Assembly: GCA_036396535.1 (NCBI GenBank)
Contig: DASWKR010000042.1
Span: forward strand, 1-42,451
Direction: 5' to 3'
DNA from: Acidimicrobiia bacterium
GTDB taxonomy: Bacteria > Actinomycetota > Acidimicrobiia > Spongiisociales > UBA5794
Length of the DNA: 42,451 bases
The stretch's first letter is position 1; the number at the start of each line of letters is the position of its first letter. Made by a program: the position numbers and the translations under genes. The notes beneath the pieces are model-generated. The model was not told the DNA's origin. It made no database searches and saw only the letters and a program-made list of their open reading frames with translations. Positions 1 to 42,451 of this stretch are shown here, one piece after another.

Positions 1-362
1 GCCGCCACGGTCACCACCATGAGGTGGGCCGACCAGCGGTGCACGTTCCGGATGAACTGGCCGAAGCCCACCTCGCTCTGCAGGAACTGGATGTTGCCGT
101 AGGCCGAGCCGGGGCTGGGCACGTAGAAGAACATCAGATAGATCCCCGACACCACCAGTGAGACGAAGAGAGTGAAGGAGGCCACGCCCAGGAACCAGGA
201 GTAGCCGAACCCAACCTCCTCGCGCCGTACCTTCACCGGGTAGATGTGGAGGAAAAAGCTTGTCCAGTGCGCCGCGGCCCGGTCCCGCGCCGTCTCTCGG
301 GTGGGCTGACGCACAATCGACCGTCCGACGACGCTCCGGCGTAGTTGTTCCCCGAGCTTCAT
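1..362 (-). CDS. Cytochrome b N-terminal domain protein (partial)
   Basis: This is the first ~120 residues of a membrane cytochrome b; the rest lies beyond the left edge. After a basic cytoplasmic lead comes a hydrophobic helix (about residues 55-80, from YSWFLGVASF to YLMFFYV), then the segment VGFGQFIRNVHRWSAHLMV. The HRWSAH histidine pattern is the classic first heme-ligand region of the cytochrome b/b6 N-terminal domain. The ATG overlaps the stop of the upstream oxidoreductase gene by 4 nt (ATGA), so the two are probably translationally coupled. It is inferred to pass electrons between the quinone pool and the Fe-S/FAD partner encoded just upstream; the direction of flow cannot be told from the sequence. 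The number of hemes is unknown because the gene is cut. Confidence 0.85.
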   Translation of the reverse strand, partial: MKLGEQLRRSVVGRSIVRQPTRETARDRAAAHWTSFFLHIYPVKVRREEVGFGYSWFLGVASFTLFVSLVVSGIYLMFFYVPSPGSAYGNIQFLQSEVGFGQFIRNVHRWSAHLMVVTVA

Positions 363-2170
363 GAGAGGCTCCCGATGCTGAGCGGCACCCTGTCGGGAAC
401 CCCGACCCCGTTCCACACACCCATCGACAGGGCATTGGTCGGGCACCTCTCGATGCACAGGCCACAACGGATGCAGGTGGATTCGTCGAGGAGCAGGGCG
501 GTGCCCTCGGTGCCCCCCACCTCTGGGGCCGGTACCAGGGCTATCAGGTCGAGCGGGCAGACGTCGGAACACAACCCGCAGAGCACGCAGGCGTGGACGT
601 CGAGCAGGATGTTGGCGAAGCAGCGGAGACAGCGCTGAGCCTCACATCGAGCCTGTTCCTCACTGAATCCGACCTCCACCTCGCGAAGACCGATACGCCG
701 CTCGGTGCTGAGCGAAGGGACCGACACCCGATCTTGACGGTCATAGGGGTCTTGTAGACGGTGGAACTGGTCGAGCACCACCATCCGGCCGGGAGTGTCT
801 TCTTCTCGTCCGCCCCCGAAGGCGCGGTGGATCGACGCCGCCGCTCGCCGCCCGTCGGCGATCGCCTCGATCAGGCTACGAGGGCCATGGACGACGTCAC
901 CTCCTGCCCACACACCCGGGATGGAGGTTGCCAGGGTCTCGGAGTCGACCTCGATGGTGCCCCGGCGACTCGCGGTGGGACCGTCCGGCTGAAGTGCGGA
1001 CAGGTCCACTGCCTGACCGATGGCGAGGATGACGGTGTCGGTGGCCAAGACCTCCCGGTCTTCCTGGTCTAGCGTTGGGGCGAAGCGGCCTGTCTCATCG
1101 AAGACCGAGAGCACGCCGACCGTCTCGACCCCTATCGCCCTGTCGTCTTCGACCAGGATGCGAGCCGGTCCCCTTCGGTGGACGAACTTGATCCCTTCGA
1201 GAAGGGCTTCGTGGATCTCGAATTCGGCGGCCGGCATCTCATGGCGTGCCTCGAGGGACACCACGGTCACGTCGGTGGCCCCGGCTCTTACCGCACTTCG
1301 CGCCACGTCCACCGCCTCGGTGAAGCTGGCCTCTGGGAGGGGCTCAGGCTCGTCGAAGCCGGAGAACCGCTGCGCCTCCGAGTAGGCGGCGGCCCGCAGC
1401 GCCGTTCTGGCGGCGTCCAGGGCGACGTTGCCTCCACCGATCACCACGACACGATTCCCTACATCGACGTGGAACCCCTGGTTGAGGTTGATGAGGAATT
1501 CCAATGCCCGGAACACCCCATCGGCCTGGTGGCCGTCGATGTCGAGACCGCGTCCCAGCGAGGCGCCAAACGCCAGGAAGATCGCATCGTGGCGCTCCCT
1601 CAGATCGCCGAACGTGACGTCGGTTCCCAGGCGGATGTCCAGGCGCACCTCGACCCCCAGGCTGACGACTGCGTCGATCTCGGCCCGCAGCAGCCGCCGG
1701 TCGAGGCGATACTCAGGGATCCCCAGCACCATCATCCCGCCCAGTTCCCCGGTCGCCTCGTACACGGTTACGCGGTATCCGAGGAGACGGAGATCGTGAG
1801 CGGCCGCCAGGCCGGCGGGTCCGCCGCCGACAATCCCCACGCTCTGGGGCCGCGACGTCCGAGGTGGAGCTGCCACCTGGGCCCAACGGGCGTTGGGCCC
1901 AGCCTCCACCCCGTATTGCTCGGTGACGAAACGTTTGAGCGCCCGGATGGCGATTGGCTGGTCGATCTCACCCCGCCGGCAGGCATCTTCGCAGGGGGCG
2001 GCACACACCCGCCCGCAGACCGAAGCGAACGGGTTAGGCAGGCGGGCTGTCAGGTAGGCGGTCAGATCGTCCCCGTCGGCTATGGCGGCCACATACATGC
2101 CGGCGTTGGTGTGAACCGGACAGGCGGCTAGACAGGGGATGTTGCGATCGAAAAACCGGAGCGTCTCCAT
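359..2170 (-). CDS. GltD-like FAD/NAD(P)-binding oxidoreductase with four Fe-S cluster motifs
   Basis: A 603-residue soluble flavoprotein. The N-terminus has the cysteine-rich domain of glutamate synthase small subunits and dihydropyrimidine dehydrogenase (CLAACPVHTN, then CGRVCAAPCEDAC). A Rossmann FAD motif (GIVGGGPAGLAAA), a second nucleotide-binding motif (VVVIGGGNVALDAAR) and the FAD-closing AGGDVVHGP segment follow. The C-terminus adds two ferredoxin-like [4Fe-4S] motifs, CVLCGLCSDVCP and CIRCGLCIERCP. I chose the ATG at 2170 because it overlaps the upstream stop (TGATG) and puts the conserved RNIPCLAACP near the N-terminus; a longer in-frame reading exists. Coupled on both sides to membrane genes, it probably links NAD(P)H to a membrane cytochrome b rather than making glutamate, as no large glutamate synthase subunit is present. 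Electron donor and acceptor are inferred. Confidence 0.85.
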   Translation of the reverse strand: METLRFFDRNIPCLAACPVHTNAGMYVAAIADGDDLTAYLTARLPNPFASVCGRVCAAPCEDACRRGEIDQPIAIRALKRFVTEQYGVEAGPNARWAQVAAPPRTSRPQSVGIVGGGPAGLAAAHDLRLLGYRVTVYEATGELGGMMVLGIPEYRLDRRLLRAEIDAVVSLGVEVRLDIRLGTDVTFGDLRERHDAIFLAFGASLGRGLDIDGHQADGVFRALEFLINLNQGFHVDVGNRVVVIGGGNVALDAARTALRAAAYSEAQRFSGFDEPEPLPEASFTEAVDVARSAVRAGATDVTVVSLEARHEMPAAEFEIHEALLEGIKFVHRRGPARILVEDDRAIGVETVGVLSVFDETGRFAPTLDQEDREVLATDTVILAIGQAVDLSALQPDGPTASRRGTIEVDSETLATSIPGVWAGGDVVHGPRSLIEAIADGRRAAASIHRAFGGGREEDTPGRMVVLDQFHRLQDPYDRQDRVSVPSLSTERRIGLREVEVGFSEEQARCEAQRCLRCFANILLDVHACVLCGLCSDVCPLDLIALVPAPEVGGTEGTALLLDESTCIRCGLCIERCPTNALSMGVWNGVGVPDRVPLSIGSLS

Positions 2171-2397
2171 CAGATCCACCCCCTGCGCTGGGCTACGCGC
2201 AGGCCCCACATTCCCAGCACCAGGAAAGCCGCCCACACCATCGTGCCCACGAGGTCGGCCACGGGCCGAGAGGCTTGGGCAACGACAGGTAACCGCAGCA
2301 CCCGGGAGGGCAGCCAGACCGTCGCCAGGGCAAAGTACCCCACGATGCCCAGGCCGGTCAGCCCGGCTTCAGCCCAACCTCTATCTCTTGGCGCCAT
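2170..2397 (-). CDS. Small two-helix membrane protein of the electron-transfer operon
   Basis: A 75-residue protein with two hydrophobic stretches (about residues 10-25, GLTGLGIVGYFALATV, and about 48-65, TMVWAAFLVLGMWGL) and a positively charged end (RVAQRRGW). I do not recognise the family. The ATG at 2397 has a G-rich ribosome-binding stretch just upstream and lies 23 nt past the lipoprotein stop. Its TGA overlaps the ATG of the oxidoreductase by one base, so it belongs to this operon. It is likely a membrane anchor or accessory subunit for the neighbouring cytochrome b or oxidoreductase; that is inference from position and topology only. Confidence 0.6.
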   Translation of the reverse strand: MAPRDRGWAEAGLTGLGIVGYFALATVWLPSRVLRLPVVAQASRPVADLVGTMVWAAFLVLGMWGLRVAQRRGWI

Positions 2398-2420
2398 GGG
2401 CACCCCCGCGCTTATTTCGG

Positions 2421-3350
2421 CTAGCCGGCCGCCAGCGTCACCTCGATCCAGCCCTGGTTGGCACTTTGGGCATGGCTTTCGTCCTCCCAACCCTCCGGCC
2501 CGAAATCCGGATCCCAGAAGGCCAAGGCCATGCCTGACGAGGCGCCGGCCACCTCCAGTTGCCCGTCGTGTTCATCACCGGTCTGGAGGGGTCGCCGCAT
2601 CTCGAAGATCCAGATCCCCTCCCCGTCATCGACAGGATTGGTGTGATTCCAGACGCCCAACAGGCTGTTCTCACCGGTAGCACTGTTGTCATCCTCACGC
2701 TCGTCGGGGATCGTCGCCCACTCGTCATCGAAGTTGCACCCCGAGTCGTTGCCAGGCTCACCGTCACCGGGACCCGCCACCGCCCCTCCATTCTCTTCTC
2801 CGGCGGTGCACTCGAGCTCCCAATGCCAGATGTCGACCATGCCCAGACTGGTCTCGCGATCCGGCTCCTCGGCTCCCATGTGCTCCCCGGCCTCGGCGTC
2901 GATCCGCCACATGACCGCAGAAGACCCCGACTGATGGGCATCCTCAGCGTTCCAGTTGTAGTCGTCCTCGACCTGGAACAGCACATAGACGAACTCCCCG
3001 TCGTGGGCCACCTGCACCGTCGCCGCCAGAGGCTCGACGTCCTCGCCTTCGATAGCCTCCAAGGTGAGATCAAGACCTTCGATTCCGCCCCAATCGGCGG
3101 GATCCCCGTCGACGTTGATCGTGGCCAAGGGAGCCTCCAATGTCCGTACCGGGCCCTCCTCATGCTCGTCCCCCGGGGCCGAGGTAGTCACGCCTGCGGC
3201 CGTAGTGGTGGCTTCCGGAACGGTGGTGGTCGCCGAGACCGCAGTTGTCGCAGTCGTCGCTTCTGAGGCAGTTGTGGTGCTCGTCCCACCGCCATCACAG
3301 GCGGCCAGAAGCAACACCAAGGCTGCGCCAACAGTCAGCGGGATCCTCAT
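2421..3350 (-). CDS. Lipoprotein with ethylbenzene-dehydrogenase-type heme-binding domain
   Basis: A 309-residue exported lipoprotein. The signal peptide ends in the lipobox LLAAC (Cys18), followed by a Thr/Ala-rich linker to about residue 58. The rest resembles the heme-b-binding gamma subunit of type II DMSO-reductase-family enzymes such as ethylbenzene dehydrogenase: INVDGDPADWGGI near the domain start, EFVYVLFQVEDDYNW, and VDIWHWELE. The ATG at 3350 is preceded by AGGAGG at good spacing, which is preferred over an upstream in-frame start because it places the signal peptide correctly. It heads the operon with the small membrane protein, the FAD/Fe-S protein and cytochrome b. No molybdopterin catalytic subunit is visible here, so it may act as an extracytoplasmic electron carrier; that role is inferred. 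Confidence 0.75.
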   Translation of the reverse strand: MRIPLTVGAALVLLLAACDGGGTSTTTASEATTATTAVSATTTVPEATTTAAGVTTSAPGDEHEEGPVRTLEAPLATINVDGDPADWGGIEGLDLTLEAIEGEDVEPLAATVQVAHDGEFVYVLFQVEDDYNWNAEDAHQSGSSAVMWRIDAEAGEHMGAEEPDRETSLGMVDIWHWELECTAGEENGGAVAGPGDGEPGNDSGCNFDDEWATIPDEREDDNSATGENSLLGVWNHTNPVDDGEGIWIFEMRRPLQTGDEHDGQLEVAGASSGMALAFWDPDFGPEGWEDESHAQSANQGWIEVTLAAG

Positions 3351-3385
3351 CGGTCCTCCTCTGCGTGACAGGCCAAACGGGCCAC

Positions 3386-3414
3386 TTGACACTGGGTGGC
3401 CAGATCGTTCCTAT
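3386..3414 (+). promoter_or_regulatory. Possible promoter for the toxin-antitoxin-like pair
   Basis: A perfect TTGACA -35 box (3386-3391) is followed after 17 bp by TCCTAT, a weak -10 match. It would start RNA about 25 nt before the ATG at 3446. The region also separates this pair from the divergent lipoprotein operon. The -10 is poor, so confidence is low. Confidence 0.3.
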
Positions 3415-3445
3415 TGCTACGGGACTTTGCCGCGCCCACAGCTCG

Positions 3446-3598
3446 ATGCCAGAGGCGAAGGTCCCAAAACACTCGGGGCTTCTGACCAGAAGGCGGTGCG
3501 GCCGCGGGCCGCACGACGTGCTGGTCGCCGAACGCACTCGCCTCGCCGACGAGGCCGAAGCGTCGTGGCGGCGCCAACGCGAACTGCTCGAGAAGTGA
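3446..3598 (+). CDS. Small ORF coupled to the PIN-like toxin; possible truncated antitoxin
   Basis: A possible 50-residue protein whose TGA overlaps the GTG of the toxin by 4 nt. This is the arrangement usual for antitoxin genes in such pairs. Its last ~25 residues (AERTRLADEAEASWRRQRE) form a charged helix like the C-terminal neutralising tail of small antitoxins. The N-terminal half (LLTRRRCGRGP) does not look like a ribbon-helix-helix or AbrB DNA-binding domain, and no clear ribosome-binding site precedes the ATG. I think the antitoxin has lost its DNA-binding part by deletion, but a short intact antitoxin cannot be excluded. The true start is uncertain; GTG codons closer to the end are alternatives. 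Confidence 0.35.
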   Translation: MPEAKVPKHSGLLTRRRCGRGPHDVLVAERTRLADEAEASWRRQRELLEK

Positions 3599-3951
3599 AG
3601 GCCCTTCTCGACGAGATGCATGCTCCGAGCATCGCCGGCAGCCTCAATGACCAGTCCTTCGATGTCATCGCGGTCGCCGCCGATCCCGGACTGCGCGGCA
3701 GGTCGGATGAAGATCTCCTCACCCACGCTGCGGCTCCTGGACGTGCTCTGGTCACCGAGAACGTGGCGGACTTCATGCCGCTCGCTACGCAATGGGCCGG
3801 CGCGGGCGAGGCACACGCCGGTTTGATCTTCACCAACCCGAGACGGTTCAACCGGGCAACACTCGCCTACCCGGGGAACCTCATCGCCGCCCTCCGGGAG
3901 TTCCTCGCCGATCCGCCGATCACCGGCGTGTCGTGGATCTGGTGGCTGTGA
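3595..3951 (+). CDS. DUF5615-type PIN-like toxin
   Basis: A 118-residue protein that resembles the DUF5615 PIN-like family, putative ribonuclease toxins of type II toxin-antitoxin systems. The sequence shows the acidic N-terminal motif LLDEMHAPSIA, then DVIAVAADPGLRGRSDEDLL, the central ALVTENVADF with conserved Glu and Asp, and the HAGLIFTNPRRF strand. The start is the GTG at 3595, overlapping the preceding small ORF as GTGA. Length and motif order are normal for the family, so the toxin itself looks intact. It is convergent with the TetR gene 33 nt downstream. Ribonuclease activity is inferred from the fold; activity of this family is not firmly established. Confidence 0.75.
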   Translation: MKALLDEMHAPSIAGSLNDQSFDVIAVAADPGLRGRSDEDLLTHAAAPGRALVTENVADFMPLATQWAGAGEAHAGLIFTNPRRFNRATLAYPGNLIAALREFLADPPITGVSWIWWL

Positions 3952-3984
3952 CGATGCGGCCGGCCACCGCACGATGTGCCCACC

Positions 3985-4662
3985 TCAACGCGCAGACCCC
4001 TGTTCGTTGAGCCATGTCGGGTCGAAGAAGTGGTTGAGGAAGTCCGCAACCCAACCTTCCCATTGGTCCATTGTCCAGCCCGTTTCCATGAGGCTGGTCA
4101 CTGTCGCTGCCGAGTCGATTGCGGTGACTAGCTCTGCAATCTGTTCCAGGCTGAGATCGGGTCTTCTGACCTCGTCGGGAAAGAGGAGTTCGCAGACGGC
4201 CAATGCTCCCTCGAGCTTGTACTGGCGTCCCATCCGTTCGAGGTCCTTGAGTCTGGGATCGGACGAGTTGGCGTGAAACACCATGAGTTCGAGCTCCAGG
4301 GCGGTGCTCTCCCAAGTCTCCCGAGAGTCTCGTGCGGCGATACGGATCCTTTTCAGGGGGTTGGGTTCGCTTCGGAGAGCGTCGAGGAGTCCAGCGTCAG
4401 CGTCGCTGCCCTGGACCTCAACGTAATGGGCCGTGGAGTCTCTGAGCAGACCGATCTTGTCCTCGAAGATGTTGTAGATGGTCTGCTCGGAGACCTCGGC
4501 GCATTCGGCGACCTGTCTGACGGACGTGTTCTGAAACCCTTGTCTCATGAACAACGAGAGGGCCGCATCCATGATCGCCTCTCTCGTCTCCCGCGCTTGT
4601 GCCTCTCGCCGCGGTGCTCGATATTGCCGATTGACTCCATCGTCGGGTGGTTGTAGTGTCAC
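3985..4662 (-). CDS. TetR/AcrR-family transcriptional regulator
   Basis: A 225-residue regulator with a typical TetR N-terminal helix-turn-helix at about residues 24-70: REAIMDAALSLFMRQGF, TSVRQVAECAEVSEQTIYN, then the closing helix. The remainder is a mostly helical ligand-binding and dimerisation domain with no recognisable ligand signature. The start is a GTG at 4662; no strong ribosome-binding site is seen, so the first ~20 residues are uncertain. It is divergent from a six-helix membrane protein gene 65 bp away and most likely represses that gene and itself through the imperfect palindrome between them. Confidence 0.85.
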   Translation of the reverse strand: MTLQPPDDGVNRQYRAPRREAQARETREAIMDAALSLFMRQGFQNTSVRQVAECAEVSEQTIYNIFEDKIGLLRDSTAHYVEVQGSDADAGLLDALRSEPNPLKRIRIAARDSRETWESTALELELMVFHANSSDPRLKDLERMGRQYKLEGALAVCELLFPDEVRRPDLSLEQIAELVTAIDSAATVTSLMETGWTMDQWEGWVADFLNHFFDPTWLNEQGSAR

Positions 4663-4679
4663 TCAGATCACTGGGGTCT

Positions 4680-4693
4680 TACTTAAATGAGTA
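4680..4693. promoter_or_regulatory. Imperfect palindrome, candidate TetR operator
   Basis: TACTTAAATGAGTA has matching outer arms TACT/AGTA and is AT-rich in a GC-rich region. It sits between the divergent TetR gene and the membrane-protein gene, where an autoregulatory operator would be expected. The assignment rests on position and symmetry only. Confidence 0.35.
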
Positions 4694-4727
4694 TGTGGGC
4701 ATCCAAGTCTGACAGGGAGGAGCCGCC

Positions 4728-5462
4728 TTGGCAACGGACACTCAGTTGAGAGACAGCCACACACGCAACGCCCCCGCCGAGAGAGGCGAAGCGATCACGA
4801 TCCGAATCGGTGGCATCGCCGGTCTATTGGCCGGGCTCCTCGCCCTGAGCCTGAACTTCATCCTGCTGGGATCCGAAACCCCCGACCCGAACGCGCCAGT
4901 CAGTGAGATCGCGGCATATGTGCAAGGGCATACGGAAGCACTCATGGCTTCGACAACGGCAAGGTTTGGCGTGTTCTTTCTCTTGGTCATCTTTGGGGTA
5001 GGGCTCTATCGGTTGTCGAGAGGTTCATCCGAGGGCCATCATCGAGCTTGGGCTGTCATGGGCATGGCTGGCGTGGTTTGGCTCGTCTCTGTGGGAACGG
5101 TCTCGAACTCGATCGAGCTGGCCGGGGTGTGGCAAGCCGGGAGTCTGGATACGCGACCTGAGATGCTGATGACCATATGGAGTCTGGCCAGCGTGATGTT
5201 CGTTGCCAACGCCATCGCGTGGGCGACCTTCGTTCTCGGCTTCACGATGGCCGGCGTGGTCAACGAATCACTTCCGAGGTTGCTGGGCGGCTATGGGATC
5301 GTCGTGGCTGCGCTTTGCCTGGCGGGTGGAATCGGTGTTGGCTCTGTTGTCAATGAGGGGTGGTTCCAATATCCGTGGTTCCTGTCCGAGCTTCTCTTCG
5401 TGCTGTGGCTCTTCTCGACGGCTGGGTTGATGATCAAGCGATCAGTGCCGACAACCGCCTGA
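4728..5462 (+). CDS. Six-helix membrane protein, TetR-linked
   Basis: A 244-residue integral membrane protein. Hydrophobic segments lie at about residues 28-50 (GGIAGLLAGLLALSLNFILL), 82-102, 107-130, 148-175, 185-208 and 215-235. The start is a TTG at 4728, supported by GGGAGGAG 5-6 nt upstream and by the absence of a better start. I do not recognise the family with confidence; the layout resembles DUF4386-like proteins of unknown function. Divergent pairing with a TetR regulator suggests an inducible membrane function such as efflux or stress response, which is inference. It is convergent with the tRNA and MFS genes downstream. Confidence 0.7.
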   Translation: MATDTQLRDSHTRNAPAERGEAITIRIGGIAGLLAGLLALSLNFILLGSETPDPNAPVSEIAAYVQGHTEALMASTTARFGVFFLLVIFGVGLYRLSRGSSEGHHRAWAVMGMAGVVWLVSVGTVSNSIELAGVWQAGSLDTRPEMLMTIWSLASVMFVANAIAWATFVLGFTMAGVVNESLPRLLGGYGIVVAALCLAGGIGVGSVVNEGWFQYPWFLSELLFVLWLFSTAGLMIKRSVPTTA

Positions 5463-5578
5463 CGAGACGAACATCTCACCCAGCGCGCCCTCTCCGCCGC
5501 CCCCGGGGTCGCGATCGGCCTCGTGAATCGATCCTTCGGGGAGGCAGGAACCCGTTCAGGGCCACGGATTCCGTCCGG

Positions 5579-5651
5579 CTCCGGGGGTGGGACTCGAACC
5601 CACAACCTACGGATTAACAGTCCGCCGCTCTGCCAATTGAGCTACCCCGGA
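5579..5651 (-). tRNA. tRNA-Asn (GTT)
   Basis: The 73-nt minus-strand sequence folds as a complete cloverleaf. The acceptor stem is TCCGGGG paired with CCCCGGA, the D arm contains AGCTCAATTGGCAGAGC, the anticodon loop reads CTGTTAA (anticodon GTT), and the T arm is GTGGGTTCGAGTCCCAC. The discriminator base is G. CCA is not encoded (CCG follows), so it is added after transcription. Confidence 0.97.
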
Positions 5652-5719
5652 AGGTTCCTCCGACTGGAGGCGAGCGATGGTACTACACGGTCCCTTCACG
5701 CCAGGAAGCCGTGATGGCG

Positions 5720-6940
5720 TCACGGATCGCTCGCCGGTCCCTCACTCATCGGCATCGTCTCAGGGAAGATCCACAAGAAAACCGAGGCGCCCACGAAGCC
5801 GATACCGCCAATGGCCAGGCATGCCGCCGCGAGGCTCGCCACAGACGTCACGGCGGCAACGGTCAGCGGACCCGTGATGCCCCCGATGTCGCTGACGAGG
5901 CGCCACCCGCCCAAGAACTCGTTGCGCCCGACACGGGGCGAGAGGTCGGAAGCGAGCGTCATGCCGAGCCCCGCCCCGAACCCGTTCCCGAAACCGAAGA
6001 GCACCCCGGCGAGCACCAGCCCGGTCAAGGTGGACGCCTGGGTCATGACAGCGAGCGCGGTCGCCATCAACGCCATGGCGGGAACCCCTGCCCATTTCCT
6101 GCCGAACCGGTCCATGAGTTGGCCGACGGGATAGAACAGCAGCATGTCGATGGCCGACCCGGCGGCGAACACGAACGAGATCCCGCTGGCGGCGACGCCG
6201 ATGTGACCGCCCCACAGCGGGATGAGCGTGTCACGCGACGTCCTGATGAGCTGCAGGATGATCGAAACCGCTCCCCCGCTCACGAGCAGCCGCCGTCGCC
6301 CCGTGAAGGAGTCTCTCATGCGGCCGAGCGAGGCCCGCACCGTGACTTCGGCGCGCCGCGGTGTCTCGGCGGTGAAGAGGGCGAGCGCCACGAGCGCCGC
6401 CAGCGCCACGACTGCCTGAGTCACGAAGGCAGCCTCGAGGCCGTAGATCGCCACGGCCGTGCCCCCGATGATCGGCCCGACGAAGTTCCCGACGCGGTTG
6501 ACGCCACCGAGCATCGACATCACGCGGCCCCGGAACTCCGGCGGCGAGATCTCGGTCGCATACGACATGCGGGAGAGCAGCCAAAGCGCCCAGCCCCAGC
6601 CCATGATCCCCACGAGGACGGCGTACAGCGGGAGTGACGGCCGCATGGCGATCCCCACGCCGACGACCGCCAGGATGACGGTGCCGATGGCCATGCCCTT
6701 GCGTTCCCCGAGCCTGGCGACGATGAGCCCGGCCGGCACGTCGAACATGAACGTGCCGATGCCTCGCAGAGCGACGATCGCCCCGGCCGCCGGCACGGAA
6801 GCGCCGAGGCTCAATGCCAGCAACGGCAGGATCGGCAGCGTGGCGCCCTGGCCGACGGCGAACAGGAACGTCGGCAGGTAGACGGAGGTCGACAGCGAGC
6901 GCACACGGAAGCTCGAAGGCTCCGGCATCGGGGCCGCCAC
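5720..6940 (-). CDS. Major facilitator superfamily transporter
   Basis: A 406-residue multi-spanning membrane protein with about 12 hydrophobic segments in two six-helix halves. The loop 2-3 signature of MFS carriers is visible as DVPAGLIVARLGERKGMA, and the symmetry-related loop in the second half as PVGQLMDRFGRKWAG. The substrate cannot be read from the sequence; the overall look is of the drug/sugar efflux MFS_1 group. A GTG start at 6940 is used; an ATG four codons in is an alternative and neither has a strong ribosome-binding site. It stands alone on the minus strand between tRNA-Asn and a divergent YtxH-like gene. Confidence 0.88.
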   Translation of the reverse strand: MAAPMPEPSSFRVRSLSTSVYLPTFLFAVGQGATLPILPLLALSLGASVPAAGAIVALRGIGTFMFDVPAGLIVARLGERKGMAIGTVILAVVGVGIAMRPSLPLYAVLVGIMGWGWALWLLSRMSYATEISPPEFRGRVMSMLGGVNRVGNFVGPIIGGTAVAIYGLEAAFVTQAVVALAALVALALFTAETPRRAEVTVRASLGRMRDSFTGRRRLLVSGGAVSIILQLIRTSRDTLIPLWGGHIGVAASGISFVFAAGSAIDMLLFYPVGQLMDRFGRKWAGVPAMALMATALAVMTQASTLTGLVLAGVLFGFGNGFGAGLGMTLASDLSPRVGRNEFLGGWRLVSDIGGITGPLTVAAVTSVASLAAACLAIGGIGFVGASVFLWIFPETMPMSEGPASDP

Positions 6941-7128
6941 GTCTGGAGCTCAGTCCGGTTCGACGAGTGCCGGAGGCGGCCACCCGTTTCGGGCCGATGC
7001 ACACAGCCCGGAGAGAGCGAGCCCTGGATGGTTGTCGAGGTCTGCGGTCACATGATCTCCAACTCAGGCACCGCCTCGCAGACGGCGCGGCGACCTGGAG
7101 CCGGGCAGCGCGCCGTGTCGAGGGTGAT

Positions 7129-7138
7129 TTGTGCACAA
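7129..7138. promoter_or_regulatory. Palindrome TTGTGCACAA upstream of the YtxH-like gene
   Basis: A perfect 10-bp palindrome 47 bp before the ATG at 7186, in the 245-bp gap between the divergent MFS and YtxH-like genes. It could be an operator; no -35/-10 pair is convincing here. Nothing else is seen in this gap. Confidence 0.25.
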
Positions 7139-7185
7139 TACACACGGACCTGTCGCCGGGTCGGTGGAAGCCCGAGGGTGCAAGA

Positions 7186-7458
7186 ATGTCGATGATGAAA
7201 CGACGAACCGCCTTGATGGCCGGCTTCGGGATCGGATACGTGCTCGGGGCCAAGGCCGGCCGTCAGCGATACGAGCAGATCCGCGGTATCGCCAGGACCA
7301 TCGCCGAGAACCCACCGATCCGCCGGGTGCTCGACGACGTCGGCTACCTCGCCGACGCCGGAACGGCGGCGACGCGCTCTGCGATGAGCGAACGGCTCCA
7401 CAGCGTGGGAAGCTCGATCCGCCGTTCCGCAGGCACCGCCTCTGGGTCCGGGGTCTAG
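7186..7458 (+). CDS. YtxH-like small membrane-associated protein
   Basis: A 90-residue protein with one N-terminal hydrophobic segment running into the motif GYVLGAKAGRQRYEQI, typical of actinobacterial YtxH-like proteins, then an amphipathic C-terminal region. The ATG at 7186 has GAGGGTG upstream at proper spacing. The function of the family is not established; membership in envelope stress responses is often proposed. It is convergent with rpoD, 31 nt away. Confidence 0.7.
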   Translation: MSMMKRRTALMAGFGIGYVLGAKAGRQRYEQIRGIARTIAENPPIRRVLDDVGYLADAGTAATRSAMSERLHSVGSSIRRSAGTASGSGV

Positions 7459-7489
7459 ACGAGCGTGTGCGTGCCGGTGATCGCCACGA

Positions 7490-8626
7490 TCATGCACCCT
7501 CGAGGTAGCCCTCGAGCTTGCGCGCCCGTGCCGGCTGACGGAGCTTGGCGAGCGCCTTCGTCTCGATCTGGCGGATCCGCTCCCTGGTGACCCTGAAGTG
7601 GGCGCCGACCTCTTCGAGCGTGCGGATCTTCCCGTCCGCCAGCCCGAAGCGCATGATGAGCACCTGGCGTTCCCTCTCGTTGAGGCCCTCGAGCGCCAGC
7701 GAGAGGTACTCCTGGAGGAGGCGGAAGGAGGCGGCCTCCACGGGCACGTCCGCTTCGGTGTCCTCGACGAAGTCGCCGAGGGTCGACTCGTCCTCCTCGC
7801 CGAGCGGTGACTCGAGCGAGAGCGGGTCCTGGGCGATCCTGCGCAGCTCGGACACCCGGTCGGGCTCCATCTCCATCTCCACCGCGATCTCCTCGATCGT
7901 CGGCTCCCGGCCGAGATCCTGCATCAGCGAGCGCTGCGACCGAGCGAGCTTGTTGATCGTCTCGACCATGTGAACCGGCACGCGGATCGTCCTCGCCTGA
8001 TCGGCCAGCGCCCGGGTCACCGCCTGCCGAATCCACCACGTTGCGTAGGTGGAGAACTTGAAGCCCTTGCGATAGTCGAACTTCTCGACCGCCCTGATCA
8101 AGCCGAGGTTGCCCTCCTGGATGAGGTCGAGTAGAGACAATCCCCGGCCGACGTACTTCTTGGCGATCGAGACGACGAGGCGCAGGTTCGATTCGACGAG
8201 GCGTTTGCGGGCCCTGTCCGCCTGGCGGGCGGCGCGCTCGAGTATCGCCCGCTCCCCGGGCGACAGCTCCTCGACGGAATCGAGCTTCTCGTCGGCTCGC
8301 ATCCCCGTCTCCATCTGCATCGCCAGCTCGACCTCCTGCTGCGGCGTGAGCAGCGGGTAGCGGCCGATCTCCTGCAGGTACATACGGACGGGATCGGAGA
8401 CGTGCACGAGCTCATCGTTCGTGAGCGCCGTGGCGGCGAGGGCGTCGTTCGAGTCCTCACGCACCGCGATACCGCCCTCGAGGAGGGCCACGAACACGTC
8501 GTCGAAGGACTCGGGGGGGGCGGTTGCGTCTTCCAGCTCCTGGTGCACCTCGGTGGCGATGAGGAAGCCGCGTTGCTTGCCTCTCTGCATGAGGCGCTCC
8601 AGCACGGCTCGTTCCAGTTCGGTCAC
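7490..8626 (-). CDS. rpoD: Primary RNA polymerase sigma factor (RpoD/SigA)
   Basis: A 378-residue group 1 sigma factor. Region 1.2 is at about 77-108 ([17 protein letters not shown]). Region 2 at 145-215 contains [38 protein letters not shown] and the -10-melting segment [17 protein letters not shown]. Region 3 covers about 220-300, and region 4 at 312-372 carries the -35-binding helix [18 protein letters not shown]. Region 1.1 is short. The GTG start overlaps the dnaG stop by 4 nt (GTGA), the classic macromolecular-synthesis pairing of primase and sigma factor. No anti-sigma gene is nearby. Confidence 0.97.
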
Positions 8627-10377
8627 TCACGCCTCCGCAGGTCTCGTCTTCGGCGCTCCAACGCTATCAACTCGGCGAACTTGTCGGAATGTCCTTCGCC
8701 CTGGCCGGGCCCGCTCCTGTCGATCTCGGTGCGCAAGTGTTCGATTCGGCGTTCGACCGCACCGAGCTTGAGCCTTATCACGACTTCGTCTGCGGTGGCG
8801 GGCGGCATGTCGACGAGCGCCAGACGCCGGAGGAGGCTGACGGCATCCGAGGCGTCGCCTCCGATCACGGCGCCGAGGTCGGGCGGCACCCCCGGGGCGA
8901 GACGCTCGATGGCGGGGGCGATCAGACCGTACGCCTCCCGATGGAGCGCGTCGGTGAACAGGTCGGCGTCGATCTCGTGTCCGGCAAGCCCGTGGTCGTT
9001 GGCGAGGAGGAGGCGAAGCAACTCACGTTCCGCCTTGTGCTCGCCGGTCAGCTGCTCGCCGGTTCCTTGGGTGCGCCTGGCGGTCCGGTGCGGTTGGGTC
9101 GCCCTTGCGAGAGCATCCTCGACGGCGCGCAGCTCCACCCCGGTCCGCCGGGACACGAGGACCGCGTATTCGTGCCTGACGAGCGGGTCGGGATGCGCCG
9201 CGATGACGGGGATCACGGCACGGACCGCTCTGCCGCGCGCCTCGGCCTCGTCGAGATCGAACGACTGCAGCTCCTTCTCGATTCGGAACTGGAGGAGGGG
9301 AATCGACTCGTCGATCGCCTTGAGCAGGATCGCCCGCTCCCCCATGGCGACGATCTCGGCGGGGTCACGACCCTCGGGAAGCAAGGCGACCCGCAGGTCG
9401 AGGTCACCTGGGACCGACTTCTCGAATCCGCGCAGCGCCGCCCCCGCCCCTGCCTCGTCGGCGTCGAATGCGAGGACGACCCGCTCCGTGAAGCGCCTCA
9501 AGAGGTCGAGGTGCTCCTCGCCGAGCGCCGTGCCGCATGTGGCGACCGCCACCGGGAGATCTGCCTGGTGGAAGGCGATCACGTCGGTGTACCCCTCCAC
9601 CACCACCGCCTCGCCCTGGCGCACGATCTCCCCCTTGGCCAGGTTGAGGCCGTAGAGCAGCGAGGACTTGTGATAGATCTGTGTCTCGGAGGTGTTGAGA
9701 TACTTCGGTGGCTCCCCGTCGAGCTGACGAGCGCCGAACCCGACCGGATCACCTCGAGTGTCGTAGATCGGGAACATCACGCGGCTCCGGAACCGGTCGA
9801 CGAGGCGTCCTTGCCTGCTCCTGGACGCCAGGCCCGCCCCGACGAGCGCCGCCTCCGATATCTTCAGCCCGCCGAGGTGCTTGACGAGCCCGTCCCAGGC
9901 ATCGGGCGAGTAGCCCAGCTTGAACTCCGATACGACGGAGGCGTCATAGCCTCGATTGCGCAGGTATGCCCTCGCCGACGCGGCGTCCGATCCGACCTTG
10001 AGACGATCGTGATAGAAGTCGACGGCCGCAGCGACGGCGGCGATCAACTCCTCGCGGTGCCCGCGACGTCGCTCCGCCGCCGGGTCCTCGGTGAGCGTCA
10101 CGCCGGCCCGCCTCGCCAGCAGCTCCAGTGCACCCACGAAGTCGAGACCGTGGGTCTCCTGGACCCACTGGAACACGTCGCCGCCCTTGCCGCACCCGAA
10201 ACAGTGGTAGAGCCCGCGAGCCGGATCGATCGACAGCGACGGTGTCTTCTCCTGGTGAAACGGGCAGACGGCCATGATCGAGCGGCCGCTCCGCTTGACC
10301 TTCGTCACCTCAGCGGCGAGCTCGGCGAGGTCTGTGCGCTCCCGCACCCTGTCGATGTCTTCGCGGGAATAGGCCAC
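8623..10377 (-). CDS. dnaG: DNA primase
   Basis: A 584-residue primase that lays RNA primers at the replication fork. The N-terminal zinc ribbon shows [14 protein letters not shown] and [11 protein letters not shown] (CHC2 ligands). The TOPRIM core follows, with [15 protein letters not shown] and the acidic [13 protein letters not shown]. The C-terminal part is the helicase-interaction region. I set the start at the GTG at 10377, giving [17 protein letters not shown], which matches the normal family start; the open frame continues some 330 nt upstream but that stretch is low-quality coding and overlaps the neighbouring gene. The ribosome-binding site is weak. It is followed by rpoD with a 4-nt overlap. 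Confidence 0.95.
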
Positions 10378-10445
10378 CAGGCGAGTGTACCGGTGACACA
10401 GGATCCACCCGGGTGCCCCGCCCAGCCACCCCCGATGCGGCTCGG

Positions 10446-11504
10446 CTAGCGGAGGGCGATGGTGCCGTCGGCGAGGACGATGGACCGCATCAGCGAGTCG
10501 ATGCGGGCGATAGTTCCCTCGATGACCACGGGGTCGCCTCGCTCGATGCCGCTGCCGGTGTCGGAAGGCAGACCGACGGTGGCGTCGACGAGTGAGCTGC
10601 CGGCCGACTCGCCCGTGACCTGTCGGACGGTCACCGTTGCCTTGGTGCCCGGTATCGACCCGAGGTCGAGATCGGACGTGTACGCCCTGAGCGAGCGAAG
10701 CGACCCTTCCCACCGGACCCGGGAGCCGATGAGATCCTCCAGCTCGCGGTCCACGGCGAAGCTCAGCGCATTCCCTGAGAACATCGTTGTCACGATCCTG
10801 TCGAGGACGGCGGTGTCGAGAGTCGGCGGCGTCGGGATAGCGGCTTCGGGAGCCTGGTCGGGAGCCCGGCCGGCTACCGGCTCATCGACGGCAGCCGGCG
10901 GCCGGGGTTCGCCGAGGATGTCGAGCCTGGCGGGCGGCGGGGTCGGTTGCTCGACGACGGCGGGCATGACTCGCAGGGCGCTCGCCGACGCGATGAGGTC
11001 GCGGCCCTTCTGCACGAGCTGGTCGACCGAGTCCGTTAGCTGCGACTCGTGGACCATGGCGATGCTCGTCACCTCGATGGGCCGGTACGCCCGGAAGAGA
11101 TCGCGAAGCAGGTTCGCCTTGTCGTCGCTGAGCCAGCGGCGAAGCGCCTCCTCGTCGTCCGTTCTCGTCACGATGAGCGAGTCGAGGCCCTCCCACCCGG
11201 TCGACACCACCGGCAGGCGGCGCGGCTCGAAGGCCGGCTCGTGGTCTCGGCCGAGCATCTGCAGGCCGAACTCGAACGCCGGATAGTGGATGCGGTACCG
11301 AGTGACGAACCGATCGCCGGCCACGACCCTACCGATCGCCACCGCAAGCTCGCCCCGCGAGCCGAAGAACGCATCACCACCGCCCAGGGAATGATCGACC
11401 GAAACGCCGAGGCTGTCGGCGATCTCCTCCCAGTCGGTGCTGCCGAACTGGGCGCTCCTCGTCCTGGCCGAGAAGAAGTCTCCGAAGCGCAACCGACCGT
11501 TCAT
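10446..11504 (-). CDS. Conserved-looking protein of unknown function upstream of dnaG
   Basis: A 352-residue soluble protein starting at an ATG. I do not recognise it. It appears to have two parts: an N-terminal alpha/beta region to about residue 190 (including YRIHYPAFEFGLQMLG and the acidic TRTDDEEALRRWLSDD), a Pro/Ala-rich linker (about 190-232), and a C-terminal all-beta region ending in VVIEGTIARIDSLMRSI, with strand spacing that resembles an OB-like fold. There is no signal peptide or membrane helix. It lies 68 nt upstream of dnaG on the same strand and may be co-transcribed with it; a DNA-related role would be speculation. Confidence 0.65.
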   Translation of the reverse strand: MNGRLRFGDFFSARTRSAQFGSTDWEEIADSLGVSVDHSLGGGDAFFGSRGELAVAIGRVVAGDRFVTRYRIHYPAFEFGLQMLGRDHEPAFEPRRLPVVSTGWEGLDSLIVTRTDDEEALRRWLSDDKANLLRDLFRAYRPIEVTSIAMVHESQLTDSVDQLVQKGRDLIASASALRVMPAVVEQPTPPPARLDILGEPRPPAAVDEPVAGRAPDQAPEAAIPTPPTLDTAVLDRIVTTMFSGNALSFAVDRELEDLIGSRVRWEGSLRSLRAYTSDLDLGSIPGTKATVTVRQVTGESAGSSLVDATVGLPSDTGSGIERGDPVVIEGTIARIDSLMRSIVLADGTIALR

Positions 11505-11598
11505 CGATGATCACGGGTCATATCGCCACGCAGGCCGGCAGGCTCGAGGGCGGTGACTGCTCCTGGGGACTCGACCACGTCGGTTCGACTGTACGGCC

Positions 11599-12900
11599 TC
11601 AGAGCCGCTCACCCAGGTAGTCGCCGACCTTGTCGAGTGAGACCCGATCCTGCGCCATCGTGTCCCGATCGCGCACGGTGACCTGGTGATCCTCGAGCGT
11701 GTCGAAGTCGATCGTCACGCAGTACGGCGTGCCGATCTCGTCCTGGCGCCTGTATCTCCGCCCGATCGCTTGGGTGACGTCGTGCTCGACGGTCCACCGC
11801 GGTCGTAGCTCGGCCGCCAACCGCTCGGAGACCTCGATGAGCTCGGACTTCTTGGAAAGCGGGAGCACCGCAACCTTGATCGGGGAGAGGCGGCTGTCGA
11901 GGCGCATCACCACCCTGATCTCGCCCTTCACGTCCTCCTCGTCGTAGGCGTCGATGAGGAAGGCAAACGTCGTTCGCGTCGCTCCGGCAGCCGGCTCGAT
12001 GACATACGGGTAGAAGCGGTCGTCTGTGTCCTGGTCGAAGTACATGAGGTCCTTGCCGGAGTGTTCGGCGTGTGCCTTGAGGTCGAAGTCCGTCCGGTTG
12101 GCGATGCCCTCCAGCTCGTCCCAGCCCCACGGGAAGCGGTACTCGACGTCGAACGTGCCGGCCGAGTAGTGCGAGAGCTCGTCCTTCTCGTGCTCGCGCA
12201 GCCGCAGCGCCTCCTCGCTCATCCCGAGGTCGGTGTACCAGCGCCTGCGCTCGTCGACCCAGTAGCGGAACCACGTCTCGGCGTCCTTCGGATGGCAGAA
12301 GTACTCCATCTCCATCTGTTCGAACTCGCGGGTTCGGAAGACGAACTGGCCGGGTGTGATCTCGTTCCGAAAGGCCTTGCCGATCTGGGCGATGCCGAAC
12401 GGCAGCTTCATCCTCGCGGTGCGCCGGACGTTCTCGAAGTTGATGAAGATGCCCTGGGCGGTCTCCGGGCGGAGGTACACCTGTTCGCCGGCGTCCTCGA
12501 CCGGCCCCATCTGGGTGCGGAACATGAGGTTGAACTGCCTGGGCTCCGTGAACGTGCCGCGCATGCCGCACGTCGGGCATTGGTCGGCATCCTCGAGCTT
12601 GTCGAGCCGATGCCTGCTGTTGCAGTTGCGGCACTCGACGAGGGGATCCGTGAACGATGCCACGTGGCCGGACGCCTCCCAGACCTCCGGTGCCTGGATC
12701 ACCGCAGTGTCGATCCCGACCACGTCGTCGCGGGTCCGCACCATCGAATGCCACCACTGCTCCTTGACGTTGCGGAGCATCTCCACACCGAGCGGCCCAT
12801 AGTCGTACGCCGACCGTAGGCCCCCGTAGATCTCCGACGACTGGAAGACGAATCCCCGCTTCTTGGCGAGGTTGACGATCGTGTCGAAGTCGGCGGGCAT
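11599..12900 (-). CDS. glyS: Glycine--tRNA ligase (dimeric alpha2 type)
   Basis: A 433-residue class II aminoacyl-tRNA synthetase of the single-chain GlyRS type. It begins [19 protein letters not shown] and shows [18 protein letters not shown], the CRNCNSRHR and [10 protein letters not shown] zinc-ligand pairs, [15 protein letters not shown], the [12 protein letters not shown] segment, [19 protein letters not shown] (motif 2), and a C-terminal anticodon-binding domain ([10 protein letters not shown] onward). The ATG at 12900 gives the normal family N-terminus; the frame is open upstream but that segment contains strong hairpins and is non-coding. It stands as a single minus-strand unit. Confidence 0.96.
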
Positions 12901-12975
12901 GGCCGCGGATGGTAGTTGTCGGGCACCGCCTCCCGGCCACGATGCGGACGGCCGGGGAGCCGCCCACGGGAGGTC

Positions 12976-13012
12976 CGAGGTTTCCCGAGCCCCTTCAACT
13001 CGGGAAACCTCG
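12976..13012 (-). terminator. Strong 14-bp hairpin downstream of the copper oxidase gene
   Basis: A perfect inverted repeat with 14-bp arms (12976-12989 and 12999-13012; CGAGGTTTCCCGAG) and a 9-nt loop. No U-run follows on either strand. It lies between the end of the copper oxidase gene and the glyS start, so termination or mRNA 3'-end protection are both possible. Confidence 0.6.
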
Positions 13013-13020
13013 AGGTCACG

Positions 13021-13037
13021 CCTCCTCGTTGAGGAGG
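13021..13037 (-). terminator. 7-bp hairpin touching the copper oxidase stop codon
   Basis: CCTCCTC and GAGGAGG form a perfect stem with a 3-nt loop, immediately before the 14-bp hairpin in the minus direction. The two together form a double-hairpin 3' end. Confidence 0.5.
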
Positions 13038-14441
13038 TCACGCCACCTCGACGATGAGGGCGGTCACCATGCCGAACATGCCCTCCTCACGCTCGACGTG
13101 CGTGAGGATGTGGCAATGCCACACCCAGATCCCGGTCTCGTCCGGGTGCATCAGCACCGAGTACCGCTCGCCCGGGGCGACGAGCACCGTGTCGGCCCAA
13201 TACGGATGATCGAGCGGAACACCGTCCTTGGCGAAGACGAGCTGCTTGAACTGGTGCTGGTGCATCGGGTGCACTTGGAGACCCTCGTTGTAGTAGTGGG
13301 CGGCGATCCAGTCTCCCTCGCTGACCACGTACGGCTCGGTGGCCGGGAACGACTTTCCGTTGAGCGAGAAGCCGATGACGCCTGCGTCGTTGAGCACGAG
13401 CGGTATCTCCTGCGAGATCTCGAGATCTTCTGGAATCGTCACGCCCGAGATCGTCTGCCCGTACGGGATCGGCGTGTCGCCGATGATGAACGTCCCGAAG
13501 AGCCCGTTCGTCACCTGCATCTGGCCGTGGTGATGGGCGTGGTACATGCCGATGGCCGGGGCGCGAGCCTCGAACTCGTACGTGAAGTCCTCACCGGAGT
13601 CGATGAGCTCCTGGGTGATCGGGGCGACGCCATCCATGGCGAACGGGGTCGCGATGCCGTGCCAGTGAACGTCGGTGCCCATGGGGAGCTCGTTGTGCAC
13701 GACGACCTGCACGTTGTCGCCCACGTCGACCCTGATCGCAGGGCCCGGAACCTGTCCGTTGTACGTCCAGGCATCGACGACCCGCCCCGGCTCGACCTCC
13801 CACGGCGTGATGGCGACGGTGAGGTCGAACTGCTTCGTCCCGTCCTCCAGGATCGCCGGCTCGAGCGGCTGGTTCCCTTTGCCCTCCGTCTCGGCAGGGA
13901 AGGCGAGGATGCTGTCCATCATCGCCTGGTCGAGAGCCGCCCAGTCGGTGTCCTCGCCACCGCGCGTCCCCTCGCCGGTCGGCGTCGGCGCCCCCGACTG
14001 CACGGTCAGGACCGCATGCATACCGGACGCCTCGTGCCCGGCGACGCTGCAGATGAGCTGATACGTGCCTTGGCCGAGCTCGCCGAGGTCGACGGTCTCG
14101 CTTGCGCCGCTCTGGATGTTGCCGTCGGTGCCGCCGATGCCCTGGACGATGAGGTTGTGCTCGGCGCTGCCGTCGTTGTGGACGGCCAGCTGGATGTGGC
14201 CCGGCGGGACCATGAGGTCACCGGTGATCTTGTACTCGGAGAGTGAGACGTGTGCCGTGATCGCCTGGCCTTCGACCGTGGGTGCTGCCCCGTCGCCGTC
14301 CGGCTGCGCGGCGACCGTCGTCTCACCTCGCGCCGCGCTGATACCGGCCACGACGACGACACCGATCGCCAGCACGACCGCGAGGATCACGAAGATGTCG
14401 AACAGCTTGCCCTGGCCTGTGAACGAGCGAGACTCCGCCAC
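13038..14441 (-). CDS. Membrane-tethered multicopper oxidase with N-terminal plastocyanin-like domain
   Basis: A 467-residue protein. One N-terminal membrane helix (about 13-36) anchors it outside the membrane. Residues ~55-148 form a plastocyanin-like domain with type 1 copper ligands His95, Cys131, His136 and Met141. Residues ~200-467 form two further cupredoxin domains with all four multicopper oxidase motifs: HWHG (259-262), HAHHHG (301-306), HPMHQH (391-396) and [14 protein letters not shown] (442-455). It therefore should oxidise a substrate and reduce O2 at a trinuclear centre, or be a nitrite-reductase relative; the paired HWHG and HPMHQH motifs favour oxidase. The fused domain may supply or relay electrons. 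The GTG start at 14441 has GGAGGA 6 nt upstream. It is transcribed alone. Confidence 0.88.
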
Positions 14442-14513
14442 GACTGGTCCTCCACTGTGAAGATCGAGTTGTGGCGAGGATCACGAATGAGCATCCGATC
14501 GACCACGGCCGAA

Positions 14514-14558
14514 GGTCCCTAATGGGCCCGCCCGGGACCACGCCGCCAACACCGGCGT
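14514..14558 (-). terminator. Paired small hairpins downstream of uppS
   Basis: GGTCCC (14514-14519) pairs with GGGACC (14534-14539), and ACGCCG (14540-14545) pairs with CGGCGT (14553-14558). Both lie just after the uppS stop and before the copper oxidase promoter region. No U-run is seen. Weak candidate terminator. Confidence 0.3.
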
Positions 14559-14564
14559 CCTCGG

Positions 14565-15302
14565 TCAGGCCTTGCCGAAGCGGCGCTCCCTGGCCTGGTA
14601 CTCCTCGATGCACGCCGCCAGTACCTCCCTGTCGAAGTCCGGCCAGAGCACCGGGCTGAACACGTACTCGGCGTAGGCCGCCTGCCACGGGAGGAAGTTC
14701 GACGTGCGATGTTCACCGGAGCTGCGGATGACGAGGTCGACGTCCGGCATGTCCGGCACGGAGAGGTGGGAGGCGAACACCTTCTCGTCGACGGATGACA
14801 GCCCGCCCGCTGCCGCTTGCTGGGCGATCGCCCTGGCGGCTGCGACGAGCTCGGAGCGGCCCCCGTAGTTGAATGCGAACACGGTCGTCATGCCGGTGTT
14901 GTGCTCGGTGAGGCTCTCAGCCGAAGCGATCCGGGACCGGAGCGCATCAGGCACGCGAGGGTCGTGGCGGTCACCGATGAAGATGATCCGGGTGTTGGCG
15001 GCGTGGAGTTGGTCGCGGCGCCGCTCCAGCACGTCTGCGTTGAAGTGCATGAGGAACTCGACCTCGTCGGCCGACCGGGTCCAGTTCTCCGTGGAGAACG
15101 TGTACGCCGTGAGCCACTCGACGCCGAGGAGCCGGGCACCGTCGATGACGTCGAAGAGCGCCGGCTCCCCCTGGGCGTGGCCGGCTGTCCTCGGGTAGCC
15201 CCTCGCCTCCGCCCATCGGCCGTTGCCGTCCATGATCAGCGCCACGTGCCTCGGGACGCGGGCGCGGTCGACGCCGGGAGCGTATTCGCCCTGGTCAGAC
15301 AT
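14565..15302 (-). CDS. uppS: Isoprenyl (undecaprenyl) diphosphate synthase
   Basis: A 245-residue cis-prenyltransferase that makes the lipid carrier for cell-wall synthesis from isopentenyl diphosphate. The family signatures are all present: ALIMDGNGRWAEARG with the catalytic Asp, TAYTFSTENWTRS, FAFNYGGRSELVAAA, and DLVIRSSGEHRTSNFLPWQ. The length is normal. The ATG overlaps the recO stop by 8 nt, so recO and uppS form one operon, a neighbour pair common in actinobacteria. Chain length of the product cannot be read directly. Confidence 0.95.
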   Translation of the reverse strand: MSDQGEYAPGVDRARVPRHVALIMDGNGRWAEARGYPRTAGHAQGEPALFDVIDGARLLGVEWLTAYTFSTENWTRSADEVEFLMHFNADVLERRRDQLHAANTRIIFIGDRHDPRVPDALRSRIASAESLTEHNTGMTTVFAFNYGGRSELVAAARAIAQQAAAGGLSSVDEKVFASHLSVPDMPDVDLVIRSSGEHRTSNFLPWQAAYAEYVFSPVLWPDFDREVLAACIEEYQARERRFGKA

Positions 15303-16017
15303 CGAGCACCGCCAGGCTCTCGAGCCGCCTCTCGAGGTGGTACTCGAGGAACCGTCTCGCCACGCCCATCGCGTCCCTCGAGAGGTGAGGATCGACAGCC
15401 GGGAGAGCAGCGAGATCGGCGGCAGCTACCGCAGCCAGGTAGCCCGTCAGACCGGCTCGCAACGCGTAGGCGCCGGGGGTGCGGCACCGCTCGCAGAGCA
15501 CCCCGCCGGAGGGAAAGCTGAACCGGCTCAGCTCTTCTCGGCGCCCGCATCCTGCGCACGCCTCGAGCGCCGGCGCCAGACCCACCGTCCCCGCCGACTT
15601 GAGGAGGAACGAGGTGACCAGGTCGGGGTGCGGTTCTGTGACGGTGTCGAGAGCACGCAAACCCCGCTGCAGCAGGAGGAACAGCCGCACCGACGACTCG
15701 CCTTCCGCCGAGACGGCGTCCGCCACCTCGACCATCGTCCCGGCGGCGACGACCCGGTCGAGGTCGTTGCGGAGTCGATGGAACGGCTCGATGAGGGATA
15801 CCTGAGTGATCGTGTCGAGGTTGCGGCCCTCGTAGAGCACCAGGTCGACGTGGGAGAACGGCTCGAGGCGCCCCCCAAACCGGCTCCTGGTCTTCCTGAC
15901 ACCCTTGGCGACGGTACGGAGCTTCCCTCGATTGGGGCTCAGCAGAACCACGACACGGTCGGCCTCTCCGAACGGATAGGAGCGCAGCACTATCCCCTGG
16001 TCGTGTCGCAACGCCAT
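15295..16017 (-). CDS. recO: DNA repair protein RecO
   Basis: A 240-residue RecFOR-pathway protein that binds single-stranded DNA and helps load RecA. The start MALRHDQGIVLRSYPFGEAD is the typical N-terminal OB-fold opening, followed by GKLRTVAKGVRKTRSRFGG. A four-cysteine zinc site is visible (CAGCG and CERC, about residues 153-177). The ATG at 16017 is chosen because it gives this exact family start; the frame is open further upstream but overlaps the divergent pterin dehydratase gene. It overlaps uppS downstream by 8 nt. Confidence 0.95.
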   Translation of the reverse strand: MALRHDQGIVLRSYPFGEADRVVVLLSPNRGKLRTVAKGVRKTRSRFGGRLEPFSHVDLVLYEGRNLDTITQVSLIEPFHRLRNDLDRVVAAGTMVEVADAVSAEGESSVRLFLLLQRGLRALDTVTEPHPDLVTSFLLKSAGTVGLAPALEACAGCGRREELSRFSFPSGGVLCERCRTPGAYALRAGLTGYLAAVAAADLAALPAVDPHLSRDAMGVARRFLEYHLERRLESLAVLDV

Positions 16018-16144
16018 TGCAGGTGTCCTCCAGCCGCGAGGGTAACGGCGCACGACGCCTGCGCGGTGCCGGGCACCGGGATCACCCGGATAGTCCGCCG
16101 TCCGGCTTACCCTGGTTCCCGAGTGGCAGATGAGGAGGCGTGTG

Positions 16145-16420
16145 ATGACGCGACTCGACGACGAATCCCGCGGCGTGTTCCTCGAGGAGCACCCGGACTG
16201 GGCGCTCGAGGGCGAGTCGATCAGCAGGACGTTCGTGCGCAGGGACTTCAGGGACGCGATGGGCTTCGTGACACAGGTGGCGCTCGCCGCCGAGGTCGCC
16301 GACCACCATCCGGACATCGACATCCGATGGAACAAGGTGACGCTCGTTCTCAGCACCCATTCGGAGGGCGTCCTCACGGAGCGTGACACGTCACTTGCTT
16401 CGGCGATCGACGAGCTCTAG
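16145..16420 (+). CDS. 4a-hydroxytetrahydrobiopterin (pterin-4a-carbinolamine) dehydratase
   Basis: A 91-residue PCD/DCoH-like protein. The family core is clear: FVTQVALAAEVADHHPDID followed by WNKVTLVLSTHSEG, with the paired active-site histidines and LTERD near the end. The ATG at 16145 follows GAGGAGG at ideal spacing; an in-frame start 15 nt upstream overlaps that site and is less likely. It would recycle an oxidised pterin cofactor for aromatic amino acid hydroxylases, but none is encoded nearby. It is divergent from recO and convergent, 9 nt apart, with the sigma-fusion gene. Confidence 0.92.
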   Translation: MTRLDDESRGVFLEEHPDWALEGESISRTFVRRDFRDAMGFVTQVALAAEVADHHPDIDIRWNKVTLVLSTHSEGVLTERDTSLASAIDEL

Positions 16421-16429
16421 CGGCCCTGC

Positions 16430-19400
16430 CTAGCCGCCGACGTCGCACGACCTCACCGTGATCACGATGGTCCCGGAACGACTCCGGTTGCCGGCTCCAT
16501 CCGTCGCCACGATGGTCGCTTCGAGCGTCGTCCGTTCCCCCTCGGGAACCAGGCCCGCCTCGAAGGTGAACGAGCCGGTGGCATACGGATCGTCGAACGC
16601 CATGGCGGTGACGCCCGTCACCCGGCTGCCATTGAAGACCGCCGACCAGTCGAGCACGACGGAGTCGATCCCCGACGGGTCGCTGACCCTCACGCCGATG
16701 CGGGCCCTGTTCGGGCCCAGCGGGCACGCCTGACCAGGGCCGAGCGCCTCGTACACGACGTAGTTGTCGACGAGAGGTCTGCTGAGCCGGGGCCCCTCGA
16801 CGTCGCGGGCAGTCACGGTGAGTTGAGCGATTGTCGAGTTGCCGGTCGTGTCCGCGGCTCTGATCCGCACCGTGAGCGGGAAGAACCGCCCGAGGCCTCG
16901 CCTCGCCAGCGTGACCTGCCCGGACGCCGCGTCGATCTTCAAGACCTCGTTGGGATCGTCGAGGATCGCATAGGAAACCGAATCCCCCTCGTCCTCGTCG
17001 CGGGCGACCACCGTTCCGACCACCGTGTTGGGAGCGGCCCCCGCCTCGATCGAGAAGGCGTGGTCGTCGAGGAGGGGCGGCTCCGGCACGTCACCGACCG
17101 CCACCGCCACGACGAATCCGGCATGCGCCCCACTGGGGTCGACGACGTTTCCGCGCAGCTCGAGCGCCGCCGACTCCTCGTGGTTGAGGGTTCTCGAGGC
17201 AGTGACGACGCCATCGTCATCGACGGCCAACCAGTCCGTGTCACCGTCGGTCACCACGAAGGTGAGCTCGTCGCCGTCGATGTCGCTCGCCGACAGGGAC
17301 CCGACGGTGGACCCGCTCCCGAGCCCCTCGTCGACGGAGACCCGCAAGTCGCTCGCGGTGGGCGCGTCGTTCACCGGAGCGAGATCGATCGCCATCGTCC
17401 CCGAGGCGATGGCAACGCCGTCCGTGACGTCGTACACGAAGGAGTCGGCGCCGTTGTGATTCGGCGGCGGCCGATAGATGACAGATCCCGCCGCCGAGAT
17501 AGTCGCGGTTCCACCCTGTTCAGTGATGAGCTCACCCGACGTGGCCATGCTCACGGGATCGCCCTCGATGTCGTACCAGCCGGAGAGCGCGTCGAACGAG
17601 ATGTCGACGTCCTCGCGGCCGGACACTTCGAGTGCCCCGTGGCGCGGCGCGTCGTTGCGCCCCTCGACCGTCACGCTCACCGGCACGGTCAGGGTCGCCT
17701 CGCCATCCGAGACCTGGTACGTGAACGAGTCGCTGCCGAAGAAATCGTCGGCGGGCACGTATGCCGTCACGCCTGAGGCGACCACTCCTCCCTGGGCGGT
17801 GAAGCGGTCGAACCCGGTGATCTCTATGGGATCGCCCTCGGGATCGACGATCCCGGCGAGCGGATCGATGCGGAGGACCGAGTCCTCGGCAACCGAGAAC
17901 GATGGTGCGTCGACCAGTCGCGGTGCGTCGTTCACCGGTGTGACGGAGATCCGCACGGTTGCCGATGCCGTGTCACCCTCCGGGCGCGTCACGGTGTAGG
18001 TGAGAGTGTCCTGTCCGTTGAAGTCGGGTGCCGGACGGTATGTGATGGCGGACTCGCCGGCGGTGGCGGTCCCACTGCGAGGAGCGTCCCCGATCGCCAT
18101 CGAGATGCCCGGCACACCGGCGCCGCCATCGTTGGCCAGGACATCGATGACGGCCGTGGTGTCCTCGGCAACGACCACCACGTCGTCGCGGGTGACGAGC
18201 GGTGGCAGCGGCGACCGGGGCTCGTCGGTGGCGGGCGGATCGACGGCAGGGTCGCCTGAGCCGACGGTGGTGTCGGTCGTCTCCCCGTCGTCTCCCACGA
18301 CCGGTCCGGTGCCGCCTGCGAGAACGGTCGTGTCGGAGCTCGGGTCGGCGACGCGATCGATGGCGGCCGGACCGGCCGGAACGTCGTCCGACGTGATCAC
18401 GGCGATGCCGCCTGCTGCGGCGGCCACGAGGAGCAGCACCCCGGCAGCGATCCCGGCGATGCTCTGCGCCCCGGCGCCGACCACCGCGGTCGTGGCGACG
18501 GCCGCCGCCGCGGCGGTCGTCGCGGTCCCGGCCGTCGCCGCGGTCGTCGCGGTACCCGCCGCCGCGCCTGTCGCCCCGGCGCCGGCTGCCGTGGCCCCCC
18601 CTGCACCCGACGCTCCATTGGTGCCGATCGTGGCGGCGGCGCTTGCTGCGGCGCCCGCTGCCGCAGTGGCCGCGGCGGAGCCCCAGATCGATTCCTGAAG
18701 CCCGATGGGAACGGGCACCGCCGCCAATGCAGCGAACAGCTTCAGGGGCACGAACAGCGTCCTGCGGTTCTCGTGGCAGACGCCGCACTCCCTGGCGTGC
18801 TTGTCGACGGACCTGCGCAACTCTGGAGTCAGCTCCGGTCCCCCGTGGGCGTTCACGATGGCGGCCAGCCCCTCGCAGTCGCGACGACCCTTCCGCACGA
18901 GCAGGTACGTCGCCATGGTGTCCGACACCGACTTCTTCATGCGGCTCACCATCGTGTAGGCGTTGCCCTTGGAGACACCGAGCACCTCGGCTATCTCGGC
19001 GCTGTCGAGACCGTGCCTGACGTGGAGGTCCATCACCGTGTACGTGCGCTCGTCGAGCCCGGCCGCCGCCTCCCAGACGATCTCGGCCGCCTCACGAACC
19101 TCGACCTGGTGCACCGGATCGTCGGTGAGGTCGACGGTGATAATGGCGAGCGATATCCGTTCCTCGACCTCGACATCCGTGAACCCGCCGACGGCCACCG
19201 CCCTCTTGGAGCGCTTGATGCGATTGAGGGCGTTGCGGTGAGCGATGGTGAAGAGCCAGCTCTTGAAAGAAGCGGGGTTCTTGAGGTGGCCGAGGCGCTC
19301 GAACGCCTTCACGAAGGTGTCCTGGGCGACGTCGGCGGCTTCGTCGCGATCGCGGAGCAGCCTCGTGAGGAAGTCGAAGATCTCCGCGAAGTAGCGCTCG

Positions 19401-19483
19401 TAGAGGATCGCGAACGCATCGACACCGCCCCGGCGGGCGAGCACGACGAGGTCGGCGTCCTCGGTCGGTAGCGCAGTTGTCAT
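16430..19483 (-). CDS. ECF sigma factor fused to zinc anti-sigma motif, membrane helix and cadherin-like ectodomain
   Basis: A single 1017-residue chain. Residues ~10-95 are sigma region 2 (DEAADVAQDTFVKAFERL, SWLFTIAHRNALNRIKR) and ~135-192 sigma region 4 (LDSAEIAEVLGVSKGNAYT). A zinc anti-sigma motif follows: Cys203, His229, Cys233 and Cys236, with the C-x25-Hx3Cx2C spacing of RsrA-type ZAS domains. A low-complexity Ala/Gly/Thr stretch (~263-339) leads to one membrane helix (~342-363). Outside lie about five cadherin-like/VCBS-type beta domains with NDAP boundaries near 519, 611 and 706, DxDGD near 737, and a terminal domain with two cysteines (920, 1013). The ATG has GGAGAAGG upstream. No separate anti-sigma gene is adjacent. 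Ligand and target promoters are unknown. Confidence 0.93.
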   Translation of the reverse strand: MTTALPTEDADLVVLARRGGVDAFAILYERYFAEIFDFLTRLLRDRDEAADVAQDTFVKAFERLGHLKNPASFKSWLFTIAHRNALNRIKRSKRAVAVGGFTDVEVEERISLAIITVDLTDDPVHQVEVREAAEIVWEAAAGLDERTYTVMDLHVRHGLDSAEIAEVLGVSKGNAYTMVSRMKKSVSDTMATYLLVRKGRRDCEGLAAIVNAHGGPELTPELRRSVDKHARECGVCHENRRTLFVPLKLFAALAAVPVPIGLQESIWGSAAATAAAGAAASAAATIGTNGASGAGGATAAGAGATGAAAGTATTAATAGTATTAAAAAVATTAVVGAGAQSIAGIAAGVLLLVAAAAGGIAVITSDDVPAGPAAIDRVADPSSDTTVLAGGTGPVVGDDGETTDTTVGSGDPAVDPPATDEPRSPLPPLVTRDDVVVVAEDTTAVIDVLANDGGAGVPGISMAIGDAPRSGTATAGESAITYRPAPDFNGQDTLTYTVTRPEGDTASATVRISVTPVNDAPRLVDAPSFSVAEDSVLRIDPLAGIVDPEGDPIEITGFDRFTAQGGVVASGVTAYVPADDFFGSDSFTYQVSDGEATLTVPVSVTVEGRNDAPRHGALEVSGREDVDISFDALSGWYDIEGDPVSMATSGELITEQGGTATISAAGSVIYRPPPNHNGADSFVYDVTDGVAIASGTMAIDLAPVNDAPTASDLRVSVDEGLGSGSTVGSLSASDIDGDELTFVVTDGDTDWLAVDDDGVVTASRTLNHEESAALELRGNVVDPSGAHAGFVVAVAVGDVPEPPLLDDHAFSIEAGAAPNTVVGTVVARDEDEGDSVSYAILDDPNEVLKIDAASGQVTLARRGLGRFFPLTVRIRAADTTGNSTIAQLTVTARDVEGPRLSRPLVDNYVVYEALGPGQACPLGPNRARIGVRVSDPSGIDSVVLDWSAVFNGSRVTGVTAMAFDDPYATGSFTFEAGLVPEGERTTLEATIVATDGAGNRSRSGTIVITVRSCDVGG

Positions 19484-19559
19484 GCCTTCTCCGAGCCCCC
19501 CGTGGTGACCAACGGTAGCCGTACTTTGCGTCAGCGTGGCAGGGGAGCGGAGAGACCAA

Positions 19560-19589
19560 GAGGGACCGCTCCCGATGGAACGGTCCCTC
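19560..19589. terminator. 9-bp inverted repeat in the leader region of the sigma-fusion gene
   Basis: GAGGGACCG (19560-19568) and CGGTCCCTC (19581-19589) are perfect arms around a 12-nt loop, about 77 bp upstream of the sigma-fusion ATG. No U-run. It could be a leader hairpin or operator. The rest of the 308-bp gap 19484-19791 holds an AT-richer stretch (about 19670-19735), likely promoter region, and the hairpin listed next; no gene is seen. Confidence 0.4.
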
Positions 19590-19749
19590 GATCGATCATG
19601 CCGCCCCCACCAGGCTGTTCGGCACGATCACGGCCTTCCTACTCCCGAGCGGCCCGCCGTTGCAAGACCTTCGAGTATGAGACACCCGAATGGACTAGTT
19701 CTTACACGAAACGGCTGAGAAAAGGCCGATATGAGCCGACGGACCCAGA

Positions 19750-19766
19750 GGGCTCGCCGGGAGCCC
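19750..19766 (-). terminator. Hairpin downstream of era
   Basis: GGGCTC (19750-19755) and GAGCCC (19761-19766) form a perfect stem with a 5-nt loop, 26 nt past the era stop, ending the phoH-to-era operon. No U-run. Confidence 0.45.
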
Positions 19767-19791
19767 CCCTGCCGACGACCTCGGCCCGGAT

Positions 19792-20667
19792 TCAGTACCC
19801 GAGCCGGTCGAGTGCGTGGTCGCGTCGCTGCCAGTCGGCCTCGACCTTGACGCGCAGTTCCACGAACACCTGGGCACCGAAGAGTCGCTCCAACTCCTCT
19901 CTCGCCTCGGTGCCGACCGCACGGAGAAGCGCTCCACCCTTACCGATGACCATCCCCTTGTGTGACGTCTTCTCGACGAAGATCGACGCCCCGACGTAGA
20001 CGAGGCCGGACTGGCGCGTCTCGATCTCGTCGACGACCACGGCGAGAGAGTGCGGCAGCTCGTCGCGCAGCCGCTCCAGGAACTTCTCACGAATGAGCTC
20101 GGCGGCGAGTTGCTCGTCCGCTTGGTCGCTCGTCACGTCCGGCGGGAAGAAGAAGGGCCCCTCGGGCACGAGATCGAGGAACTCGGAGAGGATCGGTTCC
20201 AACCCCTCGCCGTGCAGTGCCGACACGGGCACGTACCCGGCGAAGTCCCACTCGGCCGCCTCGGCGAGCTGTTCGACCACTTGCTCTCTCGTCGCCTTGT
20301 CGACCTTGTTGACCGCAACGACGACCGGAGCGGACGAGGCGGCGAGCCGCTCGGCGACGAGGCGATCGCCCGGGCCGATGCGCTGCGATGCGTCGAGCAC
20401 GAACAAGGCGCCGTCCGTTTCCGCCAGGGTGCCGTGGACCAGGCGATTGAGACGCTCTCCGAGCGCGGTACGCGGCTTGTGTAAACCGGGGGTGTCGACG
20501 AACACGAGCTGGGCGTCGCCGCGGGTGAGCACGCCGCGCACGGTGTTGCGGGTGGTCTGCGGGCGGCTAGACGTGATGGCGACCTTCGTCCCGACGAGGC
20601 TGTTGACGAGGGTCGACTTGCCGACGTTGGGCCGACCGACCACAGCCACGAACCCGGACCGGGTCAT
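19792..20667 (-). CDS. era: GTPase Era
   Basis: A 291-residue GTPase required for 30S ribosome assembly. The G motifs are GRPNVGKST (11-19), the RPQTTRNTVRGV switch, DTPGLHKPR, and NKVD. The C-terminal KH domain that binds 16S rRNA includes VEKTSHKGMVIGKGGALLR. Length and architecture are normal. Its ATG overlaps the CNNM stop as ATGA; it is the last gene of a five-gene operon with phoH, the HD phosphohydrolase, ybeY and CNNM. Confidence 0.97.
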   Translation of the reverse strand: MTRSGFVAVVGRPNVGKSTLVNSLVGTKVAITSSRPQTTRNTVRGVLTRGDAQLVFVDTPGLHKPRTALGERLNRLVHGTLAETDGALFVLDASQRIGPGDRLVAERLAASSAPVVVAVNKVDKATREQVVEQLAEAAEWDFAGYVPVSALHGEGLEPILSEFLDLVPEGPFFFPPDVTSDQADEQLAAELIREKFLERLRDELPHSLAVVVDEIETRQSGLVYVGASIFVEKTSHKGMVIGKGGALLRAVGTEAREELERLFGAQVFVELRVKVEADWQRRDHALDRLGY

Positions 20668-21842
20668 CGACGCGGCGTGAGCCGCACCCTGGCGACCCGG
20701 CGCCCTTGGACCCGATCGGCCACGAAGACGTGGTGGTCGAGCTCGAAGGCCTCGCCTTCACGCGGCACCCGACCCGCAAGGCTCAGCACCAGTCCGCCGA
20801 CGGTGTCCCACTCGTCGGCCGGGAGGTCCGAGCCGATGATGGCAGCGAGCTGGTCGACGCCGAGGCGAGCGTCGACGAGGAACTCGCCTGAGCCGAGCTC
20901 GGTGACCATGGGCTCCTCCGAGTCGTACTCGTCGACGATCTCGCCGACCAGCTCCTCGAGGAGGTCCTCGATCGTGACGAGGCCGGAGGTCCCGCCGAAC
21001 TCGTCGACGACGATGGCCATGTGCACCCGATTTCCCTGCATCTCCCTGAGCAGCTCGGCGACCCGCTTCGACTCCGGCACGAGGTAGGCGGGGCGCATCA
21101 CGTCCCTCGCCGATATCGGACCCTCTCCCCTGTCCAGGAGCTCGAGCAAGTCGCGTGCGTAGAGCACGCCGACCACGTCGTCGATGCCCTCGCCGACGAC
21201 GGGCACCCTGGAGCGGCCCTCGGCGATCACCAGGTCGAGCGCCTCGTCCGTCGAGTCGTCTGCTCGGATGGTGATCATGTCGGTTCTCGGGACCATGACC
21301 TCGCGAACGAGCGTGTCCGTGAACTCGAGGACGGAGGTGATCAGCTCGCGCTCCCGCTCGTCGTCTTCGGTGTCGACGTCCTCCACCTCTTCGTGCTCGT
21401 CCTCGTCGAGGTCGGAGATGAAGTCCGCCGCCGCCTCGCCGAACGTCACCGCGTGGTGCAGCAGCCCTGCGAACCGATAGGCGAGGACGCGGGGGCGCGA
21501 TCTCCCGACGATCCGCGGGATGAGGTCGCCGATGAAAACGAAGAGGATCCCGACGATCACGAGGGCGACGAGCAGCGGCCACCCGTCGAGCAGGCGAGCG
21601 AGCGCCCACGAGGCGGGCATTGCCGCCGCCACGAGCAGTCCCGTGTGATAGGCGGCGAGCGCCGGCTGGATGCGGGGACGGTCGTCGAGCAGCTCGGCGA
21701 CGAGCGCCGCCCGCTCGTCGCCTTCGGCGGCGTCGTGGAGCGCGTCGGCCCGTGGCGTGCGGACGAGCGATGCGCCCGCCGCCCGGATGACGGAGGTGAG
21801 ACCGACGAGGATCACCGCGAAGGCCAGAGCGAGGGTCGTCAT
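20664..21842 (-). CDS. CNNM/CorC-family membrane protein with CBS domains
   Basis: A 392-residue protein of the HlyC/CorC (CNNM) family. The N-terminal ~125 residues are hydrophobic with three to four helices (DUF21-like, reduced in length). An acidic linker (DLDEDEHEEVEDVDTEDDE) follows. The CBS pair spans about 185-305 with VREVMVPRTDMITI and VDEFGGTSGLVTIEDLLEE, and the C-terminal CorC domain closes the chain. The family is linked to Mg2+ or Co2+ transport; which ion applies here is unknown. The ATG overlaps the ybeY stop and its stop overlaps era, both by 4 nt. Confidence 0.9.
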   Translation of the reverse strand: MTTLALAFAVILVGLTSVIRAAGASLVRTPRADALHDAAEGDERAALVAELLDDRPRIQPALAAYHTGLLVAAAMPASWALARLLDGWPLLVALVIVGILFVFIGDLIPRIVGRSRPRVLAYRFAGLLHHAVTFGEAAADFISDLDEDEHEEVEDVDTEDDERERELITSVLEFTDTLVREVMVPRTDMITIRADDSTDEALDLVIAEGRSRVPVVGEGIDDVVGVLYARDLLELLDRGEGPISARDVMRPAYLVPESKRVAELLREMQGNRVHMAIVVDEFGGTSGLVTIEDLLEELVGEIVDEYDSEEPMVTELGSGEFLVDARLGVDQLAAIIGSDLPADEWDTVGGLVLSLAGRVPREGEAFELDHHVFVADRVQGRRVARVRLTPRR

Positions 21843-22306
21843 GAGGGCTTCACCCGGCCGGCCGAGGCGAGCAGCTCTCGCTCCCGACCCTCCATCAACT
21901 CCGCCTCGGCGTCATCGACGTGGTCGTAGCCCAGTAAGTGGAGGAGCCCGTGGACCACCATCAGCGCCATCTCGTCCTCGAAGCGTACCGCGCCTGCCGC
22001 GGCGTTGGCACGAACGACTGCCGGGCAGACGAGCACGTCACCGAGCACCGGAGGCGGCCCCCCAGGCACCCGCTGCGGCGGCACCCCCGGCGAGAGGTCC
22101 TCGATCGGGAACGAGAGAACATCCGTGGCTCCCAGCTTCCCGAGGTGCCGCTCATTGTGTTCCGACATCGCCTGCTCGTCGACCATCGTGAGCGAGACCT
22201 CCGTGCCTTCGGGGCACAGCTCCGCCGCCAGGACACGCTCAGCCAGCTCCACGAGTTGTCCGGGTTCGAGAGGGTCGTCTTGCTCGTCCGCGAACTGGAC
22301 GCTCAT
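21839..22306 (-). CDS. ybeY: Endoribonuclease YbeY
   Basis: A 155-residue metal-dependent RNase for 16S rRNA 3'-end maturation and ribosome quality control. The zinc motif HGLLHLLGYDH (119-129) with three histidines is complete, and the LGATDVLSFPIED segment is typical. The start ATG overlaps the upstream stop by 4 nt. Neighbouring phoH and era fit the usual genomic cluster. Confidence 0.96.
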   Translation of the reverse strand: MSVQFADEQDDPLEPGQLVELAERVLAAELCPEGTEVSLTMVDEQAMSEHNERHLGKLGATDVLSFPIEDLSPGVPPQRVPGGPPPVLGDVLVCPAVVRANAAAGAVRFEDEMALMVVHGLLHLLGYDHVDDAEAELMEGRERELLASAGRVKPS

Positions 22307-24612
22307 CGATCCTCCGCCCGCGGCCCCGGGAAGCCGGGGTACGGGATGCGGGTGTGGTAGTAGCCGATGAGCGCCTGGACGATGGCGTGCTTGACGCGAG
22401 TCAGGTCTCCGAACGTGAGGTCCGACTGGTCGAGCTGGCCGTCCTCGAGCTTCTCGCCGACGACGGAGTCGACGAGCTTCCTGAGGCTGTCGGCGGTCGG
22501 GTCCTCCTGCTGGGCGAGTGCCCGGGCGGCGCCCTCGACTGCATCGGAGATCATGAGGATCGCCATCTCCTTGCGCCGCGGCTTGTCTCCCGCGTGGCGG
22601 AAGAGCCCCGGGTCGACGCTGGGATCGGCGTCCAATGCCTGGTGATAGAAGTAGCGCATCAGCCCGGTCCCGTGGTGCATCCGGATGCCGTCTGCGACCT
22701 CGTCCGGGATGCGGTACTGGCGGGCGAGCTTGAGGCCGTTCGTCACGTGGTCGCGGATGATGGTCGCAGACTCCTCAGGCGCCAGCTCGTCATGCGGATT
22801 GGACACGCCGAACTGGTTCTCGATGAAATACTGAGGCTGCTCGGTCTTGCCGAGGTCGTGGTAGTAGGCCGAGGCCTGCGCCAGCAAGGCGTTCGCCCCG
22901 ATCGCCCTGGCCGCCTTGCCGGCAAGCGTCCCCACGAGGATGGAGTGGTTGAACGTCCCGGGGGCGTGCTCCTCGAGCAGCCGCAGGGCGGGATGGTTCC
23001 TGTCGGTCAGGTCGAGGAGCGTGATCGTCGTCGTCATCTGGAACAGGTTCTCGAGGAACGAGAGCAATCCCTGCGCGGCCAGGCCGGCGATGATGCCGCC
23101 GATCACGGCGAACATGGCAGCGGTGACGACCGACTCCCACCCCAGGTACATCCAGGCAACGGCCCCGGCGAGCGGGGCGAGCACGAGTGCCGACAAGGTG
23201 ACTGCCAGCCTCAGCTCACGGCGGCTCGACACCGCAGAGACGAAGGCGACGGGGGCGACGGTGGCAGCTGCGGCGTAGACCGTCAGGCCGATGTCTGTCG
23301 TCGAGATGGCGGTGAACGTGGCGACGGGCACCGCCATCAGGACCGCGGTCCTCGGGTCGTAGAGGATGGCGGCGATGTAGCCGAACATCACCGCGGGGAG
23401 CACGAACGCCAACTCCGGATTCGACTCGCCGACGATCAGGTCCGGGATTCGACTTGCGATGGCGGCCAGGATCAGCAGCACGCCGAGTAGCGCGAAGTGC
23501 TTCGGCTGTGACCACAAGCCCGGAGCGATGCGCCACAGGAAGAAGGCCGCCAGCAGCACCGCAATGGCGCCGAGCGCAGAAGCGGCAGATGACGACGTGC
23601 CCTCGCCGGGATCGACGAGGCCGAGCAACTCGATCGCTTCGATCTGCACGGCCGTGAGCTGCTCGCCGGCCCTGACGATCGGGGTGCCGTCGAAGAACGT
23701 GACCTGCACGTCCAACACCGCGTCGGCGGCCGCCTGCTTGGTCTCGTCCGTTGCCTGCTCGTCCAGAACCCTGTTCGGGAGGAGCGAGTCGGCGGCGACG
23801 TCGGCGATGGCCTGCTCGACGTCGGACAAGGTGAACTGCACGCCCAGGTACTCGAAGCCCTCGTAGCCCGGTCCTGGGAAGAACGGCGGGGGGCTTGCCG
23901 TCAGCTGGTTGCGCCGCCCCTCGAGCTCGTTGGCCGAGAACGCCTCGCGAAGCTGCGTGTCCACCGTGTTGACGATCTGCTGCTCGACGAGCGGGTAGAT
24001 GGCGTCCTCTCCCTCCTCGAGCGCGGCCAGGTCGGCGTTCAGCTGACCGAGAAGCACACGGGTTGCACCCTCGTTGCGTGACGGGTGCTGGCTCTCAACG
24101 AGGTCGACCTGGTCCTCAGGAGGCAGGGTGGTCGTCGACGTCGTCGTCGGCGGCTCGGTCGTGGTCGTCGCCTCGGTCGTGGTCGTCGTGGTGTCCTGCT
24201 CCTCCTCAGGAGGGGCGGTCGTGGTCGTGGTCGTGGTCGTCGTCGTGGTCGTCGTCGTGGTCGTCGTCAAGGACACCTCGGCGTCGCCTCCGAGTGGGGC
24301 CGACCTGAGGGCGGCGAAGTAGCGCGCCAGCGAGGCCTCCACGGTCTGTTGAACGGAGGGGTCCACGCGGAACACCGAGGGCTCGTTGAGCCGCGCCAAC
24401 TCGCGCTGTTGCTCGGTCGCACCCTCGTCGACGACCTGGATCGTCGAAGGTGCGAGGAAGTCGACGGGCGACGGCTCGCCGAGCACGAGGCTGATCGCAG
24501 GAGACGGCTCCGGCCTGCCGATCGTCAGCGACAGCGCCACGAACAGGACGGTCACGATGATCACGCCGATGTTGAGCACGACGTTGCGCTTGCTCGTGCG
24601 CTCGGAGGTCAC
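22303..24612 (-). CDS. 7TM-HD phosphohydrolase (PgpH/YqfF-like, probable c-di-AMP phosphodiesterase)
   Basis: A 769-residue membrane enzyme. One N-terminal helix (about 9-29) is followed by a long outside domain (about 30-345), a block of membrane helices (about 350-560) and a cytoplasmic HD domain with ASAYYHDLGKTEQPQYF, where HD is catalytic, IIRDHVTNG and IRMHHGTG. This is the 7TMR-HDED plus HDIG layout of PgpH, which cleaves c-di-AMP; activity here is by homology. The outside domain carries an unusual run of 17 threonines (residues 116-132) followed by further Thr-rich stretches split by PPEEEQD and EPP. The GTG start overlaps the phoH stop by 4 nt. Confidence 0.92.
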   Translation of the reverse strand: MTSERTSKRNVVLNIGVIIVTVLFVALSLTIGRPEPSPAISLVLGEPSPVDFLAPSTIQVVDEGATEQQRELARLNEPSVFRVDPSVQQTVEASLARYFAALRSAPLGGDAEVSLTTTTTTTTTTTTTTTTTAPPEEEQDTTTTTTEATTTTEPPTTTSTTTLPPEDQVDLVESQHPSRNEGATRVLLGQLNADLAALEEGEDAIYPLVEQQIVNTVDTQLREAFSANELEGRRNQLTASPPPFFPGPGYEGFEYLGVQFTLSDVEQAIADVAADSLLPNRVLDEQATDETKQAAADAVLDVQVTFFDGTPIVRAGEQLTAVQIEAIELLGLVDPGEGTSSSAASALGAIAVLLAAFFLWRIAPGLWSQPKHFALLGVLLILAAIASRIPDLIVGESNPELAFVLPAVMFGYIAAILYDPRTAVLMAVPVATFTAISTTDIGLTVYAAAATVAPVAFVSAVSSRRELRLAVTLSALVLAPLAGAVAWMYLGWESVVTAAMFAVIGGIIAGLAAQGLLSFLENLFQMTTTITLLDLTDRNHPALRLLEEHAPGTFNHSILVGTLAGKAARAIGANALLAQASAYYHDLGKTEQPQYFIENQFGVSNPHDELAPEESATIIRDHVTNGLKLARQYRIPDEVADGIRMHHGTGLMRYFYHQALDADPSVDPGLFRHAGDKPRRKEMAILMISDAVEGAARALAQQEDPTADSLRKLVDSVVGEKLEDGQLDQSDLTFGDLTRVKHAIVQALIGYYHTRIPYPGFPGPRAEDR
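24217..24267. repeat. Simple-sequence repeat encoding 17 threonines
   Basis: Fifty-one bases of ACG/ACC codons on the minus strand inside the PgpH-like gene. Every unit is three bases, so slippage would change linker length without breaking the frame. Confidence 0.85.
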
Positions 24613-25604
24613 GGCGTCGAACCCTTCGCCGCGGTTTCCGCCTCAAATCGGCTGTATGCCTCGACGATGGCTGCAACGATGCGGTGGCGAACCACGTCGT
24701 CACCCGTGAGCTCCCGGAATGCCACGCCCGGGACGTCGTTCAGGACGCGGCGCACGACCCGCAGCCCGGACTGCCTGCCGTCCGACAGATCGACCTGCGT
24801 GACGTCCCCCGTCACCACCATCTTCGAATTGAACCCGAGCCTGGTGAGGAACATCTTCATCTGCTCAGGCGACGTGTTCTGAGCCTCGTCGAGCACGATG
24901 AAGGCGTCGTTGAGCGTCCTGCCCCGCATGTAGGCGAGCGGGGCGATCTCGATGGTGCCGCGCTCCATGAGCCGAGCCGTCTCCTCCGGGCCGAGCATCT
25001 CGTACAGGGCGTCGTACAACGGGCGGAGGTAGGGATCGACCTTGGCAGCCAGGTCGCCCGGCAAGAAACCGAGACGCTCACCCGCCTCGACGGCGGGCCG
25101 GGTGAGCACGATCCGCCGCACGGACCCGCTCAGCAGGGCCTCGACGGCGCACGCCATCGCCAGGTACGTCTTGCCGGTGCCGGCGGGGCCGACGCCGAAG
25201 ATCATGGTGTTCTCCCTGACGGCATCCACGTACTGCTTCTGGCCGAGTGTCTTGGCACGAACCACCTTGCCGCGCCCCACCTTGATGGAGTCGGTGAAGA
25301 TCCCGGAAGGAGACGGAACGTCCTTCTTGACGAGTTGGATGACCCGCTCGACCCGATCGGTGTCCAGGCGCTCGCCCTCCTGGATCAGGATGAGCAGCTC
25401 GTCGAACACGGTGCGAACCATGTCGGCATCGTCTCCCGGCCCGGCGATGTCGACCTCGTTGCCCCGGGCGACGATCCGGGCATGCGGGAAGGCGCGCTCG
25501 ACCTGGCGCATGAACGCGTCTCTCTCGCCGAGGAGATCAACCATGAGGTGGTTGCTCGGCACTCGCAGTCGTATCTCGGTTGGAGCAGACGTCACGCCAG
25601 CCAC
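24609..25604 (-). CDS. phoH: PhoH-family ATPase
   Basis: A 331-residue PhoH-like (YbeZ-type) P-loop ATPase. An N-terminal KH-like region (about 15-90) precedes the Walker A motif GPAGTGKT (139-146), the segment LTRPAVEAGERLGFLPGDL, and Walker B IVLDEAQN (236-243). The C-terminal TGDVTQVDL completes the family signature. It probably works on RNA with YbeY in rRNA processing. The GTG at 25604 is used; a GTG three codons in is an alternative. It heads the operon; its 153-bp upstream gap shows a TATCAT box but no clear -35. Confidence 0.95.
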   Translation of the reverse strand: MAGVTSAPTEIRLRVPSNHLMVDLLGERDAFMRQVERAFPHARIVARGNEVDIAGPGDDADMVRTVFDELLILIQEGERLDTDRVERVIQLVKKDVPSPSGIFTDSIKVGRGKVVRAKTLGQKQYVDAVRENTMIFGVGPAGTGKTYLAMACAVEALLSGSVRRIVLTRPAVEAGERLGFLPGDLAAKVDPYLRPLYDALYEMLGPEETARLMERGTIEIAPLAYMRGRTLNDAFIVLDEAQNTSPEQMKMFLTRLGFNSKMVVTGDVTQVDLSDGRQSGLRVVRRVLNDVPGVAFRELTGDDVVRHRIVAAIVEAYSRFEAETAAKGSTP

Positions 25605-25757
25605 ATGCTCTCGGGAAAGGGGGAATGCGCTACGAACGCATCAGGAGCGACGAATGATACCGTCGGCAGACCGACTTGGACACACCAAGAGCTTCGGTGT
25701 CGGCGCGACCCCGCGTTCACGCCCGGCGCCCGGGGAACACCGCCGCCCGGCGCCGGA

Positions 25758-26234
25758 TCAATCACCCTCGGCGGTCACTCCGAGCTGCGTGAGACGCTGA
25801 CTGAAGCCCTGCTCGCTCTGATCGAGGAGCATTGCCAGCGTCCTCAAGTCGTTGCTGCGGATGGTCAGCACCTTGCCGTTGAAATCCTGGCGCAGCATCT
25901 GGATGCCTCGCAGGAACCTCTCCACGACAATGGCGTCGGGACCCGAGAGGTTCTCCACCCGGTTCAGGTCGATCGTCAGGCCACCCGTAGGCAGCGATGA
26001 AGCCTGCTGCTCCGAATCGTCCTGTGGGAGCAGTTGACCGATCGGCACCGAGTAGAACTCGGCGAGTCGCTGGAGGCGGGGCAGCGAAAGGCTGCGCTCG
26101 CCGCGTTCGTAGGCCCCGAGGACGGCGGCCTTGAACTCTTGCTCCGACAGCCGTTGCACGTCTTGCAGGGACAGACCACGCTGCTTCCGGATCGAGCGGA
26201 GCCGCTTGCCCACCTGCTCGTTGTAGCTCGGCAC
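25758..26234 (-). CDS. bldD: BldD-like transcriptional regulator with c-di-GMP-binding signature
   Basis: A 158-residue regulator. Residues 5-65 are an XRE-type helix-turn-helix (GKRLRSIRKQRGLSLQDVQ, LGAYERGERSLSLPRLQ). The C-terminal domain carries RQDFNGKVLTIRSNDLRTLA, which matches the Streptomyces BldD c-di-GMP signature RxD-x8-RxxD exactly at Arg115, Asp117, Arg126 and Asp129. In Streptomyces, c-di-GMP drives BldD dimerisation and repression of development genes; what it controls here is unknown. The GTG at 26234 has AGGAGGG upstream. A TATCAT -10-like box (26293-26298) and a 7-bp inverted repeat sit before it. Not an obvious operon partner of rsmE, 133 bp upstream. Confidence 0.88.
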   Translation of the reverse strand: MPSYNEQVGKRLRSIRKQRGLSLQDVQRLSEQEFKAAVLGAYERGERSLSLPRLQRLAEFYSVPIGQLLPQDDSEQQASSLPTGGLTIDLNRVENLSGPDAIVVERFLRGIQMLRQDFNGKVLTIRSNDLRTLAMLLDQSEQGFSQRLTQLGVTAEGD

Positions 26235-26257
26235 ACACCCTCCTAAGGCCCAGCACT

Positions 26258-26282
26258 GAGCGCGGTCACTAAGAACGCGCTC
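26258..26282. promoter_or_regulatory. Inverted repeat near the predicted bldD start site
   Basis: GAGCGCG (26258-26264) and CGCGCTC (26276-26282) are perfect arms 11 bp apart. They lie just after a TATCAT box (26293-26298, minus strand), where an autoregulatory operator could act. It matches the Streptomyces BldD box only in part, so the assignment is by position. Confidence 0.35.
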
Positions 26283-26303
26283 GGTAGGCGTGATGATAGT
26301 CGC

Positions 26304-26381
26304 GATGACTACTCCCTCGTCGGATTTTGCCCACGCGGCACAGGGATTTCCACAACGCCGAAGATGACTAGTCCCTCGACG
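26304..26381. repeat. Pair of near-identical 19-bp direct repeats at the rsmE 3' end
   Basis: GATGACTACTCCCTCGTCG (26304-26322) and GATGACTAGTCCCTCGACG (26363-26381) differ at two positions. The second overlaps the rsmE stop codon; the first lies 59 bp further on. Possibly a small local duplication. Confidence 0.5.
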
Positions 26382-27036
26382 CTGCCCGCCCGACTGCGAG
26401 GGCCATCGCTGCGGCGACGATCGCAGCCGTCTCGGTACGGAGAATGGTCGGGCCGAGGCTGACCCGAATCCAGTCTGGGGCAGCCTCGTCGTCGGCCAAT
26501 CCGCCCTCCGGTCCGACGACGATCGTCACGCGCTCGCCGGGCGCCGGCATGGGCCCGCCATCGCGATCGCACAGGAGCACGAGCCCGCCGAGTCCGAGAC
26601 GATCCAGGCCGGCGCCTTCACGAACGACCATGAGATGGCTGCCTCGCGACTGCTCGAGAGCGGAAACGGCCCATGCCTCGGACTTGCGGTGCTGCGGTAG
26701 GCGCGCCTGTGAGTGCTTGCTCGTCGTCCACGCCAGTTCCGTGACCCCGAGCTCGGCGGCCTTCTCGACCACGAATCGCTGGCGGTCGGACGAGTGGGGG
26801 GCGGCTACGACGAGCGTCACGGCAGGCGACGACGCCGCCACGTCCGTTTCCTCGCCGCGCTCGACGATCCCGGCGTGATAGCAGCCCGACCCGAACGTGC
26901 CGTTCCCGTCGGTGTACGTGACGGCGCTGTCGGCGCGCCGCAGGACCGTTTCCAGGTGACTTCGAGTGGCGGCCGCGACTTCGAGCAACTCGGCCGCCCA
27001 GGGTCGCGGAAGCAGGAGGTGGGGAACGTGGGCCAT
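26368..27036 (-). CDS. rsmE: 16S rRNA m3U1498 methyltransferase RsmE
   Basis: A 222-residue SPOUT-class methyltransferase. The trefoil-knot motifs are VGPEGGLADDE and SLGPTILRTETAAIVAA; the N-terminal PUA-like part includes HAGIVERGEE. The ATG at 27036 overlaps the dnaJ stop (TGATG); a TTG one codon earlier is possible. Position after dnaJ is the common arrangement. It ends the hrcA-dnaJ-rsmE unit. Confidence 0.94.
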   Translation of the reverse strand: MAHVPHLLLPRPWAAELLEVAAATRSHLETVLRRADSAVTYTDGNGTFGSGCYHAGIVERGEETDVAASSPAVTLVVAAPHSSDRQRFVVEKAAELGVTELAWTTSKHSQARLPQHRKSEAWAVSALEQSRGSHLMVVREGAGLDRLGLGGLVLLCDRDGGPMPAPGERVTIVVGPEGGLADDEAAPDWIRVSLGPTILRTETAAIVAAAMALAVGRAASRD

Positions 27037-28118
27037 CAACGAGAGCGGCGACGCCGCCTGCCTCGAGCGACCGGCGTCTCTCCCAAGGCCTCGGCGAGCG
27101 CACGCAGAGCGGTCTCCTGCTCCTCGCTCAGCTCGGAGGGAACCACCACGTCGACGACGACGATGAGGTCGCCGCGCCCTCGCCGGCGTAGCGCCGGCAT
27201 GCCGCGCCGCGCCATCCTGAACACCGTGCCCGGCTGCGTGCCCGGCGGGATGTCGATCTCGATGGGTTCCTGGTCGATTTGTGGAACGGCCACCACCGCC
27301 CCGAGAGAGGCCTCTGCGATGCCGACTCGAACCGTGTGCCGCAGGTCGTCGCCCAGGCGCTCGAAGCGGGGATCGGGAGCCACCCGGAGCTGCACGTACA
27401 GGTCGCCCGGGAGCGACCCGTTCTGCCCGGCGCCGCCCCGGCCCGCCAACCGGAGGCGCGTCCCGTCATCGACGCCGGCCGGGATCTCGACGGTGACCGT
27501 CACCTCGTCGTCGACGATCCCCGACCCGCGACACCGTCGGCATGGATCCTCGATGATCGAGCCGCGGCCCCGACAGGTGGCGCACGTCGTCACGGTCGTC
27601 ATCGAGCCCAGAAACGTCTGCCGGTTGACCTGAACCTGGCCGTGCCCGCCGCACGTCGTGCAACGGATGGGGTCGTGCCCCGGCTCGGCGCCGCTGCCCG
27701 AGCAGACCTCGCACCTCTGAGGAGCGACGTACGTGACCTCGCGACTCGCGCCTGCTGCGGCGCGCTCGAGCGACAACTCGATGACCACCGCGACGTCGCG
27801 TCCCCGAGCCGCGCTCGCCCGCCCCGCCCCTCCGAATCCCGCTCCGCCGAAGAACTGTTGGAGTATCTCGTCGAGACCCGCGAAGTTGGTGAACAGGTCG
27901 CCGATGTTCAGTTGGTCGCCCCGGTCGAATGCGGCGCGGCGTTGCGGGTCGGAGAGGACCTCGTATGCCTCGGCGATCTCCCTGAAGCGGGCCTCGGCGG
28001 TCGGGTCGCCTGGATTGGCGTCGGGATGGCTCTCCCTGGCGAGCTTCCTGAATGCCTTCTTCAGCTCTTCGGGCGATGCATCGCGGCCCACCCCGAGGAT
28101 GTCGTAATAGTCCTTCAT
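27036..28118 (-). CDS. dnaJ: Chaperone DnaJ
   Basis: A 360-residue type I J-protein. The J domain (about 1-68) contains the HPD tripeptide in [10 protein letters not shown]. The zinc-finger region has four CxxCxGxG-like repeats ([32 protein letters not shown]). The Gly/Phe linker is short ([13 protein letters not shown]). Its C-terminal substrate domain is present. It starts 2 nt after the hrcA stop, so both should be under the CIRCE-like operator upstream. Confidence 0.97.
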
Positions 28119-28120
28119 CC

Positions 28121-29122
28121 TCAGTGCCCGAGACGATCCTCGAGACCCTCTCCGACCTGCTCGACGATCCGAATCGTCCTGCGGTAGTCCATGCGGGTGG
28201 GCCCGAGGACGCCGACCCTGCCGACCCCGCTCTCGCCGGCGCCGTAACTGGCGGCGACAACCGCGATGTCGAGCTCTTCGACGTTGAACTCGCTGCCGAA
28301 CCGGACGGATGTGCCCTCCGGCGCGTCTCCGAGGATCTGGCGCATCTCACCCTCGCGCTCGAGGAGGCTGAGGATCGATTGCACGTTGGCGAGGTCCTCC
28401 CAGAGGGATGCCAGCTGGCTCGTCCCACCCACATACAGATCGCTCGTCGACATCTCGGCCCCGGCAAGCGAGCCGGCAACCGTTGTCACGAGCCCGGCGA
28501 CACGGTCCGGCACGTCACTCTGTCCGGTCGCCGCCAGTTCGTCCTGACCGGCCTTGATCGTCCTGCCGACGAACATGCGCTCGAGGACGTCTTCGGCGTC
28601 CATCAGGTCGGCGGCGGTCGGCGACCGCTGCAGTCGGACGACCTCCTGGTTGACGCGCCCTGATTGCGCGACGGTCACCGTCAGGACGACGTTGGGGGCA
28701 ACCGGGACGAGGTGGATACCGAGGATCGTCTCCGAGCCGAAGCCGGGGCCCATCACGATGGCCGGGTAGTGTGCCAGGTCTGACAGCAGGCCGGTCGTCT
28801 CCTTGAGCAGCTTGCTCAGCTCGCTGTGCATGTCGGCGAAGAACCCCTCGATGCGGGCTCTCGTGGCCGACCGGAGCTGGGCAGGCGAGCAGTGGTCGAC
28901 GTAGAACCGGTAGCCCGCCTGAGTCGGCACCCTGCCCGCCGACGTGTGCGGCTGGACCACGAACCCATACGACTCGAGCCGCGCCAGATCGTTGCGGACG
29001 GTGGCACTCGAGACGGGGAGGCCGCTGCGATCGAGGATCGTCTGCGAGCTGACCGGCTCGCCGGTGCGGATGTACTCCTCGACGAGTACCTGCAGGATGT
29101 GCGACCTGCGGTCATCGAGCAT
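28121..29122 (-). CDS. hrcA: Heat-shock transcriptional repressor HrcA
   Basis: A 333-residue repressor of chaperone genes. The winged-helix N-terminus is typical: [36 protein letters not shown] and [18 protein letters not shown]. The GAF-like middle and C-terminal domains follow with normal length. It binds CIRCE operators; a close CIRCE match lies 10 bp upstream of its ATG and overlaps the end of hemW. No strong ribosome-binding site is seen. It is followed by dnaJ and rsmE. Confidence 0.96.
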
Positions 29123-29131
29123 GTGGAGAAT

Positions 29132-29158
29132 TTAGCAGTCGCGAGGTGAGAGTGATAA
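29132..29158 (-). promoter_or_regulatory. CIRCE operator (HrcA-binding site)
   Basis: On the plus strand TTAGCAGTC (29132-29140), a 9-bp spacer, then GAGTGATAA (29150-29158). The CIRCE consensus is TTAGCACTC-N9-GAGTGCTAA, so each arm has one mismatch and the spacer is exact. It lies 10 bp before the hrcA ATG and covers the last codons of hemW, so it should control hrcA-dnaJ-rsmE autogenously. Confidence 0.85.
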
Positions 29159-30353
29159 CCAGGCCCGCCCGCCGCCCTGAGGCTCCTTCAGCGCCAATAC
29201 CGCCCGAACCACTTCGTCGGTGAGTAGGGGACGGCTGACGACGAGCCTTCCTGCTCGAAGCTCGAGGACTCCGGCGGCGATGAGGCGCTTGCCTTCCTCG
29301 GAGCCGGCGAGGATCTCGCCACCCCACCCGGCGACGACGCCGGCGGCGCGGCGCAGCCCGACCATGAGCCGCTCCTGCTCGCGTGACCAGCCGGCGACCT
29401 CCTCGACCGCAACCTGTGGAGAGCTCGCGCTCTCCACGCGGTCGAGGTACACGTCGAGGACTCGAGCATTGCGGGTTCGCCTCCCACCCCGGTGGCCGTG
29501 GGCTCCCAACCCGAATGCGGCGTACTCGCCCTGGGCCCACGTCGACAGGTTGTAGCGACAGACGTGTCCCGGACGAGCCCAGTTGGAGACCTCGTAACGA
29601 ATCAGGCCGGCGCCGGCAGCGAGCGCATCGAACAGCTCGTACTTGTCGGCTTGATCGTCCGGATCGGGGCCAGGAGCACCAGCCGTGACGGCCGAGGCCA
29701 GGGCCGTGCCGGGCTCGACTGTCAGCGCGTACGCCGAGACGTGGTCGACGCCGAGCGCCAGAGCCTTGGTCACCGTCGCCCGCCAGGAGTCGAGCGACTC
29801 TCCAGGGGCGCCGTACATGAGGTCGATCCCTACGGATGGCACTCCGCTGCGCCGGGCGGACGCCACTGCCGACACCGCCTGTTCGCCCACGTGCACCCTT
29901 CCAAGCGAGCCCAGGACGCCATCGTCGAGAGACTGCACGCCCAACGTCACCCTGGTGACGCCGCCGTCCAGGTAGGCGGCGCCGATCTCGTCCGACCAGT
30001 CCTCGGGATTCGCCTCCAGGCTCACCTCGGCGGCGCCGGCGAGGCCGAATCGGTCACGGAGCGCTCGGATGAGCCGGGTGATGTCGCCTGGTGCCGTCGA
30101 CGACGGCGTGCCACCGCCGAAGTTGACGGCGTCCAGCGGACGCCACGGCTCGGCGCCAGCGATCTCGGCGGCGACCGCCGCGACGTAGCGATCGACGGTC
30201 GGCGCCGTCCCCCCCTCCTCCGGTGTGACGACGGCGAAGTCGCAGTACGGGCACCGCCTGCGGCAGAAGGGGATGTGGACATACGCAGACCGCCACGCGG
30301 CGGCGGTGTCCGCCAGCTCCGGCGAGTCAGGTGCGACGGTGGAGAGCGCCGCG

Positions 30354-30361
<8 letters not shown>
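29132..30361 (-). CDS. hemW: Radical SAM heme chaperone HemW
   Basis: A 409-residue radical SAM protein of the HemW (coproporphyrinogen oxidase-like) family. The cluster motif [10 protein letters not shown] follows YVHIPF, and the downstream signatures [30 protein letters not shown] and [13 protein letters not shown] are all present. HemW proteins bind and transfer heme rather than oxidise coproporphyrinogen; this is assigned by family. The ATG overlaps the lepA stop by 8 nt, so both are co-transcribed. Its last codons contain the CIRCE-like operator of hrcA. Confidence 0.94.
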
Positions 30362-32156
<1,795 letters not shown>

Positions 32157-32182
32157 TTCGTTCCGGAGAGGGCGGAAACGGC

Positions 32183-32210
32183 ATTGTACCGTTGCCTGGA
32201 GCGCTGCTAA
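32183..32210 (-). promoter_or_regulatory. Candidate lepA promoter
   Basis: On the minus strand TTAGCA (32205-32210) and TACAAT (32183-32188) are spaced by 16 bp, about 27 bp upstream of the lepA ATG. The -10 matches 5 of 6 consensus bases, the -35 four of six. Confidence 0.4.
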
Positions 32211-32248
32211 CGTAGCGGCTTCCCCACCGACCTGAGGGCGTATTTCGT

Positions 32249-32515
32249 ATGGCCAACATCAAGTCCCAGATCAAGCGCAATCGCCAGAACGAGGCGAACC
32301 ACGAGCGCAGCAAGGCGATCCGCTCAGAGCTGAAGACGAGGTCGCGCAACGTGCTCACGGCGGCCGACGCAGGCGATGCCGACGCAGCAAACGAGGCATT
32401 GCAGATCGCCCAGAAGCGCATCGACATGGCTGCCAGCAAGGGCGTGATCCACAAGAACACCGCAGCCAGACGCAAGGCGCGACTCGCCAAGCGCGTGCGC
32501 CAGATCGCCGGCTGA
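32249..32515 (+). CDS. rpsT: 30S ribosomal protein S20
   Basis: An 88-residue basic helical protein beginning [19 protein letters not shown], the classic S20 start, with the helix-rich remainder ending [15 protein letters not shown]. It binds 16S rRNA in the small subunit. The ATG follows a GAGGG stretch. It is divergent from lepA and lies 18 nt upstream of greA. Confidence 0.97.
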
Positions 32516-32533
32516 CCGCCCCGGAGCCCCCAC

Positions 32534-33010
32534 ATGACCGATGACAAGACGTGGCTCACACCTGCCGCGCACGCCAAGCTGAGCGAGGAGCTCGAGCAGC
32601 TCACCACAAGTGGCCGAGCAGAGGTCGAGGCGCGCATCGCCGAGGCTCGCTCCCACGGTGACCTGCGGGAGAACGCCGAGTACGACGCCGCCAAGAACGA
32701 GCAGGGCCTCCTGGAGGCGAGGATCCGCCAGATCACGCACATCCTCGAGAACAGCGAGGTGCGCGCCGCCTCCGACAGCGGCGCCGTCGAGGTCGGGACG
32801 ATCGCAACCGTCGTCGACGAAGATGGCGACGAGGTGGAGTTCTTCGTCGCACCAGCCGAGAACAAGATCGCCGGGATGCTGCTCGCCTCTCCCGACAGCC
32901 CGCTCGGCGCCGCCCTCCTCGGCGCCGCTCCCGGCGACAAGGTGACGTACCAAGCTCCGGGCGGCACGTTCAGCTACCTCGTGAAGGACGTCAGGGTCTA
33001 CGGCGGTTGA
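32534..33010 (+). CDS. greA: Transcription elongation factor GreA
   Basis: A 158-residue factor that rescues backtracked RNA polymerase. The coiled-coil N-terminus includes ARSHGDLRENAEYDAAKNEQ with the acidic tip residues, followed by the globular C-terminal domain with GDKVTYQAPGG. It starts 18 nt after rpsT on the same strand and likely shares its transcript. It is convergent with holA, 24 nt away. Confidence 0.96.
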   Translation: MTDDKTWLTPAAHAKLSEELEQLTTSGRAEVEARIAEARSHGDLRENAEYDAAKNEQGLLEARIRQITHILENSEVRAASDSGAVEVGTIATVVDEDGDEVEFFVAPAENKIAGMLLASPDSPLGAALLGAAPGDKVTYQAPGGTFSYLVKDVRVYGG

Positions 33011-33034
33011 CGCCCGGCTCCCTGAGCGCCCCGG

Positions 33035-34024
33035 TCATCTCCTCCCGCCGTACCAGCGGCACAACGCCACGGTCAGCCGCTCCATGGTCACCCGATGGGT
33101 CGCTTCGGGCGCCGTCTTCAGTTGGAGATCCGCCCGAGCCAGGGCGCCCAGAGCAAGGCGCAGGTCCGAGTCGTTCACGCGATTGCGCTGCTTCCAGACC
33201 TTCTCGAGTGGGAAGCCCCTGCGCCCCCCTTCCATCTCGGCGAACTCGTCGTACGTCTTGGCCGCCGTGCTGAGGGACCGCCGACGCAGGTCGGTCTGGA
33301 TGGTGGCGAGCAGCACGAGCGGGTGGCCGTGCAGCAGGAAGTCCTCGAGGCGGCGGAGCGCCTCGGCACGGTCGCCTGACGACACGGCGTCCATGTACAT
33401 CCAGGTCGGCTCGTCCGGCCGGTTCTTGAACCGGGCATAGACCTCCTCGGCCGTGATCGGCGCTCCCGAGGACGCCAGTTGATCGAGCGCTTGGCCGATC
33501 GAGGCGACGTCGGTGCCGAACCGTTGAATGAGCGCCTCGGCGGCCGGCGGATCGATTCGTATGCCCCGATCACGCACGGCGCCGGCCAACCACTCCGCTG
33601 CGCCGCGCTCATTGATCCGCTTGACCTCGATCTTCTCGCCGATCGCCGTGAGCGTCTTGGAGAGAGGAGCCGGAATCGCACCGGATGCGACGAACACGAC
33701 GGCGACGGCCGATTGATCCGCAGATGCCAGCACCTCGGACAGGATCGTCGCTTCGGCCTTGAGTAGGGACTGGGCGTCCACCACGAGCAGCCCGGTCACA
33801 CCCCCGAAGAGCGACCCGCTCTGCAGCGCCGGAATGGCCACTTGGACCGGGCCCCGAACGCCGGCGTCGCTCGACTCCTCCCCCGCCCCCCTGCCCGGCA
33901 CGTCGACGCGAGTGACCTCATCGGCACCGAGCTGCACGAAGGCGGCAGCGGCGCGCTCCAACATCAGCTCGCGCTCTCCCGGCCCACCGTCCGCAGGGCC
34001 GCTGATGACGACGATCGACTTCAC
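33035..34024 (-). CDS. holA: DNA polymerase III subunit delta
   Basis: A 329-residue clamp-loader subunit. Divergent as usual for the family, but the pattern is clear: an N-terminal P-loop-less AAA-like domain (IPALQSGSLFGGVTGLLVVD), a middle lid region (IDPPAAEALIQRFGTDVASI, QALDQLASSG), and a helical C-terminus with LLHGHPLVLLATIQTDLRR. The start is a GTG at 34024. It follows comEC, the order found in many bacteria. Confidence 0.9.
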   Translation of the reverse strand: MKSIVVISGPADGGPGERELMLERAAAAFVQLGADEVTRVDVPGRGAGEESSDAGVRGPVQVAIPALQSGSLFGGVTGLLVVDAQSLLKAEATILSEVLASADQSAVAVVFVASGAIPAPLSKTLTAIGEKIEVKRINERGAAEWLAGAVRDRGIRIDPPAAEALIQRFGTDVASIGQALDQLASSGAPITAEEVYARFKNRPDEPTWMYMDAVSSGDRAEALRRLEDFLLHGHPLVLLATIQTDLRRRSLSTAAKTYDEFAEMEGGRRGFPLEKVWKQRNRVNDSDLRLALGALARADLQLKTAPEATHRVTMERLTVALCRWYGGRR

Positions 34025-34072
34025 GGTCCGGACGATAGGCAGCGAGCCCGACAGGAGCTCGAGGACCCGGTG

Positions 34073-36220
34073 TCACCGAAACGGGACTCCGATGTCTCCC
34101 TCGTCCCGTGTGAGGTGAACCTCGACGCCTCGACCGGCGAGCGTCTCGAGCACTGCCGGCGACGGGTGGCCGTACGAGTTCTCACCGACGCTGATGATCG
34201 CCACGTCGCCGACGGTGTCGGCCAGCCATTCGAGGTCGGTGGTCTTCGAGCCGTGATGCGGCACCAGCAGCACGTCTGGTCGCAACGGTGGCAGCTCGCC
34301 TTGGGCGATCGCCTCGATGTCCCCTCCGAGGAGCATCGTCCTCCCGCCTGCCTCCAACCAGAGCACGACCGACCCGTCGTTCTGGGCGGCGAAGCGCCGC
34401 TGTGGTCCGATGACCTCGATCTCGAGCTCGCCGAGAGCCACCCGCGTACCAGGTGGCGGGGATGCGACGGCGATCCGGCGGGCGATTGCCTCGGCGACGA
34501 TCCCGTCCAGCACGGCGTCGAGCACCTGCTCTCGGGGCAGCCAGAGCGCTCCGACGTCGACGACGTCGAAGATACCGACGAGGCCGCCGACATGATCACC
34601 GTCACCGTGGGTGGCGACCAGGAGATCGATGTGGTCGACACCGTGACGCCGGAGCCCGCTCGCCAAGACGAGCGGGTCGCGGCCGCCGTCGACGAGCGCC
34701 ACGGCCCCGCCCGGCACCTGGAGCAGGATGGCGTCGCCTTGGCCGACGTCGAGCACCGTGGCGGTAGCAACGCTGACTCCGGCAACGGGGAGGAGTGAGG
34801 CGCCCAGCGCCACCACGGCGAGCGCCGCGACGAGCGGCCGGGCCCTCGGCAGGCGGAGCGCCGCCCCTGCACCGGTAACGACGGCAACAGCCGCCACCGG
34901 CCCGAGTTGCGGCCACCCGGCCGCCTGGTGTGCCAGCCGGAGCACGACGCCGGCAAGCGCGGCCCCGGCAGCCGTGAGTGACGAGACGCCCGACAGGGTC
35001 CCGATTCCGCCGATCGATGTCGCCGCGGCGACGAGTGGAGCTGCGACCAGGTTGGCGGCCGGAGCGAGCAGCGGCACCGTCCCGAAGCGCATCAGCAGCA
35101 GAGGGAGGACGGCGCACTGAGCCGACAGTGTCGCCCCCAGGGCCGTCCAGAGCAGGCGGGGCCGCTTGGCGCCGAAGACGGGGGCGCCGAGGAGCAAACC
35201 GGCGGTGGCGAAGGCGGACAGCTGGAAGCCAACGCTCATCGCCAGCTCGGGTGCGACGGCGAGGAGGATGCTGACGGCAGAACCGAGCGCCACCCACGGA
35301 TCGACCGGGACGCCGGCCACCCTCCCGCCGAGGACGAGGGCGGCCATGGCGGCGGCGCGCAGGACCGAAGGTTCCCAGCGGGTGGCGGCGACGAACACGC
35401 CGAGGGCGCCGAGGCCGAGAACCGATCTGACCCTTGCCGACACGCCGAGCGGAGCCATCACGAGCCACCAGGCGCCGAGCACCAGGGCGACGTTGCCACC
35501 GGACACTGCGACGAAGTGGGCCAGTCCGGAGCGTCGGAGAGCATCGACGTCGGCCGGAGTCAATCGGCTGGTGTCGCCGACGAGAAAGCCTGCGAGCAGC
35601 GCCGAGCCGGCGCCCGTCTCGCGGGCGGCCGCAGTCGTCACGCGGTTGCGGAGTGCCGATCCGGCCCGCAGGATGGGATCACCGGCGGGACCGAGCACTG
35701 CGACTGCGGCGGCGTCGATCGATCCGGCGACCGGCCCGGCCCTGGTGGCCGACGGTCGGGCTGTGGCCCTCCCGGTGACGAGGACGGCAGCCCCCACGTC
35801 GAGGCCGTCGGGTGGGTCCTCGACATCGACCGTCATGCGGGGGCCGTCCCAAGGCACGGGCTCTCCCGCGACGACGAGCCATGCCGGTCGGATGGCGAAC
35901 GAGGTTCCGAAGGGACCCCGGTACGGCTCGGTCGCCACCCGTCCACCGACCTCCACCCTCCCCACCGGGACGTCGGCAGCCAGCGTCGCCGAGACCCGGG
36001 CGGCGCCGAGTGCCCCGGACGCCATGCCGCACACCACGCACAGGACAACCGGCAACCGCCCGGCCAGGCCGCCGACACCGGCAAGGAGCACGGCCGCCAA
36101 GACGGCGGGTGCGACTCCGAGCGCACCCCCGACGAGCACCCCCGCCCAGACGGCCACCGCGCAGGCGCACACCCGCCTCCCCCGCCCCTTGGGCCAGCCG
36201 AGCCCGGCGGCACCACTCAC
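34073..36220 (-). CDS. comEC: ComEC/Rec2-type DNA uptake channel protein
   Basis: A 715-residue competence protein that would move single-stranded DNA across the membrane. Order: two N-terminal helices, an outside DUF4131/OB-like region (about 50-170), the Competence membrane domain with GSALLAGFLVGDTSRLT and AHFVAVSGGNVALVLG, and a C-terminal metallo-beta-lactamase-like domain with VLDVGQGDAILLQVPGG, ATHGDGDHVGG (HxDxDH-type metal site) and VPHHGSKTTD. All parts are present, so the gene looks complete. The GTG start overlaps the comEA stop as GTGA. Confidence 0.93.
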   Translation of the reverse strand: MSGAAGLGWPKGRGRRVCACAVAVWAGVLVGGALGVAPAVLAAVLLAGVGGLAGRLPVVLCVVCGMASGALGAARVSATLAADVPVGRVEVGGRVATEPYRGPFGTSFAIRPAWLVVAGEPVPWDGPRMTVDVEDPPDGLDVGAAVLVTGRATARPSATRAGPVAGSIDAAAVAVLGPAGDPILRAGSALRNRVTTAAARETGAGSALLAGFLVGDTSRLTPADVDALRRSGLAHFVAVSGGNVALVLGAWWLVMAPLGVSARVRSVLGLGALGVFVAATRWEPSVLRAAAMAALVLGGRVAGVPVDPWVALGSAVSILLAVAPELAMSVGFQLSAFATAGLLLGAPVFGAKRPRLLWTALGATLSAQCAVLPLLLMRFGTVPLLAPAANLVAAPLVAAATSIGGIGTLSGVSSLTAAGAALAGVVLRLAHQAAGWPQLGPVAAVAVVTGAGAALRLPRARPLVAALAVVALGASLLPVAGVSVATATVLDVGQGDAILLQVPGGAVALVDGGRDPLVLASGLRRHGVDHIDLLVATHGDGDHVGGLVGIFDVVDVGALWLPREQVLDAVLDGIVAEAIARRIAVASPPPGTRVALGELEIEVIGPQRRFAAQNDGSVVLWLEAGGRTMLLGGDIEAIAQGELPPLRPDVLLVPHHGSKTTDLEWLADTVGDVAIISVGENSYGHPSPAVLETLAGRGVEVHLTRDEGDIGVPFR

Positions 36221-36777
36221 GGCACGACGAGGTCGTCGCGCATCTCAGCCAGGGTCGCCTCGCCGATACCGGGCACGTCGAGCAGATCCTCGGGGCTCTC
36301 GAATGGGCCGTTCGCCTCCCGATGCTCGACAATGCGAGCCGCCAGGACGGGACCCACGCCCGTCAGCTGCTGCAGCTCGCTCTCGGATGCCGTGTTGACC
36401 CGCACGCCCGTATCGGTCACGGCAGCGGGGCCGAGGGGACCTCCCCCATCCGCCGACGGGATCACGACCTGCTCGCCCTCTCGAACCGTCGCGGCCAGGT
36501 TGAGTCCTTCGAGGTCGGCGCCCGGCAGCACGCCGCCTGCTGCGGCGATCGCGTCGGCGATCCGGCCGCCCTCGGCGATCTCGACGAGGCCCGGTGCGAC
36601 CACGGCTCCCGACACGTGCACCGTCACCTGGCCGCTGCCCGGCTCGGAGGTCAGCTCGATGCCGGGGGCGACCACGCCGGGGACGGGAGGGATCGACCGC
36701 CAGCCGAACCATGCGCCGGCGGCGAGCGCAACGACGACGAGCCAGGCTGCACCACCGATGTTGCGGGGTGGCTCGAT
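36217..36777 (-). CDS. comEA: ComEA-like DNA receptor, probable AUC start
   Basis: A 186-residue protein if begun at the ATC at 36777. It then has an N-terminal membrane helix (WLVVVALAAGAWFGW), a SLBB-like beta domain (VTVHVSGAVVAPGLVEI) and C-terminal helix-hairpin-helix motifs that bind DNA (VNTASESELQQLTGVGPVLA and LLDVPGIGEATLAEM). That is the normal ComEA layout. The ATC is preceded by AGGAGG with a 5-nt spacer, and no ATG, GTG or TTG exists between the in-frame TGA and the GTG at 36675. Starting at that GTG would remove the membrane anchor. The stop overlaps the comEC start by 4 nt. Confidence 0.85.
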   Translation of the reverse strand: MEPPRNIGGAAWLVVVALAAGAWFGWRSIPPVPGVVAPGIELTSEPGSGQVTVHVSGAVVAPGLVEIAEGGRIADAIAAAGGVLPGADLEGLNLAATVREGEQVVIPSADGGGPLGPAAVTDTGVRVNTASESELQQLTGVGPVLAARIVEHREANGPFESPEDLLDVPGIGEATLAEMRDDLVVP

Positions 36778-36904
36778 GGGGACCTCCTCGGCCGGCCCAC
36801 CGCAGACTCCGCGGCATCACAGATATCACCGGAGTCGGACAGATTGAAGAGGGAAGCCGACGGAGCTCCGCCGATCCGGGGGGTAGCCGGCGTGTTGGGG
36901 CGAC

Positions 36905-37720
36905 CTAGAAGAGCAGCCGCAGGACGGACTCGACGGATTGCTCCAGCTCGTTCTGGATCCGCTGCAGGTCTTCTAGGAACAGCAATCCGATGGCGGCGAG
37001 GAGGTTCACCCCTGCGTGAGCCCATATCGCCCTGCTCAGGCTCCTGCAGGAGAGGGCCAGGTAGCCGAGCCCCATCCCGACCGGCAGGAGCGCGATCGAT
37101 GCGAACCACGAGTTGGGATCGCCGATCACGTGGGAGACGGCGAATGCCGCTGCGGAGAACACGACCGCGGTGTGGCGGCCGAATGAGCGGAGGAGACGGG
37201 AGAGCAACATCCCGCGGAACATGATCTCCTCGACGGTGGGCGCCAAGGCAACGACGACGAACAGGGCAACGAGCTTGACACCCGCCCCCTCGATCACCTC
37301 GAGCGACTCCGTGATCCCTTGATCGGGAGGATCTGAGATCGGGAGGAGCTCGCGGAGGGCCAGCAGCAGCACACCGGCTCCGATCTGGAGGGCGACGCCG
37401 ACGACGAGCGCCCATGAGTCGGCCATCCGGATCCTCAGGCCGAGGGCCTCGCCGAGCGGGCGGGGGTCGCGCGACCTCCACAGCACGAAGATCACGAAAG
37501 CCATGCCGCCGAACTGCGCAGGAGCGAGGATCCCGATGATCGCCGAGTCGGGCACGCCGGAGTCGCCGTACCGGAGCGCGAGAGGTATCGCGGCCATGAA
37601 CGAGGCCGCCAGCCCGCCGAGGAACACCCACATCGGGTCGGCGTACGTCCAGGGCGTCCCCGGCAGGTAGCCGCCTGCCGGCCGGCCGCTCTCGGCGACC
37701 GGCTCATCCGTGAAGCTCAC
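36905..37720 (-). CDS. CPBP-family intramembrane metalloprotease
   Basis: A 271-residue membrane protein with about eight hydrophobic segments. The CPBP (Abi/CAAX-protease-like) motifs are PTVEEIMFRGMLLSR with the catalytic Glu-Glu pair and Arg, FAVSHVIGD with the first histidine, and AHAGVN with the second. Substrate is unknown. The GTG at 37720 overlaps the upstream stop by 4 nt (GTGA), which decides the start over a longer open frame. The pairing with an HExxH protein suggests a protease module, by inference. Confidence 0.88.
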   Translation of the reverse strand: MSFTDEPVAESGRPAGGYLPGTPWTYADPMWVFLGGLAASFMAAIPLALRYGDSGVPDSAIIGILAPAQFGGMAFVIFVLWRSRDPRPLGEALGLRIRMADSWALVVGVALQIGAGVLLLALRELLPISDPPDQGITESLEVIEGAGVKLVALFVVVALAPTVEEIMFRGMLLSRLLRSFGRHTAVVFSAAAFAVSHVIGDPNSWFASIALLPVGMGLGYLALSCRSLSRAIWAHAGVNLLAAIGLLFLEDLQRIQNELEQSVESVLRLLF

Positions 37721-38151
37721 AGCGGAGATCCTGGCATGAACTCGCTGGCGATCCGGCGCGCCTCGATCTCGAAGCGCACGGCGCGGTACGCATCCCAATG
37801 CCCCAGCCTGCGCGCCCGGCCCCGCACGTAGTCGGCCGCGTAAAGCACGACCTGGCGCGGGATGCCGAGTCGAGCCAGCTGCTCGACGTGCACGAGCTCG
37901 TGCACCATCAGCACGGCGATGTCCGTCGTGTCTCCGCCTGCGAGCTGGCGTTCCATCACGGACGGTTGCACGTACACCGCCCACGGCGTCGTCACCGCGG
38001 CGATACCCTCTGCCCACAAGCGACGGAAGGTCGGGCCGGCGATGCGGACCTCGACGGTGGAGGGGTCGACATGAGGAAGCCGGTCGTGCACGGCTTGCAC
38101 GTCGATGCCGCCGGCCAGGAGAAAGTCGAGTGCCGTGACGGCGTTCGCCAT
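37717..38151 (-). CDS. Small HExxH protein, possible zinc metallopeptidase
   Basis: A 144-residue protein with the zinc motif HELVHVEQLARLG near residue 87 and a later FEIEARR about 35-40 residues on, whose Glu could be the third ligand as in gluzincins. It has no signal peptide or membrane helix. It resembles DUF4157-like minimal metallopeptidase domains, but I do not recognise the exact family. It is coupled to the CPBP protease gene by a 4-nt overlap and divergent from leuS. Confidence 0.6.
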   Translation of the reverse strand: MANAVTALDFLLAGGIDVQAVHDRLPHVDPSTVEVRIAGPTFRRLWAEGIAAVTTPWAVYVQPSVMERQLAGGDTTDIAVLMVHELVHVEQLARLGIPRQVVLYAADYVRGRARRLGHWDAYRAVRFEIEARRIASEFMPGSPL

Positions 38152-38226
38152 CGGGCGAGCCTACCGATGGGCGACCGTACCGCCCCGTCCGCCCTCTACC
38201 ATGCTGTCACTCCACGAGGAGCCGGA

Positions 38227-40968
38227 ATGTCGAGGCAATACGACCACGCCGACGTCGAAAAGCGCTGGCAGGAGAGCTGGGAGGCAGACGGCCTCTACCG
38301 CTCGGTCGTCGATTGGGACAAACCGAAGCACTACGCGCTCACGATGCTCCCGTATCCCTCAGGCGACCTCCACATGGGGCACTGGTACGCCATGACGCCG
38401 TCCGACGCCCGCGCCAGGTTCATGCGCATGAAGGGGCACAACGTCCTGTTCCCGATCGGCTTCGACGCCTTCGGGTTGCCGGCGGAGAACGCCGCCGTGC
38501 AGCGCAACGTCCATCCCGCCAAATGGACCCACGAGAACATCAGACACATGCGGGGCCAACTGCGGTCGATGGGAGCCATGTTCGACTGGGCCCGCGAGGC
38601 GGTCAGCTGCGAGCCCGACTACTACACGTGGAGCGAGTGGTTCTTCAAGCAGATGTTCGAGCACGACATCGCGTATCGCGGTGAGGCGGTCGTCAACTGG
38701 TCGCCGACGCTACAAACGGTGCTGGCGAACGAGCAGGTCATAGACGGCAGGGACGAGCGCACCGGCCAGCCCGTCGTGCAGCGGATCATGGAGCAGTGGT
38801 TCTTCGCGATCACGAGGTACGCCGAGGAGCTGCTCGGCTTCGAGGGCATCGACTGGCCAGAGCCGATCAAGACGATGCAGACCAATTGGATCGGTCGCTC
38901 CGAGGGCGCCAGGGTCACCTTCCAGACAGAGGCCGACCCGATCGAGGTCTTCACCACCCGCCCCGACACCTTGTGGGGTGCGACGTTCATGGTTCTCGCC
39001 CCCGAGCACCCGCTCGTCGACTCGCTCACGACGGACGAGATGCGCCCGGAGATCGACGCCTATCGGGAACAGACGGCGAGGCGCACCGAGCTGGAGCGCA
39101 TGGAAGCCGAGCGCGAGAAAGGCGGTGTCTTCACCGGCGGACACGCCATCAACCCCGTGAACGGAGCGCGCCTCCCGGTGTGGATCGCCGACTACGTGCT
39201 GCTCTCGTACGGAACCGGGGCGATCATGGCAGTCCCCGCTCACGACCAGCGCGACTTCGAGTTCGCCAGGCAGTTCGGGCTCGACATCGTCCCCGTCATC
39301 CAGCCTGCGGGCGCGGCCCCGCTCGTTGCCGACGACATGGCCGAGGCGTACGTGGGTCCCGGCGTGATGGTCGACAGCGGACCGATCGACGGAGCCGAGA
39401 CGACCGACGCCAAGGGCAGGGCCAACCCTTCGATCGCGGCCGCCATCGACTGGCTCGAGGAGGAAGCGGTCGGCGAGGAGGCGATCAACTACCGGCTCCG
39501 CGACTGGCTCATCTCCAGGCAGCGGTACTGGGGCTCGCCCATCCCGATCATCCACCGCGAGGACGGTGGGATCGAGGCGGTGCACGACGACGACCTACCA
39601 GTCGTTCTGCCGGAAGACGTCGAGTTCCAGGGGCGTAGCCCGCTCGCCGAGTACCCGCCCTTCGTCGAGACCACGGACTCCGAAGGCCAGCCCGCCAGGA
39701 GGGAAACCGACACGATGGACACGTTCATGTGCTCGTCGTGGTACTGGTTCCGCTACCTCTCGCCGCACTTCCAAGCTGCACCGTTCGACCCGGAGGAGGC
39801 GGCCTATTGGCTGCCCGTCGACACGTACACCGGCGGAGCTGAGCATGCAGTGATGCACCTCCTGTACGCCCGCTTCTTCGTGAAGGCGATGCGGGACATG
39901 GGCGTGTTCGACGACACCGTCGCCGTCATGAAAGAGCACGACAGGGACCCGGCCGGTCTGTTCGACGAGCCGTTCATGATCCTGCGCAACCAAGGACAGA
40001 TCCTCGGCGAGGAGCGCACCGGCGATGTCGTCGTCGTCAACGGTGAGTGGCTCGACGGACGCATCGTCGCCACGTCCGTTCGGGTCGACGGAGCGGCGCA
40101 GGCCGGGCTCATCACCGGGGAGCTGAAGCGGCGCACCGAGAACGTTCTGCAGGTGGAGGTCGACGGCGATCTCGTCACCGTCGAGGTGCCTGCGTCCGCC
40201 GTCGTCGACATCGCGACCATCCCCGGGGACAACGACGTCACCCAACTCAAGCACCACCTCGACGTGCAACGCATGTCCAAGTCGCGCGGCAACGTCGTCT
40301 CACCCGACGATCTCGTCGCCTTGTACGGGGCGGACACCATGCGGACGTTCCTCATGTTCGCGTTCGAGTGGCAGAAGGGTGGTCGGTGGGACGGTCGCGG
40401 GATCGTCGGAGCTCGTCGGTTCATCGAGGACGTCTGGAAGATCGGGACGGCCGAGTACCAGTCGATCGCCTCCAGCGGCGACGTTGCGCTCCTTCGGTCA
40501 CTGCACCAGACGATCCTCAAGGTCGAGGCCGACCTGACGGACTTCAAGTGGAACACGGCGGTCGCGGCGCTCATGTCGCTCAGGAACGACCTCACCCAGC
40601 ACCTCAATGTCGTCGCAACGGCGTCGCCTGAGGTCTGGAGCGAGGCGGTCGACACGCTGCTGAAGCTGCTGGCACCAATAGCCCCACACGTCACCGAGGA
40701 GCTGTGGCATCTGCGAGGCAACCCCGGCTCCATCCATCTGGAGGCATGGCCCGTCGCCGACGAGGACCTCGCACGGGACGAGACCGTCACGATGGTCGTT
40801 CAGGTGAACGGGAAGGTCCGCGACCGGATCGAGGTCTCAGCCGACATCTCGGAGGACGAGGCGAGGCAAAGGGCCCTGGCGACCGGCAACATCCAGGCGT
40901 GGCTGGCGGGCGGCGAGGTTCGTACCGTGATCGTGCGCGCCCCGAGGCTCGTCAACATCGTCGTCTGA
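38227..40968 (+). CDS. leuS: Leucine--tRNA ligase
   Basis: A 913-residue class I synthetase. The HIGH-type motif is PSGDLHMGHWYAM near residue 45, the KMSKS motif is RMSKSRGN (682-689), and the CP1 editing domain lies between them (about 225-420, with TTRPDTLWGATFMVL). Directly before KMSKS, about 90 residues (592-681, from ILGEERTGDVVVVNGEW) form a beta-rich insertion in the place of the leucine-specific domain. The C-terminal anticodon and tail domains are complete. The ATG at 38227 is preceded by GGAGCC and gives the standard MSRQYDHADVEKRWQ start. Confidence 0.97.
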   Translation: MSRQYDHADVEKRWQESWEADGLYRSVVDWDKPKHYALTMLPYPSGDLHMGHWYAMTPSDARARFMRMKGHNVLFPIGFDAFGLPAENAAVQRNVHPAKWTHENIRHMRGQLRSMGAMFDWAREAVSCEPDYYTWSEWFFKQMFEHDIAYRGEAVVNWSPTLQTVLANEQVIDGRDERTGQPVVQRIMEQWFFAITRYAEELLGFEGIDWPEPIKTMQTNWIGRSEGARVTFQTEADPIEVFTTRPDTLWGATFMVLAPEHPLVDSLTTDEMRPEIDAYREQTARRTELERMEAEREKGGVFTGGHAINPVNGARLPVWIADYVLLSYGTGAIMAVPAHDQRDFEFARQFGLDIVPVIQPAGAAPLVADDMAEAYVGPGVMVDSGPIDGAETTDAKGRANPSIAAAIDWLEEEAVGEEAINYRLRDWLISRQRYWGSPIPIIHREDGGIEAVHDDDLPVVLPEDVEFQGRSPLAEYPPFVETTDSEGQPARRETDTMDTFMCSSWYWFRYLSPHFQAAPFDPEEAAYWLPVDTYTGGAEHAVMHLLYARFFVKAMRDMGVFDDTVAVMKEHDRDPAGLFDEPFMILRNQGQILGEERTGDVVVVNGEWLDGRIVATSVRVDGAAQAGLITGELKRRTENVLQVEVDGDLVTVEVPASAVVDIATIPGDNDVTQLKHHLDVQRMSKSRGNVVSPDDLVALYGADTMRTFLMFAFEWQKGGRWDGRGIVGARRFIEDVWKIGTAEYQSIASSGDVALLRSLHQTILKVEADLTDFKWNTAVAALMSLRNDLTQHLNVVATASPEVWSEAVDTLLKLLAPIAPHVTEELWHLRGNPGSIHLEAWPVADEDLARDETVTMVVQVNGKVRDRIEVSADISEDEARQRALATGNIQAWLAGGEVRTVIVRAPRLVNIVV

Positions 40969-40992
40969 CGACTCGGCGCAACGACTCAGACG
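40962..40992. terminator. Weak hairpin at the leuS 3' end
   Basis: CGTCTGA (40962-40968) and TCAGACG (40986-40992) are perfect arms around a 17-nt loop in the 64-bp convergent gap between leuS and the RTX gene. No U-run; possible bidirectional terminator. Confidence 0.3.
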
Positions 40993-41032
40993 GGCGTCCT
41001 CGGAGGTGCAAGCGCCGGGTCCGCCGAACCGT

Positions 41033-42100
41033 TCACTCGCCGCAGCCGATTCCTCCCCCGAGCAGGAAGACGTCGTGGTAGTAGCGCCCGTTGCTCTCCA
41101 ACGTCCCGCGGATCCCGCTCGGGTTCCCGTCCACGAAGAACAGCCAGAACCCGAAGGGGTCGGCGACCTCGATCGTCACCCTGCTGCCGTAGATCACCTG
41201 GAGCTGCGCTCTCGTGTCGTTCCATTGGAGGCCTTCGTCGGTGTGGATCCGCTTGTCGGCGCGGTTCCCGGCCGGGTCGGATACCTCGACGGTGAAGAAC
41301 TCGCCGTCCTCGGCGATGTTGTCCCGCGTGTTGAAGATCTGGACGTTCCCCCACCGAACGACGCGCACCTGTGTACCCGGGCACGTGCCGAACGGCGAGA
41401 AGCTGTCGATCCATCCGGAATCGTCGTCGGGATCGCCCATGTCGGCCGGGTCGCCGAGCGCCGCGGCGAACTCGAGCAGCACCGCCTCGGTGTTCGAGCC
41501 GAAGGTCTGCGCTCCGAGCCCGTCGGGGTGGAGCTCACGGGCGTGGGGGAGCATCTCGCACGCCACGATCGTCTCGGCGCCACACCAGTCGACGCCGTCG
41601 CCTCCGTTGGCCGAGTCCACGGCACCGCCCCCCAGGAACATGTCGGGGCCGCTCCCTCCGAACATCTCGTCTGCGCCGCCGCCGCCGCCGATGACGTCGC
41701 GCTGTGCACCTCCGCGCAGCGTGTCTGCGGCGCCTCCCCCGGCGAGCGCGTCGCGCCCGGAGCCCCCGCGCAGCTCGTCCCGCTTCTTCCCGCCGAGCAG
41801 GTAGTCCTTGCCGTCGCCCCCGGAGATCCAGTCACGTCCGCCGCCGCCGTCGATCCGGTCGTGGTCGGCCCCTCCGCAAATGATGTCGTCCCCGCCGCGC
41901 CCGTCGATGCGGTCCCGACCAGCGCGCCCGACGATCACGTCGTCACCCGGGGTCCCCACGAGAATGTCGTCCCCTGCCGTCCCCGTGATCGTGGCCGCCT
42001 CGCCGTTGCAGCTCGCCGCCGCCGCCCCGGCCGTCGGCGCGAACAACATCGTCGCCGACAGGGCAAGCGCGACAGGCACGGCCAAGAACTTGCGGGTCAT
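41033..42100 (-). CDS. Secreted RTX-type calcium-binding repeat protein
   Basis: A 355-residue exported protein. A signal peptide (about 1-29, ending GAAAAS) is followed by about 13 glycine-rich GGxGxDxL-type repeats (about 36-175), such as GTPGDDVIVGRAGRD and GGSGRDALAGG, which fold into a calcium-bound beta-roll. The second half (about 180-355) is not a repeat; it carries SPFGTCPGTQVRVVRWG, a beta-rich stretch and a terminal GIGCGE, with Cys240 and Cys353 available for a disulphide. That domain is unfamiliar. No type I secretion genes are visible; a Sec signal peptide suggests another route. The ATG has GGGAGTG upstream. Confidence 0.85.
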   Translation of the reverse strand: MTRKFLAVPVALALSATMLFAPTAGAAAASCNGEAATITGTAGDDILVGTPGDDVIVGRAGRDRIDGRGGDDIICGGADHDRIDGGGGRDWISGGDGKDYLLGGKKRDELRGGSGRDALAGGGAADTLRGGAQRDVIGGGGGADEMFGGSGPDMFLGGGAVDSANGGDGVDWCGAETIVACEMLPHARELHPDGLGAQTFGSNTEAVLLEFAAALGDPADMGDPDDDSGWIDSFSPFGTCPGTQVRVVRWGNVQIFNTRDNIAEDGEFFTVEVSDPAGNRADKRIHTDEGLQWNDTRAQLQVIYGSRVTIEVADPFGFWLFFVDGNPSGIRGTLESNGRYYHDVFLLGGGIGCGE

Positions 42101-42217
42101 CGTTCACACTCCCGGATTCGCGGACATCACGAGCCTATAGGGCGCAGAGTGGTTCCGGGAACGTCACGCGGGGCGAGGGTCGCCGGGATTCCGTGGATAG
42201 GTTGCCCCCAACACGCA

Positions 42218-42241
42218 ATCCCCCGGCGCCAGCCGGGGGAT
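42218..42241. terminator. Strong 10-bp hairpin beyond the RTX gene
   Basis: ATCCCCCGGC (42218-42227) and GCCGGGGGAT (42232-42241) are perfect arms with a 4-nt loop. It lies upstream of the RTX gene and directly before the tandem repeats. No U-run on either strand. Confidence 0.5.
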
Positions 42242-42247
42242 CGACGA

Positions 42248-42451
42248 GCGCCACAGGCCGAGTCGAGGGGGCCCCATCCCCAAGCCACCCCCTCGGCTCG
42301 GGTCGCACAGCGACCGCTCGCCGGTCCCCCGCAAAGCGGGAGACAGCGTGGAGTGCGCCACAGGCCGAGTCGAGGGGGGCCCCGCCAACCCAAGCCACCC
42401 CCTCGGCTCGGGTCGCACAGCGACCGCTCGCCGGTCCCCCGCAAAGCGGGA
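42248..42451. repeat. Tandem palindromic repeat, two copies, 107-bp period
   Basis: Copy 1 (42248-42341) and copy 2 (42355-42451, possibly running past the edge) are almost identical and 13 bp apart. Each holds a long stem (CCGAGTCGAGGGGG against CCCCCTCGGCTCGG, one mismatch), a small GGTCGC/GCGACC palindrome and a CCCGC-AAA-GCGGG hairpin at its end. With the hairpin before it, this fills the 351-bp stretch after the RTX gene; no gene is seen. Confidence 0.8.

Follow-up and report, generated by a model that had tools for sequence, protein, structure and literature searches.

The window studied here, a stretch of 42,451 nucleotides from the 3.13-Mb draft genome of an Acidimicrobiia bacterium, contains on its minus strand (16430..19483) an open reading frame (ORF) that starts with ATG, is preceded by the ribosome-binding site GGAGAAGGCATG, and encodes a protein of 1017 aa. 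As judged from the ORF itself, from Pfam and NCBIfam matches, and from the full-length orthologues at L039, L040, L041, and L163, this protein is composed, in this order, of an ECF sigma factor, a zinc anti-sigma-like segment, a transmembrane helix, a cadherin array, and a terminal Ig-like domain. Elsewhere in the window, a primary-type sigma factor (regions 1.1 to 4) adjoining a DnaG primase (7490-8626 and 8623-10713) represents ordinary core genes, and a PgpH-type HD membrane protein (22303-24612) has, close to its N-terminus, an extended run of Thr (TTTTTTTT...) similar to the stalks rich in Thr found here in many surface proteins.

Domain organization

Sigma region 2 (residues 27-94; 19202..19405, this and all following domains on the minus strand; Pfam PF04542 Sigma70_r2, E 2.3e-13) and sigma region 4 (residues 135-184; 18932..19081; PF08281 Sigma70_r4_2, 7.9e-7), both already recognized in the initial annotation, are confirmed by Pfam and NCBIfam, whereas region 3 is absent. 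The NCBIfam model sigma70-ECF scores 75 bits for the protein (cut-off 42.9). The host genome contains 27 Sigma70_r2 matches, and the family described here is present in one copy at E <= 1e-25.

The anti-sigma-like segment (see below) is connected to the membrane by a linker rich in Ala, Gly, and Thr (residues 268-342; 18458..18682), followed by a single transmembrane helix (residues 345-363; 18395..18451; mean hydropathy 2.57 over 19 residues). The one membrane helix noted initially is thus found again, and family members possess a helix at the equivalent place. The sigma part would lie in the cytoplasm and the C-terminal part outside.

Residues 426-893 (16805..18208) form a cadherin/tandem-95 array of about five beta domains, matched by tandem-95, Big_9, Cadherin_5, and Cadherin models (NF012211, 2.9e-46, 155.4 bits with a cut-off of 90; PF17963, 4.1e-44, 149.8 bits with a cut-off of 23.6; PF17892, 5.7e-32; PF00028, 6.9e-12, 46.1 bits with a cut-off of 28.8), with the cadherin domain ending near residue 891. 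These are the roughly five cadherin-like domains of the initial annotation, which missed, however, a sixth and distinct one, the terminal Ig-like domain (residues 895-1017; 16433..16801) bracketed by C920 and C1013. These two residues, together with C203, C233, and C236 of the zinc motif, are the five cysteines of the whole protein.

Integrity of the fused gene

A frameshift or misassembly between the sigma part and the ectodomain, a possibility raised by the initial annotation, was looked for in relatives. A tblastn search over 60 related genomes recovered the full-length architecture, with single ORFs of 978-1076 aa and identical layout in four more genomes (G027, G036, G008, and G361). Wherever the contig is long enough, the orthologues lie between phoH-pgpH-ybeY-corC-era on one side and PCD-recO-uppS on the other. 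In every segment, the linker, the cadherin array, and the junctions among them, third codon positions differ more often than first and second ones, as expected of one translated frame; in the terminal segment, the most diverged one, the excess is small for some orthologue pairs.

It would be conceivable that a sigma gene and a neighbouring surface-protein gene were joined by a frameshift or an assembly error, or that a decayed sigma domain is attached to an adhesin, and the contigs of several relatives (G011, G029, G010, and G001) do in fact stop within this GC-rich gene. Nevertheless, we regard this explanation as extremely improbable: full-length single ORFs occupy the same locus in independent genomes, complete members without the fusion were not found, the promoter is conserved as well, and the sigma segment, far from being decayed, is the best conserved part of the protein, with change mostly at third positions. 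Fusion by frameshift or assembly error was therefore rejected on account of the intact ORFs, the kept locus, and the dominance of third-position change.

Zinc anti-sigma-like segment and predicted structure

Cys203, His229, Cys233, and Cys236 sit where the initial annotation had placed them, within predicted helices (residues 203-242; 18758..18877). Their spacing, C-x25-H-x3-C-x2-C, i.e., an H-x3-C-x2-C motif plus an upstream ligand in a segment predicted to be helical, is the class I ASDI/ZAS pattern, and the four residues, which presumably bind zinc, are invariant in 35 of 35 aligned homologues from Acidimicrobiia, other Actinomycetota, and Chloroflexota. Since the Pfam model zf-HC2 reaches 14.8 bits on this segment, below its gathering score of 22.2, the segment is called "anti-sigma-like" throughout.

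In an AlphaFold model of residues 1-268 (35-row alignment, pLDDT 78.3), the helices behind sigma4 comprise residues 204-212, 220-232, and 234-242; the model is weaker in residues 241-268 (pLDDT 62-69) and falls below 50 in part of the linker joining sigma2 and sigma4. The top-ranking structure is SigW from its complex with RsiW, 5wur (Z 14.7, rmsd 3.4 A over 156 residues), and 5uxx is fitted with Z 14.1 and 2.8 A over 163 residues, whereas full-length alignment to RNAP-bound ECF sigma chains results in 27-28 A. Considering this near-full-length fit to anti-sigma-bound ECF factors and the large deviation from the RNAP-bound ones, sigma2 and sigma4 are predicted to be placed as in an inhibited ECF sigma factor, although a compact sigma pair may be what AlphaFold prefers irrespective of any inhibitor. 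In class I anti-sigmas, binding of both sigma2 and sigma4 is conserved (PMC7406223). The SigW/RsiW pairs likewise have a zinc-motif anti-sigma, and SigW gives the best match for the predicted sigma2/sigma4 arrangement; SigW and RsiW are, however, two separate chains, whereas here both functions would reside in a single one.

Distribution and phylogeny

Searches with profile A1 (residues 1-275) yielded relatives in 42 genome records, among them Dehalococcoidia (e.g., Tepidiforma flava), Actinophytocola, and Phytoactinopolyspora, and matches at E <= 1e-25 in 96 of 395 genomes of the class, the majority of which span most of the profile. In a tree of 102 sigma sequences, 77 fall into one group (SH-aLRT 83), of which 75 carry both the zinc motif and the transmembrane helix; the remaining two (L131 and L145) are cut by contig ends. 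Sigma and anti-sigma halves are hence not confined to separate genes in homologues, a possibility that had been raised initially, but are fused in 75/75 members uncut by contig ends. The cadherin-bearing orthologues form one clade (support 99). As the tree is a quick, midpoint-rooted one with long branches, deep relations are tentative.

Concerning the Streptomyces-like genomes, two further fused clades were found, one with mostly CAP outer domains and the other with NPCBM domains (ECF52-like). The former, an ECF - zinc motif - TM clade, is represented by L151:1794-3542 and similar loci (L153-L157, L159, and L160), with mostly a CAP/SCP outer domain; CAP-like sequence is also found at the end of L076, a family member from Chloroflexota. 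Streptomyces-type fused ECFs whose outer domain is a CAP domain (PF00188) or a beta-helix follow the same order of sigma factor, H-x3-C-x2-C, transmembrane helix, and outer domain as the 1017-aa protein, but their outer domain is a different one, and they constitute a clade of their own (support 100).

The ECF52-type proteins, to which the initial annotation had pointed, turned out to be the right comparison, though not close kin. SCO4117 of Streptomyces coelicolor likewise unites an ECF sigma factor, a zinc-finger anti-sigma-like segment, a membrane helix, a low-complexity spacer, and an outer domain in one chain (PMC5826349), and ECF52-like NPCBM proteins of the same plan occur in Streptomyces-like genomes and match the profile. 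The outer domain of ECF52, however, is an NPCBM carbohydrate-binding module, in contrast to the cadherins and the Cys-bracketed Ig-like domain of the 1017-aa protein, for which no Pfam match to an NPCBM module was obtained. In the quick midpoint-rooted tree, the NPCBM-bearing proteins form a distant, separate clade (support 100) on a long branch, such that simple membership in ECF52 was rejected. The family is thus set apart from the NPCBM-bearing type, but it may overlap formally with ECF48 or ECF53 or correspond to an existing ECF group number.

Exchangeable stalk and conserved tip of the ectodomain

The cadherin array is confined to a single clade. Outside of it, many or most ectodomains consist of a short Thr/Pro-rich stretch followed by the same Cys-bracketed Ig-like domain of about 100 residues, and one of them includes a BACON-type domain. 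Some members (e.g., L070, L076, and L166) lack the terminal Ig-like domain and have different ends; the fused member at L166:4342-6726 exhibits an outer part of around 430 residues without Pfam match, which is repeat-like and possibly a propeller.

In an alignment of 21 members (Acidimicrobiia, other Actinomycetota, and Chloroflexota), picked for having the terminal domain, both of its cysteines and one Asp never vary (21/21). AlphaFold predicts residues 895-1017 as a beta sandwich (mean pLDDT 94.9). Searched against Pfam, the terminal domain of the 1017-aa protein gave nothing above cut-off and those of other members scattered weak matches only, and Foldseek against the PDB returned only generic Ig-like matches (TM <= 0.55), such that a ligand cannot be read off. 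The description of the cadherin array as a sensor in the initial annotation is unproven. The array is lineage-specific, while the terminal Ig-like domain is conserved across the family. The array would rather be a lineage-specific spacer or insert, and the tip the better candidate sensor.

Alternatively, the outer part might be mainly an adhesive or cell-wall anchor serving localisation, and the zinc motif might be structural or itself a redox or metal sensor, as in RsrA or CorE. Zinc anti-sigma domains may indeed be redox sensors or purely structural (PMC7406223), and cadherin/tandem-95 repeats recur often among the other large ORFs that these genomes encode. Yet lineages that have swapped the stalk have kept the terminal domain and its cysteine pair, which is more than an anchor needs, and in membrane-bound anti-sigmas a static role of zinc is thought likely (PMC7406223). 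This alternative thus appears quite unlikely to us.

Putative promoter and targets

In the aligned upstream regions of eight orthologues, a shared motif, TGTAAGAA-N14-TGTCTCA, is found, which starts around 220-270 bp before most of the start codons. Its copy in the window, TGTAAGAACTAGTCCATTCGGGTGTCTCA (19678..19706, minus strand), is conserved upstream of orthologues and can be read as a putative autoregulatory ECF-type promoter with TGTAAG as -35 element, a spacer of 16 bp, and TGTC as -10 element. ECF promoters of Bacillus follow the pattern TGAAAC-N16-CGTC, which this reading resembles. In G010, two bases of the motif differ, whereas at L043 (G029:C231:1545-1573, plus strand) the exact motif points away from the sigma gene, which is on the minus strand; an inversion, a divergent transcript, or an assembly error might account for this.

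Among members outside the motif definition, 12 of 43 possess the motif with <=3 mismatches within 400 bp upstream (shuffles: 0.15%), including four from Chloroflexota with 0-2 mismatches; in some members (e.g., L061, L069, and L077), no such motif was present in the upstream stretch scanned. The host genome contains two exact copies, and the reversed control none at that stringency. A version ending in KGTCTNA occurs in 10 of the 395 genomes of the class, nine of which belong to the close clade of 21 genomes having the gene (Fisher 5e-12, uncorrected for kinship and inflated, since motif and gene share their phylogeny); its reversed control occurs in 4 other genomes. With a relaxed exact pattern, 17 matches were obtained in 18 carrier genomes, 11 of them before family ECF genes and 6 elsewhere, the reversed control giving 1. 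Weaker genome sites with 3 mismatches were discarded; the one read in detail, C13:6088, has no clear gene after it.

The leader between promoter and start codon (around 190 nt) contains in the window a strong hairpin at 19555-19600 (GAGGGACCG...CGGTCCCTC, about -31 kcal/mol in a 45-nt fold). Leader hairpins are strong also in L041 and L047 and weaker in the nearest orthologues. A conserved leader structure was rejected (the folding z of -2.07 in the window shrinks to between about -0.1 and -0.8 in the four nearest orthologues), as was an RNA element between era and the gene, for which there was no Rfam match.

The motif is present in only 1-3 copies per genome. A second site (exact in G000 and G361, with one mismatch in G027 and G036) is situated around 55-75 bp before the gene of an 85-aa protein (RRLxALHAxEYDExHYxRVRNALEA...KLRQLADxWSxLG), which in G000 follows directly behind the second exact promoter copy (L178:9408-9656; G000:C84:19407-19655) and has no Pfam or NCBIfam match. 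Where the contig permits, the next gene encodes a membrane-anchored protein with a weak GerMN-like match. The 85-aa protein is found in 5 of 50 family genomes, all of them carriers of the cadherin-bearing ECF (genera g1 and g12); in the fifth, G011, the site before the gene has 3 mismatches. In G313, whose ECF belongs to a non-cadherin branch, two near-identical promoters (L202:649-677 and 8177-8205) precede genes of two related Pro/Glu-rich proteins, which begin with a signal-peptide-like segment, carry a membrane anchor at the C-terminus, and are predicted to be secreted surface proteins, and G001 has two sites before other genes. With so few copies per genome, and few sites beyond the family ECF genes, the regulon looks tiny and would include the sigma gene itself.

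Discussion

The protein is probably a membrane-tethered, self-inhibited, and autoregulated ECF sigma factor, which is freed by a signal from outside, most likely via proteolysis. In the cytoplasm, the sigma2-sigma4 pair would be clamped in cis by the zinc-binding anti-sigma-like helices (residues around 200-250), from which the Ala/Thr-rich linker would lead to the one membrane helix and, outside, to the cadherin stalk, tipped by the conserved Cys-bracketed Ig-like domain. A signal received by the outer part, be it a ligand, contact, or a change of the cell envelope, would most likely trigger regulated intramembrane proteolysis, and after degradation of the anti-sigma remnant the sigma domain would be free. 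It might then transcribe from TGTAAGAA-N14-TGTCTCA its own gene, i.e., with positive feedback, and very few others, among them that of the 85-aa protein, probably together with the following membrane-anchored protein. A homologue of the M50 site-2 protease exists in the host genome, as it does in 14/14 control genomes; a site-1 protease did not turn up. In Pseudomonas putida, IutY is freed by Prc and RseP (PMC8999054), and truncated SCO4117 retains activity (PMC5826349).

The receptor might also act uncleaved, if the signal altered its conformation or oligomeric state, such that the zinc domain loosens its hold and the sigma part works while anchored to the membrane via the flexible linker. 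The linker of around 75 residues could give the necessary reach, a tethered factor might suffice for 1-3 target sites per genome, and ECF41 and CorE do act by conformational change of fused extensions (PMC8999054). For a tethered sigma factor, RNA polymerase and promoter have to be recruited to the membrane, however, and IutY, a membrane-fused ECF that was studied experimentally, requires cleavage (PMC8999054). Activation without cleavage is considered unlikely, and release by proteolysis is preferred.

Membrane-fused ECF/anti-sigma proteins are already known from ECF48, ECF52, and ECF53. For ECF48 and ECF53 of Actinobacteria, a fused zinc anti-sigma and 1-2 membrane helices are predicted and release by proteolysis is expected (PMC8999054); compared by description, their extensions measure up to 400 residues, whereas that of the 1017-aa protein measures around 820. 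Some ECF52/53 proteins bear glycosyl hydrolase or carbohydrate-binding domains (PMC10766802). IutY (ECF243) equally is a sigma factor fused to a membrane anti-sigma and activated through cleavage by Prc and RseP (PMC8999054); it serves, however, cell-surface signalling by the siderophore aerobactin, and a cadherin part is not reported for it. The motif published for SCO4117, CSGYN-17-SRHA, differs from the one described here. Judging by the tools used, the novelty lies in a cadherin outer part that exceeds 600 residues, in the Cys-bracketed tip common to members, in the occurrence in Chloroflexota, and in the predicted promoter and regulon, and literature searches found no paper joining sigma factors and cadherin in these terms.

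A speculative picture, to which we attach little probability, is that of a Notch-like receptor, whose Ig-like tip on a cadherin stalk responds to contact with surfaces, cells, or envelope polymers, and whose own cytoplasmic end is the transcription factor for one to three promoters, its own among them, the stalks being swapped while tip, clamp, and promoter are kept across two phyla.

Signalling from outside to the genes by sigma factors normally takes at least two genes in bacteria. In this family, which is found in Acidimicrobiia and as far afield as Chloroflexota, one chain would combine the sensor with the membrane anchor, the inhibitor, and the transcription factor, and the complete pathway in one gene that the initial annotation proposed remains plausible. 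A candidate sensor is the terminal Ig-like domain, which no Pfam family matches above cut-off. As the predicted promoter is sharp and rare, the whole pathway of signal, cleavage, and targets would be testable with few constructs, and the protein is a candidate part for one-gene synthetic receptors.

Follow-up and report, generated by a model that had tools for sequence, protein, structure and literature searches.

In Streptomyces, spore formation is timed by BldD, a repressor under c-di-GMP control and the textbook master switch of development. According to the available text of Tschowri et al. (2014, PMC4151990), the protein contacts c-di-GMP through Lys84, Ile110, Arg114, Asp116, Asn118, Ser123, Arg125, Asp128 and Arg130. 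Lys84 is a phosphate contact, every homologue in that study has Lys or Arg at this position, and the operator, or BldD box, reads TNAC-N5-GTNA. The gene is also recognized outside Streptomyces. In the portion of Chandra and Chater (2013, PMC4255298) available to us, Acidimicrobium has a convincing bldD orthologue, bldD is placed in very early actinobacteria with many later losses, and a growth and stationary-phase role is proposed for it in simpler organisms. The main idea of an ancient, pre-sporulation BldD is therefore already in print. The locus described here comes from the same class and leads to the same claim that bldD predates sporulation; unlike the present study, that paper never uses the word c-di-GMP, and its available text analyses neither the ligand site nor the operator in the class. 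A parallel is offered by RsiG-WhiG (PMC8325347), a Streptomyces c-di-GMP developmental switch of which the deep actinobacterial lineage Rubrobacter has an older form, although that system is an anti-sigma/sigma pair and thus another kind of protein. Among the largely open-access papers searched, we found no further title that deals with BldD in Acidimicrobiia or Ilumatobacter.

Here we compare these systems with a bldD-like gene in a 42,451-nucleotide stretch of Acidimicrobiia DNA (hereafter the window). The gene (25758..26234, reverse strand) encodes 158 amino acids from a GTG start and is preceded by a Shine-Dalgarno sequence, AGGAGG, at 26239..26244 on the same strand. As in BldD of S. venezuelae and S. 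coelicolor, an N-terminal helix-turn-helix (HTH) DNA-binding domain (residues 3-70; 26025..26228, reverse strand) is joined to a predicted C-terminal c-di-GMP-binding domain (residues 86-153; 25776..25979, reverse strand). Pfam reports HTH_3 at 36.9 bits against a cut-off of 23, and BldD-like_C (PF21179) at 70.2 bits against a cut-off of 27 (E 1.3e-19). Phmmer searches of the PDB match the BldD DNA-binding domain 2ewt (E 4.8e-17) and, at E about 1e-10, the BldD C-terminal domain entries. The predicted fold agrees for both parts: an AlphaFold2 model built from 23 aligned rows (mean pLDDT 90.4) has BldD as its best PDB match for each domain, at 0.6-1.8 A to 4ob4/2ewt for the HTH and 1.5-2.3 A to the c-di-GMP complexes 4oay/4oaz for the C-terminal domain. 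The protein scores 148.3 bits on the NCBIfam BldD equivalog model NF050110, under the cut-off of 250, and we therefore term it a BldD-family protein and not a BldD equivalog. It is a BldD-type family member in a lineage without sign of the Streptomyces spore programme.

A preliminary description of this DNA had proposed a BldD homologue with an intact RxD-x8-RxxD signature formed by Arg115, Asp117, Arg126 and Asp129. The Pfam domains bear this out, and the translated reading frame places the four residues exactly there, in the stretch RQD-FNGKVLTI-RSND. Motif 1 (R115-Q-D117; 25884..25892) and motif 2 (R126-S-N-D129; 25848..25859), both on the reverse strand, each carry two charged residues that are invariant in the 23-row alignment. 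The signature alone was rejected as evidence, since a six-frame search of the window matches the bare pattern seven times and six of these are chance occurrences at other places; it is meaningful because it lies inside the BldD-like_C domain, where solved BldD structures bind c-di-GMP. The further statement that the surrounding sequence matches closely holds near the motif, at 18 of 26 residues counted from the first Arg, but not for the protein as a whole, which is 42% identical to a Streptomyces-type BldD (locus L011) and falls short of the equivalog cut-off.

Alignment of the nine published contacts gives a more detailed comparison. Seven are identical in the window protein—all four base-reading residues of the signature plus the equivalents of Ile110, Asn118 and Arg130—while Ser123 is conservatively replaced by Thr124 and Lys84 is lost to Gly85. 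Our comparison set comprised 149 of 152 profile matches that could be parsed (three had no start by the rule used), one of the 149 being the window itself. The 14 highest-scoring loci (L002-L015) are called Streptomyces-type because the DNA-binding domain of L011, compared by eye, has exactly the sequence seen in the BldD crystal structure. Lys or Arg occupies position 84 in all 14 of these, in 14/24 rows from the class, in 18/30 other rows from the phylum and in 35/79 rows of the named loci. Much less variation is seen at the four base-reading positions. Of 70 loci fetched through PF21179 matches in a Pfam-based phylum search, 69 retain RxD-x8-RxxD, the exception being L046 (genome G199). The 80 named loci were left out of the signature counts because the patterns used to fetch them include motif 1. 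Likewise, the 16/20 found with the signature among 20 further regions is not a survey figure, since these were hand-picked to include weak matches.

These residues bear on the first alternative, in which a DNA-binding BldD-like protein retains the fold and the motif, yet has a low affinity for c-di-GMP or takes up fewer molecules of it, so that the ligand tunes the protein and does not switch it. The change from Lys84 to Gly85 would fit such a protein, as would the incomplete retention of Lys or Arg at this position in the class and named rows, and PDB entries of D116A complexes with two c-di-GMP, titled as intermediates, imply that partial occupancy is possible in this fold. Yet the four base readers are unchanged, as are the contacts made by Ile, Asn and Arg, and the base readers persist in a family whose members are otherwise 42-68% identical to the window protein. 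We regard weak binding as a possible but doubtful alternative to a full ligand switch.

The family is found far more widely than a sporulation marker. Among 396 genomes sampled from the phylum, 115 carry BldD-like_C with an E-value no higher than 0.001, and in 111 the score exceeds the cut-off. SsgA, which marks sporulation of the Streptomyces type, exceeded its own cut-off in 13/396 of the same genomes; all 13 are BldD-positive, leaving 102 of the 115 BldD-positive genomes without SsgA. Unlike Streptomyces, the window's own genome yielded no match to SsgA. Within Acidimicrobiia, BldD was present in 112 of 198 genomes. Some lineages appear to have undergone local expansion: in the phylum draw, several genomes from f23 and f71, two of its families, have three to five BldD-like_C matches, with five each in G226 and G289.

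Across both draws, BldD never occurred without a GGDEF domain. The phylum draw (n=396) contained 115 genomes with BldD and GGDEF, 242 with GGDEF alone, 39 with neither and none with BldD alone; the class draw (n=198) contained 112, 22, 64 and none, respectively. Co-occurrence was tested by Fisher's test, with p-values that take no account of shared ancestry, and GGDEF-less genomes cluster in families such as f82, f79 and f8, so that these counts represent few independent events. The window's own genome has six GGDEF matches and four EAL matches. Of the six GGDEF proteins, five of which were checked with Pfam, four have an intact motif and a further one reads GGDDF in a partial GGDEF domain fused to a response-regulator domain; the EAL motif is present in four proteins. 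A partial-GGDEF protein of about 310-370 amino acids recurs in the class, as the response-regulator fusion of the window's own genome (L157) and as L213, L214, L216 and L217. It is the sole GGDEF match in the f3 genomes G177, G420, G438 and G534, all of which are without BldD.

The same data weigh on a second alternative, that the protein has become independent of c-di-GMP, as a constitutive repressor or a protein of the nucleoid type, and carries the signature as an unused inheritance. There are indeed homologues in which motif 1 is broken and the HTH persists, namely L046 (G199), L196 (G526) and both copies in G401 (L197 and L198). Two of the genomes involved run against a simple rule, since G199 has nine GGDEF matches and G401 has ten. 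Taking a best E above 1e-20 as weak, and leaving out G462, whose match is cut by a contig end, 11 class genomes have weak or partial GGDEF matches only, and BldD is found in two of them. Motif 1 is broken in one, G526, and intact in the other, G441, which has a partial GGDEF match only. Against constitutive action stand the near invariance of the signature, the absence of BldD wherever GGDEF is absent, and the fact that G526 retains no more than partial or weak GGDEF matches. We therefore judge it improbable for the window protein. Overall, the broken-motif homologues, together with genomes that have lost GGDEF, represent natural experiments on ligand dependence.

Phylogeny and gene order both point to long residence in the class. 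In a 76-row tree (quick method, unrooted), the window protein belongs to a 12-row Acidimicrobiia cluster (SH-aLRT 99). A larger set of 45 rows around this cluster (support 88) takes in almost every Acidimicrobiia row, together with six from other families. The Streptomyces-type proteins fall across the branch from this set, and very long branches lead to L071, L057, L046 and L037. The closest fetched relatives, at 75-78% identity, come from metagenome-assembled genomes, most of which bear Acidimicrobiia or Acidimicrobiaceae in their titles.

The gene stands in a reverse-strand run with hrcA (28121..29122; over the TIGR00331 cut-off), dnaJ (27036..28118; Pfam and NCBIfam), an rsmE-like gene directly upstream (26368..27039; Pfam Methyltrans_RNA) and a phoH-like gene downstream (24609..25604; Pfam). 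The hrcA-dnaJ-bldD neighbourhood is conserved, with dnaJ near bldD in 22 and hrcA in 21 of 24 class loci. The constancy of RsmE is less certain, as tblastn with the window's protein detected it in only 5/24, and the gene after bldD is HemW in some loci and PhoH in others. Streptomyces BldD has other surroundings: none of the above genes was found in the 14 Streptomyces-type loci, which extend no further than about 1.25 kb upstream and 1.5 kb downstream, and in one of them (L010) the neighbour is a carbamoyltransferase gene. Such a conserved neighbourhood speaks for vertical inheritance. Recent horizontal transfer from Streptomyces-like bacteria, for which we found nothing beyond BldD being known chiefly from actinomycetes that sporulate, is highly implausible given the strongly supported nesting in Acidimicrobiia, the close relatives there and a neighbourhood that is the class's own and not of the L010 type.

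Judged from sequence comparison, then, the window bldD is an old resident of Acidimicrobiia and not a transfer from Streptomyces; the preliminary description had named such a transfer as what would overturn its reading, and the tree does not show one. Its proposal of an older, non-developmental role stands in part. An old origin independent of sporulation is supported by the tree and by the contrast between SsgA (13/396) and BldD (111/396), but the setting among housekeeping genes proves nothing about function. Elsewhere in the window, a 7TMR-HD protein with 7TMR-HDED, 7TM and HD domains is encoded between phoH and ybeY (22303-24612, reverse strand) and recurs near bldD in 4/24 class and 14/79 named loci; the 7TMR-HD family includes c-di-AMP phosphodiesterases. 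A 1017-residue reading frame (16430-19483, reverse strand) has N-terminal sigma-70 regions 2 and 4 followed by Big_9 and cadherin-like repeats, that is, a sigma factor fused to surface-type domains. The only RNA family in the window is a single tRNA.

We also searched for the BldD operator. As a positive control, a perfect box within 250 bases before bldD was found in 14 of 14 Streptomyces-type loci, with 0.48 expected from dinucleotide shuffles. The other phylum loci had it in 7/30 (0.78 expected) and the named loci in 13/79 (2.17 expected), compared with 2/20 for the class (0.55 expected) and 0/5 for the window's order. Ranking of 64 dyads of the same shape put TAC half-sites first in the Streptomyces-type and other-phylum loci; in Acidimicrobiia they rank second, behind the one-base variant CAC. 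A widened box, YNAC-N5-GTNR, picked after CAC was seen to rank first in Acidimicrobiia, occurs in 50 of 110 de-duplicated Acidimicrobiia bldD upstream regions, where 8.05 are expected from the same loci. These 110 exclude the divergent second copies L037, L055 and L057 and loci L197, L198, L208 and L209, as well as any region of less than 150 bases and any that duplicates another over its last 80 bases. Among the 13 spacings tested (0-12), a spacing of 5 gave the highest count, the same 50/110; half-sites at a spacing of 8 are also raised (33/110). In windows of one width, the widened box precedes 55/110 bldD genes and 23/286 copies of five neighbour control genes, which may lie inside operons, and the strict box 14/110 and 0/286, respectively.

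This enrichment suggests that autoregulation, with an operator of the BldD-box type as in Streptomyces, is conserved in many bldD genes of Acidimicrobiia. Loci close to the lineage of the window that carry the palindrome include L072, L204, L205 and L206. The window itself differs from these relatives, as from Streptomyces. Its bldD leader and promoter region (26235..26367, reverse strand) has no BldD-box-like site; neither the strict nor the widened box occurs within 600 bases upstream of bldD, and a sigma-70-like promoter gave no match in 26235..26367. Autoregulation was thus looked for in this very genome and not found, and in a promoter without a site it is not supported here. Two perfect boxes elsewhere in the window (16374 and 17241) are at chance level, with about 2.5 expected in 42 kb, and are not claimed as targets; the six fixed bases of the box give hundreds of chance matches at whole-genome scale. 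Two near-identical 16-base stretches (26304-26319 and 26363-26378), noticed by eye and absent from the repeat-finder list, differ at one position and lie about 60 bases apart, one before bldD and the other over the rsmE stop.

We conclude with good confidence that the window encodes a vertically inherited Acidimicrobiia BldD homologue, which most likely works as Streptomyces BldD does. At high c-di-GMP, the ligand would bridge two C-terminal domains through RxD-x8-RxxD, and the bridged domains would bring the HTH domains together as a pair. The resulting dimer may then sit as a repressor on [C/T]NAC-N5-GTN[G/A] operators, to be released when c-di-GMP falls, and in many relatives its own promoter is probably among the targets. 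The Streptomyces spore programme as known is an unlikely output, because no SsgA match was found; the regulon would probably serve a growth-state or lifestyle switch instead. Several observations count against this reading: the missing operator in the window's own promoter, Gly85 in place of Lys84, the low NCBIfam score, the raised count at an operator spacing of 8, the broken motif 1 in the GGDEF-rich genomes G199 and G401, and the intact signature in G441 despite its partial GGDEF match.

Looking further back, we somewhat favor a scenario in which the common ancestor of Acidimicrobiia and Streptomyces, predating the Streptomyces spore programme, already had a complete working BldD circuit, made up of a c-di-GMP-binding repressor, a palindromic operator and autoregulatory feedback. 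The circuit would later have taken control of sporulation, and loss of c-di-GMP synthesis would have brought loss of BldD. The ligand-site survey, the co-absence with GGDEF and the operator enrichment in Acidimicrobiia were not met in the literature we found and constitute new support for the published idea. Wide conservation of the ligand site and of a BldD-like operator places an ancient BldD on firmer ground. Finally, the named bldD loci include cultured members, Ilumatobacter nonamiensis and Aciditerrimonas ferrireducens. Should this regulator, with its ligand site and operator, prove functional in Acidimicrobiia, where the spore programme is not seen, the ancestral output of BldD would become testable.
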